DNA of 64,000 nucleotides, taken from positions 62,001-126,000 of the forward strand of contig FNEU01000005.1 in assembly GCA_900100245.1 (NCBI GenBank), in the 5' to 3' direction. Below are positions 1 to 64,000 of this stretch, piece by piece; the stretch's first letter is position 1, and the number at the start of each line of letters is the position of its first letter. The translations under genes and the position numbers were made by a program. A model generated the notes under the pieces. That model was not told the DNA's origin and made no database searches. It was given only the letters and a program-made list of their open reading frames with translations. This DNA is from Lachnospiraceae bacterium G41 (lineage in GTDB: Bacteria; Bacillota; Clostridia; Lachnospirales; Lachnospiraceae).

Positions 1-7
1 GAAAAAT

Positions 8-35
8 GCCTATTTCTTACAATAGGCGTTTTTTT
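8..35 (+). terminator. Intrinsic terminator of an upstream gene outside the window
   Basis: A 7-bp stem GCCTATT/AATAGGC with a six-base loop is followed by a run of T residues. No coding region precedes it in the window, so it presumably ends a transcript that starts to the left. Confidence 0.75.
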
Positions 36-186
36 ATTTGTTATTGCGATTTATCGCAATAGCTTACTGTCGCTCACTCTCTGGCGTGGTGGATAATTCC
101 CACGTTTGTCGATTGTACCGACATGTGCGAAATGATGACGTGTGTTTTAACACTATATATTCTATATTGTAAATAAGGAGAGTTAT

Positions 187-579
187 ATGAAGAGAATCAA
201 GACGGCTTTACAAAAGCAAATGGGAATCAGATTGGATCAGATCAGAGAAGAACTTGGTCTTACAGCTAATGACATGGCCGCGAAGATAAATGTATCCCCG
301 GCGGCACTTCGTTCGTATTTCAGAGGTGAAGTTCTTGTCGGAACCGATACATTGGAAGAATTGGTTAAGACCTACAATATCAATCCTGCCTATTTGTTTA
401 TCGAAAACGAAAAAGAAATGTTCCTTTCTGATGATCACATATGCAGGGATGATGACTGGCATTCTCTCCAAAATCTACTAAATGAGTATTTTCATCTTAC
501 TTTGGGACTTCCGGAAGACAGAAGAAGAGAAAGCTTGAAAATGCTTCTTGAAATCGGAGCCCAGCTGACAGAATACTAA
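187..579 (+). CDS. XRE-family helix-turn-helix regulator
   Basis: This 130-residue protein has an N-terminal HTH_3/XRE domain at about residues 12-70: the QIREELGLTANDMAAKINVS stretch, a recognition helix (PAALRSYFRGE), then a third helix and NPAYLF. The C-terminal half is acidic and has no recognised domain. A GGAGAG ribosome site sits 7 bases before the ATG. It is followed by a strong terminator and belongs to the integration module upstream of the integrase, so a repressor role over that module is likely but inferred. The upstream 150 bases are unusually rich in short inverted repeats that could be its operators. Confidence 0.8.
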   Translation: MKRIKTALQKQMGIRLDQIREELGLTANDMAAKINVSPAALRSYFRGEVLVGTDTLEELVKTYNINPAYLFIENEKEMFLSDDHICRDDDWHSLQNLLNEYFHLTLGLPEDRRRESLKMLLEIGAQLTEY

Positions 580-590
580 GCGAATAGAAT

Positions 591-660
591 AAGGAAAGTT
601 TATTATTTCAACAAGATGCATGAAGATCAGACAGTTCACTTTCCTTCGTGCATCTTTTTG
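591..660 (+). terminator. Terminator with a competing upstream hairpin
   Basis: AGATGCATGAAG (614-625) pairs with CTTCGTGCATCT (644-655) with one T-G/A-type mismatch, followed by five T residues, ending the XRE transcript. A second perfect 9-bp pairing, AAGGAAAGT (591-599) with ACTTTCCTT (638-646), overlaps the terminator's descending arm, so both cannot form completely together. Confidence 0.65.
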
Positions 661-954
661 GTTAATGAACCAACTGTACATTGACAACTGAATATCTAAC
701 ACAAACAGGAACGTTAGAGTACAAGGAGCCGAGACGTTTGATGCGCGATGACATCGATGAAACTTAGTCGGGAGAGCGAGAAACATGCTACGTAATAAAG
801 GGCGATGATCTGTACTTATGATAATGATACTTCCGGGATGCGACCCGGCCAATTAGAGAAGGTGGTGCAAGTCCAATGTGGAGCTTTTGCTCACCTGTGA
901 GTGTTATTTGATGAGCGTTTGCTCATGGATGATGAGATGAAAAGGGGGACAATT
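661..954 (+). other. Non-coding stretch with possible RNA structure
   Basis: About 290 bases carry no convincing gene. Local complementarity includes CGATG/CATCG near 747-757 and CCGGG/CCCGG near 834-850, and the segment at 860-880 contains GGTGCAAGTCC-like sequence of the sort seen in large structured RNAs. It leads into the first DUF6462 gene. It could be a leader RNA, a degraded intron or part of the element's transfer or recombination region. I cannot assign it to a known family. Confidence 0.35.
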
Positions 955-1173
955 ATGCAAGGATTACCGGCTCAGTATAAAAATATGAGATTGGAACGAT
1001 TCGATAAAGGGGCAGAGAAATATCAAGTTTGCAAAAAGACCTTTGTGAAGATGGCAAAAAATGCAAATGCAGTTATTGTAATGGATGGAATTCACTGGGC
1101 AGATCTTAACAAAATTGATGAGTTTCTTGACTCCTGCAGAATTACTACGAATGAAGATGAAGAATATTATTAA
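955..1173 (+). CDS. DUF6462-like small protein (first of two)
   Basis: This 72-residue protein starts at MQGLPAQY, because AAAGGGGG lies directly before that ATG and the longer frame upstream has no ribosome site. It contains the pattern RLERFDKGAEKYQVCKKTF followed by a helix-rich part ending DEFLDSCRI, matching the short DUF6462 proteins found beside integrases in Lachnospiraceae elements. The layout (a short strand, VCKKTFVKMAKNANA, then a hydrophobic strand) recalls a minimal winged helix as in excisionases, so an accessory role in excision or regulation is plausible but unproven. It is paralogous to the next gene; both end in EYY. Confidence 0.65.
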   Translation: MQGLPAQYKNMRLERFDKGAEKYQVCKKTFVKMAKNANAVIVMDGIHWADLNKIDEFLDSCRITTNEDEEYY

Positions 1174-1357
1174 AGGATTGTTTGTATTATTGACTTTGTG
1201 TTCAACCTAAAGTAAAATAGAAGTAAGCAAAATTGTTTCTTCTATATATAATGCATTTAACTTTGGAGGTGAACGCAGAGCAAGTTTAAACAATTAAATG
1301 TTTTTACTGCATTCTTATACTTTTCCTTCTTCTTTTTAACAGGAAGGAGAGATAAAT

Positions 1358-1570
1358 ATGCAAGGATTACCTAAAGCTTACAGCAAAATGAGATTGGTAC
1401 GGTTTAGAGATAACCCTCACAAAATGTATGGTATCGGAATTGGAAAATTCAGGACCTTGGCTAAAGATGCGGGTGCAATCATTAAGATTGGAACGATAAC
1501 GCTAATTGATTTAGACAAATTTGAGAAATATCTCGAAACTTTTAGGGTCGATCCGGACGAATATTATTAA
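1358..1570 (+). CDS. DUF6462-like small protein (second of two)
   Basis: The 70-residue product aligns along its whole length with the preceding protein: MQGLP start, KMRLVRF, GIGKFRTLAKDAGAIIKIG, DKFEKYLETFRV and a terminal EYY. AAGGAGAG lies just before the ATG. The 184 bases between the two genes contain no open frame. The pair probably arose by tandem duplication. The family usually sits beside an integrase, which fits here, but its biochemical function is not established. Confidence 0.7.
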   Translation: MQGLPKAYSKMRLVRFRDNPHKMYGIGIGKFRTLAKDAGAIIKIGTITLIDLDKFEKYLETFRVDPDEYY

Positions 1571-1633
1571 GGAAAAGTATAATGGGAAGTTTTATTAAGA
1601 AGAAGGTTGCTTAGAACATTAGGAGGTAAATAC

Positions 1634-1810
1634 ATGGCTAAGATGGGAAGACCGGCGGTCGAAAATCCAAAGAAGCATATGGTCGGCTTGAAAATGACAG
1701 ATGACGAGATTGAAAGATTAAAAACATATGCAGCCAAAAAAGGAAAAACCGTATCTGAAGTTCTGCAGGATGCAATCAATCTTCAATATGAAGCAGACAA
1801 AAAGAAGTAA
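1634..1810 (+). CDS. Ribbon-helix-helix (CopG/Arc-like) protein
   Basis: The start is set at MAKMGRPAVENPKK because AGGAGG sits 8 bases upstream; the open frame extends nine codons further without a ribosome site. The 58-residue protein shows the classic pattern of a basic N-terminus (GRPAVENPKKHMVGLKM, the DNA-contacting strand), then two helices, TDDEIERLKTYAAKKGKT and VSEVLQDAINLQYE. It resembles Arc/CopG-type DNA-binding proteins. Position immediately before the integrase suggests it regulates integration or acts as a small antitoxin-like repressor; no partner toxin is adjacent. Confidence 0.65.
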   Translation: MAKMGRPAVENPKKHMVGLKMTDDEIERLKTYAAKKGKTVSEVLQDAINLQYEADKKK

Positions 1811-1849
1811 CCCATATATTTTTCCCTTTTTAAATGAAGGGAGAAACAC

Positions 1850-3088
1850 ATGGCAGAATCAAGAAAAGACAGTAAAGGCAGGGTATTAAGAAAAGGTGAA
1901 ACGCAACGCAAAGATGGAAGGTATTCGTATTCCTATACGGATCCATTTAAAAAGCGTCACACCATTTACTCAAGAAGCATCGTCGAACTTCGAAAGAAGG
2001 AAGAACAACTCGTAAAAGATCAGTTAGACGGAATCAAAGGATACGTAGCCGGTGTTGCGAGTGTCAATTATCTTTTTGATCGTTATATAAGGACGAAGTC
2101 TGAACTTCGTTCAACGACGAGAGCCAATTATATGTATATGTACGAGCATTTTGTACGTGATACATTTGGCAAAAAGAAAATTGGAGAAGTAAAGTATACA
2201 GATGTAATCTTCTTTTATCAGCATCTTTTAAATGAAAGAGGACTTAAGATTAATACACTGGATACGATACATACGATACTTCATCCGACATTCCAAATGG
2301 CGGTAAGGGATAACATTATCCGTGGAAATCCTACAGACGGCGTTATGGCACAGTTAAAGAAAACGTCTGGAAAGAACAAAGGAATAAGACACGCCCTTAC
2401 CATTGAACAGCAGAAAGCTTTCGTTAATTATATAGAAAGAAAACCGGAATATTATCAGTGGTTACCCTTTCTTAAGTTTCTTTTAGGAACAGGATGCAGA
2501 ATTGGCGAAGCAATCGGAATCCGTTGGGAAGACGTAGATTTAGAAAAGGGAACGATTAACATCAATCACAGTCTGGTCTACTATTCCAGGGAGTATAAGG
2601 AACACGCCATTTGTTCATTCGGAGTATCAAGACCGAAAACAGAAGCCGGCATAAGAATCATTCCAATGATGAATTCAGTAAAAGAAGCATTACAGATGGA
2701 ATGGGAAGATCAACAGATTTATGGTTTTAACAAAACGGTTATAGACGGAATGAGTGGATTTATATTTATGAATCGTTTTGGCGATGTTCATAAACCGGGC
2801 GCTGTGAATCGAGTACTTGGAAGAATAACTGATGCATATAATGCTGAGGAAGAAGTTGAAGCTGCAAAAGCAAACAGAGAACCTATATTATTGCCCCACT
2901 TTTCATGTCATCATCTAAGGCACACGTTTTGCTCCAGATTATGCGAGAACGAAACAAATTTAAAAGTAATTCAGACTATCATGGGTCATGCAAGTATAGA
3001 AACCACGATGGACATATATGCGGAAGTCTGTGGAGATAAACTTGAAGATTCAATGAAGTTGTTAGAAGACAAATTGGATATCTTTTGA
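1850..3088 (+). CDS. Tyrosine recombinase / Tn916-type integrase
   Basis: The 412-residue protein begins with an arm-binding domain (RKDGRYSYSYTDPFKKRHTI, residues about 20-55), followed by a core-binding SAM-like domain (about 70-170) and the catalytic domain (about 185-400). Catalytic residues are visible: Arg in GTGCRIGEAIGIRWED, the HHLRHTF box with His and Arg, GHAS, and the tyrosine in TTMDIYAEV. Length and domain order match Tn916/ICE integrases. GAAGGGAGA precedes the ATG. It is the last gene of the module, so an attachment site would be expected just downstream. Confidence 0.92.
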   Translation: MAESRKDSKGRVLRKGETQRKDGRYSYSYTDPFKKRHTIYSRSIVELRKKEEQLVKDQLDGIKGYVAGVASVNYLFDRYIRTKSELRSTTRANYMYMYEHFVRDTFGKKKIGEVKYTDVIFFYQHLLNERGLKINTLDTIHTILHPTFQMAVRDNIIRGNPTDGVMAQLKKTSGKNKGIRHALTIEQQKAFVNYIERKPEYYQWLPFLKFLLGTGCRIGEAIGIRWEDVDLEKGTININHSLVYYSREYKEHAICSFGVSRPKTEAGIRIIPMMNSVKEALQMEWEDQQIYGFNKTVIDGMSGFIFMNRFGDVHKPGAVNRVLGRITDAYNAEEEVEAAKANREPILLPHFSCHHLRHTFCSRLCENETNLKVIQTIMGHASIETTMDIYAEVCGDKLEDSMKLLEDKLDIF

Positions 3089-3551
3089 TAAGATCATTCA
3101 GATTTTGACAGAAAACTGTAAATAGACTACAAATTGACAACAAATCGAGATTCTAATATTACCTGATATGATTCAGGGCGTAAAAAAATAGAACGCCATT
3201 TTTCTTGATATGCATCGGGATGGATTGATATGGACTAAAAGAATCATTAGTCCCGACAATGAAGCAGCAGAAAGATCAGTAAAGCGACAGAGTTTAAAAG
3301 CAAAAAGCATAAAAGCAACAGAATCAGGCCTTCCGAGATTTTTCGGAAGGCTTTTTTGTTAGCCTACGTGCGTTTCGGCGCAAACTTGTATTCCGCGCGT
3401 AGATTCAAAATGAATTTAAAGATTGTTAACTCGAACTACACCCTCAGAAGATTATTATGATAAAATGTGTTTGTTAGGGAGATTCACTTCTAGGGTAAAG
3501 GACTGAGACAAATCGTAATTTACTTTTCCAAAACAGGAAGGTTGGATTAAT
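3089..3551. other. Gene-free stretch downstream of the integrase
   Basis: No full gene is visible. A short open stretch near 3222-3360 reads SPDNEAAERSVKRQ, which faintly resembles the C-terminal region of some transposases but is too short to classify. An intrinsic terminator lies at 3328-3357. This is where the right attachment site of the element would be expected, but no clear repeat was found. Confidence 0.4.
3328..3357 (+). terminator. Intrinsic terminator
   Basis: GCCTTCCGA pairs with TCGGAAGGC around a short T-rich loop and is followed by six T residues. It probably ends the integrase transcript. Confidence 0.75.
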
Positions 3552-4346
3552 GTGAATATTATTGCTATGACTTGTATGTGCGTAGATGTTTTTGATGATA
3601 CTGGAGAAATCCGTCCCGGTGGTGAAGCATTGAATTTTGCTGCAATTGCATCAAAATACAATCATATTTCAGTTGATCTTCTTGGTGCAATTGGTGACGA
3701 TGATTATGGTAAGGCAATATTGAAATCTATTGAAAATAAACCTATCAACAAAGAGTTTATCCACATTATTTCAGGCTCTGCTACTGCAAACCATAGGATT
3801 TATCTTAATGAGAAAGGTGATAGATATTTCAAGGATGATTCATGGAACGGTGGTATTCATGACACATATCTTCTTAGCGATTCTGACAAGAACAGAATTG
3901 CAAGTGCTGATATTATCTTTATAACCTATGATTCTCCTAATTTTGATGATGTATTAGAACTTAGAAAGAGTTGTCGTTTTCAGCTTGCCGTTGACTTCAA
4001 CGTGCTAAGAGATTTTAAGAAAATAGAAACTGTTGTACCGTACATTAACTTCTTTTTTATCAGTGGTGAGAAGAGTATTCTTTTACAATTTCAAAAATGG
4101 TCTGAACGGTATGACAACATATTTAACATTACACTTGCAGAAAATGGCAGCGTTACTTATTATATGGGAAAAGAATATAGAGTGGATGCTGTGCCGGTCA
4201 ATAATGTAATTGATACAACTGGGTGCGGTGACAGTTATCATGCTGGCTTTCTTTGTTCATATTTGAGAGATTGTGATATTATAAATGCAATGAATGAAGG
4301 TTCAAGAGTCGCTTCTAAAACATTAAGTCATATTGGCGGCTTTTAA
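3552..4346 (+). CDS. PfkB-family carbohydrate kinase, fructoselysine 6-kinase-like
   Basis: The 264-residue protein has the PfkB fold markers: an N-terminal substrate region (GGEALNFAAIASKYN), LLGAIGDDDYG, and the anion-hole/catalytic signature DTTGCGDSYHAGFL near residue 220 with the catalytic aspartate. The short length and the ending SKTLSHIGGF resemble FrlD, which phosphorylates fructoselysine, more than ribokinase or 1-phosphofructokinase. It starts with GTG; AGGAAGG lies about 10 bases upstream and the in-register ATG there runs straight into a stop. No frlB-like deglycase or transporter is nearby, so the exact sugar is uncertain. Confidence 0.7.
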   Translation: MNIIAMTCMCVDVFDDTGEIRPGGEALNFAAIASKYNHISVDLLGAIGDDDYGKAILKSIENKPINKEFIHIISGSATANHRIYLNEKGDRYFKDDSWNGGIHDTYLLSDSDKNRIASADIIFITYDSPNFDDVLELRKSCRFQLAVDFNVLRDFKKIETVVPYINFFFISGEKSILLQFQKWSERYDNIFNITLAENGSVTYYMGKEYRVDAVPVNNVIDTTGCGDSYHAGFLCSYLRDCDIINAMNEGSRVASKTLSHIGGF

Positions 4347-4489
4347 CGGGTATATGTTAATCTTGCAACATCAAATTCCCGTTTGTCGGGATGAAGTGAT
4401 AGCAAGTTATATCAGAAGTTAATTAACTAAGAAAATTTTGGTTTTGTATACTAGCCATATTTAATCCGGAACGAGGGGGAGGAGAAAAA

Positions 4490-4957
4490 ATGTCTTTTGA
4501 TAAAGCGGAGTGGCAGTACGATACTGCTAGAGAGAGTTATTGTGAAAAGTATAATAAGAATCCTAATTCATTAACTGATGAAGACGAAGAAATAATATGG
4601 GGATTTGCGGGAAACCATATAGCATTATTTATTATATGGTTAATTCGTCATGATTTTTTAGGCGATTTGCATCACGAAGAGGATTTTGAAGAAAAAGATC
4701 TTGAAGCCGTCAAAAACCAAGAAAAGACCGGCATGGATATATTTAGTCAATATTGCGATATGAAATTTACGGAAGAAGATATCTGTGATGAGATTGCTCC
4801 GTTTATTGAGGAGTATTACGAAAAAAAATATTTAAATGACTATTGTAAGTGCATAGGAAATGAAAAAGTATTGTCAACTACATTTTCATGGGAAGATTAT
4901 TTTAAACTTGAACCGGTTTTGGATGAAGCTTATAAGAAATTCTTGGAAAGCAAATAA
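4490..4957 (+). CDS. Hypothetical acidic protein (possibly DUF7832-like)
   Basis: The 155-residue protein is strongly acidic, with no signal peptide. AGGGGGAGGAG precedes the ATG, so it is well translated. It has a hydrophobic helix-like stretch around residues 48-65 (NHIALFIIWLIRHDFLGDL) followed by acidic segments. The pattern of an N-terminal WxY-rich part followed by HIALFIIWLI recalls small proteins often annotated as DUF7832 or as immunity-like proteins; this is a weak resemblance. It is followed at once by an acetyltransferase, possibly co-transcribed. Confidence 0.55.
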   Translation: MSFDKAEWQYDTARESYCEKYNKNPNSLTDEDEEIIWGFAGNHIALFIIWLIRHDFLGDLHHEEDFEEKDLEAVKNQEKTGMDIFSQYCDMKFTEEDICDEIAPFIEEYYEKKYLNDYCKCIGNEKVLSTTFSWEDYFKLEPVLDEAYKKFLESK

Positions 4958-5004
4958 ATTTGGGTATAGAAAATAATCAGTTATATTTACAGGGAAATGC
5001 CAAA

Positions 5005-5433
5005 ATGAATATTGAAGGTAATAGTATAAAGCGGATAGATTGCAGCGAGATTCAGAATTGTTTTTCATTTTGGGATTTCGAGAAAAACATAGAGAAAAGA
5101 AAAAGAATAGAGTTCGAGGTTGAGAACAATATCCGGATAATGTATGCCTATATTTTGAATAAAAGATATATTGCAGGCATGTCTTTGCGTCCGATGGATA
5201 ATAGAACGATGTACTTATCATATCTGGCCGTGAATGAAGAATACCGTAATCAAGGGATAGGAAGCGAAATGATAAGGTATGCTTGTCAAACAAGTAAAAA
5301 TATTGGGTTTTCTTATTTAATACTGAATGTGGATCACGATAATACAAGAGCCGGAAGTTTATATAAAAAACTCGGATTTTCCGAATTTAAGAACGACGGC
5401 AAAACGATCGTAATGTGTAAACAGCTTGATTAA
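5005..5433 (+). CDS. GNAT-family N-acetyltransferase
   Basis: A GNAT fold is recognisable in the C-terminal half: YLSYLAVNEEYRNQGIGSEM contains motif A with the R/Q-x-x-G-I-G acetyl-CoA loop, and LYKKLGF gives motif B. The acyl acceptor cannot be predicted; it could be a ribosomal protein, small amine or antibiotic. I start it at ATG 5005, which has AGGG 10 bases upstream; a TTG at 4960, two bases after the preceding gene, is also possible and would make it 157 residues. It probably shares a transcript with the preceding acidic protein. Confidence 0.75.
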   Translation: MNIEGNSIKRIDCSEIQNCFSFWDFEKNIEKRKRIEFEVENNIRIMYAYILNKRYIAGMSLRPMDNRTMYLSYLAVNEEYRNQGIGSEMIRYACQTSKNIGFSYLILNVDHDNTRAGSLYKKLGFSEFKNDGKTIVMCKQLD

Positions 5434-5552
5434 TCACGAATTCATAATATGTTACCTCCTTAATTAATATTATTTTATAAATGATTAAATTGGTTTTCGT
5501 ACACCCCAAACGATAAGAGGGTAAGTGACTTGATAATAATTCCTGTTTCCTT

Positions 5553-5583
5553 AAGAGCCCAGGTTTTCAACCTGGGCTTTTAG
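5553..5583 (+). terminator. Intrinsic terminator
   Basis: GCCCAGG (5557-5563) pairs with CCTGGGC (5571-5577) around TTTTCAA, followed by TTTTAGATT. It lies downstream of the acetyltransferase gene. Confidence 0.7.
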
Positions 5584-5670
5584 ATTATATGAAATAGTGG
5601 GCAGTAAACTGGGCAGTGAAAAAATAATGACTTCTCAAACTTCTTTATTTATCGTTTATTTTTGAAAACA

Positions 5671-5708
5671 AAAAGAGAACAAATATTCGATATATTTGTC
5701 CTCTTTTC
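5671..5708 (-). terminator. Terminator of the fructose PTS operon
   Basis: On the minus strand an A/T-rich hairpin (AAAAGAG and ACAAATA arms with their complements TATTTGT and CTCTTTT) is followed by TTTTTGTTTTC. It lies about 70 bases beyond the DeoR gene stop and so ends the fru operon. Confidence 0.7.
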
Positions 5709-5774
5709 CTCACACACAATTTCCCACAGGAATATACTTTATTACTTTTTACTTTCCGTTGCTTACTGCTTTTG

Positions 5775-6545
5775 TTACTTCGGTTCATCCGCCTGTTCCG
5801 GTAGAATCAGTTTCAGCGAATTTGCATATTTCTCTGCCGGCTTTGCATCGGTCACTATAATCGCATCGCCGATGTCCGCAAATTTAACGGTACTGATTAG
5901 TCCGAATTTATCGTGATCCGCCAGAATAAAACGCCTTTGGGGAGCCGTACACTGAATTGCAACCTTCTTCATGGTCGCTTCCCTGATATCCGGTGTCGTA
6001 AATCCTCTCTTTAAGCTGATTCCGTTCGTTCCGAAAAAACCGACGGAAAAATGATATTTCTGCAATGAAAGAATCGCCGTTTCACCGATGATTGCTTCCG
6101 TTGTTTCTTTTAATTCCCCACCGATTAAGAATACCTTAAATCCGCGAAGTACGAGATTTTTTGCATGTGCCACCGCATTGGTAACATAGACTGCTTCTTT
6201 TTCGGAAACGGCATCCACCAGAAATCCGGTCGAAGTTCCCGAGTCGATGTAAACACAGTCGCCCGGTTTAATCTGTGTCGCCGCAAGTTCTCCAATTATT
6301 TTTTTCTCATCCAGATTAATTACGGATTTCTGCTGCATGGAAAGTTCTTCAAACGACTCCGTTTCGTTGACCGAAATGGCACCGCCGAAAACCTTGATTA
6401 ATTTTCCTTCCCGGTCAAGTTCCGTAATATCCCTGCGTATAGTAGACTCCGATGCATCCAGAAGTTCCTTTAATTCGCTGTTTGTAATACTGCCTTTTTC
6501 CTTTACTGCGTTAAGAATCTGGAATTTACGTTGTTCCGACAACAT
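5775..6545 (-). CDS. fruR: DeoR-family regulator of the fructose operon
   Basis: The 256-residue protein has an N-terminal DeoR winged helix (LLDASESTIRRDITELDREGK, about residues 26-50) and a C-terminal DeoRC phosphosugar-sensing domain with VYIDSGTSTGFLVDAV and GFFGTNGIS. It starts at MLSEQRKFQIL with AAGGAG upstream. It is the last gene of an operon with fruK, fruA, HPr and enzyme I, so fructose 1-phosphate is the likely inducer, as known for FruR of this family. Position is unusual: fruR is commonly first. Direct GGTCAAA repeats near the operon promoter are candidate operators. Confidence 0.85.
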   Translation of the reverse strand: MLSEQRKFQILNAVKEKGSITNSELKELLDASESTIRRDITELDREGKLIKVFGGAISVNETESFEELSMQQKSVINLDEKKIIGELAATQIKPGDCVYIDSGTSTGFLVDAVSEKEAVYVTNAVAHAKNLVLRGFKVFLIGGELKETTEAIIGETAILSLQKYHFSVGFFGTNGISLKRGFTTPDIREATMKKVAIQCTAPQRRFILADHDKFGLISTVKFADIGDAIIVTDAKPAEKYANSLKLILPEQADEPK

Positions 6546-6651
6546 ATGAGCAACTCCTTTTAGCCATAAATCAATACTTTCAAAACCGTGCTTAACCGAA
6601 TCACGGATGATTCCCTAAGCTTTCGCACAACTCCCCGAACAGTTTGATTCA

Positions 6652-8313
6652 TCAGGGATTTGCTTCATTCAGGCTCTTCTTATACTCCGAAACATCGGTT
6701 TCCAGAACAATCTTCCGAAGAGGAAGAATACGTCCTGGCGATACGGATAATTCATCGAAGCCCATTGCCAGAAAATCTTTGGTAAGAGTCAGATCCGCTC
6801 CGAGTTCTCCGCAGATTCCGGCCCATGCGCCGTGTCTGTGCGCCGCATCCACAATCATCTTAAGCATTTTTAAAATTGCAGGATGATGTGAATTGTAGAA
6901 TTTTTCAAGTGAATCATTCTGCCGGTCGATTGCAAGTGTATACTGCGTCAGATCGTTCGTTCCGACGGAGAAGAAATCAACCTCCTCTGCCAGTTCGTCC
7001 GCAACCATAACGGCTGCCGGTGTTTCTATCATAATACCGAGTTCGATATTTTTATCGTAGGAAATTCCGGCATCATCCAGTTCCGTTTTTACTTCGTTTA
7101 CGATTCCCTTAATCTCTTTCACTTCTTCCAGCGAAATAATCATCGGAAACATGATTGCGATTTTTCCGAATGCACTCGCACGAAGAATTGCACGAAGCTG
7201 TGTCTTAAAGACTTCCGGTCTGGTTAAACAGATGCGGATTGCACGAAGTCCCATTGCCGGATTTTCTTCTTTCGGAAGTGCAAAATAGTCGGCCTGTTTG
7301 TCCGCACCGATGTCCAGGGTACGGATTATAACCTTCTTTCCGGCCATCGTCTGTGCAACCGTTTTATAAATCTCAAACTGCTCTTCTTCCGTCGGATAAT
7401 CCTGAGAACCGAGGTAAATAAATTCCGAACGGAACAGTCCGATTCCGCCGGCGTCATTTTTCAGAACAAGTCCCAGATCCTTGGTATTTCCGATATTAGC
7501 ATAAAGGTTGATATGCTGTCCGTCAAGCGTCACATTGTCCTTGCCCTTTAACTGTTCCAAAAGAGCTTTCTTTTCCTGCTCTTCCTCATAGAGTATCTTC
7601 TTTGCGGCCATGGTTTCTTCATTGGGTTCGATATAAACCTTTCCCTCAAAACCGTCCACAACCGCCATCTTTCCGTTTACGGTATCATCAAGAGGAATGT
7701 CACATCCGATCATGGCCGGAATGTTCATGGTTTTCGCAAGAATCGAAGTATGGGAATTTGCTGAGCCGTGTACGGTTACAAAGGATAAAATTTTATCCTT
7801 GTCCATTTGCACGGTTTCAGAAGGTGCCAGATCGTCCGCTACGATAATTACCTGCTCATCCGTCTGAATTCCGCCGCTTCCCTTTCCGGACAACACGCCG
7901 ATCAACCGTTCCGAAATGTCATGTACATCTGCCGCACGGCCCCGGAAATATTCGTCCTCCATGTCGAGGAACATCTGTGCCATCTGGTCTCCGGTCTGAG
8001 CAACCGCATATTCCGCATTCACGGACTGTGTACGGATAATATTTTCCACGCTGTCGATATAATCGCCGTCATCCAGCATCATCTGGTGTGCTTCAAAAAC
8101 ACCTGCACCGTCTTCTCCGACTTCCTTCAGGGCTTTTTCATAAAGAACACCTAGCTGCTCAATTGCAACGTCTTTCGCCTCATGATATCTTTTGATTTCC
8201 GCTTCGGGGTCTTCGATTCTCTCACGCTTTACCTGGGAATCCTCTTTGGCATACACGCAGATTTTTCCGATTGCAATCCCGCCGAATACGGATTTTCCGC
8301 TATAAACTACCAT
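6652..8313 (-). CDS. ptsI: PTS enzyme I (PEP-protein phosphotransferase)
   Basis: Enzyme I takes phosphate from PEP and passes it to HPr. The 553-residue protein has the N-terminal HPr-binding part, the swivelling phosphohistidine domain with the active His188 in GSANSHTSILAK, and the PEP-binding TIM barrel with GLRAIRICL, GTNDLTQYTLAIDR and GICGE (catalytic Cys). I start it at MVVYSGKS because AAGGAG sits 6 bases before that ATG; an upstream in-frame ATG lacks a site. It follows HPr in the fru operon. A second, divergent enzyme I lies at 52487-54040, so this one is probably either dedicated to fructose or the general enzyme. Confidence 0.93.
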   Translation of the reverse strand: MVVYSGKSVFGGIAIGKICVYAKEDSQVKRERIEDPEAEIKRYHEAKDVAIEQLGVLYEKALKEVGEDGAGVFEAHQMMLDDGDYIDSVENIIRTQSVNAEYAVAQTGDQMAQMFLDMEDEYFRGRAADVHDISERLIGVLSGKGSGGIQTDEQVIIVADDLAPSETVQMDKDKILSFVTVHGSANSHTSILAKTMNIPAMIGCDIPLDDTVNGKMAVVDGFEGKVYIEPNEETMAAKKILYEEEQEKKALLEQLKGKDNVTLDGQHINLYANIGNTKDLGLVLKNDAGGIGLFRSEFIYLGSQDYPTEEEQFEIYKTVAQTMAGKKVIIRTLDIGADKQADYFALPKEENPAMGLRAIRICLTRPEVFKTQLRAILRASAFGKIAIMFPMIISLEEVKEIKGIVNEVKTELDDAGISYDKNIELGIMIETPAAVMVADELAEEVDFFSVGTNDLTQYTLAIDRQNDSLEKFYNSHHPAILKMLKMIVDAAHRHGAWAGICGELGADLTLTKDFLAMGFDELSVSPGRILPLRKIVLETDVSEYKKSLNEANP

Positions 8314-8386
8314 ATGCTTCTCCTTCATCATTCAAATCATACGGGTTACCTGTATCTCTCTGAAACAAATCTGCCTGCAGATCCGT

Positions 8387-8644
8387 TTACAGATTGGCTT
8401 CCATAAATGCTTTTACTTCTGCCATCAGTGCATCAGCCTCTGCACCCTCAAAGGAAAATTTAACGGAATCGCCCTGCTTTGCACCTAAGGACATAATTCC
8501 CATAACGCCCTTAAACGGAACTTCCTTATCGCCCTTTGCTACTTTAACAACACAGTCTCTTCCTTTGATCAGTTTGAACAGCTCCGTTGCGGGACGAGCA
8601 TGAATTCCGTGTACATCCTTAATTACATAATCAAAACTTGCCAT
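8387..8644 (-). CDS. ptsH: HPr-like phosphocarrier with His15 but no Ser46
   Basis: The 85-residue protein matches HPr throughout: the active-site loop VHGIHARPAT places the phosphorylatable histidine exactly at 15, and MGIMSLG matches the conserved second helix. Counting against Bacillus HPr, position 46 is glycine (FKGVMGIMSLG) where HPr kinase/phosphorylase normally phosphorylates serine. The protein should therefore carry PEP-derived phosphate but not take part in Ser46-P-dependent CcpA control or be inhibited by it. AGGAGG lies before the ATG. It sits between fruA and ptsI, suggesting an operon-specific carrier. Whether another canonical HPr exists elsewhere cannot be seen here. Confidence 0.9.
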   Translation of the reverse strand: MASFDYVIKDVHGIHARPATELFKLIKGRDCVVKVAKGDKEVPFKGVMGIMSLGAKQGDSVKFSFEGAEADALMAEVKAFMEANL

Positions 8645-8732
8645 AATAAAAAACCTCCTTATATTTTTTGTTTACCTTTATAATTTATTTTATATTGTGT
8701 TTTTACTTTCCGTTTTTCCCGGTTTTGATTTC

Positions 8733-10790
8733 TTATTTTTCAGCCGGTTTCTTAAAAATTCCGAGTAAGAAGCAGGTTACGGCACTTCCGATTAACCATG
8801 CTACTACATAAAGAAGCGGGTGACCTACGGTTGCAAAAACAAATACACCGCCGTGAGGAGCCATCAAAGTACATTTAAAGAGTGCTGCAAGAAGTCCTGC
8901 CACACCTGCGCCTACCATAGTGCAGGGAATTACATGAAGCGGATCTGCCGCTGCGAAGGGAATCGCACCTTCCGTAATGAAGGATGCACCCATAACCAGG
9001 TTGGATACCACGGAACCTCTTTCTGCCTTCGTAAACTTCTTCGGGAAAATGAAGCATGCAAGTGCAATTCCGATAGGAGGAACCATACCGCCGACCATAA
9101 CTGCTGCCATTGCAATGTATGCCATTTGCTGGAATGCCGGATTGGTGGAAAGTGCTGCCTGCGCCAGCATACCGGTACCGAATACATAAGCGGCTTTGTT
9201 GATCGGACCGCCCATATCAATTGCCATCATGGCACCCAGAATAAGTCCCATCAGCCAAACCATGTTTGCGCTTCCGATAGCGGTAAGTGCATTTGAAAGA
9301 CCGGTATTAATCAGTCCGATTACGGGATTTAAAACGAAGCACATAATCACGGCTTCACAGAAAATACCGACAAGCGGGTAAATCAGGGTAGGCTTTAAAC
9401 CGTCAAGTGCAGCCGGTAATTTTTCACCGATCTTCTGAAGACCGAGTACCAGAAATCCTGCAAGGAAACCTGCTGCAATACCGCCTAAGAAACCGGATAC
9501 GGTATTACCGCCGTCAGGCTGCTGGAATGCAAATTTCATCAAAAACTGTCCGAAACCGCCGACTGCCTTTCCGTCCATTAACGTTCCGGATGCAAAACCG
9601 AAGTTGGAAAGAATTGCATTTCCGTTTGCGGCAAGAATACCTCCTACAAAACCAACCGCAAGACCGGGACGGTCTGCAATTGCATATGCGATATAACCTG
9701 CGAGAACCGGAACCATCAGACCCATTGCCAGTCCGCCGACATATTTCAGGAATGCCGCAAGCGGTGTGATGCTGCCGAAATCTCCGCCGCCGGTTGCACC
9801 GTATCCGGCAATCGTATCAACAAGGAATGCAAGTGCCACTAAAATACCGCCGCCGATAACGAACGGAAGCATATGGGATACACCGCTCATCAGCCAGGTA
9901 TAAACTTTATGTCCTACGCCGCTCTTTTCGGAAGACTTGCTCTCGCCTGCTTCCTCGGCTCCGCCGCCGTTAAATACGGGCGCATTTCCCGACAATGCAA
10001 GGGAAACGAGTTCGTCGGCCTTATTGATTCCGTCTGCAACCTTTCGCTGAATGACTTTCTTTCCCGCAAAACGTTCCATCGGAACTTTCGCATCAGCGGT
10101 TACGATTACGCAAAGTGCATCTTTAATATCATCCGCGGTCAGTGTATTCTTTGCACCCGAAGATCCTCTGGTTTCGATTTTAATCGGGATTCCTGCTTTG
10201 GATGCTGCCTTCTCCAGTCCTTCTGCTGCCATATAGGTGTGTGCAATACCGGTCGGACAGCTTGTTACCGCTACCAGATACCTGCTTCCTGCATCAATTA
10301 CCACATCTGCAAGACCTTCATCCACGCTCTTCTTTTCTTCGTCCGCCTTGTCAATGACTGCGAGGAATTCATCCACGTCTTTAGCATTGATCAGGTTGTT
10401 TCGAAAATCCTCATCCATCAGCATCATGGATAATTTACTCATTACATCCAGATGAACATTGTCCTTGGTATCGGGTGCCGCAATTAAGAAAAGGATATTG
10501 ACAGGTTCGTCATCGAGTGCTTCGTAATCCACACCGTCCTTAATAATCATTGCCGCAAGTCCGGGCTTATCGATGCAGTCACCTTTTCCGTGAGGAATTG
10601 CAATTCCTTCTCCGACACCTGTCGTGCTTTCTTCTTCTCTTGCGTAAACAAGTGCCCGGTAAGCTTCCTTATCCTGAACTTTTCCGCTTGCCGCCATGAG
10701 TTCTACCGCCATGTCAATGGCTTCCTTTTTGGATTTCGGCGCCGCATTCAGATCAACGCTCCGCTTATCCAGAAGTTCCGTAATTCTCAT
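8733..10790 (-). CDS. fruA: Fructose PTS permease, fused IIABC
   Basis: This 685-residue protein imports fructose and phosphorylates it to fructose 1-phosphate. Domain order is IIA (about 1-150, active His67 in IAIPHGKGD), IIB (about 170-265, active Cys178 in AVTSCPTGIAHTYMAAE) and membrane IIC (about 295-680, with many hydrophobic segments and motifs such as GGPINKAAYVFGTGM and EGAIPFAAADPLHVIP). Length and order match FruA of Gram-positives. AGGAGAGGG precedes its ATG. It lies between fruK and the HPr gene; its product is the substrate of FruK. Confidence 0.93.
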   Translation of the reverse strand: MRITELLDKRSVDLNAAPKSKKEAIDMAVELMAASGKVQDKEAYRALVYAREEESTTGVGEGIAIPHGKGDCIDKPGLAAMIIKDGVDYEALDDEPVNILFLIAAPDTKDNVHLDVMSKLSMMLMDEDFRNNLINAKDVDEFLAVIDKADEEKKSVDEGLADVVIDAGSRYLVAVTSCPTGIAHTYMAAEGLEKAASKAGIPIKIETRGSSGAKNTLTADDIKDALCVIVTADAKVPMERFAGKKVIQRKVADGINKADELVSLALSGNAPVFNGGGAEEAGESKSSEKSGVGHKVYTWLMSGVSHMLPFVIGGGILVALAFLVDTIAGYGATGGGDFGSITPLAAFLKYVGGLAMGLMVPVLAGYIAYAIADRPGLAVGFVGGILAANGNAILSNFGFASGTLMDGKAVGGFGQFLMKFAFQQPDGGNTVSGFLGGIAAGFLAGFLVLGLQKIGEKLPAALDGLKPTLIYPLVGIFCEAVIMCFVLNPVIGLINTGLSNALTAIGSANMVWLMGLILGAMMAIDMGGPINKAAYVFGTGMLAQAALSTNPAFQQMAYIAMAAVMVGGMVPPIGIALACFIFPKKFTKAERGSVVSNLVMGASFITEGAIPFAAADPLHVIPCTMVGAGVAGLLAALFKCTLMAPHGGVFVFATVGHPLLYVVAWLIGSAVTCFLLGIFKKPAEK

Positions 10791-10867
10791 ACCCTCTCCT
10801 CCTTTTCTTTTTTGCTTTTTGTTCTGTTTCCTTTTGTTTCTTTTTTGTCACTATGTCTGCCGCCCGA

Positions 10868-11776
10868 TCAGTGGCCTAAACTCCGATAAACCGCTTCCAC
10901 TTCTTCCTTTGTTGCCAGATATTCCGAAAACGCACTTGCAGAACCTGTCGAAAGTCCCATCTTAAAAGCGTATTCATACTCTCCTTTTTCCAGGAATCCG
11001 TATAAAAATCCGGCCACCATGGAGTCTCCCGCGCCGACGCCGTTTACAAGTTTTCCTTTCGGTGCCTCGGACATATAGATACCTCCGTCCGCCGCTGCCA
11101 GTACTCCGCCTTCGCCTGCCATGGAGATTAATACGTTCTGTGCTCCCATCTCCTGCAGTTTCTTTGCATACGGTACAACGCTTTCTCTTGTTTTTAATTC
11201 CGCACCGAAAATCTCGCCGAGTTCATGGTTATTCGGTTTAATCAAAAACGGATGATACTCAAGGACATTTACCAGAAGATCCCTTGTTGCATCCACCACA
11301 ATCCGGATTCCTCTTCCGTCAAGCTTTTTGCAGATATCCGAATAAATCGTGCCCGGCATACTGGACGGAATGCTTCCTGCAAGGCAGAGCGTATCTCCTT
11401 CTTTCAATGCATCCAGTTTTGTCATGAGAACTTCCAGTTTTTCCGGACTGATTTCCGGTCCCATACCGTTGATTTCGGTTCCGTCGATGCTCTTTAATTT
11501 CAGATTGATTCTCGAGCACCCTTCCCCGATTTCTATTGCATCCGCCAGAATCCCGCTTTCCTTAACCTTTGCGGTAATCTCTCTTCCGACAAAACCTGCC
11601 GCAAAATAAAGTGCCGTATTCTCGATTCCCAGATTGGATAATACAATGGAAACATTAATGCCCTTCCCGCCGGGAAGCATTAACTCGGACGTTGTCCGAT
11701 TTGTAAGACCGAGTTTGAAATCATCAACAGTTACGATATAGTCTAAAGACGGGTTGAAGGTTACAGTGTAAATCAT
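10868..11776 (-). CDS. fruK: 1-phosphofructokinase
   Basis: FruK converts fructose 1-phosphate to fructose 1,6-bisphosphate. The 302-residue PfkB-family protein has the 1-PFK N-terminus MIYTVTFNPSLDYIV, the substrate loop LPGGKGINVSIVLSNLGI and the catalytic NGVGAGDSMVAGFLYG. I start it at MIYTVTF because AAAGGAGGGG lies 5-6 bases upstream; an in-frame ATG 18 codons earlier has no ribosome site. It is first in the fru operon, about 75 bases downstream of a plausible promoter. Confidence 0.93.
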   Translation of the reverse strand: MIYTVTFNPSLDYIVTVDDFKLGLTNRTTSELMLPGGKGINVSIVLSNLGIENTALYFAAGFVGREITAKVKESGILADAIEIGEGCSRINLKLKSIDGTEINGMGPEISPEKLEVLMTKLDALKEGDTLCLAGSIPSSMPGTIYSDICKKLDGRGIRIVVDATRDLLVNVLEYHPFLIKPNNHELGEIFGAELKTRESVVPYAKKLQEMGAQNVLISMAGEGGVLAAADGGIYMSEAPKGKLVNGVGAGDSMVAGFLYGFLEKGEYEYAFKMGLSTGSASAFSEYLATKEEVEAVYRSLGH

Positions 11777-11850
11777 ATTGCCCCTCCTTTGCATGTTCAT
11801 GACCGATTCAATAAAAAAGACCGAATTCAATCGTATTACTCCCTACAAGA

Positions 11851-11880
11851 ATTATAATACGGTCAAACTCGGTCAAAATC
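11851..11880 (-). promoter_or_regulatory. Promoter and candidate FruR operators of the fru operon
   Basis: On the minus strand a TATAAT hexamer (plus-strand 11851-11856) lies 16-17 bases after a weak TTTTGA-type -35. Two direct copies of GGTCAAA on the plus strand (11861-11867 and 11871-11877), exactly 10 bases apart, overlap the spacer and -35. Related GACCGATTCAAT and GACCGAATTCAAT copies occur downstream at 11802-11813 and 11819-11831. Phased repeats over the promoter are what a DeoR repressor would need. Confidence 0.5.
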
Positions 11881-12129
11881 AACCAAATTTCTCCACAAAT
11901 ATAATTTATTTTTTTAGTAAAATCTGCCAAAGTCAATCATTTCGCATGTAAAATCGTGCAAAATCGTTCATGTTTCCATGCATGGCTTTTTGTATTCCCG
12001 CAGATTATGTATAATGAACAGTATAGACAAAGCAATGTAGCTTGCGGATTTTTCGTTTTTTATTTGTGGAGGGGAACTGTCTTTTAAAACTTTTATAAAA
12101 GACCATCATAAAAGAGAAGGGGATAAAAG

Positions 12130-13176
12130 ATGAAATATACAAAACTTGGAAATTCGGATTTGAATGTATCACGTATATGTATGGGTTGTATGGGGTTTGG
12201 CGATTCCGCAAGAGGACAGCACAGCTGGACGCTTGACGAAGAGCATTCCAGAGAAATCATTAAAAGAGGCCTTGACCTTGGAGTAAATTTTTATGATACG
12301 GCGATAGCTTATCAGAGCGGAACCAGTGAGCAGTATGTCGGCAGGGCGCTTAAGGATTTTGCGAAGAGAGAGGATGTTGTACTTGCAACGAAATTTCTTC
12401 CGAGAACTCCCGAGGAGATTGAAAAAGGCATCACAGGTCAGCAGCATATCGAGAACATGATTAATACAAGCCTTCAAAACCTTGGCATGGATTATGTGGA
12501 TTTGTATATCTATCACATGTGGGACTGGAATACTGATGTGTACGATATAATGGACGGATTAAATCGAATCATCAAAGCAGGCAAGGCAAGATACATCGGC
12601 ATTTCAAACTGCTTCGCATGGCAGATTGCGAAGGCTAATGCACTGGCGGAAAAAGAAGGCTTTGCAAAATTTGTTTCGATACAGGGACACTACAATTTAA
12701 TCTTCCGCGAAGAAGAGCGTGAGATGGTTCCTTACTGTGAAGAAGAAAACATCGCACTTACTCCCTACAGTGCACTTGCAAGCGGAAGACTTTCAAGAAA
12801 GCCCGGAGAAGGCGATACCAAGCGTGCAACAGAGGATACCTATGCGAAGTTTAAATATGACGCTACGTCTTCTCAGGATGCAGTGATTATAGACCGAGTG
12901 GCAGAGTTTGCAGAGAAACACGGCGTGACTATGACAGAGGTTTCTCTTGCATGGCTTCTTACGAAAGTTACAGCTCCCGTAGTGGGAGCTACAAAGCTTC
13001 ATCACATAGAAGGTGCGGCCAAAGCAGTGGATTTGGAACTGACCGATGAAGAAATTCTTTACCTGGAGGAGCCTTATGTTCCGCATTCACTCGCAGGTGT
13101 TATGGCACAGAATAAAAGAACGGATGCATTAGGGAAACATGTATGGTCCACAGGTGATCAGAAGATAGGAAAGTGA
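12130..13176 (+). CDS. Aldo/keto reductase
   Basis: The 348-residue protein is a (beta/alpha)8-barrel NADP(H)-dependent oxidoreductase. The catalytic tetrad is visible as Asp56 (FYDTAIAY), Tyr61, Lys88 (ATKF) and His129 (LYIYHMWDW). The cofactor loop lies in the second half (TPYSALASGRLSR). The C-terminal PVVGATKLHHIEGAA is typical of the family. GAAGGGGAT precedes the ATG. It is followed by a broken carboxymuconolactone decarboxylase family gene, a common neighbour of such reductases. The substrate is unknown. Confidence 0.9.
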   Translation: MKYTKLGNSDLNVSRICMGCMGFGDSARGQHSWTLDEEHSREIIKRGLDLGVNFYDTAIAYQSGTSEQYVGRALKDFAKREDVVLATKFLPRTPEEIEKGITGQQHIENMINTSLQNLGMDYVDLYIYHMWDWNTDVYDIMDGLNRIIKAGKARYIGISNCFAWQIAKANALAEKEGFAKFVSIQGHYNLIFREEEREMVPYCEEENIALTPYSALASGRLSRKPGEGDTKRATEDTYAKFKYDATSSQDAVIIDRVAEFAEKHGVTMTEVSLAWLLTKVTAPVVGATKLHHIEGAAKAVDLELTDEEILYLEEPYVPHSLAGVMAQNKRTDALGKHVWSTGDQKIGK

Positions 13177-13187
13177 GGTAAACGACT

Positions 13188-13317
13188 ATGAGCGAAAAAA
13201 TCGTACAGACAGCAGGAAGAAATCGCAGCAATCATAACACATGCAACCATGTATGTCGGATGGCCGAAGGGCTGGGCAGTATTTCGTCTTGCAAAGGAAG
13301 TGTGGAATGAAGATTAA
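13188..13317 (+). pseudogene. Internally deleted carboxymuconolactone decarboxylase-family gene
   Basis: The ATG at 13188 opens with MSEKIVQTAGR, a typical start of this AhpD-like family. Only 25 bases later, in another frame, the sequence reads QEEIAAIITHATMYVGWPKG and on to a normal C-terminus (WAVFRLAKEVW) that stops at 13317. The central part of the protein, roughly 60-80 codons including the catalytic region, is missing and the junction is frameshifted. The last bases overlap the start of the acyltransferase gene. It is a clear remnant of a deletion. Confidence 0.8.
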
Positions 13318-14614
13318 AGACACCATAAAAGATTATGACGAAGTTTGCGCGATAAAACACGCGGCGCATGTTAGGCCTAAAAAGCAGTCGGTTTTCCTAA
13401 GAAAACTGATCAAGGTTTTATCGAAAGGCGAATTGAAGGCGACGCATTTTACGTATGAAACGGAAGGCATGGAGAAGCTTGGCAAAGACGAACCATGTCT
13501 TATTCTCATGAACCATTCGTGCTTCACGGATTTGCAGATAGTCGGTACCCTCTTTGCCGACAGGCAGTATCATATCGTCTGCACCAACGACGGATTTGTG
13601 GGAAAGGCCGGTCTGATGCGAAAAGTCGGATGCATTCCTACCTGCAAATTCATAACGGATTTAAACCTCGTAAAAGACATGAAATACGCTTTCGAAGAAC
13701 TTAAAAGTTCGGTAGTAATGTATCCCGAAGCAAGCTACAGTTTTGACGGAACCGAGACTCCTCTTCCGACGAGTCTGGCGAAATGTCTGAAACTCATGAA
13801 TGTGCCGGTTGTAATGATTAAAACCGAGGGTGCTTTTCTCAGGGATCCTTTGTACAACAATCTTCAGAAGAGAGATGTAGATATAAAAGCGACCGTAAAA
13901 TATCTGCTTTCGCCCGAAGACATAAAGCAAAAAAGCAACGAAGAACTGGTTGAAATCTTAAGTGCCGAATTTAAGTACGACCATTTCAAAGCACAGCATG
14001 AAAAGAATATAATCATCGATGAACCCTTCAGAGCGGACGGACTTCATCGCGTACTTTATAAATGTCCCGCATGCAAGAGCGAGGGCCATATGCTCGGCCA
14101 AGGAATTCATATAACCTGTGCGGGCTGCGGCAAAGAGTATACGCTCGAAGAAAACGGAACGCTCACCGCATCGGACGGAAATGCCGAATTTAAGTACGTG
14201 ACGGACTGGTACGCGTGGGAAAGAGAAGAGGTCAGAAAAGAGCTCGAAGAAAGCACGTATTTACTTGATACCGATGTCGAAATCAAAATGCTCGTTGATA
14301 TGAAGAGCATTTACAGCGTCGGCGAAGGGAGACTTATACATAACAAGGACGGCTTTGAACTGACGGGCTGCGAAGACAGATTAAAATATATCCAGTCGGG
14401 CAAAAGCTCCTACAGCCTCTACGCCGATTACTTCTGGTATGAAATCGGCGATATGATTTGCATCGGAAACACACAGGTCCAGTATTACTGCTTCCCCAAG
14501 AATCAGGAGAAGGCCATCGTTGCCAAAGCCAGACTGGCGACTGAGGAATTGTATAAAATGACACAAAACCCCCGTCCCCCAGTGTCAAAATTGCTGCAAG
14601 AAAATGACGGGTAA
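13307..14614 (+). CDS. 1-acyl-glycerol-3-phosphate acyltransferase-like protein with zinc ribbon
   Basis: The PlsC-type acyltransferase domain occupies about residues 50-230 and carries the catalytic NHSCFTD (H-x4-D, His70/Asp75) and a YPEASYSFDGT block in place of the usual EGTRS motif. A four-cysteine zinc ribbon follows (YKCPACKS...CAGCGKEY, about 250-282) and then a C-terminal domain I do not recognise. I start it at MKIKDTIKDYDEV, which has AAGGAAG just upstream, inside the remnant of the previous gene. The last 20 or so residues (from TQNPRPPVS) are encoded by a palindromic repeat, so the natural C-terminus may have been altered. Confidence 0.8.
   Translation: MKIKDTIKDYDEVCAIKHAAHVRPKKQSVFLRKLIKVLSKGELKATHFTYETEGMEKLGKDEPCLILMNHSCFTDLQIVGTLFADRQYHIVCTNDGFVGKAGLMRKVGCIPTCKFITDLNLVKDMKYAFEELKSSVVMYPEASYSFDGTETPLPTSLAKCLKLMNVPVVMIKTEGAFLRDPLYNNLQKRDVDIKATVKYLLSPEDIKQKSNEELVEILSAEFKYDHFKAQHEKNIIIDEPFRADGLHRVLYKCPACKSEGHMLGQGIHITCAGCGKEYTLEENGTLTASDGNAEFKYVTDWYAWEREEVRKELEESTYLLDTDVEIKMLVDMKSIYSVGEGRLIHNKDGFELTGCEDRLKYIQSGKSSYSLYADYFWYEIGDMICIGNTQVQYYCFPKNQEKAIVAKARLATEELYKMTQNPRPPVSKLLQENDG
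14559..14587 (+). repeat. TGACAC/GTGTCA palindromic repeat, copy 1
   Basis: This 29-bp unit starts TGACAC and ends GTGTCA with core ACCCCCGTCCCCC. It lies inside the 3-prime end of the acyltransferase frame. Confidence 0.8.
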
Positions 14615-14717
14615 AGCTATCAACTAGAATTTTTTTGTAATCAGTAAGTATTGTTGAGCCAAATTTAGTATTATATAATACTTTTACATTAAAAATTTCA
14701 CATAAGTTCATGTTTTA

Positions 14718-14790
14718 AGGAACGCCCGAATTATCGAGCCTTGACGTTATTTATCAGGAACGCCCGCATTACCGAGCCTAGACATTATTT
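14718..14790 (+). repeat. Two tandem 35-bp repeats
   Basis: Two copies (14718-14752 and 14756-14790) starting AGGAACGCCCG and containing CGAGCCT and TTATTT differ at four positions; period 38 bases. They lie in the region before the large surface protein. Function unknown. Confidence 0.75.
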
Positions 14791-14817
14791 CAATCCCAGT
14801 GGGGATGGAAAGAGTCA

Positions 14818-14867
14818 CGGCTCTTTTTTAATTCTTTTATCATAAAAGAATTGAATCAGAAGAGCCG
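14818..14867 (+). promoter_or_regulatory. Leader hairpin directly before the surface-protein ribosome site
   Basis: CGGCTCTT (14818-14825) pairs with AAGAGCCG (14860-14867), and inside it AATTCTTTTAT and ATAAAAGAATT form a near-perfect palindrome. The AGGAGG ribosome site follows within 8 bases, so the structure could influence translation or transcript stability. Confidence 0.55.
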
Positions 14868-14887
14868 CCCAAATAGGAGGATAAAAG

Positions 14888-17800
14888 ATGAAAAAACAAA
14901 TCAAAAACAAAAACACAGCCCGTGCGATAGCATTTGTTCTTGCGACTGTTGTTATGGCGACAAGCATTCCGATGACGGCCTTGGCGGAGGGTGAGAATAC
15001 AGAAGAATTCACACTCACTGAAGAGAATAAGACTTCGGATATAGATGATGCAACAACTGAAAGCAATGAACTGGACGGCTCTGAAACAAAGGCTACGCTG
15101 GATTCTGCGAATTTAGCTTCAGAGTCAGTTAATAAAATGGAAAATGTTATTAAGGCAGAAAACAATGATTTAGGTATAAAAGATTACGCCGATAAAGTTG
15201 ATGAAATATATGAAGATTTGGATAAAGCTTCAGAGCTTGTTTACAATATTTCTTCAAAAGAGGACGGTGAGGAAGGTTATGTAGCGAATCTTGAGCAGCA
15301 GATAGAAAATGCACTTGTAGCAGGCGAGAAAATAGATAACATTCTTCAAGGCGTTTCCGCGGAAGATGGAAAGGTATTGGTTGATGTTCCTGTGGTTGAT
15401 GAAAACGGAGAACCTGCAACAGAACAGGTTGATTTAAACGAAAGCATCAAGCCTATTCAGGACGATGCGTTCTATAACGATGAGAAAACAGGTTTAAACG
15501 CGGGCTTAGATGCAGTTACGATAGCAAAGCAGAAAGCTGCTGAATCCAACAATTGGGACAAATCAATTGAGGAGAGAAAAGACGCTCTGACCATGGCGGA
15601 GAATCAGCTCAATATAGCAGACAGCATCCTAAAAAAAGCAAACGAAGATGTTGACAAGGCACAGGCAGCAAAGGATGCAGCCAAGAAAAAACTTGATGAG
15701 GCTATAAAAGTAAGGGATGCAGTTCTTAATGGTGCTGAAGAAGCTGAAGAATGCTATATTAAGGGTGCGGTTAAAGACTCTGAAGCAGCATTTAAGGCCA
15801 TAAAAGATGCCAAGGATAAAGCGGGAGAATTACAAGAGGAAGTTGATGAACTCTACACTAATATTAAAAATATTGAACTTCTAGAACAGATTCAGGCAAA
15901 GCAGGAAACTATTCAGGAAATCGTAAAAGATGATCAGGATTTCAAAACCAATCCTTATTACCAAAAGGCAACCAAAGAACTTTGCAGCCTTATAATACAG
16001 TACAATATTTTGGATAAAGATGGAAAAGATATTGAATTGGGAACTGATTTTGAAGTTACACTTATTCAGCATGATCCCGAAGATCTCCAAAATGCTACTC
16101 TTGATGAAAAAACCAATATGTATACGCTTGGTGAGAAGGAGGTATCGTATACTCAGGATATAGATGATGATGGATGGCTTATATTCAACGCAGATATGGA
16201 AAACTGTTTTGTTGTTAAGTTCAAGGATAAAGATGGTAAAGAATATACAAGATATTACAACTACATTTCTAATAATGACGGTTCAATCTGCGTCTATGAG
16301 AGAAGCTATACTGTAAATACAGAAGATGTTGATGAAGTACCTGCTATAGAAGCGACAGAAGATCAAATCATTCCTGCACACTGGACCGATAAGGACGGAA
16401 ATACTCCTAAGGAAGGTATGAATGTTGCGACCGTAAAAGTAGGTGAAAGCCAGAATATTAAAGAGATTGGCGTAGCATATGATCCAGAAAATCCTAAAGA
16501 GAGTAAAGTTGAATCTTTAAGTTCTGACGGAAATACTAAATATGTTCCTATCATTGATGGAACAGAAGAAGTGACCACCTCATATAATCAAACTACAGGT
16601 GAGTTAACAATCAAAACGGAATGCAGAGTTAAGAGGTATGAAAAGAAAACCACTGAAAATTGGTCAGATGCGAGTCATTATAATTATTCGGATGAAGAAA
16701 TGGTAAAATGGGTGGAAGAAGCGATTGAGCGAGATCCTCTCTTCAAGGAATTAAAGGCTATCAGAAATGATCCCGGTGTCATTGATTTCACGATTGTGCC
16801 CGAACCGATACCTGTAAGTCCTGATAAAAAGGGTTTCAGAGTAGAATACTATGAATATGTTAAAGATTCTGAAAATACACAGCTTTATTCCGAATATAAG
16901 TATGACGTAACAGAATACGATACTTTCGTAGCACAACAGACAATTCAGGGCGAGCCCGCAAAGCCCGGAATCAAAGCCTATACCGACGAGACAGGTATCA
17001 CATGGGACTTAGACATAGATAGTATCTTAGAAGCGTTTGAAAACGGGTATATCAAAGAAGTTCAGACTGATGATGAAGAAAATATTATATCAGCAGAGAA
17101 CGTAGATGAATACAACTATCTAATACTTTTGGAGAATTTGAAGAAATATCAGGAGCAGAAGGAAGCGCTGGAAAAAGCAAATGCTGAACTTTTAGTGGCC
17201 CAGGAAAAATTCGAGGCTCTTAGAGATCAGACCAAGAAGCTTAAGATGTATGTATATGACACAAAGGAACTTGAGTATCTTGAGAATCAGGTAAATATAG
17301 CAGAGTCTGCTCTTGCGGATGCTAAAGCAACAAGAGATAAGCTTACAATAGAGATTATCCAAACGGAAGATATTATTCAGAGAAGTATGATTCCCGATCC
17401 TGCTCCCTCTTTTAATCTTACTTTAAAACAGCTAGAAACATCAGACGGTAAAATCGCAGAAATTGTTGAAAAAGATTCGGGAGTTGTAAAGTTGACTATT
17501 GAAGACACCGGTGAAATCAAAAAAACATCTGAAGCTCCAGAACCGGTTATTAAAACTATTGAACCGACTGTTGACATTGATCTGCCGGAAGAAGGTGGTG
17601 CCGGTCGTGTGAAACCTGACACTCCTTCAGGTGTAGCAGGAGTAAGAGTTGATAATGGTGATTCCAAGAAAAATGATAAGCCTGAACTTGGAGTTAAAAC
17701 AAACGATAATACTAAATTCGAACCATCGATAACTGTGGCACAGAAGGATACTAATAAGGATGTGACAACGAACAAAACAAATATAAATGTGACAGACCTC

Positions 17801-17962
17801 GTAAACGATAAGCCTTGGGATGAATATAATTCCGGCGTTTCACCTGTTTATTTTGCACTTCTTGTCGCTTTAGCAGCGGCCGCAGTAGCTGGCGCAGGCA
17901 CAGCTTTTGGAATCAGTAGAAGAAAAAGAGCATTGAGAGAAAATATGAAAAAAAAGAAATAA
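14888..17962 (+). CDS. Large secreted, membrane-anchored coiled-coil surface protein
   Basis: The 1024-residue protein begins with a signal peptide (basic start, then AIAFVLATVVMATSIPMTALAE). Residues about 60-310 and 750-830 are Glu/Lys/Ala-rich and predicted as coiled coil. The middle (about 360-730) has acidic, tyrosine-rich segments with several repeated DGKE/DKDG turns that look like beta domains. Near the end lie proline-rich and Asn/Thr-rich linkers, a hydrophobic helix (PVYFALLVALAAAAVAGAGT) and a basic tail RRKRALRENMKKKK. There is no LPxTG motif, so it is probably held by the helix. AGGAGG precedes the ATG. I recognise no enzymatic domain; adhesion or wall spacing is possible. Confidence 0.75.
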   Translation: MKKQIKNKNTARAIAFVLATVVMATSIPMTALAEGENTEEFTLTEENKTSDIDDATTESNELDGSETKATLDSANLASESVNKMENVIKAENNDLGIKDYADKVDEIYEDLDKASELVYNISSKEDGEEGYVANLEQQIENALVAGEKIDNILQGVSAEDGKVLVDVPVVDENGEPATEQVDLNESIKPIQDDAFYNDEKTGLNAGLDAVTIAKQKAAESNNWDKSIEERKDALTMAENQLNIADSILKKANEDVDKAQAAKDAAKKKLDEAIKVRDAVLNGAEEAEECYIKGAVKDSEAAFKAIKDAKDKAGELQEEVDELYTNIKNIELLEQIQAKQETIQEIVKDDQDFKTNPYYQKATKELCSLIIQYNILDKDGKDIELGTDFEVTLIQHDPEDLQNATLDEKTNMYTLGEKEVSYTQDIDDDGWLIFNADMENCFVVKFKDKDGKEYTRYYNYISNNDGSICVYERSYTVNTEDVDEVPAIEATEDQIIPAHWTDKDGNTPKEGMNVATVKVGESQNIKEIGVAYDPENPKESKVESLSSDGNTKYVPIIDGTEEVTTSYNQTTGELTIKTECRVKRYEKKTTENWSDASHYNYSDEEMVKWVEEAIERDPLFKELKAIRNDPGVIDFTIVPEPIPVSPDKKGFRVEYYEYVKDSENTQLYSEYKYDVTEYDTFVAQQTIQGEPAKPGIKAYTDETGITWDLDIDSILEAFENGYIKEVQTDDEENIISAENVDEYNYLILLENLKKYQEQKEALEKANAELLVAQEKFEALRDQTKKLKMYVYDTKELEYLENQVNIAESALADAKATRDKLTIEIIQTEDIIQRSMIPDPAPSFNLTLKQLETSDGKIAEIVEKDSGVVKLTIEDTGEIKKTSEAPEPVIKTIEPTVDIDLPEEGGAGRVKPDTPSGVAGVRVDNGDSKKNDKPELGVKTNDNTKFEPSITVAQKDTNKDVTTNKTNINVTDLVNDKPWDEYNSGVSPVYFALLVALAAAAVAGAGTAFGISRRKRALRENMKKKK

Positions 17963-17982
17963 TATGATTTAAGACCTACCAT

Positions 17983-18020
17983 AGGCGTCGAAAGATAATT
18001 CTTTCGGCGCCTTTTTTTGT
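17983..18020 (+). terminator. Intrinsic terminator
   Basis: AGGCGTCGAAAGA pairs with TCTTTCGGCGCCT around TAAT with one mismatch, followed by seven T residues; it ends the surface-protein transcript. Confidence 0.85.
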
Positions 18021-18028
18021 AAACGCAT

Positions 18029-18107
18029 CAGAAAAAGTGTAAAAAAAGTTGATTTTCTAACGGAAAAAGTGCAAATCTTAGCAAAAAACAATCGGAAAAA
18101 GTGCAAT
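18029..18107 (+). repeat. Three GGAAAAAGTGCAA repeats with an exact 32-base period
   Basis: Copies begin at 18029 (CAGAAAAAGTGTAAA), 18061 (CGGAAAAAGTGCAAA) and 18093 (CGGAAAAAGTGCAAT). They end 17 bases before the -35 box of the ATPase gene. Equal spacing of about three helical turns suggests a protein binding array on one face of the DNA. Confidence 0.8.
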
Positions 18108-18123
18108 TTTAATTACAAAAACC

Positions 18124-18152
18124 TTGAAAAATAGCTGTTCTCTGCCTATAAT
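18124..18152 (+). promoter_or_regulatory. Sigma-A-type promoter of the ATPase gene
   Basis: TTGAAA (18124-18129) and TATAAT (18147-18152) are separated by 17 bases, and the AAGGAGAG ribosome site follows closely. Confidence 0.7.
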
Positions 18153-18173
18153 ATACATAAGGAGAGAAAAACT

Positions 18174-19514
18174 ATGTTAGTAAGACATTTAGAAAAAGAA
18201 ATTAATGAATGGATAGAGAACGGAAAGAACGCATTGCTTGTAAGTGGAGCACGCCAGGTTGGAAAAACTTTTCTTATCAGAAGTTGTCTGGATAAGAATA
18301 ATTCTGATTTTCTTGAAATTAACTTTATAAAAAATCCGGAAATTATTGATGCCTTCGAAAACAGCAAATCTTCCAAGGATTTGAAGATTAATCTTTCAGC
18401 GGCTATGAATAAAAGCCTTACTGAAGGGCAAACCATATTGTTTCTTGATGAGATTCAAGAGTATAAAGATGTTGTTACTAAGATAAAATTCTGGGTAGAT
18501 GAAGGCAGTTTCAGATTTATAATGAGTGGTTCTCTTTTAGGAATAGAGCTAAATGATTTAAGATCGGCACCAGTGGGATATTTGGATGAAATAATAATGT
18601 ATCCCCTTGATTTCACAGAATTTTTATGGGCCTGCGATGTTAGGGAAGAGGTTATAGATTATTTAAGGGATTGTTATGATAAAACCGAAGAAGTGTCTGA
18701 AACTGTTCATAATAAAATGATGGAACATTTCAGAAGATATTTGGTTGTCGGCGGAATGCCTGCATGTGTAGATGAATTTGTGAGAAGTGGTGATATTAAA
18801 AAAGTATCGAATATACAGAAAAATATAATTTCGGAATATAAAAGGGATTTTACCAAGTATGAGAGTAAAGAGAAAAAACTGATGCTCCAACAGATATATG
18901 ATTTAATTCCTTCTGAATTACTAAAACAGAACAGACGATTCAATTACGCAGATATCAAAAAAGGACTTAGATTTGAGCGTGTAGAAGACAGTTTCCTTTG
19001 GCTAAAAGCAGCCGGCGTTTCAATATGCGTTTTCAATGCCACAGAACCTAAAATATCACTTAATCAAAATGTTAAAAGCAGCCTGCTTAAACTATACTTA
19101 TCTGACGTCGGTCTCTTGACATATACATATGGTCCGGCTATGAAATTGGGACTGCTTTCAGACAATAAAACTCTCAACTGCGGTGGTATATATGAAAATG
19201 CGGTTAATCAGGAACTTTTCGCGCACGGATTCAAGTTATATTATTACAACAGCAAAAAAAATGGAGAACTGGATGTAATAATAGAACATGAAGGACACGT
19301 GCTGCCTATTGAGGTGAAAAGTGGAAAAGATTATTCAGTTCATTCTGCGTTGGATAATTGTGTAAATAACGAAGAATATGAGATTGAAAAAGCAATTGTT
19401 TTTTCCAACTACAATGTTTCAAAGAATGGAAAAACTTTTTATTTACCGATTTATATGATTACTTTTTTGAAGGATGATTTTGAATTGCCGGTTCTGAAAC
19501 CTGTAAATATTTAA
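18174..19514 (+). CDS. AAA_14/DUF4143 ATP-binding protein
   Basis: The 446-residue protein has an N-terminal P-loop ATPase domain with Walker A GARQVGKTF (about residues 24-32) and Walker B TILFLDEIQ (about 84-92), and a C-terminal DUF4143 region with the nuclease-like motif GELDVIIEHEGHVLPIEVKS (about residues 362-382), an E-x-K/D pattern like PD-(D/E)XK folds. These proteins are abundant, often solitary, in Firmicutes and Bacteroidetes; their function is not settled. It is monocistronic with its own promoter, repeat array and terminator. Confidence 0.88.
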   Translation: MLVRHLEKEINEWIENGKNALLVSGARQVGKTFLIRSCLDKNNSDFLEINFIKNPEIIDAFENSKSSKDLKINLSAAMNKSLTEGQTILFLDEIQEYKDVVTKIKFWVDEGSFRFIMSGSLLGIELNDLRSAPVGYLDEIIMYPLDFTEFLWACDVREEVIDYLRDCYDKTEEVSETVHNKMMEHFRRYLVVGGMPACVDEFVRSGDIKKVSNIQKNIISEYKRDFTKYESKEKKLMLQQIYDLIPSELLKQNRRFNYADIKKGLRFERVEDSFLWLKAAGVSICVFNATEPKISLNQNVKSSLLKLYLSDVGLLTYTYGPAMKLGLLSDNKTLNCGGIYENAVNQELFAHGFKLYYYNSKKNGELDVIIEHEGHVLPIEVKSGKDYSVHSALDNCVNNEEYEIEKAIVFSNYNVSKNGKTFYLPIYMITFLKDDFELPVLKPVNI

Positions 19515-19520
19515 TGCCTA

Positions 19521-19538
19521 AACCCCGTCCCCCGATGT
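19521..19538 (+). repeat. Palindromic repeat family A, partial copy 2
   Basis: AACCCCGTCCCCCGATGT matches the core of the TGACAC/GTGTCA repeat but lacks its left end. It overlaps the region immediately after the ATPase stop. Confidence 0.6.
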
Positions 19539-19542
19539 AAAT

Positions 19543-19570
19543 AAGGTGAAGCAATTTGCTTCGCCTTTTT
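19543..19570 (+). terminator. Intrinsic terminator after the ATPase gene
   Basis: AAGGTGAAGC and GCTTCGCCTT form a stem around AATTT, followed by TTTGATTTG. Confidence 0.65.
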
Positions 19571-19683
19571 GATTTGAAAAAATTTCAAAAAATTTCAAAA
19601 ATTTGTGAGTAAAATCTCCTCGAACTGCAATTAACTATATAGAAGAACAAAAAGAAGGGCAGGAAATCAACTACTAATAAACC

Positions 19684-19713
19684 GGAGCCAGACACGCTTC
19701 GCGAGTCAGGCAC
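19684..19713. repeat. GTGCCTGGC-type repeat (family B), copy 1
   Basis: GGAGCCAGACAC, a short hairpin loop GCTTCGCGAG, and TCAGGCACC. It supplies the stop codon of the minus-strand HAD gene. Confidence 0.6.
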
Positions 19714-20029
19714 CAATCATAGCAGGCAGAAATGCCTTGTCATCAATATAATAATCACATGTAATCTTCCGGGAGTTGTTGCCATAGAGTTCGACAATTT
19801 CCGGAAGATTGTCGTTTATGGCGTCGAAAGAAAGCTCATGTTCGCTGCACCATGATACTGCGCGATCGAGCGCGTCTCCGGCACGGCAAGTCCAGAGAAT
19901 CAGCTTGTTGCCCTGCTTCTGCCAGGCTTTCAGATATTCAATTAAGGGAAGGTTGGGCTCTCCGAGTTCGGGCCAGTTGCTGTAGCAAAGGGTTCCGTCG
20001 AAGTCAACCGCGATTATCTGATAATTCAT
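19706..20029 (-). CDS. Small HAD-like hydrolase
   Basis: The 107-residue protein starts MNYQIIAVDFDGTLCYS, containing the HAD motif I DxDGT with the nucleophilic and acid/base aspartates; motif II is LILWTCRAG and a late YYIDDKAF supplies the metal-binding acidic pair. This minimal size fits cap-less HAD proteins. GGAG sits 7 bases before the chosen ATG; the frame is open further upstream but only through repeat DNA with no ribosome site. The final residues MIGA and the stop fall inside a family B repeat, and a second such repeat lies upstream, so the gene is bracketed by related palindromes. Substrate unknown. Confidence 0.8.
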   Translation of the reverse strand: MNYQIIAVDFDGTLCYSNWPELGEPNLPLIEYLKAWQKQGNKLILWTCRAGDALDRAVSWCSEHELSFDAINDNLPEIVELYGNNSRKITCDYYIDDKAFLPAMIGA

Positions 20030-20054
20030 ACGATTCTCCGAAATATATCTATAG

Positions 20055-20106
20055 GGTGCCTGGCTCATACTAGGGAACTTCGTTCCCGTCGGTGCACCTG
20101 GCTCCC
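20055..20106. repeat. GTGCCTGGC-type repeat (family B), copy 2
   Basis: GGTGCCTGGCTC, a hairpin GGGAACTTCGTTCCC, then GGTGCACCTGGCTCCC. It lies just upstream of the HAD gene start. Confidence 0.6.
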
Positions 20107-20188
20107 CTGTTTTTAGGGGGTAAGCATATAATAGAACAAATGTTCGAAAATGTAAAGAGGTTTTTGAAAGTTTTTTCGGCGTCAAAAA

Positions 20189-20216
20189 TGACACAACAAC
20201 CCCGTCCCCCAGTGTC
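20189..20216 (+). repeat. Palindromic repeat family A, copy 3
   Basis: TGACACAACAACCCCGTCCC and on to AGTGTC. It abuts a 5-prime-truncated open frame. Confidence 0.8.
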
Positions 20217-20239
20217 CTTTTTGTTTTCCATCATGTTTG

Positions 20240-20416
20240 TTGGATTCAAAAGAATATGCTAAAATAATAAGTGAAATTAATACCAATTACGATTTATACA
20301 GAAATGTGAGCTTTGCTATCCATTTTTCTGTAGGTTTAGATGATAAGTATTACATATATTATTTCGAAAATCGCGGCTTTAATGACTATAACATTGTTGA
20401 GAAATTTGAATTTTGA
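20240..20416 (+). pseudogene. 5-prime-truncated or TTG-started small hypothetical gene
   Basis: A 58-codon frame reads LDSKEYAKIISEINTNYDLY and continues through SVGLDDKYYIYYFENRGFNDY to a TGA 12 bases before the next gene. The composition is that of a real protein, but there is no ATG and no ribosome site; a family A repeat ends 24 bases upstream. It is probably the 3-prime end of a gene whose front was lost. I do not recognise the family. Confidence 0.45.
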
Positions 20417-20428
20417 AAAGGAGACGCT

Positions 20429-20650
20429 ATGGATGAGTTAGTTATGAAATTGAATAGTATCCCCAATTCGTATTTTGGGTTTGTTGCAGGTGTTACTTCT
20501 TATGCGAAAAAGAAACCCGAGAGACTTAAAAAGGTCATGGATTTCATCAATAATAGTGAATCTGTAACTACGTCAGATATTGTTTACTTTATTATGTCTC
20601 AACCTGATTTTCATGAGGATGGGTTGAGTTTTAAAGAAATGGTAGGGTAA
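20429..20650 (+). CDS. Small conserved-looking hypothetical protein
   Basis: The 73-residue protein (MDELVMKLNSIPNSYFGF start) has AAAGGAGA before its ATG. It is helical, with a YAKKKPERLKKVMDFIN helix and a Thr-Thr-Ser-Asp-capped second helix ending at MSQPDFHEDG. The look is of a soluble four-helix or HTH-like small domain. It is followed by a good terminator and preceded by a truncated frame with which it may once have formed an operon. I do not know the family. Confidence 0.6.
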   Translation: MDELVMKLNSIPNSYFGFVAGVTSYAKKKPERLKKVMDFINNSESVTTSDIVYFIMSQPDFHEDGLSFKEMVG

Positions 20651-20683
20651 GAGACAATTTATAAATGTGACATACATACCACA

Positions 20684-20715
20684 TAGCCCGGCTCGTTAGA
20701 GCCGGGTTTTTCTTT
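20684..20715 (+). terminator. Intrinsic terminator
   Basis: AGCCCGGCTC pairs with GAGCCGGGTT around GTTA and is followed by TTTTCTTTTTT. Confidence 0.85.
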
Positions 20716-20745
20716 TTTCTTGGCTAGCCAACATCTTCCTCAAAA

Positions 20746-20773
20746 TGACACTCCACCCCCGTCCCCCAGTGTC
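20746..20773 (+). repeat. Palindromic repeat family A, copy 4
   Basis: TGACACTCCACCCCCGTCCC through AGTGTCA, complete with both ends, located just before the DUF4190-like gene promoter region. Confidence 0.8.
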
Positions 20774-20826
20774 AAAATTTGTGGTATAATATAGTGGCTA
20801 TCCAAAAAAGTAAAGGAGAACCAACC

Positions 20827-21219
20827 ATGGACGGAAATTTCAACAACGAACAGAACGATTTTGTAACAGAAGAGTATACAGATAACACCAACGCCAAGCA
20901 GTTTGACGAAGTAGCGCCTGATCATCTTCCTGAGAACCAGGGAAAGGCTAAGCTTTCGTTTGAATTTGGCTTGATTGGATTATTGTGCAGTATCGCGTGC
21001 ATCTTCGTTTATTTTGTATTAAACAGAATGATGTACATCATGATTCTGCTCCCAATTATGCCTGTTGCAGGTATTGTCAGCGGTATTGTAGCACTCAAGA
21101 GCGACCGCGGCCTTCCCAAAGCATACATCGGAATTGTATTAAGCGTACTTTCAATACTTCCGACTTTATTATGCGTATTTCTGTTTTTATACGAAGTATT
21201 ACTTTATCGTTTCTTCTAA
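20827..21219 (+). CDS. DUF4190-like small membrane protein
   Basis: The 130-residue protein starts at MDGNFNNEQND, with AAAGGAGA 8 bases upstream; the longer open frame upstream runs through non-coding DNA. An acidic soluble N-terminus of about 50 residues precedes three hydrophobic segments (about 53-73, 76-98 with the GIVSGIVALKS turn, and 104-125). The SLIGLIxxI...GIVxGIxAL pattern is that of DUF4190. Such proteins are predicted integral membrane proteins of unknown role. Confidence 0.65.
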   Translation: MDGNFNNEQNDFVTEEYTDNTNAKQFDEVAPDHLPENQGKAKLSFEFGLIGLLCSIACIFVYFVLNRMMYIMILLPIMPVAGIVSGIVALKSDRGLPKAYIGIVLSVLSILPTLLCVFLFLYEVLLYRFF

Positions 21220-21261
21220 AAACCGCTCATAAAAGAAACACTAGAAACACGAGGCACAACA

Positions 21262-21966
21262 ATGCAATTCAACGGAACACAAAAACTAATAGGCACCGGC
21301 GCGCAGGCAGAGGTTTTTCTGTACGAAGGCTATGCCTACAAAGTATATAAACCAACCTATCCCGCGGAGTGGATAGCGTTCGAAAAAAGCCAGCAAAAGG
21401 CCGTCAACGACGCCGGACTTTGCAGCGTCAGGTATTATGACACGGATGACGAACACATCATCAAAATGGATTTCGTGGACGGTGAAATGCTTGAAAAACG
21501 AGCGCTGACAGGCGACATCACCTGCTTTAATACACTGGCCGATGCCTTCCGCTTCGTACACAGCACAGACGCTACAGGCATCCAAATGCCCCTCCTAAAA
21601 GACACTGCAGGCATGGGCTTAAGCGATGCCGACCGAGACGAAGTCCTTGAAATCATCACGCGTCTATCAGACAAAGAGAAAAACTGCGTATGCCATCTGG
21701 ACATGCATTTTCTAAACATCATGCTGCCGCGCGATAAAGCAGACTACGTAATCATAGACTGGATGAACGCAAGGCTTGCACCCGCCGTATTCGACTACGC
21801 CCGCACATACGTTATATTTGACGAGTTTTCGAAGGAAGGGCTCGAAGCCTATAAAGCAATTGTCTTGCCCAATCTTTGGGCAACAGGCATAAAAGAAAGC
21901 GACTTCATGGACGCAGTCCGTGCCTGCACAATAATTAGGAAGAGAGAAAAAAATGAAACAACGTAA
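21262..21966 (+). CDS. Aminoglycoside phosphotransferase-fold kinase
   Basis: The 234-residue protein has a protein-kinase-like fold: a glycine-rich GTGAQAEVFLYEG loop (residues 10-22), an AYKVYKP strand with the ATP-binding lysine, the catalytic loop VCHLDMHFLNIML (brenner motif H-x-D-x-H-x-x-N) and the DWMNA metal site (DFG-equivalent). Homologues are annotated as APH family or choline-kinase-like phosphotransferases; the substrate is unknown and resistance should not be assumed. The hydrolase gene that follows overlaps its 3-prime end by 14 bases. Confidence 0.8.
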   Translation: MQFNGTQKLIGTGAQAEVFLYEGYAYKVYKPTYPAEWIAFEKSQQKAVNDAGLCSVRYYDTDDEHIIKMDFVDGEMLEKRALTGDITCFNTLADAFRFVHSTDATGIQMPLLKDTAGMGLSDADRDEVLEIITRLSDKEKNCVCHLDMHFLNIMLPRDKADYVIIDWMNARLAPAVFDYARTYVIFDEFSKEGLEAYKAIVLPNLWATGIKESDFMDAVRACTIIRKREKNETT

Positions 21967-22948
21967 AAATGACACTACACCCCCGTCCCCACGCAAGTTG
22001 GCAAAGGTATTTCTTGCGCTTGCCATTGCCCTGGTGGTACTATTGGCAGGCCTCTTCATCTTCCACAAAATCAAGCATTCTGCGGATATGAAATTCCTGA
22101 CCGAACAAGGTTATTACAATCCGGTTTCAGTCGGAGATTATTCGATGAACGTGGCAAAATTCGGCAATGAAAACGGCAGAGGAAACATCGTCGTTTTAAG
22201 CGGAATGGGCGGTGGAATGTCGGCTGAAATAAGACCGGTCTTAAAAGATTTTGAAGACGATTATCAGTTTATTTACGTCGGAAGACGCGGATGGGACGCG
22301 AGCGACGATACCAAAGAAGCCAGAACTGTCGAAGCAATCGTTGAAGAATACCGAAGCGCCGTAAAAGCTTCAGGCATCGAAGAGCCCTATATCCTCATGG
22401 CACACTCCATGGGCGGTACATATGCTTCCTACTGGGTCAGCAAGTATCCTGATGAAATCAAGGCTTTCATCAACATTGACGGTACATATGTTGAGCCTAT
22501 TGCAGAGGAAAATTTGCAGGGCAAAGCCTCGGGAACATTTTTATACAAAGTAGCCGCAAACTTCGGCCTCGGAGACATTCTGCTCCCTGCATTGCTTACG
22601 AATAATGCAGGCCTTTCAAAGGATGAATGGAGAGCATATTGCATCCTCCAGCAGTTATCAATTCCGTCCGATGCGACTGCAAATGAAGGCGCGATGGTTA
22701 ACAGAAACCGCAACACCACCTGGAACACCCTAAAAGAGACGGACGTCCCGAAACTCTATATCTCCGCAAGGCACGGAGATTTGTCGGATCCCGAGAGCGA
22801 AGAAGCGAATAAAAAAGAACTGCTCCCGTACCTTAACAAAATGGGTAATTATCAGATAGCCTATCTTCCGGGCAGCCATTTTATATACAAAACCGAACCT
22901 AAGGAATTCAGGAATTATGTCAGGAATTATTTGGATAGTGTAGAGTAA
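21953..22948 (+). CDS. Alpha/beta hydrolase with N-terminal membrane anchor
   Basis: The 331-residue protein has one hydrophobic segment (about residues 18-38) and a C-terminal extracytoplasmic alpha/beta hydrolase domain with LSGMGGGMS as oxyanion region, nucleophile elbow AHSMGGTYAS (Ser of GHSMG type) and a late GSHFIY with the catalytic histidine. The first 15 residues (MKQRKNDTTPPSPRK) are encoded by a partial family A repeat, so the true N-terminus may be altered. It overlaps the preceding kinase gene and shares its transcript. Substrate unknown. Confidence 0.85.
   Translation: MKQRKNDTTPPSPRKLAKVFLALAIALVVLLAGLFIFHKIKHSADMKFLTEQGYYNPVSVGDYSMNVAKFGNENGRGNIVVLSGMGGGMSAEIRPVLKDFEDDYQFIYVGRRGWDASDDTKEARTVEAIVEEYRSAVKASGIEEPYILMAHSMGGTYASYWVSKYPDEIKAFINIDGTYVEPIAEENLQGKASGTFLYKVAANFGLGDILLPALLTNNAGLSKDEWRAYCILQQLSIPSDATANEGAMVNRNRNTTWNTLKETDVPKLYISARHGDLSDPESEEANKKELLPYLNKMGNYQIAYLPGSHFIYKTEPKEFRNYVRNYLDSVE
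21970..21991 (+). repeat. Palindromic repeat family A, partial copy 5, inside a coding start
   Basis: TGACACTACACCCCCGTCCC and then divergent sequence. It encodes part of the hydrolase N-terminus. Confidence 0.7.
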
Positions 22949-22961
22949 TTTTTGAGTAAAA

Positions 22962-23014
22962 TGACACACTAACCCCGTCCCCCAGTGTCATTTGGGGACG
23001 GGGTTTTTGTGTCA
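22962..23014. repeat. Palindromic repeat family A, inverted pair (copy 6), acting as a two-way terminator
   Basis: A complete TGACAC...GTGTCA unit is joined to an inverted copy, giving a long hairpin AACCCCGTCCCC/GGGGACGGGGTT flanked by T runs on both strands. It sits exactly between two convergent genes. Confidence 0.8.
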
Positions 23015-24295
23015 AAATTTCAACAGCATGCCATCGATATCTTTTGCTCTTTTTTCATTAATGCCACACTTTTCTGCGTAATCCATCCAGTGATTAACAA
23101 TATTGGAAATCTCCATGAGCGCCTTTCGACAATATCTTTCGGAAATTCCAATTCTTTTTCCAAAAGCAATCAAATCATTAGATTCAAAATCGGAGTCCTT
23201 TCCGTTTAATGTCATTTGATGTGATCCTAACCATATATGATTAGGCTTAAAGGCGAATGTAATGTCATAAGCAGGAGCCATTTTCCATTCGCCTCTCTTA
23301 TTCATCATAAAAGAAAAATTCTTTACATGATCATCACAATTCATGGCAAGTATGTTAAATACAGCTCGTCGGTATAATTCCTTTGTTGCTTGAAGGCTAG
23401 GATTTAATTTTGCAGCAAATCCGGCATACTCTTCATAACTGCAACATCTAGGCTGGTTATAATCGAAATGTCCCAATGCAGCGAGCGTTTGAACATGAAT
23501 TTTATTATTACCTTCACGATCATATCGAAGTGTCATAAAATGACTTCTTCCATCTTTTTTAAGTATTCGGCATTCCTGCATATTAATTCCCGCATCCAGC
23601 GCCATCAAATAGTATGCATATTCCACCAGTGTATGTTGCTTCTTGTCGGCAATTCCTCGGTCTCCGTTACCATCTACACCGTCGAATTTAATCAGCCAGT
23701 GACTGAAACCCTCGCCGGCATCTATTTGACCTGATTTCACCTCTCCGGTTTTTTCGTTCCATGCTATTACCGCCTTAGCCCTTGCGCCTCCGGCAGAAGA
23801 GCCTATTTCCATCATTCTGGCCAGACTTAAATCCCAATCTTTTATCTTTTGATTTTCTTTTCCCGACAAAATTTGTGATGCAAAATCTGCCATTTCATTT
23901 ACATCAATTTCATCATCGTCGGAAACGGGTCCTGTAGCCGGAACGTACTCTAACGCTCCCATACCTCTTTTACCCGTGTAACACAATCTCTCAATAGCGC
24001 TGAAACTCTCGGGATTTCTTCCATGTCTTTGTAACCATTCATTGATAACAGCGTTTCCGAATCTGTCAGGAAGCGAATCCGCAAGCAAGCCGGGCATTCC
24101 GTGAAAAGAATCTAATCTCGAGAGTTCAGGGAAACTGTACGTTTCGCTTGATAAAGGCATGCGAAAAGGAGATAATTCAATCGAACTTTTTACGAAATCA
24201 TCATCATAAAAGAATTTAGCGCAAATATCATCTTCAGTTTGCCAAACTGTTCCTATTTTTGTTCCCCATAAAAAAATCTCTGCTGCATGCGTCAT
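23012..24295 (-). CDS. hipA: HipA-family serine/threonine kinase toxin
   Basis: The 427-residue protein has the HipA_N part (FRMPLSSETYSFPEL, DSLPDRFGN) and HipA_C kinase domain with the glycine-rich SSAGGARAKAV loop, catalytic NCDDHVKNFSF and metal-binding PAYDITF. Members phosphorylate cytosolic targets such as glutamyl-tRNA synthetase; the target here is not known. Its start overlaps the upstream HTH gene by 4 bases, the usual hipBA arrangement. Motifs look intact, so it is probably active. Confidence 0.9.
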   Translation of the reverse strand: MTHAAEIFLWGTKIGTVWQTEDDICAKFFYDDDFVKSSIELSPFRMPLSSETYSFPELSRLDSFHGMPGLLADSLPDRFGNAVINEWLQRHGRNPESFSAIERLCYTGKRGMGALEYVPATGPVSDDDEIDVNEMADFASQILSGKENQKIKDWDLSLARMMEIGSSAGGARAKAVIAWNEKTGEVKSGQIDAGEGFSHWLIKFDGVDGNGDRGIADKKQHTLVEYAYYLMALDAGINMQECRILKKDGRSHFMTLRYDREGNNKIHVQTLAALGHFDYNQPRCCSYEEYAGFAAKLNPSLQATKELYRRAVFNILAMNCDDHVKNFSFMMNKRGEWKMAPAYDITFAFKPNHIWLGSHQMTLNGKDSDFESNDLIAFGKRIGISERYCRKALMEISNIVNHWMDYAEKCGINEKRAKDIDGMLLKF

Positions 24296-24636
24296 TTTTC
24301 ATCTCCCCATTTCCAATCCTGCTTAGATTCTTTTTTGTTTGAGACTCGCTTTCTCGGTTTATATACTTCAACCAAAAAAGTCGGGCGTTGCGATTGATCG
24401 GACAAAAGAAAATCCAAACTGTCCAACAAGTTAAGAGCTTTTAATATTTTCAGGAAATTCAAAAGACTGATTTCTTCGCCTGCCTCAAAACGTTTAACAG
24501 TTCGCACTGATACCATAGCAGAATCCGCAAGTTTTTCTTGTGTAACACCTGCGAGTATTCTGTGTTGTTTTACTCTTTCTGTTATTTCTTTTTTTGCTGC
24601 TTCCGGAGATAAATTATTATTTATTTTTTCTGACAT
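24292..24636 (-). CDS. hipB: HipB-like XRE antitoxin/regulator
   Basis: The start MSEKINNNLSP is chosen because GAAAGG precedes it at the right distance; a longer in-frame start 8 codons upstream has no site. The 114-residue protein has a central XRE domain (VTQEKLADSAMVSVRTVKRF, about residues 35-55) and a basic C-terminal tail. It is translationally coupled to HipA and should repress the operon and neutralise the kinase. The upstream GTGCAnnnnnnTGCAC-like dyads are likely operators. Confidence 0.85.
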   Translation of the reverse strand: MSEKINNNLSPEAAKKEITERVKQHRILAGVTQEKLADSAMVSVRTVKRFEAGEEISLLNFLKILKALNLLDSLDFLLSDQSQRPTFLVEVYKPRKRVSNKKESKQDWKWGDEK

Positions 24637-24654
24637 ATCGCAAACCTTTCGATA

Positions 24655-24712
24655 GTGCATTTAATTGCACATTAATTTTAATTTTAGTATTCTATAGTAC
24701 ATATATTGCACC
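24655..24712 (-). promoter_or_regulatory. Candidate HipB operators
   Basis: GTGCATTTAATTGCAC (24655-24670) is an inverted repeat and GTACATATATTGCAC (24698-24712) is a related copy, both upstream of the antitoxin start; the AT-rich sequence between suits a promoter. Confidence 0.5.
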
Positions 24713-24765
24713 TTAATTATATTAGATTTGTGCTTTTTTTGTCAATAAAGAAATTGGCAACTGAA

Positions 24766-24794
24766 TGACACTGGGGGACGGGGTTAGTGTGTCA
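24766..24794 (-). repeat. Palindromic repeat family A, copy 7 (reverse orientation)
   Basis: TGACACTGGGGGACGGGGTT then AGTGTGTCA; same unit, opposite orientation, 20 bases upstream of the riboswitch promoter. Confidence 0.8.
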
Positions 24795-24814
24795 AAATAA
24801 AACAAGACACAATG

Positions 24815-24843
24815 TTGACAAATTCGAGGAATAATACTAAAAT
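24815..24843 (+). promoter_or_regulatory. Promoter of the riboswitch-controlled surface protein
   Basis: TTGACA (24815-24820) and TAAAAT (24838-24843) are 17 bases apart; transcription would start at the beginning of the aptamer. Confidence 0.75.
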
Positions 24844-24851
24844 ATTATGTA

Positions 24852-24964
24852 AATAAGGGCAAACTATCCGAGAGGGTAGGACGCAAAGTTGTAAGCCTCA
24901 AAGTGTAAACGGAGGCGGTTTAACTGCAATCAGATAAGAATATCTTGTTTGGTTGCTTTTTTGT
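24852..24964 (+). ncRNA. Cyclic di-GMP-I (GEMM-I) riboswitch with intrinsic terminator
   Basis: The aptamer core is recognisable: AGGGCAAAC, a GAGA tetraloop hairpin (TATCC/GGGTA), then GGACGCAAAG, GCCTC and the pairing GAGGC about 15 bases later, in the order of the GEMM-I family. It is followed by an 11-bp G-U-rich stem (24926-24956) and TTTTTTGTTTT, an intrinsic terminator whose ascending arm lies next to the aptamer. This arrangement fits transcriptional control of the downstream gene by c-di-GMP; ON or OFF logic cannot be told without structure modelling. Confidence 0.88.
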
Positions 24965-25010
24965 TTTAAAAGGGAAAACGGGAATTAAAGGGTCATTGGA
25001 GGGGACGAAA

Positions 25011-28000
25011 ATGAAAAAAAGTGGAAGAAGAATTTTATCGTTTATCTTGACGGCAGTTATGACATTTGCGTTATTGCCGGTAATCGGTAATCCTATGGTT
25101 GTAAAAGCTGAGGATACACCAGCGGAGCATGTGGCGCATGATGAACAGTGTTCGGCAGAGGAAACTGACTGCAAATACCATAAAGATTGGACCAAGATAA
25201 GTACTTGGACGGAATTAAAGAGTCTTGGAGAAAAAGGCGGCAGCGGATATCTGGTAGATAATATTAAAATCTCTAATGCATTCAAGATAGAGTCGGGTAA
25301 AACAGTTAATTTATGTCTTAACGGTTTCAGTATAACTCAGACTGAGGATGTTTATACTATAACTGTTAATGGCACATTAAATTTGTATGATAAAAAAGGT
25401 AACTTAGGGATAATAACTCATGCTGATGGAAAGAATGGCATTGGAGTATTTAATTTAGGAACCTTTACAATGAACGGAGGAACAATATCAGGGAATAAAG
25501 CCACGGAAGGCGGTGGAGTAGTTAATTTAGGAACCTTTACAATGAACGGAGGAACAATCTCCGGGAATAACGCTGATTATGGCGGAGGAGTATCTAATAA
25601 AGGAACCTTCACAATGACCGAAGGAACAATCTCAGGGAATAAAGCTGATAGGGGCGGTGGAGTATTTAATGGTAATAAAAGAACCTTCACAATGAACGGG
25701 GGAACAATATCCGGGAATGAAGCTAAAGTTTATGGCGGTGGAGTATGTAATTATGGAACCTTCACAACGAACGGGGGAACAATATCCGGGAATGAAGCTA
25801 AAGGTTATGGCGGTGGAGTATATAATTCTTATGGAACCTTCACAATGAACGGAGGAACAATATCTGAGAATAAAGCTAAAACAGATGCAGACGACAATTC
25901 CTATGGCGGAGGAGTATATAATACTAAAACTTTTACAATGAATGGTGGAACAATATCCGGGAATGAAGCTAAAGGTTATGGCGGAGGAGTATATAATACT
26001 AATGAAGGAACCTTTACAATGAAGGGTGGAACAATATCGGAGAATAAAACTATACAAGAGGGAAAAAGCAATTCCTATGGCGGAGGAGTATCTAATAAAG
26101 GAACCTTCACAATGGAAGGTGGAACAATATCTAAGAATGCAGCTATACAAGAGGGAAAAGGCTATTCCTATGGCGGAGGAGTATCTAATAATAATGGGAC
26201 CTTCACAATGAAAGGGGGAACAATATCAGGGAATAACGCTACTTATTATGGCGGAGGAGTATTTAATCATAATAAAGGAACCTTCACAATGGAAGGTGGA
26301 ACAATATCAGGGAATAACGCTGATTATGGCGGTGGAGTATTTATTTATGAAGGAACCTTCACAATGAACGGGGGAACAATCTCAGAGAATAACGCTACTA
26401 ATTATGGCGGTGGAGTATTTAATCATAGTAAAGGAACCTTCACAATGACCGAAGGAACAATCTCAGGGAATGAAGCTGATTATGGCGGAGGAGTATATAA
26501 TTATTTAAAAGGAACCTTCACAATGAACGGGGGAACAATCTCAGGGAATAACGCTAATTATAATGGCGGTGGAGTAGAGAATTGGTATGGAACCTTCACA
26601 ATGACCGAAGGAACAATTAAGGATAATACAGCTTCTGGAAAAGGAAGCGGAGTATATATTACCCAAACTTTCGTAAAGGAAGGCGGAGAAATAGATGGTT
26701 CTATAGAATCTGTAAATGGTACCGCTTGTACTGTCACATTTAATCCAAATGGCGGATCTAATAATACAATTATTCAATATGTCGTTCCAAATGTGGATAC
26801 AAAACTTGCTCCAAATAAGTTTAGTTATGTGAATGATAGATTTAATTGCTGGAATACAGATTCTGAAGGAAATGGAAAACAATATCAGGATGAAGCCACA
26901 ATAAATATTAAAAGTGATTTAGTACTATATACTGAATTTTATAAAAAAATAAAATATAAGGTTCAGTTCGTAGTAAACAACGGCTCCTGGTCTGACGGAT
27001 TGACCTTAAATGAGGTTGAATACTGGAGATATGAAGACGAGGATGGAGTACTTTCTTTAAAAGCAGAAGATATTCCCACACCCGAAAATCCCAATAAAGG
27101 ATATAAAGCAGGAAGTTGGGATGCTGAACCTGAAACAGAAAAAGCAGTTTCAGAAGATCAAACAGATACATATACCTACACCTTCGCACCAATAGAATAC
27201 ACCATCAAATACGATTCCAACGGCGGAACCGGAAAAATGAATAATCAGAGCAGAACATACGATGATGAAATTGCTTTGACAGCCAATTCATTCACATATG
27301 AAGGCAAGACATTTAACGGATGGAATACTGAAGCTGACGGAAGCGGAAAAGATAATTATTCTGATGGAGAAATTGCCAATATTTCGAATAAAGACAATGA
27401 CACAGTGACTCTCTACGCACAGTGGACTACAGGTACTTTTACGATTTCATGGAAAAACTACGACGGAACAGTGCTTGAGACTGATAAGAATGTAGCTTAC
27501 GGCTCAACTCCTGCCTACGACGGAGAAACGCCTGTAAGAGCTAAAGAAGGCAACAAAGTATACACCTTCACAGGCTGGACGCCTGAAGTAGATACCGTAA
27601 AAGGTGCAGCTACATACACAGCAACCTACAGTGAAGAAGTTGTTGAGCAGACAGAACCTGAAACACCTCAGAATCCGACAGAACCTGAAACACCCGAAGA
27701 ACCCGAAGAAGAAATTCCCGAAAAAGACTGGCTCGATGATTTAAGACTTGCACTTAACATTGCAGCTGAGCCCGATAGTGAAAAGACGGTGGAATACAGC
27801 GGTGATTTTGCACTTCCTTACGAGATAATGAATTTCCTCGTAAATCATCCTGACATCACATTCGTTTATCATGTAACCTACGAAGGCCAAGAATATACAA
27901 TCACAATTCCTGCAGGCAAGGCAGTTGCTTATGCCGACACCCCTTGGTACGGACCTTTGTGGCTGCTTGCCAACTATGGCGGTAACAACGCACCCACAGG

Positions 28001-28151
28001 TGCTAAAGGAAACGGAACCTATATTGTAAAGGCAGGAGATACGCTTACAGGAATCTCTGTAAGGCTTGGAGTAACGATTCAGTATCTTGTAGACAAGAAC
28101 GGAATTAAGAATCCTGATTACATCGTAGAAGGTCAGGAATTAATCTACTAA
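25011..28151 (+). CDS. Secreted beta-helix/InlB-repeat/LysM surface protein
   Basis: It starts at MKKSGRRILSF with GGAGGGG upstream; the longer frame would begin inside the riboswitch terminator. After a signal peptide (cut after about VVKA) and about 100 residues, 15 imperfect repeats of GTFTMNGGTISGN...GGGV follow (residues about 145-550), typical of right-handed parallel beta-helix/polymorphic adhesin folds. Then come Listeria-Bacteroides/InlB-type domains (YTIKYDSNGGTG, TLYAQWT), a Pro/Glu linker, an unknown domain, and a C-terminal LysM domain (YIVKAGDTLTGISVRLGVTI) for cell-wall binding. The 1046-residue protein is likely a wall-bound adhesin under c-di-GMP control. Confidence 0.88.
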   Translation: MKKSGRRILSFILTAVMTFALLPVIGNPMVVKAEDTPAEHVAHDEQCSAEETDCKYHKDWTKISTWTELKSLGEKGGSGYLVDNIKISNAFKIESGKTVNLCLNGFSITQTEDVYTITVNGTLNLYDKKGNLGIITHADGKNGIGVFNLGTFTMNGGTISGNKATEGGGVVNLGTFTMNGGTISGNNADYGGGVSNKGTFTMTEGTISGNKADRGGGVFNGNKRTFTMNGGTISGNEAKVYGGGVCNYGTFTTNGGTISGNEAKGYGGGVYNSYGTFTMNGGTISENKAKTDADDNSYGGGVYNTKTFTMNGGTISGNEAKGYGGGVYNTNEGTFTMKGGTISENKTIQEGKSNSYGGGVSNKGTFTMEGGTISKNAAIQEGKGYSYGGGVSNNNGTFTMKGGTISGNNATYYGGGVFNHNKGTFTMEGGTISGNNADYGGGVFIYEGTFTMNGGTISENNATNYGGGVFNHSKGTFTMTEGTISGNEADYGGGVYNYLKGTFTMNGGTISGNNANYNGGGVENWYGTFTMTEGTIKDNTASGKGSGVYITQTFVKEGGEIDGSIESVNGTACTVTFNPNGGSNNTIIQYVVPNVDTKLAPNKFSYVNDRFNCWNTDSEGNGKQYQDEATINIKSDLVLYTEFYKKIKYKVQFVVNNGSWSDGLTLNEVEYWRYEDEDGVLSLKAEDIPTPENPNKGYKAGSWDAEPETEKAVSEDQTDTYTYTFAPIEYTIKYDSNGGTGKMNNQSRTYDDEIALTANSFTYEGKTFNGWNTEADGSGKDNYSDGEIANISNKDNDTVTLYAQWTTGTFTISWKNYDGTVLETDKNVAYGSTPAYDGETPVRAKEGNKVYTFTGWTPEVDTVKGAATYTATYSEEVVEQTEPETPQNPTEPETPEEPEEEIPEKDWLDDLRLALNIAAEPDSEKTVEYSGDFALPYEIMNFLVNHPDITFVYHVTYEGQEYTITIPAGKAVAYADTPWYGPLWLLANYGGNNAPTGAKGNGTYIVKAGDTLTGISVRLGVTIQYLVDKNGIKNPDYIVEGQELIY
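25459..26660 (+). repeat. Fifteen in-frame 72-96-bp repeats inside the surface protein gene
   Basis: Near-identical blocks such as GGAACCTTCACAATGAACGG recur, each encoding one beta-helix coil. High DNA identity makes copy-number change by recombination likely. Confidence 0.9.
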
Positions 28152-28231
28152 AACCCAATAACTTCGTACAATTTAATGTAACGAATAGAAAAGGATAAAC
28201 CTGTAATAAAAATATCAACAAGGTCTGAAAA

Positions 28232-28846
28232 ATGCTTTTTATTCAATCGCTAAATACGTATTACGATAAAGAGGAACGGTCTTCGGAATATGCCAGGTTA
28301 CGAAGCGAAGATTTGTTTCGTGAAATTGCTGTGGAAAAATTAAAAGAATGCGAAGTATCTGCGCAGATTCTGGACTTTAAATATGAGGCAGGTAAGTGTT
28401 CGAAGGCAAAGCCGTACGAAGAAACTTACAGGCAGTATGGCACGGAAATATTTACCGAGGGTACCAAGGACCGATACGCTAATTTCAACGAGCTGTTACA
28501 GTTTATCCGTATCTTTAAGGAAGAAGATAAGTACAGGATAATGTTTTGCGATGAAGATGTTGAGTGGTGTCCGACTAAGCGTCGCGGACACAATGAGGCA
28601 TTTAATGATGAGGAATCGATACATTATCGCAAAGACAGGCTATATGAAACAGCTTTCATACTTGGTGAAAATCAATACGGAAGAATAATATATAACAACC
28701 GCTATGTCGATCCGGACAGCCAGAACTGGATCTACGGATGGCATGTTTACAATATAATCAGCTGCGATAAGTCAGAGTGTAAGGAAAAAATGTTTTTTAA
28801 GAAAGAGCCTGGTTTTATATACAGGCAGCTGCTGGATCTCAGATAA
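28232..28846 (+). CDS. Hypothetical protein
   Basis: The 204-residue soluble protein has no signal peptide. It is charged and rich in aromatic residues, with a DEDVEWCPTKRRGHNE region near residues 107-122 and a GRIIYNNRYVDPDSQNWIYGW stretch near 150-170 that looks like beta structure. I recognise no family. It is the first of three same-strand genes ending in an Mrr-like nuclease, 28 bases before the next gene. Confidence 0.55.
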   Translation: MLFIQSLNTYYDKEERSSEYARLRSEDLFREIAVEKLKECEVSAQILDFKYEAGKCSKAKPYEETYRQYGTEIFTEGTKDRYANFNELLQFIRIFKEEDKYRIMFCDEDVEWCPTKRRGHNEAFNDEESIHYRKDRLYETAFILGENQYGRIIYNNRYVDPDSQNWIYGWHVYNIISCDKSECKEKMFFKKEPGFIYRQLLDLR

Positions 28847-28873
28847 TACGGAAGGTATAAAGGGGAGTTTATT

Positions 28874-29479
28874 ATGAGCAAAAACAGAAAAAAATTATTA
28901 CTGCCGTTGATTCTCTCGACGTGTTTTGAAGTGTTTTATATCGTGATGATGATAGCTTTCTGGGGCAAGATTTACAGCCCCGTCGGAGTAATAATATTTG
29001 GTGCGATACTCACGCTCTTCTTTGTGATGAGTATAGTGTTCTTTATATCCCCCGATAAGTTGTTCTCAGATGATAAAAATGATAAAAAAAGAAAAGTCCG
29101 TGCAACTCTTTTCGATACAAATGTTGAGGTATATGATGACGGTGCAACGGATGAGTATATAAACGCCTGTATCAAGTTCTTTAACTCAATCCCCAAGGAA
29201 ACCATAGTCAACAAGGCACACGAGCATTTCGAGCAAATAAGAAGCATCAGCGAGGGCCCGGGCATAGATGAAGTGGCCGACTACGGCGACGGTGATAATA
29301 TCCTGCCATACATCAAACTCAAGGCGATGCATGTATCCACCATAAAAGACGGCGACCCCGAACATGTATGGTTCATCATGGAGGGCGACACTCCCTGGAG
29401 TGACGGCTTTGAATTTGTGGTTGCTGATAACCAGCTTGTAAAGGTTGGAGAGTATACGGGGGATTTTGAGGTTAACTAG
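28874..29479 (+). CDS. Membrane-anchored hypothetical protein
   Basis: The 201-residue protein has two hydrophobic segments near the N-terminus (about residues 9-29 and 36-58), a lysine-rich turn, and a soluble acidic C-terminal domain of about 130 residues. That domain has EVYDDGATDEYINACIKF and a late HVWFIMEGDTPWSDGFEF, perhaps a small alpha/beta fold. AAGGGGAG precedes the start. The next gene starts 5 bases after its stop, so the two are translationally coupled. Function unknown. Confidence 0.6.
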   Translation: MSKNRKKLLLPLILSTCFEVFYIVMMIAFWGKIYSPVGVIIFGAILTLFFVMSIVFFISPDKLFSDDKNDKKRKVRATLFDTNVEVYDDGATDEYINACIKFFNSIPKETIVNKAHEHFEQIRSISEGPGIDEVADYGDGDNILPYIKLKAMHVSTIKDGDPEHVWFIMEGDTPWSDGFEFVVADNQLVKVGEYTGDFEVN

Positions 29480-29484
29480 TTAAT

Positions 29485-30219
29485 ATGAAAAATAGTAGAA
29501 GAAGAAAAAATAAAATGATAGAAGAAATCTGCTCAGCAGGTTCTTCTATTACCATGCTTGCGATTCTCTATCTAAGCTTTAAATATCGCGAACACTGGCA
29601 AGTGGTTACCATTGGAGTGGCAGTATTTCTTATATGCCTATTGATACTTGTTTTCTTAATTACTCGAATTATCAGAAAGAAAAGAATTGAGAAAGCAATG
29701 GTAACGCAAAACTATGATTCAATGTCTGGGGAAGATTTTGAAGAGTTTTGTGCAGACATTCTTCGTGGAAATGGTTTTTCCGATGTAGAAGTAACAAAAG
29801 CCTCTGGTGATCATGGTGTAGATGTTCTTGCGAAGAAAGACGGAGTAAAATATGCAATTCAATGTAAAAGATATTCAAAACCCGTCGGAAATAAAGCTGT
29901 TCAAGAAGTCTATTCCGGAAAAGATATTTATAAAGCGGATGTTGCTGTTGTAATGTCTAACATGGACTTTACAGCTCAGGCAATTGAAGATGCAAAGAAA
30001 TTAAAAGTTGAATTGTGGAACAGAGAAAAGATTTATTCATTACAGAAAGCGGGAAATAAAGAAATAGTTCCGACACCTGTAAAAGAAAATGCTTTAGTAT
30101 GTCCAAATTGTGGCGGAGATTTAGTTTTTAGAACTGCGAAGAAAGGTCCTAATGCAGGGAGTCAGTTCTACGGATGTTCTAATTATCCGAATTGTAAATA
30201 TACTCGCTCAATAAACTAG
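29485..30219 (+). CDS. Membrane-anchored Mrr-like restriction endonuclease with zinc ribbon
   Basis: The 244-residue protein has two N-terminal hydrophobic segments (about 15-28 and 35-58), an Mrr_cat PD-(D/E)XK domain (about 75-175) with MSGEDFEEFCADIL, GDHGVDVLAK (catalytic Asp) and YAIQCKRY (Q-x-K), and a C-terminal topoisomerase-type four-cysteine zinc ribbon (CPNCGGDL...CSNYPNCKY). Mrr nucleases cut modified or foreign DNA. The same fold with membrane anchor is also known from solitary proteins of unknown role. It is coupled to a membrane protein upstream. Confidence 0.85.
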   Translation: MKNSRRRKNKMIEEICSAGSSITMLAILYLSFKYREHWQVVTIGVAVFLICLLILVFLITRIIRKKRIEKAMVTQNYDSMSGEDFEEFCADILRGNGFSDVEVTKASGDHGVDVLAKKDGVKYAIQCKRYSKPVGNKAVQEVYSGKDIYKADVAVVMSNMDFTAQAIEDAKKLKVELWNREKIYSLQKAGNKEIVPTPVKENALVCPNCGGDLVFRTAKKGPNAGSQFYGCSNYPNCKYTRSIN

Positions 30220-30256
30220 GCTATAAAAATATTTATATAAGAGGAAGCTAGAACAT

Positions 30257-31174
30257 ATGAAAACTAAAAAAACAGAAACTGAAAAGGACCTTAGAAAACT
30301 AAAGTTTTGCTCTAGAATTAACAAAACAGCTCTTTGGGTGTTAACCGTCACGCTGGTTTATGGTTTTGTTTTTGCAATTATTCTATTTGCAAAAATAATA
30401 TTGAGTATTATTCAGCTTATTAGACCAGAAGAATTGATTTCAGAGATTTTGACTATTTATTCCTTTTTAGAGGAATGGTTATCTGGAATTATGATAGCGT
30501 TAATTTTAATTAGCTCTCTTTTTATATTGGTTTACTATTCTAGCCTTAGGATTTTTGAAAAAAATATATTGAGAGTGATGCTAAATGAAAAAATAAAAGA
30601 GTTGTATGATAATGGAAAAATGAACAAACATAGCACATATATTTTTAAGTATTTCTATAGACTTTATGACTCAAATAAACTAAAAACAGAACTAACTTCT
30701 AAACAAAGAGATATATTCAGGGCTTTAAATGAAGTCTTTTATGCGGATTCTTTTTGCCTGGACGATATGGAAGGGTTTAATTATGATTTGTTTAATAAAT
30801 CATTTAAGGATATCTTGATTGATTTATGCAAAGATTCCACTCCTAAAGGAATTGATGACACAATAACAAAATATAAAAAAGAATTAGATTCTAAAAAAAT
30901 AAAAAAACTAAATAAAACGTTTTGGAAAATCCAAAATCAAATTACTATAAATTTATATTTGTTTTTGTTTAAAACATTTCTTTTGGTTACGATGATTGCT
31001 TGGCTTTTTGATAATATAATTAACCATACAAGGGCTTATGGCCCAATTGGTGGAAATTATTTTAATATATGCGCAGTAGTTTTACTAGGAATTGATATAT
31101 GGGAACGGCGAGGGGATTTGTTTTTCCTAAGAAATATGGATGAAATTGAAATGAAGGATAAAAAGGAGAAATAG
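30257..31174 (+). CDS. Hypothetical multi-pass membrane protein
   Basis: The 305-residue protein has two hydrophobic segments near the N-terminus (about 25-52 and 72-96), a lysine-rich cytosolic central region of about 130 residues, and two more segments (about 225-247 and 258-278). It is AT-rich compared with its neighbours. GAGGAAG precedes the ATG. It lies 38 bases after the Mrr-like nuclease gene and before a strong terminator, so it probably belongs to the same transcript. I recognise no family. Confidence 0.6.
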   Translation: MKTKKTETEKDLRKLKFCSRINKTALWVLTVTLVYGFVFAIILFAKIILSIIQLIRPEELISEILTIYSFLEEWLSGIMIALILISSLFILVYYSSLRIFEKNILRVMLNEKIKELYDNGKMNKHSTYIFKYFYRLYDSNKLKTELTSKQRDIFRALNEVFYADSFCLDDMEGFNYDLFNKSFKDILIDLCKDSTPKGIDDTITKYKKELDSKKIKKLNKTFWKIQNQITINLYLFLFKTFLLVTMIAWLFDNIINHTRAYGPIGGNYFNICAVVLLGIDIWERRGDLFFLRNMDEIEMKDKKEK

Positions 31175-31213
31175 TTTATTCTTTTCTGAAATTATAAATG
31201 ATAATTGGAAATG

Positions 31214-31255
31214 GTTACGATTTGCTTAGTAAGGAAGTAAATCGTAACTTTTTTA
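31214..31255 (+). terminator. Intrinsic terminator
   Basis: GTTACGATTT pairs perfectly with AAATCGTAAC and is followed by six T residues. It separates the nuclease unit from the helicase operon. Confidence 0.85.
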
Positions 31256-31274
31256 ATTTAGTTGAGGTGTCAAA

Positions 31275-31296
31275 GATGTGGCATATTTGTTATAAT
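31275..31296 (+). promoter_or_regulatory. Promoter of the helicase operon
   Basis: TATAAT at 31291-31296 is preceded by TTTGT (extended -10) and a weak TGTCAA -35 17 bases earlier. The helicase ATG follows 33 bases later. Confidence 0.5.
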
Positions 31297-31328
31297 ATTA
31301 TAAATGCAACAACAACGAGATTATAACC

Positions 31329-34300
31329 ATGAATAATATTAGTGATTTACGCCGAGGATTTGAAACAGCTTTTATAGACGGTTCTGTAGTTTCCGATCCT
31401 TTGTGTACACCGCAATTTGTATCTAACAATTACAAAGAAGGAAAGAAAGTTTTCTCATCCATAGAGGATGAGCTTTTGTCGTGCGATCAATTCTTTATTA
31501 GTGTAGCATTTATTACTTTTGGCGGAATTGAACCTTTATTGCTTACGTTAAGGGAACTTGAGAGAAAAGGGGTAAAGGGCCAGATTCTCACAACGAATTA
31601 TTTATATTTCAGTGAGCCGAAAGCATTAGAAAAACTTAGCGAGTTATCTAATATTTCTTTGAAAATGTATGATGTTGAACAAGCGGAAGAAGGCTTCCAC
31701 ACTAAAGGATACATTTTTAAGCATGAAGAGATTTACAGAATCATAATCGGCAGTTCCAACATGACTAAAACAGCGTTAACAACCAACCGTGAATGGAACA
31801 CAAAGATTATTTCGACTGAGCAAGGTAATATAGCTCAGGAGATCATAAAAGAGTACAGAGAACTCTGGTCGTCGCAATATGCGTATGACTTCGAAGAATT
31901 TTATGAGAATTACAAAGAGAAGTTTAAGATTATCAAGCATCAGCGTGAGATTGCAAGACAGGATGAGATAACTTCTCTTGAAAAATATAGACTTAAACCT
32001 AATAGTATGCAGGTTGGTTTTATTTCAAACTTGCGCAAGATAATTGCAGCAGGCGGAGAACGTGCGTTATTGATTTCAGCAACCGGTACCGGAAAGACGT
32101 ATGCGTCTGCTTTTGCTATGCGTGAACTTGGCTTTAAACGTGTTTTGTTTTTAGTTCACAGAGGCCAGCTCGCAAGACAAACCAAGAAATCATATGAGAG
32201 AGTATTTAACAAGAGTGTTTCGATGGGACTAGTCGGTGCAGGTCACAGCGAATACGACAAAGATTATGTATTTGCAACTGTTCAGACCCTTAATCGTGAT
32301 ACTCATCTTTTTGAGTATAAACCCGAAGAATTTGATTGTATTATCTTGGATGAAGCACATCATTCTTCAGCTAATACATACCAGAAAGTAATGAGTTATT
32401 TTAAACCTAAATTATGGCTTGGTATGACTGCAACTCCTGATAAAAGAGACGACAGTATTGAGGGAAGAAATATCTATGAAATTTTCGACTATAGGATTGC
32501 ATATGAAATAAGACTTCAGCAGGCTATGGAAGAAAATATGCTTTGCCCGTTCCATTATTTTGGCATCAGCGATTTAGCAGTGATTGGCGATGAACAAATC
32601 AAAACCAGACAGTTATCATCAAAGGATTTTGCGTTATTAACTTCGGACGAAAGAGTTAAACATATCGTAAAAGAAGCGACATATTTTGGATATAGCGGAG
32701 ATAAAGTTAAAGGCTTGATATTCTGCTCAAGAATAGATGAATCTGAAGAGCTTTCAAGGAAACTAAATGCTACGATTAACCCTGAAACAGGAAAGCCTTT
32801 CAGAACGATTTCTTTAAATGGTAGTGCAAACGAAGAAGAAAGACAGCAGGCTTTCGAAAGACTCGCTGTTGATGAAAATGATGAAAGAGTATTAAAAGGT
32901 GAAATAAGTCCTTTAGACTATATTCTTTCTGTTGAAATTTTAAATGAAGGCGTTGATATTGTTGAAGTAAATCAGGTAATAATGTTGCGCCCTACAGAGT
33001 CACCCATAGTGTTTATCCAGCAGCTCGGACGTGGATTAAGAAAAGCAGAAGGAAAAGAGTTTGTAGTTATCCTCGATTTTATCGGAAATTATAATAATAA
33101 CTTCATGATTCCGATTGCTTTGTCGGGAGACAGATCCTATAACAAAGACAACATTCGAAGATATGTTATGGAAGGCGGAAGGGTTATTCCCGGAGCATCC
33201 ACTATCCATTTCGATGAGATAAGCAGAAAGCGTATTTTTGCTTCTGTTGATAATGCGAATTTCAGTGATGTCAAACTCATAAAAGAAAACTATACAAACC
33301 TTAAAAACAAGATTGGCCGTATTCCTGCATTAAAAGATTTTGATGATTATGGTGAAATGGATGTCTTGAGAATATTTGATAATAATAGTTTGGGTTCATA
33401 TTACAAATTCCTGGTTAAATATGAAAAGGAATATACCATTCGTCTCTCAGAAGATGAAGGGAAGATTGTTGAATTCATTTCCAAGAAGCTGGCCAGCGGA
33501 AAGAGAATACAGGAACTTGAATTATTAAAGCGAATTCTCGCATATTCTAAAGGCCTGTCAGATATCGGATTGTTTGAAGGATTATCCAAAGATTTGCAGA
33601 AATACGGTAAGGCCTTAAGTGCAAATCTGAAAGACAATTTAGTCAATATAATGACCAATGAGTTTTCATCAGGTTCAGGAAAAAAGACTTACGAAAAATG
33701 TATTTTTATTGAAGAAAATAAAGGCGATTATTTCCCCTCAGAATTGTTTGTTTCACTTCTCAAAAATGAAGATTTCTACAACATAGTTAAGGAACTTGTT
33801 GATTTTGGAATTAGCAGATTTGAAAGAGATTATAAGAACACATATAAGAAAACAGATTTAGTTTTATATCAAAAATATACATACGAAGATGTATGCAGAT
33901 TGCTTAACTGGGAAAACAGTGAAGTGCCTTTAAATATCGGCGGTTATAAGTATGATAAAAAGACCAAAACCTTCCCTGTTTTTATCAACTATGATAAGGC
34001 TGAAGACATTAGCGATACCACGAGATATGAGGATCATTTTACAAGCCGCCAAACCCTTATAGCAATTTCAAAATCAGGTCGTAGTATGCAGTCCGAAGAT
34101 GTTCAGAATTTCCTTAAAGCAAAGGAAAGAGGAATACAGGTTGAATTGTTTGTTCGTAAGAATAAAGATGATAAAATTTCTAAGGAATTTTATTATTTGG
34201 GACATATGAACAGCAATGGAAATGCGAAAGAATTTATGATGCCTAATACTGATAAGAGTGCCGTCGAAATTGAATGGATTCTTGAAGAACCTGTAAGAGA

Positions 34301-34331
34301 AGATATTTACGAATATATCGTTAATGCATAA
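31329..34331 (+). CDS. PLD-nuclease/SF2 helicase/DUF3427 protein
   Basis: The 1000-residue protein has an N-terminal phospholipase-D-like domain with HTKGYIF (about residue 125) and GSSNMTKTAL, an SF2 helicase core with Walker A ATGTGKT (about 250), DEAH (about 340), MTATPDKRDD and QQLGRGLRK (about 563), and a C-terminal DUF3427 region (about 830-1000). This domain set is found in a recurrent helicase family seen in defence islands and next to NUDIX genes. One PLD motif suggests dimerisation for nuclease activity. It starts a four-gene unit with tight spacing. Function is inferred as DNA repair or defence. Confidence 0.88.
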   Translation: MNNISDLRRGFETAFIDGSVVSDPLCTPQFVSNNYKEGKKVFSSIEDELLSCDQFFISVAFITFGGIEPLLLTLRELERKGVKGQILTTNYLYFSEPKALEKLSELSNISLKMYDVEQAEEGFHTKGYIFKHEEIYRIIIGSSNMTKTALTTNREWNTKIISTEQGNIAQEIIKEYRELWSSQYAYDFEEFYENYKEKFKIIKHQREIARQDEITSLEKYRLKPNSMQVGFISNLRKIIAAGGERALLISATGTGKTYASAFAMRELGFKRVLFLVHRGQLARQTKKSYERVFNKSVSMGLVGAGHSEYDKDYVFATVQTLNRDTHLFEYKPEEFDCIILDEAHHSSANTYQKVMSYFKPKLWLGMTATPDKRDDSIEGRNIYEIFDYRIAYEIRLQQAMEENMLCPFHYFGISDLAVIGDEQIKTRQLSSKDFALLTSDERVKHIVKEATYFGYSGDKVKGLIFCSRIDESEELSRKLNATINPETGKPFRTISLNGSANEEERQQAFERLAVDENDERVLKGEISPLDYILSVEILNEGVDIVEVNQVIMLRPTESPIVFIQQLGRGLRKAEGKEFVVILDFIGNYNNNFMIPIALSGDRSYNKDNIRRYVMEGGRVIPGASTIHFDEISRKRIFASVDNANFSDVKLIKENYTNLKNKIGRIPALKDFDDYGEMDVLRIFDNNSLGSYYKFLVKYEKEYTIRLSEDEGKIVEFISKKLASGKRIQELELLKRILAYSKGLSDIGLFEGLSKDLQKYGKALSANLKDNLVNIMTNEFSSGSGKKTYEKCIFIEENKGDYFPSELFVSLLKNEDFYNIVKELVDFGISRFERDYKNTYKKTDLVLYQKYTYEDVCRLLNWENSEVPLNIGGYKYDKKTKTFPVFINYDKAEDISDTTRYEDHFTSRQTLIAISKSGRSMQSEDVQNFLKAKERGIQVELFVRKNKDDKISKEFYYLGHMNSNGNAKEFMMPNTDKSAVEIEWILEEPVREDIYEYIVNA

Positions 34332-34347
34332 TTTTTTGGAGTTTATC

Positions 34348-34920
34348 ATGGAGATTTTTACAGTTGAACAAATAACAGAAGCTGATTACGGTTGTGAGGA
34401 AACAGATAGAAAAGAGCCGACAGCACTTCTTAAATTAAGTTCAAAAGAAAGCGAAAAGTTTGTTGAGGTTTCAGAAGCTGAACTTGAGAAGAAAGGTATT
34501 GCTGAAGGAAAGAAAGTTATCATAACAAGTGATGGCAAAGTATTAAAGTATGTTCGTGTAGTAGCAGCAGTTATCAAGGATGGAGATAAGATATTTGCTA
34601 CGGCAAGAGGATATGGCGAATTTAAAGGCTGGTGGGAATTCCCCGGAGGAAAAATTGAAAAAGGAGAGACACCTCAGCAGGCACTTGTTCGTGAGATTAA
34701 AGAAGAACTTTCTGCAACTATAGAAGTAGACGAATTAATTTACACTATTGAGTATGATTACCCCACGTTCCATCTTTCGATGGATTGCTTCTGGGCAAAG
34801 CTTGTTGAAGGCGAATTAATTTTGAAAGAGGCTGAAGCAGCCAAGTGGTTATCTAAGGACGAACTGCTTTCGGTAAATTGGTTGCCGGCCGATAAAGATT
34901 TGATTCAATTTCTTTTATGA
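34348..34920 (+). CDS. NUDIX hydrolase (MutT-like) with N-terminal extension
   Basis: The start MEIFTVEQI has GGAG upstream; an in-frame ATG eight codons earlier overlaps the helicase stop. The NUDIX box GGKIEKGETPQQALVREIKEEL (split as GGKIEKGE and REIKEEL) is complete, at about residues 105-127, with preceding GWWEFPGG. An extension of about 70 residues precedes the domain. MutT-like enzymes hydrolyse oxidised or modified nucleoside triphosphates. The gene is 16 bases after the helicase. Confidence 0.88.
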   Translation: MEIFTVEQITEADYGCEETDRKEPTALLKLSSKESEKFVEVSEAELEKKGIAEGKKVIITSDGKVLKYVRVVAAVIKDGDKIFATARGYGEFKGWWEFPGGKIEKGETPQQALVREIKEELSATIEVDELIYTIEYDYPTFHLSMDCFWAKLVEGELILKEAEAAKWLSKDELLSVNWLPADKDLIQFLL

Positions 34921-34930
34921 GGAAAAAAAC

Positions 34931-35392
34931 ATGTGCTTAATTTGCGACAGAATTGAAATGATTAAGAACGTAACTAATCCGTATTTTGTGAAAGAGCTTG
35001 AAACGGGTTATGTTGTCATTGGCGACAACCAGCATTTCTATGGTTATGCGCTCTTTTTATATAAGAATCATAATTATACCGAATTGTTCCAGTTAGATAT
35101 GCCTGAACGTCTCAAATTTATGGAGGAAATGTCCATTGTGGCTGAGGCTGCATCGAAGGCTTTCGGACCGGAGAAAATGAACTATGAATTGCTGGGAATG
35201 GACGATGCTCATCTTCACTGGCATTTGTATCCCAGAAGAAAAGGCGATATAGGAAATTACGGCAATAATGGCGTGGGACCTGTATGGTGTCTTCCTTTTG
35301 ATAAGATTTATGATGATTCAAACCGTCCTTCACCCGAAGAACTTGAGAAGATGAAAGATGCTTTAAGAACTGAACTGGAGAAGCTTTTATAA
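34931..35392 (+). CDS. HIT-family nucleotide hydrolase/transferase
   Basis: The 153-residue protein has the histidine triad H-L-H-W-H-L (about residue 95-100, in DAHLHWHLYPRR) and the CLICDRIE start with two cysteines typical of HIT proteins that bind zinc. HIT enzymes hydrolyse dinucleoside polyphosphates or AMP-lysine type bonds. AGGA sits before the ATG, 10 bases after the NUDIX stop. Its place in a helicase-NUDIX-HIT-HD row suggests nucleotide clean-up tied to the helicase. Confidence 0.88.
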   Translation: MCLICDRIEMIKNVTNPYFVKELETGYVVIGDNQHFYGYALFLYKNHNYTELFQLDMPERLKFMEEMSIVAEAASKAFGPEKMNYELLGMDDAHLHWHLYPRRKGDIGNYGNNGVGPVWCLPFDKIYDDSNRPSPEELEKMKDALRTELEKLL

Positions 35393-35405
35393 GCGTAGTG
35401 AATAT

Positions 35406-35990
35406 ATGTATCCGACTAGAGAAGAAGCTGAAATTTTATTAATAGATGCGGCAAAATGCAATCCCGGCGCTTGGGTTGGGCACAGCAAAACTGCTGCGCA
35501 CTGTGCGGAGAGAATAGCGTTTTACACAGGGATGGATTCTGAGAAAGCTTATGTATTAGGACTCCTGCATGATATAGGACGAAAGTTCGGAGTAAGCTAC
35601 ATGAGGCATATTTCCGACGGCTATACTTATATGATGTCCTTGGGCTTCGATGACGCAGCGCGAATCTGTCTTACGCATTCCTTTTACGGCACAGATATAG
35701 GAACCTATGTGGGAAAGACTGACACGAGCGAAGAAGAAACGGAAATGATCCGTACGAAACTTGCGGAAACCGTGCAGGATGAATATGATGAACTGATTCA
35801 GTTCGTGGATTCAATCGCGGGCACGGAAGGCGTGATGGATATTATCGATCGCATGGATGACGTTAAGAGTCGCTACGGTTCATACAATCCCGGAATGCGG
35901 GAAAACAATTTAAGACTCAAAGACTTTTATGAGCAAAAGATGGGAATGGATTTGTACGTGGCAGTTGATAAAGATAATTACAGACCGTGA
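35406..35990 (+). CDS. HD-domain phosphohydrolase
   Basis: The 194-residue protein has the H...HD...D metal site: VGHSKTAAHCAERIA (first His), LLHDIGRKFG (HD, about residues 55-64), and a later CLTHSFYG. It fits small HD-domain phosphohydrolases acting on nucleotides or phosphoesters. It starts 13 bases after the HIT gene stop with a weak ribosome site, so it is likely coupled. Substrate unknown. Confidence 0.85.
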   Translation: MYPTREEAEILLIDAAKCNPGAWVGHSKTAAHCAERIAFYTGMDSEKAYVLGLLHDIGRKFGVSYMRHISDGYTYMMSLGFDDAARICLTHSFYGTDIGTYVGKTDTSEEETEMIRTKLAETVQDEYDELIQFVDSIAGTEGVMDIIDRMDDVKSRYGSYNPGMRENNLRLKDFYEQKMGMDLYVAVDKDNYRP

Positions 35991-36050
35991 GTAGTACAAT
36001 AAGTTAAAAATACCTAACCTAATTCATCTAAACTTTGTCAAAAATGTCCT

Positions 36051-36080
36051 TTGAAACGACCTCTTAAAAAGTGTTACCAT
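36051..36080 (+). promoter_or_regulatory. Promoter of the Veg-like gene
   Basis: TTGAAA at 36051-36056 and TACCAT at 36075-36080 are 18 bases apart, about 34 bases before the start codon. Confidence 0.45.
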
Positions 36081-36113
36081 AACCTTAGAAAGGTTTATTT
36101 CAAAGGTGATATG

Positions 36114-36374
36114 ATGACATTGACTGAGATAAAGATTAAAATCCAAAAGCTTTATAATACCAATCCCGAGATACACATTAACATCCATTGCAACCATCCC
36201 AAGATGTATTACGACAATGAACCGGCGATTATCAGAGGTGTGTATCCGCATATATTCCAGCTTGAGGTTAAGGAAGACAACCAGATTAAGAGCTTTTATA
36301 TGCAGTATGAAGACGTGCTGATTAAGCGCGTGGAGATAATTGAATTGACGGGGTCAACCCAACCAAGTATTTAA
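36114..36374 (+). CDS. Veg-family protein
   Basis: The 86-residue protein (MTLTEIKIKIQ start; AAAGGTG sets ATG 36114) resembles Bacillus Veg/DUF1021: it shares NIHCNHPKMYYDNEPAIIRGVYPHIFQLEVK with the pattern of a conserved GxxxxxYPxVFxI block, and the late YMQYEDVLIKRVEIIEL. In Bacillus, Veg affects biofilm formation through SinR. Here the gene stands alone with its own promoter and terminator. The veg symbol is not assigned because orthology is only by pattern. Confidence 0.65.
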   Translation: MTLTEIKIKIQKLYNTNPEIHINIHCNHPKMYYDNEPAIIRGVYPHIFQLEVKEDNQIKSFYMQYEDVLIKRVEIIELTGSTQPSI

Positions 36375-36398
36375 TAATGTGAAGAGTTATAAATGTAA

Positions 36399-36440
36399 AA
36401 ATAGCCAATGTGCAAAAAGATGTACATTGGTTATTTTATT
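36399..36440. terminator. Intrinsic terminator
   Basis: AATAGCCAATGTGC and its imperfect complement TACATTGGTTATT form a stem followed by TTATT; it lies between convergent genes and may serve both. Confidence 0.6.
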
Positions 36441-36474
36441 ATGATATCATAAATACAGGTTAATTATATTTCTT

Positions 36475-37542
36475 TTAGGAGATATTGTAATCGTTTCCTT
36501 TTATCATTTTATCTATTACCGGATGGATCAAATTTGTGTCCAAGATAGCATTAATAGCACACAGTTTTTTTCCTGCATCCTTACTGGATGCTCCGCAATG
36601 GAATACCTTTTCTGATTTGCACCCATAATCCAAAACTATTAATCTGTCATGACAATCTGTATTATGTTTAAGTTTCATTGACGGATACTGATTTTGAAAA
36701 TCATCTACCACCGCTTTTGTCAAAAAGCCTTGGTTTCCAAATCCGTTTTCTGTAAATAGTATTACATTTACTCCCTTTTTCTTTTGTGAAAGCAATTGTA
36801 AAGTTTTCGTATTTACATAATCATCAACAACATAAATACTCTTCTTTGCTTTTTGATAAATGTCTATATATGCTGCATCTGCTTCAAATTTCTGACCTTT
36901 ATAAATAACAAAATTCTTATAATCATCCTTTAAAACAAAATTCTCATTTATTGAATCAATTTGTTTTTGTATTTTATCTAAAGCCACTTCTGTTTTTGTT
37001 TTATGATCATCAAGGCCGGCAACTTGAATCGAAAGTTCGGTTATTCTAACATCCAAAAGATTTAAGTCCGCATTGGAGATAAACTGTTGGTTCCTCCTGA
37101 TGTAATGACGCATTTCTTTAAATGCACGCATAATATAAATGCTTTGTTGAACAGCCAAATCACCTTTTAATACCGACGCGAGCATATAGATACCCTGTTC
37201 GGAAAAAGCATACGGATTATATTTTATATTTTTACCTTTAATATTTTCCTCATACAAAGTCACAAATTGTGACCTTGTAGTTATGCCTTGTTTTTCTTGA
37301 TATGAAATCTGCTCCCGAATCATTCGGATATCTTCTTTTGTGGTTTTAAATCTGAAATCTTCAGGAAACCTTTCTATATTTCGTTTAACTTGCTGATTTA
37401 ATGCTTTGACCTCGTATCCGTAAAAAATTGCCAAATCACAATCAAGCATTACAGGTTTACCCTGTAAAATAAAAACGCATTTTCTTATATCTTCTGAAGA
37501 TAATGATAGAATAATCTGATTTTTTTCTGTTTCATCTCTCAT
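36475..37542 (-). CDS. ORF6N DNA-binding protein with C-terminal PLD-like domain
   Basis: The 355-residue protein has an N-terminal ORF6N domain (about 15-100; VMLDCDLAIFYGYEVKALNQ, RFPEDFRF) as in KilA-type phage proteins. A middle coiled segment follows (about 165-200) and then a domain of about 150 residues with DCHDRLIVLDYG and HCGASSKDAGKK, which has the shape of a phospholipase-D-like or nuclease-related active site. ORF6N proteins are usually phage or defence-associated. It follows an XRE gene by 20 bases and belongs to its operon. It is AT-rich relative to surrounding genes, a hint of transfer. Confidence 0.75.
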   Translation of the reverse strand: MRDETEKNQIILSLSSEDIRKCVFILQGKPVMLDCDLAIFYGYEVKALNQQVKRNIERFPEDFRFKTTKEDIRMIREQISYQEKQGITTRSQFVTLYEENIKGKNIKYNPYAFSEQGIYMLASVLKGDLAVQQSIYIMRAFKEMRHYIRRNQQFISNADLNLLDVRITELSIQVAGLDDHKTKTEVALDKIQKQIDSINENFVLKDDYKNFVIYKGQKFEADAAYIDIYQKAKKSIYVVDDYVNTKTLQLLSQKKKGVNVILFTENGFGNQGFLTKAVVDDFQNQYPSMKLKHNTDCHDRLIVLDYGCKSEKVFHCGASSKDAGKKLCAINAILDTNLIHPVIDKMIKGNDYNIS

Positions 37543-37561
37543 ATTTCTTCACGCTTTCCTT

Positions 37562-37924
37562 TTACAATTCTTCAAGCTTTTCCAATTTAATAAGTGTATC
37601 CATATACGCACGCAATCTTTTCTTCTGACCTTCCTGCATTCCATGATAATCCTCCAATAATTTCTTGTCGGATTTATCAATATGAAATCTGTCTACAGAA
37701 ACTTCTACATTATCCATGTCATCTATACCTTTTCCTGTCAGTAATTGTTCTGGTGTTACATCAAGTGCATAACAGATGTCCATGATTTTATCAGCGGAAG
37801 GATTAGTTTTCTTTCTTTTCCAATCACTGATGGTACTGTTGGATATCCCGGTTCTTTTACCGAATTCCTTCTGTGTGATATTTTTTTCTTCTAATAATTT
37901 AAATATTCTTTCGCTGATAATCAT
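37562..37924 (-). CDS. XRE-family regulator
   Basis: The 120-residue protein has an N-terminal XRE domain (about residues 6-62; NITQKEFGKRTGISNSTISD, the recognition helix in the STISDWKRKK run) and an acidic helical tail. It is immediately upstream of the ORF6N-PLD gene on the same strand. A repressor role at the pair's promoter is likely. No phage lysogeny module is visible nearby. Confidence 0.85.
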   Translation of the reverse strand: MIISERIFKLLEEKNITQKEFGKRTGISNSTISDWKRKKTNPSADKIMDICYALDVTPEQLLTGKGIDDMDNVEVSVDRFHIDKSDKKLLEDYHGMQEGQKKRLRAYMDTLIKLEKLEEL

Positions 37925-37979
37925 ATAAATATCATCCTTTCGTATATGCGGATTATAATTTTTCGTCTATACGGTTATT

Positions 37980-38174
37980 CTAACATGCTTCACCCTGAAC
38001 TTCAACAGAATTGTAATTTCCCGGTTTGTTTTTTCTGTATTTTATATACAGAGCATACTGCAATTTTATTGTCCGTATTTTCAGATAATAATCCGGATCA
38101 GGTAATTGATCGAAGTCGATTTCCTTTGCATACTTGGCAATCAGATTGGCAAGCCGAACATCATGTTGTTCAAA
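37980..38174 (-). pseudogene. Fragment of an unknown gene (3-prime end only)
   Basis: A 64-codon frame runs from just after a stop codon and reads FEQHDVRLANLIAKYAKEID through LPDPDYYLKIRTIKLQYALY to a TAG. It has protein-like composition but no start codon or ribosome site. It appears to be the C-terminal remainder of a truncated gene. I do not recognise the family. It lies between the XRE gene and a truncated MerR gene. Confidence 0.5.
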
Positions 38175-38193
38175 TCATAAATAAAAATACCTC

Positions 38194-38224
38194 TTGACTC
38201 TAACGTTACGTAATAGTTTATGGT
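38194..38224 (+). promoter_or_regulatory. MerR-type promoter with 19-base spacer
   Basis: TTGACT (38194-38199) and TATGGT (38219-38224) are 19 bases apart, enclosing an imperfect dyad CTAACGT-TA-CGTAATAG, the architecture of promoters activated by MerR proteins. Confidence 0.65.
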
Positions 38225-38248
38225 ATTATTATCACGGAGGGAAAAGAG

Positions 38249-38308
38249 ATGATGACAGTAAATGAAGTTAGCAAACTCGCGGGTGTTAGTATACGAACCC
38301 TGATATAA
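38249..38308 (+). pseudogene. Truncated MerR-family regulator
   Basis: A ribosome site GGAGG precedes an ATG, and the frame MMTVNEVSKLAGVSIRTL matches the start of a MerR winged helix exactly, but it runs into a stop after 19 codons. The usual continuation (YYDxIGLL) and the rest are missing, so only the N-terminal helix remains with its intact promoter. Confidence 0.8.
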
Positions 38309-38391
38309 TATTTTTAAGTTATTATTGTTTGCTTTATTATATATATGCAAATCATTTCGTAACAACTCAACTGTATTAGGGGAAATTGAGT

Positions 38392-39258
38392 ATGAAAAGA
38401 ATCATCAAATTAACATCATTTCTGTCTTTGTTAGTATCGTGTTTTATGATGCTTAGTGCCTGCTTTTCGACAAATCAGAATCCGACACCGACAGGCAACA
38501 AAGATTCCAATGAAGCACAAGCAGAACTTGTAAAAGGTTCTTTTATGATGACGGCTTCCAGAATAGATTGGAGCGGAGCTGTCATGACGAAGAGTTATTT
38601 TGTTTATGATTATAACGGAAATCGGGAATATGAGCTTACAGTAAATTCAAACGAATCTTGTGTAATTTATTCTTTGACAAAAAGCGTATATGATGAAAAC
38701 AATTTAGAGATTATTACTCAGTTTTATACACTTTATGATTATGATGAAGAGACAGAAAAGCTTGGCATGAAAGATGATTTGATTTCGTATTATGAGACGA
38801 GATTATACGATGGTGACAAAGTAATTTGGAAACGTAACCCGGTATTAAAATACGAAAAAGAATATATTTATGACGAAAACGATCAGCTCGTTCAGGTAAA
38901 TCATATTTCATCAGGCGATAGCGATTCCTATACAGTATTGTATGAATATGATGAATATGGAAATATAATCAAAGAAACAAAGGTTTATGCTGACTCTTCA
39001 AAAGACCGTACCGTAGAATTTGCATATCAATATGACAGCGAGGGCAGAATCATAAAAGAGGATGATATGGAATATGTGTATGATGACGAAGGCCGAGTGG
39101 TTGAAAAATCCGATCTCAACTATATTGAGCAATACACATATGTTTCTACTCCCACGGAAAGCAGAAAAAATATGGAAAAAATAGAAAAGAAATTTGATCT
39201 TACGCAAATAGATGCAGAGACCGATGAACTGGTTGATGAATTATTGGGAGATAAATAA
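38392..39258 (+). CDS. Predicted lipoprotein with YD-like repeats
   Basis: The start MKRIIKLTSF follows AGGGG at good distance; a TTG two codons earlier is unlikely. The 288-residue protein has a lipoprotein signal with a cysteine near residue 25 (MMLSAC). The body has tandem segments of the form YEYDEYGNIIKETKVY, YQYDSEGRIIKEDD, YVYDDEGRVVEK, similar to RHS/YD-type beta repeats but fewer. It is probably an outer-face membrane-anchored protein. No partner is obvious. Confidence 0.75.
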   Translation: MKRIIKLTSFLSLLVSCFMMLSACFSTNQNPTPTGNKDSNEAQAELVKGSFMMTASRIDWSGAVMTKSYFVYDYNGNREYELTVNSNESCVIYSLTKSVYDENNLEIITQFYTLYDYDEETEKLGMKDDLISYYETRLYDGDKVIWKRNPVLKYEKEYIYDENDQLVQVNHISSGDSDSYTVLYEYDEYGNIIKETKVYADSSKDRTVEFAYQYDSEGRIIKEDDMEYVYDDEGRVVEKSDLNYIEQYTYVSTPTESRKNMEKIEKKFDLTQIDAETDELVDELLGDK

Positions 39259-39301
39259 ATATATTTAATTATTTAGAAAAGAATCAATGAATTAAAAAAC
39301 T

Positions 39302-39330
39302 GGGTAGGAACCGACGTTCCTACCCATTAA
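39302..39330 (-). terminator. Intrinsic terminator of the phosphoribosyltransferase gene
   Basis: GGGTAGGAAC pairs with GTTCCTACCC; on the minus strand it is followed by GTTTTTTAATTC. Confidence 0.8.
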
Positions 39331-39342
39331 TTCTTTTATAAT

Positions 39343-39984
39343 CTACAACTGCGAATATCCGAAGCCGTTTACCAGGGCTTCGAGCTTCTGCCCTTTGGCG
39401 CACATAGGGCAGTTTTCTCTCGAATAATAGCCGTAGTTTGGAAGGTCGGAGGAAGTGAAGATTGATTTTACTTCGATGCCGGCACATTTGGAGACTGCAG
39501 AGAATATTGCTGCGATGCCGCCTACGGTTCCACCGTAGTAAACTACCGAGTCGATTGCCTGGAGAATGGTCTTACCGGATGTGATGGAGTCGGTCAGAAT
39601 CAGTACGTTCATGCCTTCCACCATACGGATTTTGTTGTCACGGAAAATCATCTGTCCCATCGAGTTTACTTCGGGAGTGATGACCGAAATATTGTTACCA
39701 AAACTAAGACATGTTTTATAACTGTGCGAGAGCTCCTCAGCGAGGAAAGCTCCGATTACTTCCGTTTCATCGAGGCATACAATGGTATCCACAGCGAAGG
39801 ATAGCATATAGTCTTCTGCGAGAGCCTTTGCGGAAACGGATGCGTTGTTCTGTCTGCATTTTACAGTGGACATATCGATATAAGTATTGATGTGTGAGTT
39901 CTGGGTGGCGAAATGCCCCTGCATGATTTTGATTCGTGCTTCTCTGTAGTTGGAAGAGCGCAAATCCACTAGTCTTTCATCCAT
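39343..39984 (-). CDS. Orotate phosphoribosyltransferase-like protein
   Basis: The 213-residue protein has a type I PRTase fold; the PRPP-binding motif lies in VLILTDSITSGKTILQAID (about residues 128-146), with the acidic D and TSGKT loop. The N-terminus resembles small PyrE-related proteins found in Clostridia that lack the usual OMP-decarboxylase neighbour. Two cysteines in ENCPMCAKG near the C-terminus suggest a metal site. A GGGGG site precedes the ATG. It is a stand-alone gene and may act on a base other than orotate. Confidence 0.75.
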   Translation of the reverse strand: MDERLVDLRSSNYREARIKIMQGHFATQNSHINTYIDMSTVKCRQNNASVSAKALAEDYMLSFAVDTIVCLDETEVIGAFLAEELSHSYKTCLSFGNNISVITPEVNSMGQMIFRDNKIRMVEGMNVLILTDSITSGKTILQAIDSVVYYGGTVGGIAAIFSAVSKCAGIEVKSIFTSSDLPNYGYYSRENCPMCAKGQKLEALVNGFGYSQL

Positions 39985-40142
39985 AATGAAATACCCCCTG
40001 TCATAATAATTTAAACGAATTAGAATTCGTTTATAACCCCATAAAATAATTATACCTTATCTTCCACCGATGTCTATGAGGAAAAAGGGACAAATTTCCT
40101 AAAAAATGTAAAAATTCCGTGTTGATTTGGATAAAATACTGT

Positions 40143-40173
40143 AACCCTCGACTCTTTGTGGTACAATATATCT
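40143..40173 (+). promoter_or_regulatory. Promoter of the 40.2-42.4 kb gene row
   Basis: TACAAT with an extended TGG before it and a CTGTAA -35 17 bases upstream; the coding start lies about 47 bases downstream. Confidence 0.4.
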
Positions 40174-40214
40174 AATATTTCTTTTATATAAATTCTGTAA
40201 AAGGGGGCTTGTAC

Positions 40215-40685
40215 ATGAAGAGATATATTACTTTTAAAGATTACGAAGAAGTTCTCAGAATCGGCAAATTCTGGCTGGATAAATGCAGCGACGATTTTTA
40301 TGATGATGGCTCTATATTCCATCATCTTCCTCTAAAAGACATTTTCGGCGATCCGCTCGATTACAAGAATTTCTACATGGATGACAAATACATTAAAGAA
40401 TTCCGCAAGAGCATGAAAACTCTTGAAAAATATATTAAGCAGGTTGAGGCAGCAGACAAAAAGGCCATCGTTATTAACTACGAAATCATGGATATTAGAC
40501 AGATATTACCGCCCTGGATTGTATATCCTCACTATCCTGCACAGAATGTGTATTTGACACAGTATTATTCGATCTTTGACGACTTTGTAAGTCGTATGAC
40601 GAAGATGGAATTAAGCGTATACAGAAACCTGTATCCGACACCCAAATACATCGAGCAGATATTCCAGTACAAGGATATTCAGTAA
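40215..40685 (+). CDS. Hypothetical protein
   Basis: The 156-residue protein starts at ATG 40215, with AAGGGGG 7 bases upstream; a TTG two codons earlier is less likely. It is soluble, acidic and aromatic-rich, with YPHYPAQNVYLTQYYSIFDD near residues 102-122. No family recognised. It begins a row with a zinc-ribbon protein and an acyltransferase. Confidence 0.55.
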   Translation: MKRYITFKDYEEVLRIGKFWLDKCSDDFYDDGSIFHHLPLKDIFGDPLDYKNFYMDDKYIKEFRKSMKTLEKYIKQVEAADKKAIVINYEIMDIRQILPPWIVYPHYPAQNVYLTQYYSIFDDFVSRMTKMELSVYRNLYPTPKYIEQIFQYKDIQ

Positions 40686-40709
40686 ACATATAAAAGAGGG
40701 GGATTAAAA

Positions 40710-41261
40710 ATGGAATATGAACTTCGCATATCGACCGCTATGCCTGTTCCTTTTCAGGATGCGGCAACAGGACGAAATGTTTACGTAGAGTGTCAGGCGA
40801 GCGCAATGGTTGTGCCCATTGATGAGGCAAAATATCCTGACAGGGATGCGATTAACCGCCTTGGCGTTATGACGGCACAGTCACTTATCGCACAGGTTTT
40901 AATGGACTTAAGCGGCAAAGCAGACGCCCTAAAATTAGGCGATCATAAAAGAGAAGTCGAGAAGAATATGACGGATGCCTTAAAGGGCGCAGGACTTCAG
41001 GTAACAGGCATGGAGTTTTTCAAACTCGGACCTGACAAAGATTCTGAAGAAAGATTAAAAACGATGTCTGCTGTAAGCCAGCCAATCGATGCTGCTACGG
41101 CAAGTATTCTTAATGATCCTGACAAACTGGCAGAAGCAATGAGGCAGGCAACTGCTTTGGCTGCAGCTGCAAAGGCTGCTGCAGGGGAGAAATTCTGCAA
41201 GTACTGCGGTACAAAAGCAATAGGCAAATTCTGTTCCAATTGTGGAGCACAGATAGAATAA
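40710..41261 (+). CDS. Zinc-ribbon protein with SPFH-like N-terminal part
   Basis: The 183-residue protein has an N-terminal alpha/beta part (about residues 1-110; EYELRISTAMPVPFQDAATG) that loosely resembles virion-core or SPFH-type proteins, an alanine-rich helix (ATALAAAAKAAAGE), and a C-terminal double-cysteine zinc ribbon CKYCGTKAIGKFCSNCG. GGGGGA precedes the ATG. The next gene starts 1 base after its stop codon region, so they are coupled. Function unknown. Confidence 0.65.
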   Translation: MEYELRISTAMPVPFQDAATGRNVYVECQASAMVVPIDEAKYPDRDAINRLGVMTAQSLIAQVLMDLSGKADALKLGDHKREVEKNMTDALKGAGLQVTGMEFFKLGPDKDSEERLKTMSAVSQPIDAATASILNDPDKLAEAMRQATALAAAAKAAAGEKFCKYCGTKAIGKFCSNCGAQIE

Positions 41262-41262
41262 A

Positions 41263-42417
41263 ATGAAAGAATTGCGCAGTAAATCAAACAAAAAGTTTAT
41301 GGTGTTATCGGCAATCGGTATCTTTATGGTTGTCGATCACCATACATGGATTACATTCAATCTTTTTGGTGATTTTATTCCGTACAATTCTTTTTTTATG
41401 CCCATGTTTGTCTTCATTTCGGGCTACTTTAACAAGGTTGATTCATCGACTAATCTCATAAAATATACAGGCAAGAAAGTTAAGACACTTCTGGTGCCTT
41501 ATATAGGTGTTTCTTTCCTGGCATTCGTATTACAGTTTTTCATCAACTGGTTTAAACTCGGACACATCGAGCCCGTTCCTTCGGGATATCTTTTATATCT
41601 GCTTGAAAGAATTGTGACGATAGGTTCGTCTATATCCATCGCAGAGCCGATGTGGTTTGTTATATCGCTGTTCGCTGTTCTGATGGTGTATGCGATTTGT
41701 AAAAAACTCTTAGGCAAAATCTGGAACAGCTATGTTGCGCTCGCGGTTTTTGTGGCGCTTCACATCCTTTCGGTATATCTTGCCAAGAACGTTTTGCCGG
41801 TTGCCACACCCTACATTCTCTTACCGCTTAAAATCATGTTTTTCTTACCCTTCCTTGAGATGGGAATTATCTACAGGGATAAGCTGGAAGGTAAGCACAG
41901 CAGCATGTCGGGCGGCCTTAAATTAGGACTTATGGCAATTCTTTTACTCGTCAATGCAGTCCGTACAACTTATCTTCCGTATGCGTATGATGTTGCGTTT
42001 GATGCGCTCGGCGAAATGGAAGGTTTTACGAGCCCTTTTATCGTAACGCCTTTGATATCTTCGATAGTCGGAATTCTTTTCTGGCTGACCGTGGTTGAGC
42101 TGATTGCAAAGCCTGTGGGCGAGAGTAAGTTCGTAAATTACATGTCCTGCAATACCTTCTGGATCATGGGTCTTCACGTCGCATTTTTTAACATCGTCAA
42201 CTGCGTGCTGATGTTTATAAGCAGGTTTATTGTATGGGTTCCTTACTTTGACATTGAGGCCTTTCAGGAGTCGGAGTGGTACATGTGGGAGATTTCTCCG
42301 ACCATAAAACTTATATATCTTTTAGCAGGCGTTTTCGGACCGCTGTTACTTAAATTGATTTATGATAAAATATGCATTCTGTTAGGGAAAGCATTTAGGA
42401 AAAAAGAGAAAGAATAA
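41263..42417 (+). CDS. Acyltransferase 3-family membrane protein
   Basis: The 384-residue protein has about 10 hydrophobic segments and the acyltransferase 3 (OafA-like) pattern: an N-terminal DHHTWIT with the catalytic histidine, the FMPMFVFISGYFNK block and the basic KKVKTLLVPYIG loop. Members O-acylate cell-surface polysaccharides. It starts 1 base after the stop of the zinc-ribbon protein. The substrate cannot be told. Confidence 0.8.
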   Translation: MKELRSKSNKKFMVLSAIGIFMVVDHHTWITFNLFGDFIPYNSFFMPMFVFISGYFNKVDSSTNLIKYTGKKVKTLLVPYIGVSFLAFVLQFFINWFKLGHIEPVPSGYLLYLLERIVTIGSSISIAEPMWFVISLFAVLMVYAICKKLLGKIWNSYVALAVFVALHILSVYLAKNVLPVATPYILLPLKIMFFLPFLEMGIIYRDKLEGKHSSMSGGLKLGLMAILLLVNAVRTTYLPYAYDVAFDALGEMEGFTSPFIVTPLISSIVGILFWLTVVELIAKPVGESKFVNYMSCNTFWIMGLHVAFFNIVNCVLMFISRFIVWVPYFDIEAFQESEWYMWEISPTIKLIYLLAGVFGPLLLKLIYDKICILLGKAFRKKEKE

Positions 42418-42440
42418 ATGATAAAAAAGAGGAGGGGGCT

Positions 42441-42599
42441 ATGAAAAATATTGTATTGGGGAACACAGGCATTGTGACTCCGCAGAATGCTTTTGGTGCT
42501 CTGCCCGTTCAGCGTGTGGACATGGCAACGGCAGTGAAGCTTCTTAGAAAAAATCTGGCGGATTATAAAGATATTATTTCAGGCAAAACCAAAATATAA
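42441..42599 (+). pseudogene. Internally deleted aldo/keto reductase
   Basis: A GGAGGGGG site and ATG open a frame MKNIVLGNTGIVTPQNAFGA through VDMATAVKLLRK, a typical aldo/keto reductase start, that jumps to a C-terminal-looking segment (DYKDIISGKTKI) and stops after 52 codons. About 250 residues including catalytic Asp, Lys and His are missing. The frame is intact, so a short peptide could still be made. Confidence 0.7.
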
Positions 42600-42622
42600 T
42601 TACTGGAAAAGGAGACTTGAAA

Positions 42623-43303
42623 ATGAAAATACTGGTGCTTAACGGAAGTCCCAAAAAGAAGAGCGACACCTTCCGCTTAACGGAAGCTTTTCTTCGCGGA
42701 ATGAACAAAGCCGGCGATCACGAAGTTAATGTGATCAACGTAATCGAAAAGAATATTGCGCCCTGCATGGGATGTTTTGGCTGCTGGGAACAGGGCAAAG
42801 GCCACTGCGTGATTGAAGACGATCAGAACGCAATACTTGATCTGTATGTTAAGGCAGACCTTATTATCTGGAGCTTTCCGCTCTACTGTTACTCCATGCC
42901 TTCACACTTAAAGGCACTTCTCGACAGAACGATTCCGCTTGTAAAAATGGATATGGTTGAAGAGGCTGATGGTACTGTTCGTCACGAAGCTCTCGCAGAC
43001 TTTTCGAAGATGCATACACTCGTTATCTGCGGCTGCGGTTTCCCTGACTGGGACGGCAATTTTGATGCCTTAAGAACCATGTGCGACAGATGTTTCTGCG
43101 GACCTGATATCCTCTGCGTTCCCGAGACTCCGATGCTTAATATTCCTGCGGCTGCACCTGTTGCAGATCCGCTCCTTGCGAAGTTTGAAAAGGCAGGAGA
43201 AGAGTACTCTTCATCTCTTCATTTATCGCCTGAAACAATTGCGGAACTTGAGACTCCGATGATTCCCAAGGAAATGTATATTCAGAATGTAAATGGTGGT
43301 TGA
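42623..43303 (+). CDS. Flavodoxin-fold NAD(P)H-dependent oxidoreductase
   Basis: The 226-residue protein starts at MKILVLNGSPKKKSDTF, the flavin-phosphate binding motif of the NADPH-dependent FMN reductase family. APCMGCFGCWEQGKGHCVI carries four cysteines, as in iron-sulfur-associated flavoproteins, and SFPLYCYSMPSHLKALLDR forms the flavin-contacting region. AAAGGAG precedes the ATG at 42623; a TTG two codons earlier is unlikely. It follows an aldo/keto reductase remnant, which suggests a former redox operon. Confidence 0.85.
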   Translation: MKILVLNGSPKKKSDTFRLTEAFLRGMNKAGDHEVNVINVIEKNIAPCMGCFGCWEQGKGHCVIEDDQNAILDLYVKADLIIWSFPLYCYSMPSHLKALLDRTIPLVKMDMVEEADGTVRHEALADFSKMHTLVICGCGFPDWDGNFDALRTMCDRCFCGPDILCVPETPMLNIPAAAPVADPLLAKFEKAGEEYSSSLHLSPETIAELETPMIPKEMYIQNVNGG

Positions 43304-43389
43304 GAAACTACTGCCAAACAGATATAATTGTCTTTCGGTGAAGTGGGGGATGGCTTTACCTTAATGTCAAAATTAAGGAGGAATGAATA

Positions 43390-44133
43390 ATGGCTAAACA
43401 AAACATTTTTGACAACGAGGTTTTCTTTGAGGGTTACAAAGATTTAAGAAACAGAGAAAAAAATGCGAATAATCTTTTTGAAATTCCGGCATTATTTTCG
43501 CTCTTACCGGACCTTAAAGGATTAAGAATTCTCGACCTTGGATGCGGCTTCGGCGAGCACTGCAAAGATTACATCAGAATGGGTGCTGAGAAAGTAGTTG
43601 GCATCGATATTTCAGAGAAGATGCTTGAGGTAGCGAAGGCTGAAAACTCAGATCCTAAGATCACTTACTTAAACCTTGCGATGGAAGATTTAAACGAGAT
43701 CGACGGAGAGTTCGATCTTGTCATCAGCTCACTCGCACTTCACTACATCGAGGACTTCGACGGAGTTCTTAAAAACTTAAATAACCTGCTCGTAAAAGAC
43801 GGTTACTTCATTTTCTCACAAGAGAGCCCTCTTTCCACATGCTTTTCAGGCGGTGAGAGATGGACCAGAGACGAGAACGGCAACAAGCTTCACTTAAATC
43901 TGACCAATTACGGCAGAGAAAAAGAAGCAAGCTCCGAATGGTTCGTAGAAGACGTTAAGAGATACCACAGAATGTTCTCAACCATAGTTAATTCACTCGT
44001 GGATGCAGGCTTCTCGGTAGAGCGCATGATCGAGCCGCTTCCTAACGAAGAAATACTTGCGAAATATCCGGACTACGAGGACCTTTTCCACAAGCCCGAT
44101 TTCCTTTTGGTGAAGGCGAAAAAGAGAGCGTAA
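43390..44133 (+). CDS. Class I SAM-dependent methyltransferase
   Basis: The 247-residue protein has motif I ILDLGCGFGEHC (about residues 47-58), VVGIDISEKML (motif II), and the acidic loop FDLVISSLALHYIEDFD (about residues 110-126), all typical of class I methyltransferases. It is annotated in relatives as type-11 methyltransferase. AAGGAGG precedes the ATG. The substrate is unknown. Confidence 0.88.
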   Translation: MAKQNIFDNEVFFEGYKDLRNREKNANNLFEIPALFSLLPDLKGLRILDLGCGFGEHCKDYIRMGAEKVVGIDISEKMLEVAKAENSDPKITYLNLAMEDLNEIDGEFDLVISSLALHYIEDFDGVLKNLNNLLVKDGYFIFSQESPLSTCFSGGERWTRDENGNKLHLNLTNYGREKEASSEWFVEDVKRYHRMFSTIVNSLVDAGFSVERMIEPLPNEEILAKYPDYEDLFHKPDFLLVKAKKRA

Positions 44134-44194
44134 GGGGATACGCTTTAATTAGATTTTAAAGAATAAAAATATTAAATGTATTTAAAGAGGATTT

Positions 44195-45529
44195 ATGCAA
44201 GAAGTATTTAGATTATCCGATATAGTTCTGGCAAGCTGTGTAGATATTTTTCTGTTTGTCATAATGTTTCTTTCGCTAAAGAAATGTTTTATTAAAGAAG
44301 AAAGAAGAAAGATTGGAAGTTTCTTTCTGACACTTGTTTTATTTCCTGTCCAATGGTTTTTTGTTTCGATGCTTTGTTCTTTGACTTTTGTTGGACTCTT
44401 TTTCTATCAGGAAGAAAATCAAGAAGCTCTTTTACAAAACAGATTATATTTACTTATTGGCACAGGTGTTTGTTCTATCCTGTTTTTCCTGATATTATTT
44501 GTATGTGTATTGATAGGGATTAAATGGTTGAGATTAAAGAAAGTTGCGCCATTTATATTTCTGTATACGATGTTTTTAACAATTTATATATCAACCACCT
44601 TTTATAGCTTTGGATATGGAACACTTTATTCAATTCCGCATCTTGGAGGTATTTTAAGTTTACTTGGTAAAATTTTGAGCGCAGTAATAATTTGGTGCTT
44701 TTATCGTTTAATTGTCTTAAAATTCAGCGAACTGATTACAGATAATTCAAATATTAATTGGAAACTCTTTATTATTCCACCATTATTATTCTCTATATTT
44801 TACAGTTTCTTTGGATTTTTAATAATCACGGATAGTATGAATGAAGATATATTAGTATTTGGCTCAATATTTTCATTTATTGCTGTTGCCCTATTAATCT
44901 GGGCCTTCTATGTAATCCTAAAAAACATGGCAGCCGCCAACGAAATCAAAACCCTTTCTGTAGAAGTCATGGAAGCTTTGGCGCACACCATAGATGCAAA
45001 GGACGAATATACGAAAGGTCATTCGGTACGTGTGGCGAAGTATTCGAGGATGCTTGCAGAGAAACTTGGACTGAATGAAGGCGATTGCGAAAGTGTTTAC
45101 TACATGGCGCTTTTGCATGATATCGGAAAGATCGGTGTTCCGAATGAAATCATCAACAGCAAATCAAAAATGACCGATGAAGAATACGCCATAATGAAAA
45201 CGCATCCCGGTATAGGTTCCGATATTCTTGAAGAAATCAAAAGCCGTCCGGATTTAATGATTGGTGCAAGATGGCATCATGAAAGATACGACGGAAAAGG
45301 CTATCCCGACCAAAAAGCCGGCGAAGATATACCGTACTTTGCAAGAATTATTTCTGTAGCCGACAGCTATGATGCAATGACTTCCAACCGAAGCTACCGT
45401 AAGTTCCTTCCGCAGGATGTTGTGCGTGGAGAAATCGAGAAAAACAGCGGTACACAGTTCGATCCAAACGTCGCAAAATGCATGCTGTCCATCATAGATG
45501 AAGATGTAAATTACGAGTATCACGAATAA
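44195..45529 (+). CDS. Membrane HD-GYP phosphodiesterase
   Basis: HD-GYP domains hydrolyse cyclic di-GMP. The 444-residue protein has six or seven hydrophobic segments over residues 1-245 and a C-terminal HD-GYP domain with LLHDIGKIG (HD), the HHERYDGKGYPD GYP box, and IISVADSYDAMTSNRSYR. All metal and catalytic motifs look intact. AGAGGA precedes the ATG. It ends before a terminator, so it is probably monocistronic. Confidence 0.9.
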   Translation: MQEVFRLSDIVLASCVDIFLFVIMFLSLKKCFIKEERRKIGSFFLTLVLFPVQWFFVSMLCSLTFVGLFFYQEENQEALLQNRLYLLIGTGVCSILFFLILFVCVLIGIKWLRLKKVAPFIFLYTMFLTIYISTTFYSFGYGTLYSIPHLGGILSLLGKILSAVIIWCFYRLIVLKFSELITDNSNINWKLFIIPPLLFSIFYSFFGFLIITDSMNEDILVFGSIFSFIAVALLIWAFYVILKNMAAANEIKTLSVEVMEALAHTIDAKDEYTKGHSVRVAKYSRMLAEKLGLNEGDCESVYYMALLHDIGKIGVPNEIINSKSKMTDEEYAIMKTHPGIGSDILEEIKSRPDLMIGARWHHERYDGKGYPDQKAGEDIPYFARIISVADSYDAMTSNRSYRKFLPQDVVRGEIEKNSGTQFDPNVAKCMLSIIDEDVNYEYHE

Positions 45530-45550
45530 ATATGCAAAAAATGCTTAAAA

Positions 45551-45580
45551 AGCCCGAAGAATACTATATCTTCGGGGCTT
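45551..45580 (+). terminator. Intrinsic terminator
   Basis: AGCCCGAAGA pairs with TCTTCGGGGCT around ATACTATA, followed by TTTTTTATGG. Confidence 0.8.
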
Positions 45581-45602
45581 TTTTATGGTAAAATAGTAAA
45601 GT

Positions 45603-46490
45603 ATGGTTCAAAAGACGTTAAATTCGTATCTTAAGAGCAGGTACGGTAAGAAAATATATAAGGTTTCGATAGACGCAGGATTCACTTGTCCGAACCGTGA
45701 CGGCACGTTAGGAACAAAGGGTTGTATCTTTTGTTCTGCAGGTGGCTCGGGTGATTTTGCAGAAGATTCTAAATTATCAATCACAGAACAGATTGAAAAG
45801 GGAAAGAAGCGAATTGCGTCAAAGCTTCCTGATGGCGACTACGGACTTATAGCATACTTCCAGGCTTTCACGAATACGTATGCGCCGATCGAAAAACTTG
45901 AGAAAGTTTACATGGAAGCGGTCGCACATCCTGAGGTTGAAATCATATCGATTGCAACGCGTCCCGACTGCCTTAGCGAAGAGGTTTTGAATCTTTTAGG
46001 AAGAGTAAATGAAATCAAGCCCGTCTGGGTTGAACTCGGGCTTCAGACGATACATGAAAAAACCGCCGAGTACATCCGAAGAGGATATCCGCTAAACACC
46101 TACGATGAGGCTGTAAGAAACTTAAAAGCATGTGGCATTGAAACAATAGTGCATGTGATATTAGGCCTCCCTTACGAAACTAGAGAAGAAATGCTTGAAA
46201 CCGTGCGTTACGTAGGAGAGAGTGGCGTAGAGGGAATAAAGCTTCAGCTTTTACACGTGCTGGAAAACACAGACTTGGCTGATGATTACCGCGCAGGCAA
46301 ATTCGAGTGTTTATCACTTGATGAATACGCATCGCTTGTAAAAGATGCGCTTGATGTACTTCCGGAAAACATCATCATTCACCGAATGACGGGCGACGGC
46401 GATAAGAAAATCTTAATCGCACCCAAGTGGAGCGAAGATAAGAAAAATGTTTTAAACACACTGCACCGCGTATGCGACATCAGAGATTAA
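45603..46490 (+). CDS. Radical SAM protein of the TIGR01212/YhcC family
   Basis: The 295-residue protein has three cluster cysteines as Cys29, Cys41 and Cys44 in TCPNRDGTLGTKGCIFC, i.e. C-x11-C-x2-C, as in TIGR01212. The (beta/alpha) barrel markers RPDCL, ELGLQTI and GLPYETREEM follow. The function of this family is not fixed; it occurs widely in Clostridia. It lies between a terminator and a hybrid kinase. Confidence 0.88.
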   Translation: MVQKTLNSYLKSRYGKKIYKVSIDAGFTCPNRDGTLGTKGCIFCSAGGSGDFAEDSKLSITEQIEKGKKRIASKLPDGDYGLIAYFQAFTNTYAPIEKLEKVYMEAVAHPEVEIISIATRPDCLSEEVLNLLGRVNEIKPVWVELGLQTIHEKTAEYIRRGYPLNTYDEAVRNLKACGIETIVHVILGLPYETREEMLETVRYVGESGVEGIKLQLLHVLENTDLADDYRAGKFECLSLDEYASLVKDALDVLPENIIIHRMTGDGDKKILIAPKWSEDKKNVLNTLHRVCDIRD

Positions 46491-46526
46491 TATAAAAATA
46501 TTTTGTTGGAAGAGAGTTTTTGAAAA

Positions 46527-49175
46527 ATGAAGAGTTTGAGAACCAGAATGACAATTATGATTGTTCTGCTCGTCCTGGGCAGTTCCGTCTTCTTGTCTTT
46601 TATCAGTTACCAGAGAGCAAGGAAAAGTCTGGTAGCACAGCTCGAGGATAATTATGGAGTAGCTGCTCAAAAATACGCGCTTGAACTTACTTCATGGATT
46701 AATACCAACGCAACAATCATCGATACAATGGCTGCGGAGATAGCCGTAAACGACATCACGCTCGAAGACTATGATGCGTTTCACAGCTACCTTAAACACA
46801 GCAACGAACTTTTAAATAAAAACGGATATGTTTATGATGTTTATTTTACATATCCGAATAATACTATGGTCTGCGCATCGGACTTTATCGCTGACGGAAC
46901 GGTTGACTTCGTGCATGAAAGAGAGTGGTACACAACATCCGCATTAACCGGCGAGACGTTTTTCTCCACGCCCTACCTTGACTCCGATACGCAGCGCTCT
47001 GTTATCACGATTTCCAAAGCGGTTTACAAGGACGACGAACTTTTAGGAGTTCTTGCTGCGGATATATTCGTAGACGTTTTGGTAGATATGATTGAAGACG
47101 CAAATGTCGCTGAAGACAGCTATGCGTTTCTGATAGATCAGAATATGCGAATGGTCGTTCATCCCAACAGCGCATACGATTATGAGGATGTTCCCTTAAC
47201 CGTCATGGGTGTCGAGGGCTCACCTTACGGACCGCTCATCGAAGCGATTAACACCGGTTCCGATGAAATGGTTTATGTTACAGACTACGACGGTGTGAAA
47301 AGAGGTATCGTTTATTCAAGGATGACCAACACCGGCTGGTATGTATGTATCGCAACGAGCAAGAATGAAGTCGAAGAAGGTGTTGTAAACTTAGTGCTCG
47401 GCTTTATCATCGCAACGGTTATTTCAATCGTTATCTCTGTTGCGGTAGCGATTTTCCTTGCGAGAGTTTTGGACAGATTAAATAAGCAGGAGCAGGAATA
47501 CAAACAGCAGATGCTTCGCCTTGAGAAGCAGGCAGCAGACGAAGCGAGCGAAGCAAAGAGCCGTTTCCTCGCAGATATGTCTCACGAAATCCGTACGCCG
47601 ATTAATGCCATCATCGGTATGAACGAAATGATTATCCGCGAGACTGATAATAAGGACATCCTTGGCTATTCACAGAACATCAAGCAGTCCGGACATAACC
47701 TCTTACAGCTTATAAACGGTATACTTGATTTTTCCAAGATTGAAGACGGCAAGATGGATATCGTACCTGTACGTTACAGCGTCGGTTCCCAGATTGCATA
47801 CCTCATAAATTCTATTTCCGACAGGGCAAATTCGAAGAAGCTTGAGTTTAATGTTTCGGTTGATGAAAACATCCCTTCGGAATTATTTGGTGATGATACA
47901 CGTATCAATCAGGTCATCATCAATCTTTTGACCAATGCCGTAAAATACACCGAAAAAGGTTCGGTTAATTTTACGGTCAAAGAGCGTGAGAGAAATACCG
48001 AAGAAGGCAAGATTAAACTTTACTACGAAGTAAAGGATACCGGCATCGGCATAAAAGAAACAGACATGGAGCGTCTCTTCGAATCTTTCGAACGTCTTGA
48101 TGTGGTTAAAAACCGCAACATCGAAGGAACGGGCCTTGGCATGACCATCACTGTTAAATTGCTTGAACTCATGGACAGTGAACTTAAGGTTGAAAGTGTC
48201 TATGGCGAGGGCAGCAAGTTCTCATTCGAACTTTGGCAAAAGATTGAGAACGAAGAACCTCTAGGCGACTACAAAGAAGCCATTTCAAAGCCTGAGAAGG
48301 CTGAAACATACCGCGAATCCTTCCGCGCTCCCGATGCACGCATCCTCGTGGTAGACGATACGAAGATGAACCTGCTCGTAGTAGAGAACCTCCTAAAGAA
48401 AACAGGCATCAAAATCGATACCGCGATTAACGGTCCCGACTCCATTGAACTTGCGAAGAACAATGCATACGATGTTATCTTAATGGATCAGCGTATGCCG
48501 GGCATGGACGGAACCGAAGCCATGAACGAGATTAGGAATCTCGACAATAAACTTAATGCAAATACACCGGTTATCTGTCTTACCGCCGACGTTGTCAGAG
48601 GCGCAAAGGAAAGATATATTCAGATGGGCTTTAACGATTATCTGACCAAGCCCATTGACAGTGCGGCACTTGAAAAGATGCTCATAAGTTACCTTCCCGC
48701 AGACAAGACCGAGATAGTTGAAAAAGATAAAAAGATTGAAAGCGCAGAGCCTGAGAGTGAACTTAAAAAAGCACTTAAGGATAACGGCGTTGATGTAAAT
48801 ATCGGCAAATCTTTTACGGGCGATGATGAAAATATGTATATGTCTCTTTTAGCGGCTTATGCAGCTGAGGAAGACGAAAAGGCCTCAAACTTAAAAGAGT
48901 TTTACCGCTTAAGAGACTGGAAGAATTACGGAATTTACGTTCATTCGCTTAAGAGTTCTTCGAAGATGATTGGTGCATTGGCACTCTCAGAACTTGCTGC
49001 AGAGTCCGAAGCCGCATCGAACACTGAAGACACCGTTGTGATAGACAACAATCACGACAAGATGATGGAAATGTATGCAACCCTTGCTTCTGTTATCAGA
49101 GACAACATCGGTTCGGATACAGTTTCCGTTTCCAAAAATGATGATGAAATATTGGAGTTTATGCCCGAAGAATGA
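46527..49175 (+). CDS. Hybrid sensor histidine kinase with extracellular Cache domain
   Basis: The 882-residue protein has a first membrane segment (about 7-27), an extracellular dCache-like sensor (about 35-285; WYTTSALTGETFFSTPYLD), a second segment (about 289-315), a coiled helix, then HisKA with His353 in SHEIRTPINAIIGM, HATPase_c (VIINLLTNAVKYTEKG, DTGIGIKE, GTGLGM), a receiver domain with Asp654 in ILMDQRMPGMDG, and a C-terminal HPt with His near 806 (HSLKSSSKMIGA). The phosphate path can thus run inside one chain, but no response regulator gene is nearby. It overlaps the YitT gene by 4 bases. Confidence 0.92.
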   Translation: MKSLRTRMTIMIVLLVLGSSVFLSFISYQRARKSLVAQLEDNYGVAAQKYALELTSWINTNATIIDTMAAEIAVNDITLEDYDAFHSYLKHSNELLNKNGYVYDVYFTYPNNTMVCASDFIADGTVDFVHEREWYTTSALTGETFFSTPYLDSDTQRSVITISKAVYKDDELLGVLAADIFVDVLVDMIEDANVAEDSYAFLIDQNMRMVVHPNSAYDYEDVPLTVMGVEGSPYGPLIEAINTGSDEMVYVTDYDGVKRGIVYSRMTNTGWYVCIATSKNEVEEGVVNLVLGFIIATVISIVISVAVAIFLARVLDRLNKQEQEYKQQMLRLEKQAADEASEAKSRFLADMSHEIRTPINAIIGMNEMIIRETDNKDILGYSQNIKQSGHNLLQLINGILDFSKIEDGKMDIVPVRYSVGSQIAYLINSISDRANSKKLEFNVSVDENIPSELFGDDTRINQVIINLLTNAVKYTEKGSVNFTVKERERNTEEGKIKLYYEVKDTGIGIKETDMERLFESFERLDVVKNRNIEGTGLGMTITVKLLELMDSELKVESVYGEGSKFSFELWQKIENEEPLGDYKEAISKPEKAETYRESFRAPDARILVVDDTKMNLLVVENLLKKTGIKIDTAINGPDSIELAKNNAYDVILMDQRMPGMDGTEAMNEIRNLDNKLNANTPVICLTADVVRGAKERYIQMGFNDYLTKPIDSAALEKMLISYLPADKTEIVEKDKKIESAEPESELKKALKDNGVDVNIGKSFTGDDENMYMSLLAAYAAEEDEKASNLKEFYRLRDWKNYGIYVHSLKSSSKMIGALALSELAAESEAASNTEDTVVIDNNHDKMMEMYATLASVIRDNIGSDTVSVSKNDDEILEFMPEE

Positions 49176-50008
49176 ATAAGACAGTATCAGGAATAGTTTC
49201 ATACATATCGATTATAATCGGAGCACTGCTTGCGAGCTTTTCCGTAGCATGCATCCTCTTACCAAACGATGCCATCGACTACGGTACCGCAGGTATTTCG
49301 ATTATCATTAGCAAACTGACGGGATTTAACTTATCAATCTGCGTTGCGCTTATTTTCGCACCTTTTGTAATCGCGGGAGCATTTTTCCTTGGTATGAAAT
49401 TTACGCTTAAAGCTGTTACAGGCTCACTTGCATATACCTTGGGTCTTGCCTTTTTTGAGCGAATTCCTTTCGAACTTAACACCGAGCATTTCCTCGCTGT
49501 TGCATTCGGTGGAGCTGTTTTAGGATTTGGACTTTCCATCATACTTCGAAGCGGCGGATGTATCGACGGTTCGGAGATTTTGGCCAACATCATTCTTAAA
49601 AAGATTACCGATAAGACCGGCAAGAACTACAGTATGATGCCAATCTTAATCGCATTTAACTCGGTGGTTTATCTGGCTGTGTTTATTTTGATAGACAGAA
49701 ATGCGGCTCTTTTAAGCCTTCTTGTATACGTTGTGGCTTCACTCGTGATTGACCGTTATACAGATCATTTCGAAGCCATCAAACAGGTTACGATTATTAC
49801 AAAGGACGAAGATCTTCTTATCAATGCGATTAAGACAGAGCTTAACAAGACCTGTACCATCATTGAATCCAAGGGCGCGATTGCGGGCGAGAACAAAACG
49901 CTTATCTGCTACGTCAACTATTTCGAACTGCAAAAGCTTCGCGACATTATTCAGAAAAACAAAGGTACCTTCTCTACGGTACAAACTATAGATGAAATCA
50001 TAAGATAA
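49172..50008 (+). CDS. YitT-family membrane protein (DUF161/DUF2179)
   Basis: The 278-residue protein has five or six hydrophobic segments over residues 1-195 (IVSYISIIIGALLASFSVA, NDAIDYGTAGISIII) and a soluble C-terminal DUF2179 domain (IKQVTIITKDEDLL, LICYVNYFELQKLRDII). It is unusually placed between two hybrid kinases, starting within the stop of the first and ending 20 bases before the second. YitT proteins are of unknown transport role. Confidence 0.88.
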   Translation: MNKTVSGIVSYISIIIGALLASFSVACILLPNDAIDYGTAGISIIISKLTGFNLSICVALIFAPFVIAGAFFLGMKFTLKAVTGSLAYTLGLAFFERIPFELNTEHFLAVAFGGAVLGFGLSIILRSGGCIDGSEILANIILKKITDKTGKNYSMMPILIAFNSVVYLAVFILIDRNAALLSLLVYVVASLVIDRYTDHFEAIKQVTIITKDEDLLINAIKTELNKTCTIIESKGAIAGENKTLICYVNYFELQKLRDIIQKNKGTFSTVQTIDEIIR

Positions 50009-50028
50009 TACTAAAAGAGGTTTGTTTC

Positions 50029-52437
50029 GTGATAAAAAACAGTCTTTCAACTAAAATCGTTATAATGGTGGTGGTTATTCTATTAATCTCCAGTTCTTTA
50101 TTCTGTACGGTTTCCATTACAAGGGCCAGATCCAGTATCAGAAAATCCATTCAACAGAGAATGCTCGATATCGCAAACTGCGCCGCTGCTTCCGTTGACG
50201 GAGATATCCTAAAACAACTCTCAAGCGACAATGTCGGCGGTGAAGCATCACATGAAGTATATAAGACACTTGCAGTTTTCAGAGACAATGTTGAACTCAC
50301 ATATGTTTACTGTATCAAAGAAGAATCCGAAGGCCATTATATTTTCACACTCGACCTTGATCCCTTAACTCCCGCGAGCTACGGTGAAGAAGTTGAATAT
50401 ACTCTTGCGCTTGACAGTGCTGGGCACGGAAAGGCAGCAGTCGATGAAGTTCCTTATACGGATAAATGGGGCGAGTTTTACTCGGCATACAGTCCCGTAT
50501 TTGATTCGGCAGGAAATGTCGCAGGTGTTGTTGCGGTAGACTTTGCGGTTGACTGGTTTGACGGTCAGCTTAAAGCCCAGACTCGCCAAACGATTTCAAG
50601 TTACTTAATCATTCTTATTTTCTGTCTTTTAGTCGGCGGTATTTTGGCAATGCTTACCGTACGTCCTTATATTCGTCAGCAGGGAGAACTCTTGGAAGAA
50701 AAGGTTCGAGCAGAGAGTGCCAACCATGCGAAGAGTGACTTCCTTGCGAATATGTCCCACGAAATCAGAACACCTATCAATGCAGTGCTCGGCATGAACG
50801 AAATGATCCTTCGTGAAGACCGTCGTGCACTTAAATCCGACGACAAGGATATAGATGTTGACACTGCCAAAGATGCTCTTAAAAACATCGGTGTTTATGC
50901 TGCGGATGTTGAAAATGCCGGTCACAATCTTTTAGCATTGGTAAACGATATTTTGGACTTCTCCAAGATTGAAGCAGGCCGTCTTGACCTCGTGGAAGGC
51001 CCTTACAAGCTCACATCGATTTTAAACAACATAAGCAACATGGTTCTTTTCAAAGCACAGGATAAAGGCCTTAACTTTATCATCGATGTGGATGAGAATA
51101 TTCCCAACGAACTTCTCGGCGATGAAATGCGCGTAAAACAGATACTTACGAACATTTTAAACAACGCCGTAAAATATACCGAAAAGGGCTACGTAAAACT
51201 CACATTAAAGGGTGAGAAACAAGGTGATGATAAAATTCTTTTAACCGTCAAAGTGGAAGATACCGGTATCGGTATCAAAGAAGAGGACCGTGCGAAGCTT
51301 TTCACACAGTTCCAGCGTCTTGAGATGGAAAAGAATTCTACCGTTGAAGGTACGGGCCTCGGACTTGTAATCACGCAGCGTCTTCTTGAAATGATGGGCG
51401 GAAGTATATCTGTTGAGAGTGAATACGGCAAGGGCTCTACTTTTACGGTCATTATTCCTCAGAAGATTTTAAGCGAAGATGCAGTCGGAGATTTCCAGGC
51501 CCGCTTTAAAGCAAACGTCATCGAAGCGAAGACCTACAGAGAATCCTTCCGTGCGCCTTCGGCTCATATTCTGATTGTAGACGATACGAGGATTAACTTA
51601 ACCGTTGCGACGAATCTGCTTAAGAATACAGGCATTCAGATTGATACCGCTACAGGCGGCGCACAGGCCGTAAATATGGCCGAAAAGAATGAATACGACT
51701 TAATCCTCATGGACCAGCGTATGCCTGAAATGGACGGCACAGAAGCGCTTCACCGCATACGTGCTACCGAGGGTGGCAAGAGCAGCGACAGACCTGTTAT
51801 ATGTCTTACCGCAGATGCAGTAGTAGGTGCCAAGGAAAGATATCTCGCAGAAGGCTTCTCCGATTATCTTACCAAGCCCATTGATAGCTACGAACTTGAA
51901 AAGATGCTCATCAAACATCTGCCTGTTAAGAAGGTTGAGCTTGTGCGTGATGAAAATGCAAAGACATCCGCGACTTCAACTCCTGCCAAAGAGAACGATT
52001 TCTCGGCTCTTACAAACGCAGGTGTGGATATAAAGACAGGACTTAAATTCTGTCAGAATGAAGAGAGTTTTTACCATACCGTACTTGTTGAATTTGCTCA
52101 TGTTTCAAAGGAAAAGAGCGCAGATTTACAAAAGGCTTTTGATGCGAAGGACTGGAAGAATTACGAAGTACATGTTCATTCGCTTAAGAGTACGTCTAAG
52201 ATGATCGGTGCCAAGGATTTATCGTCTCTTGCGGCATCGCTTGAAGCGGCAGCAGTATCTTCGGATGCAGGCGCCATCGAAGCAAATCATGACGGTATGA
52301 TGAAAAAATATAAAGATTTAACAGAGGCAATTTATATTTGTATACCCGCAGAGCAGATAGAAGAAAAAGAAGCTGACGCTGCGAAGAAAACTTTAGAGGA
52401 AGAAGGAATCATGGAATTCCTGCCGGAAGAAAATTAA
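50029..52437 (+). CDS. Hybrid sensor histidine kinase
   Basis: The 802-residue protein has one N-terminal and one second membrane segment (about 9-31 and 190-212) around a Cache-like sensor (about 45-185), then HisKA with His244 in SHEIRTPINAVLGM, HATPase_c (ILTNILNNAVKYTEKG, DTGIGIKE, GTGLGL), a receiver with Asp562 in ILMDQRMPEMDG, and HPt with His717 (HSLKSTSKMIGA). It is a paralogue of the first kinase with a shorter sensor. No separate response regulator is nearby; it is followed by an enzyme I. Confidence 0.92.
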   Translation: MIKNSLSTKIVIMVVVILLISSSLFCTVSITRARSSIRKSIQQRMLDIANCAAASVDGDILKQLSSDNVGGEASHEVYKTLAVFRDNVELTYVYCIKEESEGHYIFTLDLDPLTPASYGEEVEYTLALDSAGHGKAAVDEVPYTDKWGEFYSAYSPVFDSAGNVAGVVAVDFAVDWFDGQLKAQTRQTISSYLIILIFCLLVGGILAMLTVRPYIRQQGELLEEKVRAESANHAKSDFLANMSHEIRTPINAVLGMNEMILREDRRALKSDDKDIDVDTAKDALKNIGVYAADVENAGHNLLALVNDILDFSKIEAGRLDLVEGPYKLTSILNNISNMVLFKAQDKGLNFIIDVDENIPNELLGDEMRVKQILTNILNNAVKYTEKGYVKLTLKGEKQGDDKILLTVKVEDTGIGIKEEDRAKLFTQFQRLEMEKNSTVEGTGLGLVITQRLLEMMGGSISVESEYGKGSTFTVIIPQKILSEDAVGDFQARFKANVIEAKTYRESFRAPSAHILIVDDTRINLTVATNLLKNTGIQIDTATGGAQAVNMAEKNEYDLILMDQRMPEMDGTEALHRIRATEGGKSSDRPVICLTADAVVGAKERYLAEGFSDYLTKPIDSYELEKMLIKHLPVKKVELVRDENAKTSATSTPAKENDFSALTNAGVDIKTGLKFCQNEESFYHTVLVEFAHVSKEKSADLQKAFDAKDWKNYEVHVHSLKSTSKMIGAKDLSSLAASLEAAAVSSDAGAIEANHDGMMKKYKDLTEAIYICIPAEQIEEKEADAAKKTLEEEGIMEFLPEEN

Positions 52438-52486
52438 CATTTGGTAGCACAGGACTTAGAATTTTTGACTGATTAGTGAGGCTAAT

Positions 52487-54040
52487 ATGAATGTGTTTGA
52501 GGGGAAAACAATTTATCCGGGAACCGCGATAGGACGGGCATCGATTTCATCATTTGTGAAATGCAAACAGACCGACGATTCGCAGGATGCGTATACGCAA
52601 AAAGAGCGCTACTTTAAAGCCAAAGAAAACGTTAAAAACGATTTGGTTTCTATTTGCGCGACAGACTTTGACAGTGAAGTATACGACATCTTAAAATCTT
52701 ATATTTTAATCCTCGAAGACGAGGAGTTTGATTCGCTTGTTTTAAACATCATCAAAGTGGAAAAAACAAGCGCAGAATGCGCTGTCAAAAAAGCATCGGA
52801 ACATTTTGCATCAATGCTTAAAAAAAGCGGTGATGCTTACATAAAAGGTCGCGTAAGCGATGTGTACGATTTATCGGACAGAATAAGAGAAACGTTAAAA
52901 GAAATTTCCGGTGCGAAAGAAGCTTCGGTAAAAACTGATGACTCTGTTAAAGAGGCGGTAATCTTAGTTTCGGAATATATGTCCGTTACAGAGATTATAA
53001 AGCGCGGCAAAGAAAACATCGCAGGCCTTATCTCTACGAAGAATACATTACACTCACACGCATCCATAGTTGCGAGATCTCTTGGAATTCCTGCAATCAT
53101 TGTGAGTGAATTAAAAGATATCTTCTTGCTCTCGGGAAAGAGAATTCTTATCGATGGTTTTGAGGGAAAGATTTACATCGACCCTTCGGAAGAAATCGTC
53201 AGTGAGAAGAAAAGAGAAAAAGAGGTATATGCGCACAGTGCTGACGGAATTACGGTTTATGCCAATGTAACAAGCGCAAGAGATGTGGAAGATGCGATTA
53301 AATTTGGCGCTGAAGGAATAGGTTTATTCAGAACCGAAATGTTCTTCCTGGAGAATGATTATTTTCCTACAGAAGAAGAGCAGTTTGAGATTTATAAAAC
53401 TTCAGCAATAAATGCTGCAGGAAAAGAATTAGTTTTAAGAACAATAGATTTGGGCGATGACAAAACGCCCGCATATCTTAACTTAAAGGATAAAGAACTT
53501 CGCGGAATTAAGCTTTGTCTTTCAATGCCTGAGATATTTAAAACGCAGCTTAAAGCACTTCTTCGTGCATCGGTGTTTGGCAATATTTCAATTATGTTTC
53601 CGATGATTTCTTCGATGGATGAAGTCGAAGAAGTTAAAAGATTTTTGGAAGAAGTTAAGGCTGAACTTAAAACTAAAAACATCGCCTTTAACGAAGCCAT
53701 TAAATTAGGCGCTATGATAGAAACACCCGAAGCTGTAGTGATTGCAGATGCACTTGCAAAAGAGTTTGATTTCTTCTCCGTAGGAAGCAATGATTTAACG
53801 CAGTATGCGCTTGGCGTTAACAGATTAAACAGCGAAGAAGAGAAGAATTACAACCAGAAAGATCCGAAGGTTTTATCTCTTATCAAAGCCACTGTAGAAG
53901 CCGCACATAACGCAAAGATAACGGTTGGCATATGCGGTGAACTTGCGTCGGATATATCTTTTATGAGCAATTTAAAAGAGATCGGATTTGACTATATTTC
54001 GGTGTCGATTCCGGTGCTTGAAAAAATAAAGTGTAAATAA
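52487..54040 (+). CDS. Second, divergent PTS enzyme I
   Basis: The 517-residue protein spans all enzyme I parts: N-terminal GKTIYPGTAIGRA, the phosphohistidine domain with His191 in TLHSHASIVARSLGIPAII, the barrel with LRTIDLGDDKTPAYL, LRGIKLCLSMPEIF (compare GLRAIR), GSNDLTQYALGVNR and GICGELASD with the catalytic Cys. It is shorter than usual and varies at positions flanking the PEP pocket (LRGIKL, GSND). No HPr or permease is nearby; it stands 49 bases after a hybrid kinase. A role linking PEP level to signalling, as proposed for some PTS-Ntr systems, is possible but unproven. Confidence 0.85.
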   Translation: MNVFEGKTIYPGTAIGRASISSFVKCKQTDDSQDAYTQKERYFKAKENVKNDLVSICATDFDSEVYDILKSYILILEDEEFDSLVLNIIKVEKTSAECAVKKASEHFASMLKKSGDAYIKGRVSDVYDLSDRIRETLKEISGAKEASVKTDDSVKEAVILVSEYMSVTEIIKRGKENIAGLISTKNTLHSHASIVARSLGIPAIIVSELKDIFLLSGKRILIDGFEGKIYIDPSEEIVSEKKREKEVYAHSADGITVYANVTSARDVEDAIKFGAEGIGLFRTEMFFLENDYFPTEEEQFEIYKTSAINAAGKELVLRTIDLGDDKTPAYLNLKDKELRGIKLCLSMPEIFKTQLKALLRASVFGNISIMFPMISSMDEVEEVKRFLEEVKAELKTKNIAFNEAIKLGAMIETPEAVVIADALAKEFDFFSVGSNDLTQYALGVNRLNSEEEKNYNQKDPKVLSLIKATVEAAHNAKITVGICGELASDISFMSNLKEIGFDYISVSIPVLEKIKCK

Positions 54041-54061
54041 TTTTATAGGAGGAATTCATAT

Positions 54062-54355
54062 ATGGAACCCATTCAAAGTATTGATGCTGAAGACGATCAG
54101 TTCGCGTATCGTTATGATACACAGCTTTTGATTGACAGAAGAGACAAGGATTTAGATGAGGATGAAATCTCGGATTACATCACATCACATTTCGAAGGCA
54201 ATTCTCTTATTGCCGCAGGTGACGAGGATCTTATTAAGATTCATTTTCACACCAACGAGCCCTGGAAAGTTCTTGAATACTGCAACACAATCGGTGAGAT
54301 TTACGACATCGTTGTTGAAGATATGATCAGGCAGTCTAACGGACTTCAGGGATAG
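54062..54355 (+). CDS. Free-standing FakA/DegV-associated middle domain
   Basis: The 97-residue protein matches the middle-to-C-terminal region of fatty-acid kinase FakA (YloV, DAK2 type): FAYRYDTQLLIDRR, GNSLIAAGDEDLIKIHFHTN and EPWKVLEYCNTIGEIYDIVVEDM parallel its conserved VVGDDDLxKVHVHTN and IKIENM. It lacks the kinase DAK2 part entirely. TAGGAGG precedes its ATG, so it appears to be translated. It sits between enzyme I and the CHASE2 HD-GYP gene and may be a ligand-binding or scaffold domain. Confidence 0.7.
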   Translation: MEPIQSIDAEDDQFAYRYDTQLLIDRRDKDLDEDEISDYITSHFEGNSLIAAGDEDLIKIHFHTNEPWKVLEYCNTIGEIYDIVVEDMIRQSNGLQG

Positions 54356-54399
54356 TTCTTTTTAGAGATTTAGGGGTAAATTTTTAGGGGATTCAAGGA

Positions 54400-56487
54400 A
54401 TGAAAAAATACCGTTTTCTTTTATGGATTGCAATTGCGGTTGCTTTGATTTTTGTCGCATCGACGTATGATATTCTTTATACGGCTGATATGTTTGTTAC
54501 GGACCATCTTTATGCTCATTATGATGGTCCCGAACCTAATATAGTCGTAATCGGCATCGACGAAGAAACGCTTTCCAAATACGGCAATCTTACTCTGTGG
54601 TCCAGGGATAAGACCGCGGATTTAATCAACAAGCTCTACGAAAACGAAGAAAATGCTCCTGCAGTTGTCGGTCTCGATATTATGTTCGTGGACCATTTTG
54701 ACGAAGAGGCTGATGCGAAACTCGTTGAAGCCTGCGAGGGAAGAAATGTCGTCGTTGCAACCAATATTGTTAACCGCGGAGAGCTCGAAGAAATAGACGG
54801 TAAAAAATTCTTTAACAAAAATCATATTTATGATATCGAAATGCCCTTTGAAGAATTAAGGGCAGTTACAACCAGCGGTTTTTCCGATCCGCAGATAGCA
54901 CCCGACGGATATGTTCGTTATGCAAAGAACTCCGTCAATGTGCCGGCTGTATTACAGGATAAAGCAGGAAAAACGCAGGACAGTTTTGCATTCAGCATTT
55001 ACAAAAAATACATGGAAGTAACCGGCGGTACGGTAGTTGCACCTGATACCAACGGTCTCTTCCAGTTTATGTATTCAGGTACCGCGGGAGAGTATTCCCA
55101 GGCTTCGTTTGAGAGAGTTTTAGACGGTGATACTGTTGATCCGCGTATGTTTAAGGATGCGATAGTTATCGTCGGTGCATATGCTCCCGGTACTCAGGAT
55201 TCTTATCAGCCCACATCCGACCGTGATACGGTTATGTACGGATGTGAAATTCATGCGAATATTGTTCAGGCCTATATGAACGGCAGAACAATGCTTTTGG
55301 CAAACAAATATCTGATGGCTGCCATCACTTCGCTTATCTTTGTATTGTTCATACTTCTTTTCAGAAAGAAAGTACTTTATATTACGATACCTGTTTCATT
55401 CGTTATAGCAGGCGCTTATGCACTGACGGGCAGAATTTTATCCGGCAACGGAATCTGCATTCCCTGCATATATCTCTTTGTCGCGCTTGCTCTGGCAGAC
55501 CTTTATTTTATATTCGAAAAATACATTCTCGAACTCCTCGAGAATTTAAGATATCAGGAAGAAATCAAAGAGCAGATGTGGTCCTTCACAGAGGCCATGG
55601 CTGCTGCGATTGACGAAAGAACCCCTTACAATGCATCGCATACAAGAAATGTCGCAAAGTACTCGGGTATGATTGCAGACTATATAAACAAGCTTCACGA
55701 AGCGGGCGAGGAAGAAGAAGTCTTCTCCACTCAGCGTAAGGAACAGCTTGTCATGGGTGCTCTTTTACACGATATCGGCAAACTTGCGATTCCGCTTGAA
55801 GTCATGAACAAGGAGACCAGACTCGCAGGCAGAGAAAAGGTCATCGAAGACAGATTAAATACCTTCAGACTTAAAAAGAAAATAGAGCAGCTTGAAGGCA
55901 AGATTTCCGAGGAAGCATATAATGAATTTGAAGAAAAATCCAAAGGCGCCGTAGAGCTTATCAATAAGATCAACGGAATGGGCTTTGTAAACGATGAACT
56001 TCGCGCAGAGTTAAAGAATGTATTGGAGTACGAATACGAGGACTCTGAAGGCAACAAAGAGCCGTTCTTTACTGACGAGGAAAAAGAATGCTTAAGCATC
56101 GTAAAAGGAACGCTCACCGATGAAGAACGTAAGATAATGCAAAGCCACGTAGAGATTACCGGCCGTATCTTAAGTAAGGTTCACTTTAACAAATACTTTG
56201 CAGACTCGCCGGTTCTCGCTGTAAAGCACCACGAATGCTTAAACGGTAAGGGTTATCCTAACGGCCTTACCGCAGATGATTTAAATACCGATGCGAGAAT
56301 CATCGCCGTTGCGGATATTTATGATGCGCTCGTAGCCGACGACAGACCTTACAAGAGACCTATTCCTCGTGAAAAGGCTTTTGACATCATGCGTGGTATG
56401 GTAAAGGATGGCAACATCGATGGTAAGCTCGTAGAGTATCTTTACAAAGCTACGGAAGAGGCACTTCCAAAGCCTGAAGAAAAATAA
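54400..56487 (+). CDS. CHASE2-HD-GYP phosphodiesterase
   Basis: The 695-residue protein has a first hydrophobic segment (about 5-22), an extracellular CHASE2 sensor (about 25-290; VVIGIDEETLSKYGN, VVGLDIMFVDHF), three membrane segments (about 300-375), and an HD-GYP domain (about 395-690) with LLHDIGKLAIP and the GYP box HHECLNGKGYPNG. An insertion of about 110 charged, helical residues separates the HD and GYP motifs (about 465-580). CHASE2 is normally paired with kinases or cyclases. It probably reports an external signal by lowering c-di-GMP. Confidence 0.9.
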   Translation: MKKYRFLLWIAIAVALIFVASTYDILYTADMFVTDHLYAHYDGPEPNIVVIGIDEETLSKYGNLTLWSRDKTADLINKLYENEENAPAVVGLDIMFVDHFDEEADAKLVEACEGRNVVVATNIVNRGELEEIDGKKFFNKNHIYDIEMPFEELRAVTTSGFSDPQIAPDGYVRYAKNSVNVPAVLQDKAGKTQDSFAFSIYKKYMEVTGGTVVAPDTNGLFQFMYSGTAGEYSQASFERVLDGDTVDPRMFKDAIVIVGAYAPGTQDSYQPTSDRDTVMYGCEIHANIVQAYMNGRTMLLANKYLMAAITSLIFVLFILLFRKKVLYITIPVSFVIAGAYALTGRILSGNGICIPCIYLFVALALADLYFIFEKYILELLENLRYQEEIKEQMWSFTEAMAAAIDERTPYNASHTRNVAKYSGMIADYINKLHEAGEEEEVFSTQRKEQLVMGALLHDIGKLAIPLEVMNKETRLAGREKVIEDRLNTFRLKKKIEQLEGKISEEAYNEFEEKSKGAVELINKINGMGFVNDELRAELKNVLEYEYEDSEGNKEPFFTDEEKECLSIVKGTLTDEERKIMQSHVEITGRILSKVHFNKYFADSPVLAVKHHECLNGKGYPNGLTADDLNTDARIIAVADIYDALVADDRPYKRPIPREKAFDIMRGMVKDGNIDGKLVEYLYKATEEALPKPEEK

Positions 56488-56648
56488 ATATTATAAATTG
56501 CTGTAGTAGTGCAATAAAGTGCTTATAATTCGAGACTAAAGATATTTTTTCCTTAGAAAATAAACTTTATCATAATATCATGGATAGGATGTTTTTTACG
56601 AATCCATACATGCTGTGTAAAAAGGATATTTTTTAGGAGGATGAAAAA

Positions 56649-57890
56649 ATGAAAAAAAGCTTGTACATTTCTTTAATCGGAATTGTCGGATTAAGTCTTG
56701 CAGGATGTGCTTCGCCTGTGAGTACTGTAACAAAAGAAGAAGTAACAACTCAGATCATTGAAACGCCACCTCTTCCTACAGGTGTAGATGATGAGGAAGA
56801 AGAGGATGTAAAAGAACAGCCCATTATAGTGGTTGTGGACGAAGATGAAGACGAAGAGTTTGATTTTGAACCGATTGCAATCGATGAAGAACATTTCCCT
56901 GATGAAGTATTAAGAACAGCTGTCGCTGATTGCTTCGATGATGATGAGGACGGAGTTCTTTCTTCTGAAGAAATCGGATATGCGGAAATCCTCGATGTAC
57001 ACGGTTCAAGAGGATACGGAGCAGAGCCTTCGGACGCTGACTGTAAGTCTCTTGAAGGAATAGAATATTTACCTAATCTGTTGGAAATTTATGCTACAAG
57101 CAATGCCATCGAAGAAGTAGATTTAAGCAAAAACGAAAAACTGGTAAACTTTCATATATCAAACAACAATCTGAAAGAACTGGATTTGTCGGTATGCCCT
57201 TCACTTGAAAAAGTGTCCTGTGATTATAATAAGAATTTAAAGTCAATAAAGCTTGATAATCCTAATCTGGCAATTTTTAACTGCTTTACATGTTCGATAG
57301 AAGAACTGGATTTAAGTTCATTGGAAAGCCTGGATTATCTTCATTGCGGAAACAACCTGCTTACCGAAATTGATTTAAGCCACAATCCTAATCTACGAAT
57401 TGCTTATCTTCGCGGAAATTATATAAACGAACTTGATGTAAGCAAAAACATCAATCTCGAAGATTTGGGAATTGGTGATAATCCTATTGAATCAATAGAT
57501 GTAAGTGCAAATGAAAATCTTAAAGCTTTAACATGCGGATGGTCTAAAATTAAGGCGCTTGATTTAAGCCATAACCCTAATCTGGATCGTTTGGCTATAG
57601 ATGAAACTCCGATTGAGACAATAGATGTAAGCGCTAATCCTAAACTTAATTTCTTCTCCTGTCAGGGCGGAGAAATCACAGAACTTGATTTTAGCAACAA
57701 TCCTGAAATGCAGTATCTTGATATCCAGTTTTTGGATCTCAAAGAACTTGATATAAGCAATTGTCCGATGTTAATTGACGTCATTGAAAACGGCGAAAAG
57801 AATCCTATCAGTGACAGACAGGTTTGGGACGGCGTTGAAGGTCATGAAGGCCAGATTCAGGTTCCGCTTAACTGCAAACTGATCTATTAA
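56649..57890 (+). CDS. Leucine-rich-repeat lipoprotein
   Basis: The 413-residue protein begins with a lipoprotein signal (cysteine at about 19, LAGC), an acidic linker (many Glu/Asp, residues 40-75), then CFDDDEDGVLSSEEIGYAEIL, an EF-hand/dockerin-like calcium loop. At least eight leucine-rich repeats follow with the spacing L..L.c..N.l..LDlS.np.L (e.g. VDLSKNEKL, LDLSVCPSL). Repeats of this type build curved surfaces for protein binding. It is probably a surface protein; AGGAGG precedes the start. Confidence 0.85.
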   Translation: MKKSLYISLIGIVGLSLAGCASPVSTVTKEEVTTQIIETPPLPTGVDDEEEEDVKEQPIIVVVDEDEDEEFDFEPIAIDEEHFPDEVLRTAVADCFDDDEDGVLSSEEIGYAEILDVHGSRGYGAEPSDADCKSLEGIEYLPNLLEIYATSNAIEEVDLSKNEKLVNFHISNNNLKELDLSVCPSLEKVSCDYNKNLKSIKLDNPNLAIFNCFTCSIEELDLSSLESLDYLHCGNNLLTEIDLSHNPNLRIAYLRGNYINELDVSKNINLEDLGIGDNPIESIDVSANENLKALTCGWSKIKALDLSHNPNLDRLAIDETPIETIDVSANPKLNFFSCQGGEITELDFSNNPEMQYLDIQFLDLKELDISNCPMLIDVIENGEKNPISDRQVWDGVEGHEGQIQVPLNCKLIY

Positions 57891-57899
57891 TTTAAAATA

Positions 57900-57940
57900 G
57901 GTGCCTGGCACGTGTAGCGTGCCTGGCACCGTTTTTTCTT
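57900..57940. repeat. GTGCCTGGC-type repeat (family B), copy 3, with terminator function
   Basis: GGTGCCTGGCAC/GTGCCTGGCACC hairpin at 57900-57930 followed by TTTTTTC, lying between convergent genes. Confidence 0.75.
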
Positions 57941-59755
57941 TTAAGAGATATAATTCTTCGCCTGCCTGTCGAACATCTCACGATATCGACCGTTATATCC
58001 CATCAGTTCTTCGTGCGTTCCCTGCTCGATGATTGAGCCATTCTCAAAGAGATAAATTCGATCGGCCATCCTGGTGGTTGAGAGACGATGCGAGATAAAG
58101 ATAACCGTATCGTTTTGTGCGTGATCAATCAGGTTTTTGTTAAGCTTGTATTCTGATACAGGATCGAGTGCGCTTGACGGTTCGTCAAGGATTGAAATCG
58201 CACGGTCCTCGTCGTTTAAGAATACTCTTGAGATTGCAATCTTCTGGCTTTCACCGCCTGAGAGATTGACACCGTCCTCGGAAAATTCCCGCGTAAGATT
58301 TGTAAATATTCCGTCGGGAAGCTTTGAAAGTTTCTTTGAAAAGTCCGCTTTCTTAAGTGCTGCGATTACGTCTTTTTCATCCTCTTTTTTATACGTTCTT
58401 AAGAGTACGTTTTCAGCGAGTGTTGCTGCGTAAATATTGTAGTCCTGGAATACCGCGCTTATCTTCTTACGATACTCTTTTGTTTTGTATTCTCTGATAT
58501 CGTGACCGTTGTATTTAATGCTTCCGTCCGTTACATCGTAGAGGCGCATTAAGAGCTTAACGAAGGTTGTTTTGCCCGCGCCGTTTTCGCCTACGATGGC
58601 AATCTTTTCGCCGGGCTTAATCTCGATGGATATATCTTTTAGGGTGTCTTTTTCAGTGTTCGGATAGCGGAAGCTTACATTCGAAAGTATGAGTGAGCCT
58701 GCGCCTTTATCCGGTGTCAGACCGTCCGCAACTTCAATCACGGGTTCGTAATCAAGGAGTTTTCTGAACTTCTCCGCATACTGTCCGATTATCTGAAAAT
58801 CCACGAGACAGTAATTGATTTCGTTTAAGTTTCCTCTGACGTAGTTGGCCGCGTTGTTGGCCGATGCAACTTCGCCGAGTGCAATTTTATGAAGCACGAG
58901 CGCAAGGTATCCTAAGTATGCCGGTACCGCAAAGAACGAGAGTACCGTAAATACCGTTATCCAGTTTAAAAGAGATATCCATGTAAGAAGAGGAGTGTAT
59001 TTTCTGCCTGCGGCGCTTGCAGCATCGAGTGCTTCGTCAAACTGAAGGCGCAGCGGTTCTTTTACGTTGGTTAACTTGCATTCCTTTGCGTACTCGGGCT
59101 GATAGAATACACGCTTTGAATAATCGGCTTTTCTTAAATGCTTTTTAAATTCGAGCCACCATGTGTATTCGATTTCCTCCATCTTAAATCTCGTGATTAA
59201 GTTGACTATAAAGCCGACGATGGGGAATACCGCAAGGAACGGATTGATGGTCATGATTAATGATGCTGCGACCAATAGTGCCACGATTCCGCCGAATATC
59301 TTACTTGATATTACAACGGCGCCTTCTATCATATGGTCCGCGTTGTTTGCGACGAAAACGTAGGTATCGTAGTAGTCCGGATTGTCGTAGTAGATTAAAT
59401 CCATTTTGGAATTCTTCTCTACGAGATCTCTCTGGATTTTGCCGTCGAGCTTGATGATTTTCGCTTTGGCCCATTCTTCGAGTAACTGGCTTATCCATTC
59501 GATGCAGACAACGAGGGCCAGCGAAATCAAAAGGATGATAGCTATATCTCCGAATGATGCCTTGCCTGTCAGGCCGTCGATAATCATCTTTAGGATAAAT
59601 GTACCGTTTAGCGACAGAGCAGCTTTTAAAATAACGTTCATCAGGAATATTTTAATGATTAAAGGCTTGTCGTATTTGGCAGCGTATTTAATCATAAATG
59701 CCGTGTTGCTGATTAAACGTTTGATTGAGATTTTGTCTTCTTTGTTTTTAGCCAT
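57941..59755 (-). CDS. ABC exporter half (permease plus ATPase), B subunit
   Basis: The 604-residue protein has a six-helix type I exporter membrane domain (about 20-330) and a C-terminal ATPase domain: Walker A GENGAGKTTF (about 395), signature LSGGESQK, Walker B AISILDEPSSALDP, and the H-loop ISHRLST. Its start overlaps the stop of the partner gene by 8 bases, so they form a heterodimer. Relatives are often linked to multidrug or peptide export; cargo is unknown. Confidence 0.9.
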   Translation of the reverse strand: MAKNKEDKISIKRLISNTAFMIKYAAKYDKPLIIKIFLMNVILKAALSLNGTFILKMIIDGLTGKASFGDIAIILLISLALVVCIEWISQLLEEWAKAKIIKLDGKIQRDLVEKNSKMDLIYYDNPDYYDTYVFVANNADHMIEGAVVISSKIFGGIVALLVAASLIMTINPFLAVFPIVGFIVNLITRFKMEEIEYTWWLEFKKHLRKADYSKRVFYQPEYAKECKLTNVKEPLRLQFDEALDAASAAGRKYTPLLTWISLLNWITVFTVLSFFAVPAYLGYLALVLHKIALGEVASANNAANYVRGNLNEINYCLVDFQIIGQYAEKFRKLLDYEPVIEVADGLTPDKGAGSLILSNVSFRYPNTEKDTLKDISIEIKPGEKIAIVGENGAGKTTFVKLLMRLYDVTDGSIKYNGHDIREYKTKEYRKKISAVFQDYNIYAATLAENVLLRTYKKEDEKDVIAALKKADFSKKLSKLPDGIFTNLTREFSEDGVNLSGGESQKIAISRVFLNDEDRAISILDEPSSALDPVSEYKLNKNLIDHAQNDTVIFISHRLSTTRMADRIYLFENGSIIEQGTHEELMGYNGRYREMFDRQAKNYIS

Positions 59756-61586
59756 AAAACGCCTCAGCTCCTTTCAGCATTTCTTCAGGCAGACTTTCCT
59801 GATAGTTTTCGGCCTGGAGCGTGAACATTTCGTGATAGTACTTGTTCAAGGCTATCAGCTCTTCATGTGTTCCGCTTTCAACGACCTCCCCGTCTTTTAT
59901 AAGGTATATTTTATCTGCCATTCTCGCAGAGGAGAGTCTGTGGGATATAAAAATCACACCACGTCCCTCGGAGAGTTTCATCATATTGTTGTACATATTG
60001 TATTCGGCCAGAGGATCGAGAGCGCTCGAGGGCTCATCGAGGATGACCATGTCGGGCTCTGCCGCAAAGACTCTGGCGATTGCAATCTTCTGAGCCTGAC
60101 CGCCCGAAGGAACGAATCCCTCTTCGTCAAATTCGCGGCTTACAACCGTATCAAGCCCTTTTATAAGGCCCTTGTGATTTACTTCAAACTGCGCGTTAAT
60201 AAGGGCCTTCTCAGCCTTCTTATAATCTTCCTCGCCATTTGGTCTTCTCATAAGTACGTTTTCGATAAGAGGCATTGCAAATACCTGCAGATCCTGGAAA
60301 ACCGTTCCGAATCTTTCTCTGTACGAATTGCCGTCGATTTCCTGGATATTTATGCCGTTTACGAGGATTTCGCCGGACTGGATATCATAAAGCCCCATCA
60401 AAAGCTTAATAAGTGTAGTCTTGCCCGCACCGTTATAACCGACGATTGCAAGCTTGTCGCCCTTATTCCATTTAAAGCTAATATTCTTAAGCGTTTCGCT
60501 CTTTGCACCGGGATAGGTAAAAGAAACGTTCTTAAGTTCGATGCTTTCTATTTCTTTTATGAGCGTTTTTTCTTCAGTCTCTTTTACGGGTCTCTCAAGG
60601 AATTCCTCGAGGTTTTTAAAGAGCCTGCTTTCGTTGCTTAAGAATATTCTGTTTTCAACCGCCTGCTTAAGCTGGTTGGTTGAAAAGGCCATCGCGGTAA
60701 TCATTGCAACGTAGCTTGAAATATCGGACACGTTTCCGAATTTAACTCTTGCAACAACATAAAAGTAAGCGATGATGCCTGCGAATATCGAATAGGAGCC
60801 CTTCATGATAAAAGAGAAGAGTGCGGACTTCATACGGTACTTCATCGATACTTTTTCCATCTTATCGACTGCTTCTTCCTGCTTTTCAAGCATGATGGAA
60901 TTGATGTCAAAGAGGCGCACCTCTGCGGCGTATTTTTTCTCGTAGTAGACACGTTTTACGTAGTCTGCGATTCTTTTATCCCTTGTAATGGCGTTTTCTC
61001 TGTCAAAATTGCATTTGCCGTTTTTGTTGCCAAAATAGAGGCTCACAAACATCGGAACTATCATAAATACGAGAAGTACCGGGTCAACCATTACGATGAT
61101 TACAAGCGATGCGATAGTGGAGACCACATTACCGAAGTAAACGCCGAATTTAATGGCCAAATCGATGGCTGAATCAACCACACGGTCGAGGGCTCTGGCG
61201 TATTTATCATAGAATTCGGGGGTTTCGTAGTCTTTTAATTCGAGCGAATCCGACAAATCCATCACGCGGTGGAATATATATCTGTAGACTTCGGGGGTTT
61301 TGACCTTTCTGTACGCCTCGTACCAGCCACACGTAAAATGCACGCAGATATGGCCCAAGCAGGCTATGATAAGGAACCAGAAAAGCCTGCTGTATTCGAT
61401 GTTTCTCTCGATACAGTTGAAGATATATTTGGTCAGATATACGAAGAAAAATACGTAGAATATCTGCTCAATCGAGTTTTTGAATATAGAAAAAACAAGA
61501 AGCAGTTTGTCGGCTTCCCATACGAGTTTTAACGCATATGCTGTTCTCTTAAAGGTATTGTTCTTTTTAGCTTTCTTTTCCTTCAT
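59748..61586 (-). CDS. ABC exporter half (permease plus ATPase), A subunit
   Basis: The ATG at 61586 (MKEKKAKKNNTFKRT start) is chosen because an upstream in-frame ATG at 61622 overlaps the promoter's -10 box and so cannot be in the message. The 612-residue protein has a membrane domain (about 15-310) and an ATPase domain with Walker A GYNGAGKTTL, signature PSGGQAQK (first residue P, not L), Walker B MVILDEPSSALDP, and ISHRLSS. It pairs with the gene downstream. The altered signature suggests one degenerate ATP site, as in many heterodimeric exporters. Confidence 0.88.
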   Translation of the reverse strand: MKEKKAKKNNTFKRTAYALKLVWEADKLLLVFSIFKNSIEQIFYVFFFVYLTKYIFNCIERNIEYSRLFWFLIIACLGHICVHFTCGWYEAYRKVKTPEVYRYIFHRVMDLSDSLELKDYETPEFYDKYARALDRVVDSAIDLAIKFGVYFGNVVSTIASLVIIVMVDPVLLVFMIVPMFVSLYFGNKNGKCNFDRENAITRDKRIADYVKRVYYEKKYAAEVRLFDINSIMLEKQEEAVDKMEKVSMKYRMKSALFSFIMKGSYSIFAGIIAYFYVVARVKFGNVSDISSYVAMITAMAFSTNQLKQAVENRIFLSNESRLFKNLEEFLERPVKETEEKTLIKEIESIELKNVSFTYPGAKSETLKNISFKWNKGDKLAIVGYNGAGKTTLIKLLMGLYDIQSGEILVNGINIQEIDGNSYRERFGTVFQDLQVFAMPLIENVLMRRPNGEEDYKKAEKALINAQFEVNHKGLIKGLDTVVSREFDEEGFVPSGGQAQKIAIARVFAAEPDMVILDEPSSALDPLAEYNMYNNMMKLSEGRGVIFISHRLSSARMADKIYLIKDGEVVESGTHEELIALNKYYHEMFTLQAENYQESLPEEMLKGAEAFYG

Positions 61587-61620
61587 GTCAAAATACCGCA
61601 AAAAAATTATAATAAGCGAC

Positions 61621-61650
61621 ATTATATATGTATTTTGACTATTAAGTCAA
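61621..61650 (-). promoter_or_regulatory. Promoter of the ABC exporter genes
   Basis: On the minus strand TTGACT (plus-strand 61645-61650) and TATAAT (61621-61626) are 18 bases apart. The predicted start is about 28 bases before the chosen start codon. Confidence 0.7.
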
Positions 61651-61741
61651 TAAAATAATTTGCCGAAAAAAAATTCAGTGGTAAATTATACTTGAGGGAG
61701 TAGTTTCTCATTGTTTTAAATACGATAATATGCTACTTTAT

Positions 61742-61770
61742 AAGAGAAGGACAAAAAGTGCCCTTCTCTT
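61742..61770 (+). other. Inverted repeat upstream of the lipoprotein gene
   Basis: AAGAGAAGG (61742-61750) and CCTTCTCTT (61762-61770) can form a 9-bp stem. It lies between the exporter promoter and the lipoprotein gene, in the non-coding leader. Confidence 0.5.
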
Positions 61771-61777
61771 ATTTGTT

Positions 61778-61809
61778 GGTGTCTGGCTCCCGAAGGGTGC
61801 CTGACTCCG
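61778..61809. repeat. GTGCCTGGC-type repeat (family B), copy 4
   Basis: GGTGTCTGGCTCCC, a short loop, then GGGTGCCTGACTCCG, upstream of the lipoprotein start. Confidence 0.55.
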
Positions 61810-61841
61810 ATTGGGAGTGGAGATACAGTGAGGAAGAGAAA

Positions 61842-63056
61842 ATGAAAAAGACAGAAAATACGAGACACAAAAGAAATTTCAAAAGGGGTATTTCTTTGCT
61901 TTTATCTTTTATGATGTCATTTGCATTTTTAATGGCAAACGGCTGTGACAAAGCAAAGACAATTGACGATTATCCTGAAGTTCAGGTGCCGGTAGAGGAA
62001 ATCACAGATGTCGAAGTGACTCCGGTAGTCGACGAGGACGAAGAAGTTGTTGTGGCAAAGGAAACTATTAATCGTGGGTACGATTCAATATACGATACAG
62101 GTACTTTTGTATTTAATCCCGAAGCCGTCAACCCTGCAATTAAGGAAGAAATGAAAAACAAAGAGAATTCTTACAAAGTTGGCATAGATATTCTCAATGC
62201 AATTCATGAACACAAAACCGAATTTGAACTTTCAGGCGATGACGAAGTTGATGAATTGGATTTTAACCGTGGTTTCAAACTCGCCAGAATTACAAGTCCG
62301 ATGGCAACATGTGTTGATATAACGATGGTGGATACCAATAAATACAAAATAAATTATTTTCCTGCAGTTTCTGCAGACGGCAGTATAAACTTTGAAGAAG
62401 ATCAAGATATGTCGGAAGTGGAAAACAGATTAAACGCATTCGAAGAATATGTTACAGAAATGATTAACAACAATATAACCGCCGATGACGATTATATGCA
62501 ACGCGCAAAGAAGATATACAAAGCTCTTATTGAAGACATCGAACTGGTTCATGATACAGAAATACTGGAAAAAGCAAACCTGTCCAATCCGATGTACGAT
62601 ATCAGAGACTCATATGATACGGATATAATTGATGTGCCGGAAACCAAAAAACTGAATCACTATCAATTCTTATTCCTATATGATTATTTTTTGAGCGAAC
62701 TTAATGTTGAGCACTATGTTGTACTTGGCCGTACCTTAGAAGAAGAATACGCCTTCGACTGGCTTAATGAAGACATGGAATCGTCAGGCGGCATTTGGGC
62801 CTGGATTATAGTCAATGATGAAGACAATAATTCTTACAATTGCGATATTCTGATGGATGAATTGTTATTGGATGAGCAGAGAAAAACAAAAGAAGATTAT
62901 GAGTCTGATATGGCATTCTTTGGAATGAGCGACAAAACAAGAAATGAATCTTTTAATTATGTCGGAGGTTATCTTGCTGTTACAATGAACAGTAATAATT
63001 CCACGGGAAATGGCAGCTCCGGTGTTCCCAAATGTGATAAAGATTATAATAAATAG
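61842..63056 (+). CDS. Lipoprotein with degenerate transglutaminase-like domain (first of two)
   Basis: The start MKKTENTRHK is set by GAGGAAGAG upstream; the longer frame begins in repeat DNA. The 404-residue protein has a lipoprotein signal (LMANGC), an acidic linker, and a C-terminal part resembling a transglutaminase-like fold: LYDYFLSELNVEHYVVLGR, GGIWAWIIVNDEDNNSYNCD, and FFGMSDKTR. The position of the catalytic Cys and the His of HAW seem replaced (LFLYDY and WAW), so enzymatic activity is doubtful. It is followed by a close paralogue. Confidence 0.75.
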   Translation: MKKTENTRHKRNFKRGISLLLSFMMSFAFLMANGCDKAKTIDDYPEVQVPVEEITDVEVTPVVDEDEEVVVAKETINRGYDSIYDTGTFVFNPEAVNPAIKEEMKNKENSYKVGIDILNAIHEHKTEFELSGDDEVDELDFNRGFKLARITSPMATCVDITMVDTNKYKINYFPAVSADGSINFEEDQDMSEVENRLNAFEEYVTEMINNNITADDDYMQRAKKIYKALIEDIELVHDTEILEKANLSNPMYDIRDSYDTDIIDVPETKKLNHYQFLFLYDYFLSELNVEHYVVLGRTLEEEYAFDWLNEDMESSGGIWAWIIVNDEDNNSYNCDILMDELLLDEQRKTKEDYESDMAFFGMSDKTRNESFNYVGGYLAVTMNSNNSTGNGSSGVPKCDKDYNK

Positions 63057-63106
63057 ATGGTGCCTGCCCTAACCGGGTTTATTGAGGATATAGAGAGATT
63101 GCGAAA

Positions 63107-64000
63107 ATGAAAACGAGAATAATTAATCATAAAAGAAGTATATCTTTGATTTTATCTTTTGTGATGTCGTTTGTATTTTTAATGGCAAACGGCTGCGATA
63201 AAGCGAAGACAATTGAAGATTATCCTGAGGTTCAGGTTATCGTGGATGATGAAACAGAGGATGTCGATGTACCTGAGGTAATCGAAGATGAAGAAATTGT
63301 AGTGGATAAAGATACCGTTACTCGCGGATACGATTCGATTTACGAGACAGGTTCTTTTGTATTTAATCCCGAAGCAATCAGCATACAGTATACCGAGGAG
63401 ATGAAAAACAAAGAGGCTTCCTATAAGGCAGCCAAAATAATTTTAAAAGCCCTGGATAAATGTGAAGAGCAGATTGAACTTACGGAAGAAGACGGAATTG
63501 ATGATATGGAGTTTAACCGCGGTTTAAAGCTCGCAAGAATAAACTCGCCGATGGCTGCCTGCGTAGATATAAATATGACGGAGCCAAATATATATAAAAT
63601 CAGTTATTTCCCGACAATTTCCGAAGATCACAGAGAGATTTATGAGAGTGATACGGATATCGCGGAAGTTGAGAGAAAATACACTGCATTCAAAGAATAT
63701 GTTACCGATGCAATCAACAATAATATAACTGCCGATGACGATTATATGGAGCGTGCGGCCAAGATTTACAAATTTATGATTGAAAACATTGAACTTGAGC
63801 AGGATAATGAATTTCTTGAAACGGCAGCCCTGACAAATCCCATGACCTTAATGCTGGAATCATATGATACCGATATCATTGATGTACCGGAAACTCAAAA
63901 ACTGGATTACGGGCATTTTTTACTTCTTTATGATTACTTTTTAACACAGCTTAATGTTGAGCATGTGATTGATGTGGGCGGCGGCCGTGAGTATGATGTA
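63107..64000 (+). CDS. Lipoprotein paralogue (partial, cut by window end)
   Basis: The frame MKTRIINHKRSISLILSFVM runs uninterrupted from 63107 to the window end (298 codons). It aligns closely with the preceding protein: FLMANGCDKAKTI signal and lipobox, RGYDSIY, LKLARINSPMAACVDINM, NNNITADDDYMERA and LTQLNVEH. The 3-prime end lies beyond the window, so no stop is seen. The two genes are a tandem duplication, 50 bases apart. Confidence 0.85.
   Translation, partial: MKTRIINHKRSISLILSFVMSFVFLMANGCDKAKTIEDYPEVQVIVDDETEDVDVPEVIEDEEIVVDKDTVTRGYDSIYETGSFVFNPEAISIQYTEEMKNKEASYKAAKIILKALDKCEEQIELTEEDGIDDMEFNRGLKLARINSPMAACVDINMTEPNIYKISYFPTISEDHREIYESDTDIAEVERKYTAFKEYVTDAINNNITADDDYMERAAKIYKFMIENIELEQDNEFLETAALTNPMTLMLESYDTDIIDVPETQKLDYGHFLLLYDYFLTQLNVEHVIDVGGGREYDV

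What the first reader, a model, noticed from the sequence alone, without database searches (positions are those of the whole stretch)
31329..35990. PLD-helicase-DUF3427 with NUDIX, HIT and HD enzymes as one operon
Four genes with gaps of only 10-16 bases combine a nuclease-like helicase with three classes of nucleotide hydrolases. Helicase/NUDIX pairs exist, but a full helicase-NUDIX-HIT-HD set looks undescribed to me. It could degrade modified DNA and clear modified nucleotides, or act as a nucleotide-depleting defence system. It has its own promoter and follows a nuclease unit.
Basis: partly seen in the sequence, partly recalled or inferred. Interest (0 to 1): 0.7.

Follow-up and report, generated by a model that had tools for sequence, protein, structure and literature searches.

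The report
Methylated-DNA cutter with nucleotide-cleaning partner
The four genes are real, but only the first two form a conserved unit: an enzyme of the kind that shreds DNA carrying methylated cytosine, and a small enzyme that probably destroys the matching methylated building blocks so that the cell's own DNA stays unmarked or a phage cannot use them.

Summary
The helicase is a full-length homologue of SauUSI, the m5C/hm5C-dependent Type IV restriction enzyme; DUF3427 is SauUSI's coupler plus SRA reader. Neighbourhood statistics split the set. NUDIX is the helicase's usual partner: 49 of 52 evaluable loci of the window's family, 68 of 72 named loci (overlapping sets), 53 of 61 loci by unbiased clustering (next neighbour 10 of 61). 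A NUDIX gene of the same group lies directly upstream of SauUSI in a Staphylococcus aureus record and of homologues in lactobacilli and Hymenobacter. HIT and HD are not partners: 0 of 60 loci; the full set was found in three of 31 genomes of the genus. The NUDIX's best solved match is 3GWY, measured to hydrolyse 5-methyl-dCTP and 5-hydroxymethyl-dCTP, the nucleotides of the bases SauUSI reads; in a tree it falls among SauUSI-linked NUDIX proteins. I infer that the NUDIX clears modified cytosine triphosphates, protecting the host from self-restriction or starving modified phages. Bell et al. 2020 noted MutT homologues beside SauUSI homologues; my searches found no proposed function.

The parts
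31213..31249 (+). terminator-like hairpin (15 pairs, T tail) that separates the upstream Mrr-nuclease unit
   Evidence: consensus match only
31267..31296 (+). promoter-like site, GTGTCA-18-TATAAT with extended -10 TG
   Evidence: consensus match only
31329..34331 (+). SauUSI-type Type IV restriction enzyme: PLD nuclease, SF2 ATPase, coupler and SRA-type reader (DUF3427)
   Evidence: PADLOC mREase_IV PDLC03658 676 bits over 5-999; PDB 7clg (SauUSI) 656.6 bits over 4-999; Pfam
34348..34920 (+). NUDIX hydrolase with a 65-residue N-terminal extension; predicted 5-methyl/5-hydroxymethyl-dCTP pyrophosphatase, usual partner of the restriction enzyme
   Evidence: PADLOC PDC-S07 157.7 bits; best PDB match 3gwy 93.5 bits and best fold match; neighbourhood counts
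34931..35392 (+). HIT-family hydrolase; lineage-specific passenger
   Evidence: Pfam; not conserved with the helicase
35406..35990 (+). HD/HDIG-family phosphohydrolase; lineage-specific passenger
   Evidence: Pfam; not conserved with the helicase

Best explanation
Genes 1 and 2 are a two-gene restriction unit. Gene 1 is a SauUSI-type Type IV restriction enzyme: its C-terminal SRA-like domain finds 5-methyl- or 5-hydroxymethylcytosine in incoming DNA, the SF2 motor translocates, and the dimeric PLD nuclease shreds the DNA (inferred by full-length homology to a characterised enzyme). Gene 2 hydrolyses the matching free nucleotides, 5-methyl-dCTP and 5-hydroxymethyl-dCTP, to the monophosphate (inferred). 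This keeps marks recycled from destroyed or turned-over DNA out of the host chromosome, where they would make it a target of gene 1, and can at the same time starve phages that build their DNA from such nucleotides. HIT and HD are local additions in three sister species and not needed by the unit. Shown here: homology, motifs, gene order, conservation of the pair, non-conservation of HIT and HD. Inferred: substrate, purpose, co-transcription.
For: Gene 1: PADLOC mREase_IV 676 bits full length; 7CLG, the SauUSI structure, 656.6 bits over 4-999; HxK, P-loop, DEAH and motif VI kept; pocket residues equivalent to Y831, F841, I842 and D858 kept. Pairing: NUDIX downstream within 3 kb in 49 of 52 (set A) and 68 of 72 (set B) evaluable loci; the sets overlap; within 200 nt in 38 of 52 and in 63 of 72 taking the nearest hit or 56 of 72 taking the best-scoring hit. 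Blind clustering: NUDIX in 53 of 61 loci, next neighbour in 10 of 61. Order reversed (NUDIX upstream) in S. aureus, L. plantarum, L. curvatus, Hymenobacter and L212, L216, L218, L219. Substrate: best PDB match 3GWY by sequence (93.5 against 72.8 bits for the next) and fold; 3GWY = Q5LBB1 has kcat/Km 4.8e6 (5-Me-dCTP) and 4.4e6 (5-MeOH-dCTP) M-1 s-1 (PMC5158307). 3GWY groups with NUDIX genes upstream of SauUSI-type genes. Residue 182 is Asp in 60 of 60 linked and 21 of 21 further rows, as in NudG and 3GWY; MutT has Asn. Relatives of this NUDIX sit beside other 5-methylcytosine systems: McrBC-like genes in G007, C5-methylase with HaeIII-type or MutH-like enzyme, HNH genes one of which matches PADLOC mREase_IV, and one is fused to Vsr in Collinsella.
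Against: No activity was tested. E. coli MutT outscores E. coli NudG as a PDB match of P0002 (65.7 against 56.1 bits), and neither the NCBIfam MutT nor the NudG equivalog cut-off is reached. Asp at position 182 is also in 3hhj, a 'MutT'. Of 12 SauUSI-type genes of the phylum survey only 6 have the NUDIX nearby; of 11 plasmid-collection records with the helicase, 6 show no NUDIX match at all. Several of the 20 relatives without a helicase have no restriction gene recognised next to them, and neither do 12 of the 18 Bacteroidales places, so the NUDIX also lives alone. The residue equivalent to SauUSI E126 is Lys, and M829 and W868 are not kept (Ile and Ala), so the exact modification read may differ. 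The S. aureus record is irregular (see full report). Operon structure was not tested.
Confidence: 0.62

Rival explanations
1. Four-gene system: helicase, NUDIX, HIT and HD act together to destroy modified DNA and its nucleotides (NUDIX to monophosphate, HD or HIT onwards).
For: In three sister species the four genes are one colinear block (window 31285-36016 at about 90% DNA identity in G014 and G017) with gaps of 10-16 nt in the window. A HIT gene lies 1.5 kb upstream of the NUDIX gene in Hymenobacter, next to a gene annotated HNH; an HD relative lies about 2 kb downstream of the helicase in L308 and a HIT relative 6.6 kb downstream in L299.
Against: 0 of 60 loci of set A carry a HIT or HD relative. 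In the family HIT is in 21 of 397 and HD in 39 of 397 genomes; no listed place adjoins a helicase place (which searched 250 genomes), and 11 further HIT or HD places fetched with flanks show no helicase. HIT-HD occurs with no helicase match in G007, with 6.7 kb between it and the NUDIX. The HD gene is closer to that of G007 (97.4%) than to those of G014/G017 (91.8, 92.8%), so the pieces move separately.
Confidence: 0.1
2. The NUDIX is a MutT-like 8-oxo-dGTP cleaner that protects DNA in general; its place beside restriction genes reflects defence-island clustering only.
For: It is related to MutT (TIGR00586 90 bits, just under the 97.9 cut-off), and relatives beside SauUSI homologues in Streptococcus are called MutT homologues (PMC7641849).
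Against: Clustering alone does not explain one neighbour in 53 of 61 loci with the next in 10, nor both gene orders in two phyla. MutT's Asn119 is Asp in 81 of 81 rows. The closest measured enzyme is a 5-Me-dCTPase.
Confidence: 0.2
3. The NUDIX acts chiefly as an anti-phage nucleotide-depletion arm against phages that make hydroxymethyl- or methyl-dCTP, not as self-protection.
For: 3GWY hydrolyses 5-hydroxymethyl-dCTP as well as 5-methyl-dCTP. SauUSI also cuts 5hmC DNA (stated in PMC7913695).
Against: NUDIX relatives also sit with ordinary m5C R-M genes (HaeIII type) and fused to Vsr, which points to the host's own 5-methylcytosine rather than to phage pools.
Confidence: 0.25

Closest known systems
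SauUSI (Type IV restriction enzyme of S. aureus; PDB 7CLG)
   Same: Domain order, full-length alignment 4-999 against 5-953, HxK, P-loop, DEAH, four residues of the SRA pocket; a NUDIX gene of the same group 13 nt before the SauUSI match in a S. aureus record
   Different: About 39.5% identity (S. aureus record); residues equivalent to E126, M829 and W868 differ; NUDIX is downstream instead of upstream
Q5LBB1_BACFN (PDB 3GWY), 5-Me-dCTP / 5-MeOH-dCTP pyrophosphatase
   Same: Best sequence and fold match of the NUDIX (43% in the fold alignment), Asp182, YP.F...M stretch
   Different: Window protein carries a 65-residue N-terminal extension; own activity unmeasured; gene context of Q5LBB1 could not be looked up
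PADLOC candidate PDC-S07
   Same: The window NUDIX (157.7 bits), S. aureus (183.6) and Hymenobacter (160.5) NUDIX all match
   Different: Listed as PDC (candidate) with no description; the table gives no function or partner
E. coli NudG (Orf135)
   Same: NUDIX fold, Asp at the MutT Asn119 column; 5-methyl-dCTP is its better substrate in a table of PMC5158307 (passage)
   Different: Lower score than MutT against P0002; outside the linked clade in the tree
McrBC-type Type IV genes with NUDIX (G007)
   Same: About 89% identical NUDIX after MrcB_N-AAA and DUF2357-PDDEXK_7 genes and a C5-methylase
   Different: Different restriction enzyme; one small ORF between; no helicase of this type matched in that genome

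Membership tests
SauUSI-type Type IV restriction enzymes (P0001) | full-length homology to SauUSI | tested here: met
   7CLG 656.6 bits 4-999; PDLC03658 676 bits
SauUSI-type Type IV restriction enzymes (P0001) | PLD nuclease motif H(x)K(x)4E of SauUSI (PMC7913695) | tested here: inconclusive
   H124 and K126 present and invariant in 11 of 11 aligned rows; the column of E126 is Lys here and variable
SauUSI-type Type IV restriction enzymes (P0001) | SF2 ATPase motifs (GTGKT, DEAH, QQLGRGLR) | tested here: met
SauUSI-type Type IV restriction enzymes (P0001) | coupler plus SRA reader with m5C pocket Y831, F841, I842, D858, W868 and inserting M829 (PMC7913695) | tested here: inconclusive
   DUF3427 304 bits; Y831, F841, I842, D858 kept; M829 is Ile; W868 is Ala here and in 63 of 81 near rows, Trp in 8 of 10 far rows (L280 and L284 gave no row)
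SauUSI-type Type IV restriction enzymes (P0001) | ATP-dependent cleavage of m5C/hm5C DNA | not testable with these tools
   needs purified protein
5-methyl-dCTP pyrophosphatases (3GWY/NudG-like) (P0002) | complete NUDIX box | tested here: met
   G101, E107, R115, E116, E119, E120 invariant in 60 of 60 and 21 of 21 rows
5-methyl-dCTP pyrophosphatases (3GWY/NudG-like) (P0002) | closer to the measured 5-Me-dCTPase 3GWY than to MutT | tested here: met
   3gwy 93.5 bits, 1mut (MutT) 65.7, 2rrk (NudG) 56.1; tree (rooted on MutT by choice, short alignment)
5-methyl-dCTP pyrophosphatases (3GWY/NudG-like) (P0002) | hydrolysis of 5-Me-dCTP | not testable with these tools
   enzyme assay needed
MutT (8-oxo-dGTP diphosphatase) (P0002) | Asn at the MutT position 119 column (role of this residue recalled) | tested here: not met
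   Asp in 81 of 81 rows; TIGR00586 90 bits, under cut-off 97.9
helicase-NUDIX-HIT-HD four-gene system (reader) | HIT and HD conserved with the helicase | tested here: not met
   0 of 60 loci; full block in 3 of 31 genomes of the genus

The most novel reading that the evidence does not exclude
Enzymes that attack 5-methylcytosine DNA are coupled to a dedicated NUDIX enzyme that removes 5-methyl- and 5-hydroxymethyl-dCTP, as a general rule that holds for SauUSI itself, many of its relatives in two phyla, McrBC-like and HNH Type IV enzymes, and some m5C restriction-modification genes. Type IV immunity would then need 'mark hygiene': clearing the free nucleotide so that the host never writes the forbidden mark into its own DNA, and denying it to phages. 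The 65-residue N-terminal extension of the window's NUDIX and the local HIT-HD pair would be elaborations of this.
Probability: 0.45. Interest if true: 0.8.

Novelty: new variant of a known kind. Interest (0 to 1): 0.6.

Why it matters
SauUSI is described as a major barrier to gene transfer into S. aureus (PMC7913695, abstract) and as active as a single polypeptide (PMC3874153, passages). If its usual neighbour hydrolyses exactly the nucleotides of the bases that SauUSI reads, then how Type IV enzymes avoid autoimmunity, and whether they also starve modified phages, becomes a two-gene biochemical test. It would give a function to PADLOC candidate PDC-S07 and to genes now called MutT, and could help in transforming rumen and gut Lachnospiraceae.

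Tried and rejected
(1) Four-gene system: rejected on neighbourhood counts (see rivals). (2) Mrr nuclease unit 29485-30219 as part of the set: rejected, absent from the colinear block in G014 and G017. (3) My first survey looked only downstream and scored all ten far SauUSI-type genes of the phylum set as lacking NUDIX; after the S. aureus record I repeated it in both directions with four more NUDIX queries, which raised the phylum set from 2 to 6 of 12. (4) HIT and HD function from context: flanks of 6 HIT and 6 HD relatives showed no recurrent neighbour by eye; left unresolved. (5) The context of the B. fragilis gene for 3GWY: not found among 247 Bacteroidales genomes (17 with a match, best 54% identity). 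Of 18 places fetched, the two nearest to 3GWY lie beside PLD helicases (L338 a SauUSI-type gene directly downstream, L337 a more distant one), two lie beside C5-methylase-like and two beside SLFN-like ORFs judged by eye; in the other 12 no such direct neighbour was recognised. (6) The second, more distant PLD-helicase type (L223-L230): NUDIX directly beside it in 1 of 8 and at 2.4 kb in another; not pursued. (7) Literature: SauUSI with nudix gave one paper with no link between the two words in the passages shown; nudix, 'type IV restriction' and 5-methylcytosine gave none; SauUSI with MutT/pyrophosphohydrolase gave PMC7641849, whose Fig. 9 legend says that small proteins beside SauUSI homologues are MutT homologues. 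PMC3141236 (the SauUSI discovery paper) is not held. Other searches, of which I saw listings only unless cited elsewhere.


Full report
WHAT IS THERE. A promoter-like site (31267-31296) follows a terminator-like hairpin (31213-31249). The window lies in a 2.59-Mb genome, completeness 99.7%. The nearest named relatives of its helicase are Lachnospiraceae, many of them from rumen; I take the window's family to be this one.

THE HELICASE IS A SAUUSI-TYPE TYPE IV RESTRICTION ENZYME. PADLOC's mREase_IV model PDLC03658 matches residues 5-999 with 676 bits. Against the PDB the best hit is 7CLG at 656.6 bits over 4-999, which is the deposited SauUSI structure (PMC7913695, section 29). In that paper (abstract and sections 24, 25 and 29 read) the N-terminal PLD domain is the dimeric nuclease, the SF2 ATPase translocates, and the C-terminal region is a coupler plus an SRA-fold reader of 5-methylcytosine. 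This explains DUF3427. The window protein keeps H124/K126 (SauUSI H119/K121), the P-loop, DEAH and QQLGRGLR motifs, and the pocket residues equivalent to Y831, F841, I842 and D858. It differs at E126 (Lys), M829 (Ile) and W868 (Ala). Ala at 868 is found in 63 of 81 near rows, Trp in 8 of 10 distant rows (two loci, L280 and L284, gave no row), so the modification read may be shifted in this clade.

NEIGHBOURHOOD STATISTICS. In 250 genomes of the family, 79 have a match to the helicase at E <= 1e-60. I fetched 60 of its places with flanks (most of the distant 30-35% matches and the smallest pieces were left out). With the 3' end and at least 700 nt downstream present, 52 are evaluable: 49 have a NUDIX match on the same strand within 3 kb downstream, 38 within 200 nt. 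HIT or HD relatives: 0 of 60. In 80 named loci from a separate collection (the best 80 of 568, partly the same genomes), 72 are evaluable and 68 have the NUDIX within 3 kb; within 200 nt it is 63 by nearest hit or 56 by best-scoring hit. The four without are L281, L282, L293, L309. One has a HIT relative 6.6 kb away (L299, Enterococcus cecorum) and one an HD relative about 2 kb away (L308). Clustering all ORFs of 61 loci without prior choice gives NUDIX in 53 loci and the next neighbour in 10.

THE PAIR IS WIDER THAN THIS CLADE, BUT NOT OBLIGATORY. In a phylum-wide sample of 299 genomes, DUF3427 occurs in 36. I fetched 20 of its 37 listed places: of the 12 SauUSI-type genes (L211-L222), 6 have the NUDIX, 2 downstream and 4 upstream. 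Among 11 plasmid-collection records with the helicase I opened four (S. aureus, L. plantarum, L. curvatus, Hymenobacter canadensis). All four have the NUDIX directly upstream; a fifth, L. fermentum, has both matches about 950 nt apart, the helicase match lacking its first 283 residues. The six others (Fusobacterium, Peptoclostridium, Acetoanaerobium, two Pseudoalteromonas, Arthrobacter) were not opened and show no NUDIX match. The S. aureus record (NZ_CP077890) is irregular: labelled plasmid, linear, 30 kb, with an inverted second copy of the NUDIX and helicase stretch, and its helicase gene does not read through. Its C-terminal stretch is 100% identical to SauUSI over 142 residues, and NUDIX lies upstream in both copies. 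Its NUDIX protein has the sequence of PDB 5x1x. The two gene orders argue that selection keeps the genes together.

HIT AND HD. In the genus, 6 of 31 genomes have a HIT match and 9 of 31 the helicase. The full block is in three: the window's genome, G014 and G017. G022 and G008 have the helicase at 92 and 90% with a NUDIX but no HIT or HD in the fetched stretch. G007 has HIT and HD at 97% and a NUDIX at about 89%, but no helicase match: there the NUDIX follows a C5-methylase, an MrcB_N-AAA gene and a DUF2357-PDDEXK_7 gene, with one small ORF between, and the HIT-HD pair lies 6.7 kb further on, before the same gene that flanks the window's island at 39343-39984. So within one genus the same NUDIX is found with two different kinds of modification-dependent restriction enzyme, and HIT-HD occurs apart from both. 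In 397 family genomes HIT is in 21 and HD in 39. The helicase was searched in 250 family genomes, and no listed HIT or HD place other than the window's adjoins a helicase place there; 11 HIT or HD places fetched with flanks show no helicase. HIT-HD is therefore best read as a passenger; a local accessory role in three species cannot be excluded.

WHAT THE NUDIX DOES. Its best PDB match is 3GWY (93.5 bits; next 72.8; MutT 65.7; NudG 56.1). A confident model (mean pLDDT 93.9) has 3GWY as its best two fold matches; MutT2 with 5mdCTP bound is eighth. 3GWY is Q5LBB1_BACFN, measured at kcat/Km 4.8e6 for 5-Me-dCTP and 4.4e6 M-1 s-1 for 5-MeOH-dCTP, cleaving mainly the alpha-beta bond (PMC5158307, passages and section 18 read). 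SauUSI reads 5-methyl- and 5-hydroxymethylcytosine. In a 98-tip tree 3GWY falls with NUDIX genes that lie upstream of SauUSI-type genes (L218, L219, Hymenobacter; supports 0.81-0.86), within a larger group of linked and related NUDIX proteins (0.96) that leaves out NudG, 3hhj and MutT; the alignment is short and the root (MutT) was my choice. The column of MutT Asn119 is Asp in 60 of 60 linked rows (59 of 65 linked loci gave a usable row, plus the window) and 21 of 21 others, as in NudG and 3GWY but also 3hhj. That this column contacts the base is recalled knowledge. Relatives without the helicase are found after a C5-methylase with a HaeIII-type enzyme (L195), a C5-methylase with a MutH-like enzyme (L182), HNH genes (L181, L183; L183 matches PADLOC mREase_IV), SLFN-type helicases (L186, L192), and with no restriction gene recognised in others of the 20 loci. 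Two of the 20 turned out to carry pieces of a helicase of this kind (L188, L189). In Collinsella a NUDIX of this group is fused to Vsr, the endonuclease for T:G mismatches at deaminated 5-methylcytosine (the Vsr role is recalled). Together this points to 5-methylcytosine nucleotides as the substrate.

MECHANISM AND LIMITS. The most likely purpose is mark hygiene: destruction or turnover of modified DNA releases modified monophosphates; if re-phosphorylated and incorporated, they would mark the host for its own restriction enzyme. Starving phages that use such triphosphates is a second purpose that the same chemistry would serve. I could not measure anything. The NUDIX is also found alone, MutT outscores NudG as a relative, and half of the phylum-wide SauUSI-type genes examined lack the neighbour, so the link is strong but not obligatory.

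PRIOR ART. Bell et al. 2020 (PMC7641849, passages and section 11 read) state in a figure legend that small proteins beside SauUSI homologues in Streptococcus are MutT homologues. PADLOC lists the NUDIX as PDC-S07. Searches for SauUSI with nudix, SauUSI with MutT or pyrophosphohydrolase, and nudix with Type IV restriction and 5-methylcytosine gave no proposal of this function; most subscription papers are not held. The gene-1 family is known; the pairing was seen in passing; the functional coupling to 5-methyl-dCTP hydrolysis appears unproposed in what I could search.

Noticed in passing
L173, L174, L175, L060 (G001 contig C6, about 260349-316315): A 56-kb prophage (terminase, portal, capsid, three serine recombinases) sits inside a SauUSI-type gene, at the GATGAG of the DEAH codons, and carries two C5-cytosine methylase genes and a Vsr gene. 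A phage coding for cytosine methylases thus seems to use, and break, the gene that would restrict its modified DNA.
   Followed up: partly
L070 (G101), L091 (G227), L093 (G037): The same kind of element end abuts codon 340/341 of the helicase gene in three more genomes; recombinase-like ORFs (by eye) are next to it in L070 and L091, and an HpaII-type enzyme with C5-methylase in L093.
   Followed up: partly
L278, L092, L310, L259: A second junction type breaks the helicase gene just before the P-loop codons, with a serine recombinase nearby in L278: two of the most conserved motifs of the restriction gene look like integration targets.
   Followed up: no
L313:5028-6017 (Collinsella aerofaciens): One protein joins a NUDIX domain of this group to a Vsr endonuclease domain.
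   Followed up: partly
L041:2035-3963; L312:6898-8978: A MazG-like pyrophosphohydrolase next to a helicase gene (GIY-YIG/SLFN type in L041) recurs beside the pair (MazG family in 6 and helicase family in 5 of 61 loci; also in L. plantarum).
   Followed up: no
window 34348-34540: The NUDIX has a 65-residue N-terminal extension predicted as a small beta-rich domain; 8 of 72 NUDIX ORFs from the named loci were over 165 aa with such a start. Function unknown.
   Followed up: partly
window 24945-28151: A 1068-aa surface-type protein with many near-identical repeats of the kind GTFTMNGGTISGN, ending in a LysM-like stretch (LysM by eye).
   Followed up: no
window 36475-37542 (-): An ORF6N-domain protein matching PADLOC candidate PDC-S05 (335 bits), next to an HTH regulator, lies just after the block; the window's defence island seems to go on.
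   Followed up: no
L157 against window: Helicase 92% identical but its NUDIX only 63% identical to the window's: the NUDIX gene seems to be exchanged faster than the enzyme it accompanies.
   Followed up: no
L318 (NZ_CP077890, S. aureus): The record holds an inverted second copy of the NUDIX and SauUSI stretch, and the SauUSI gene does not read through; it looks like a misassembly or a damaged copy.
   Followed up: partly
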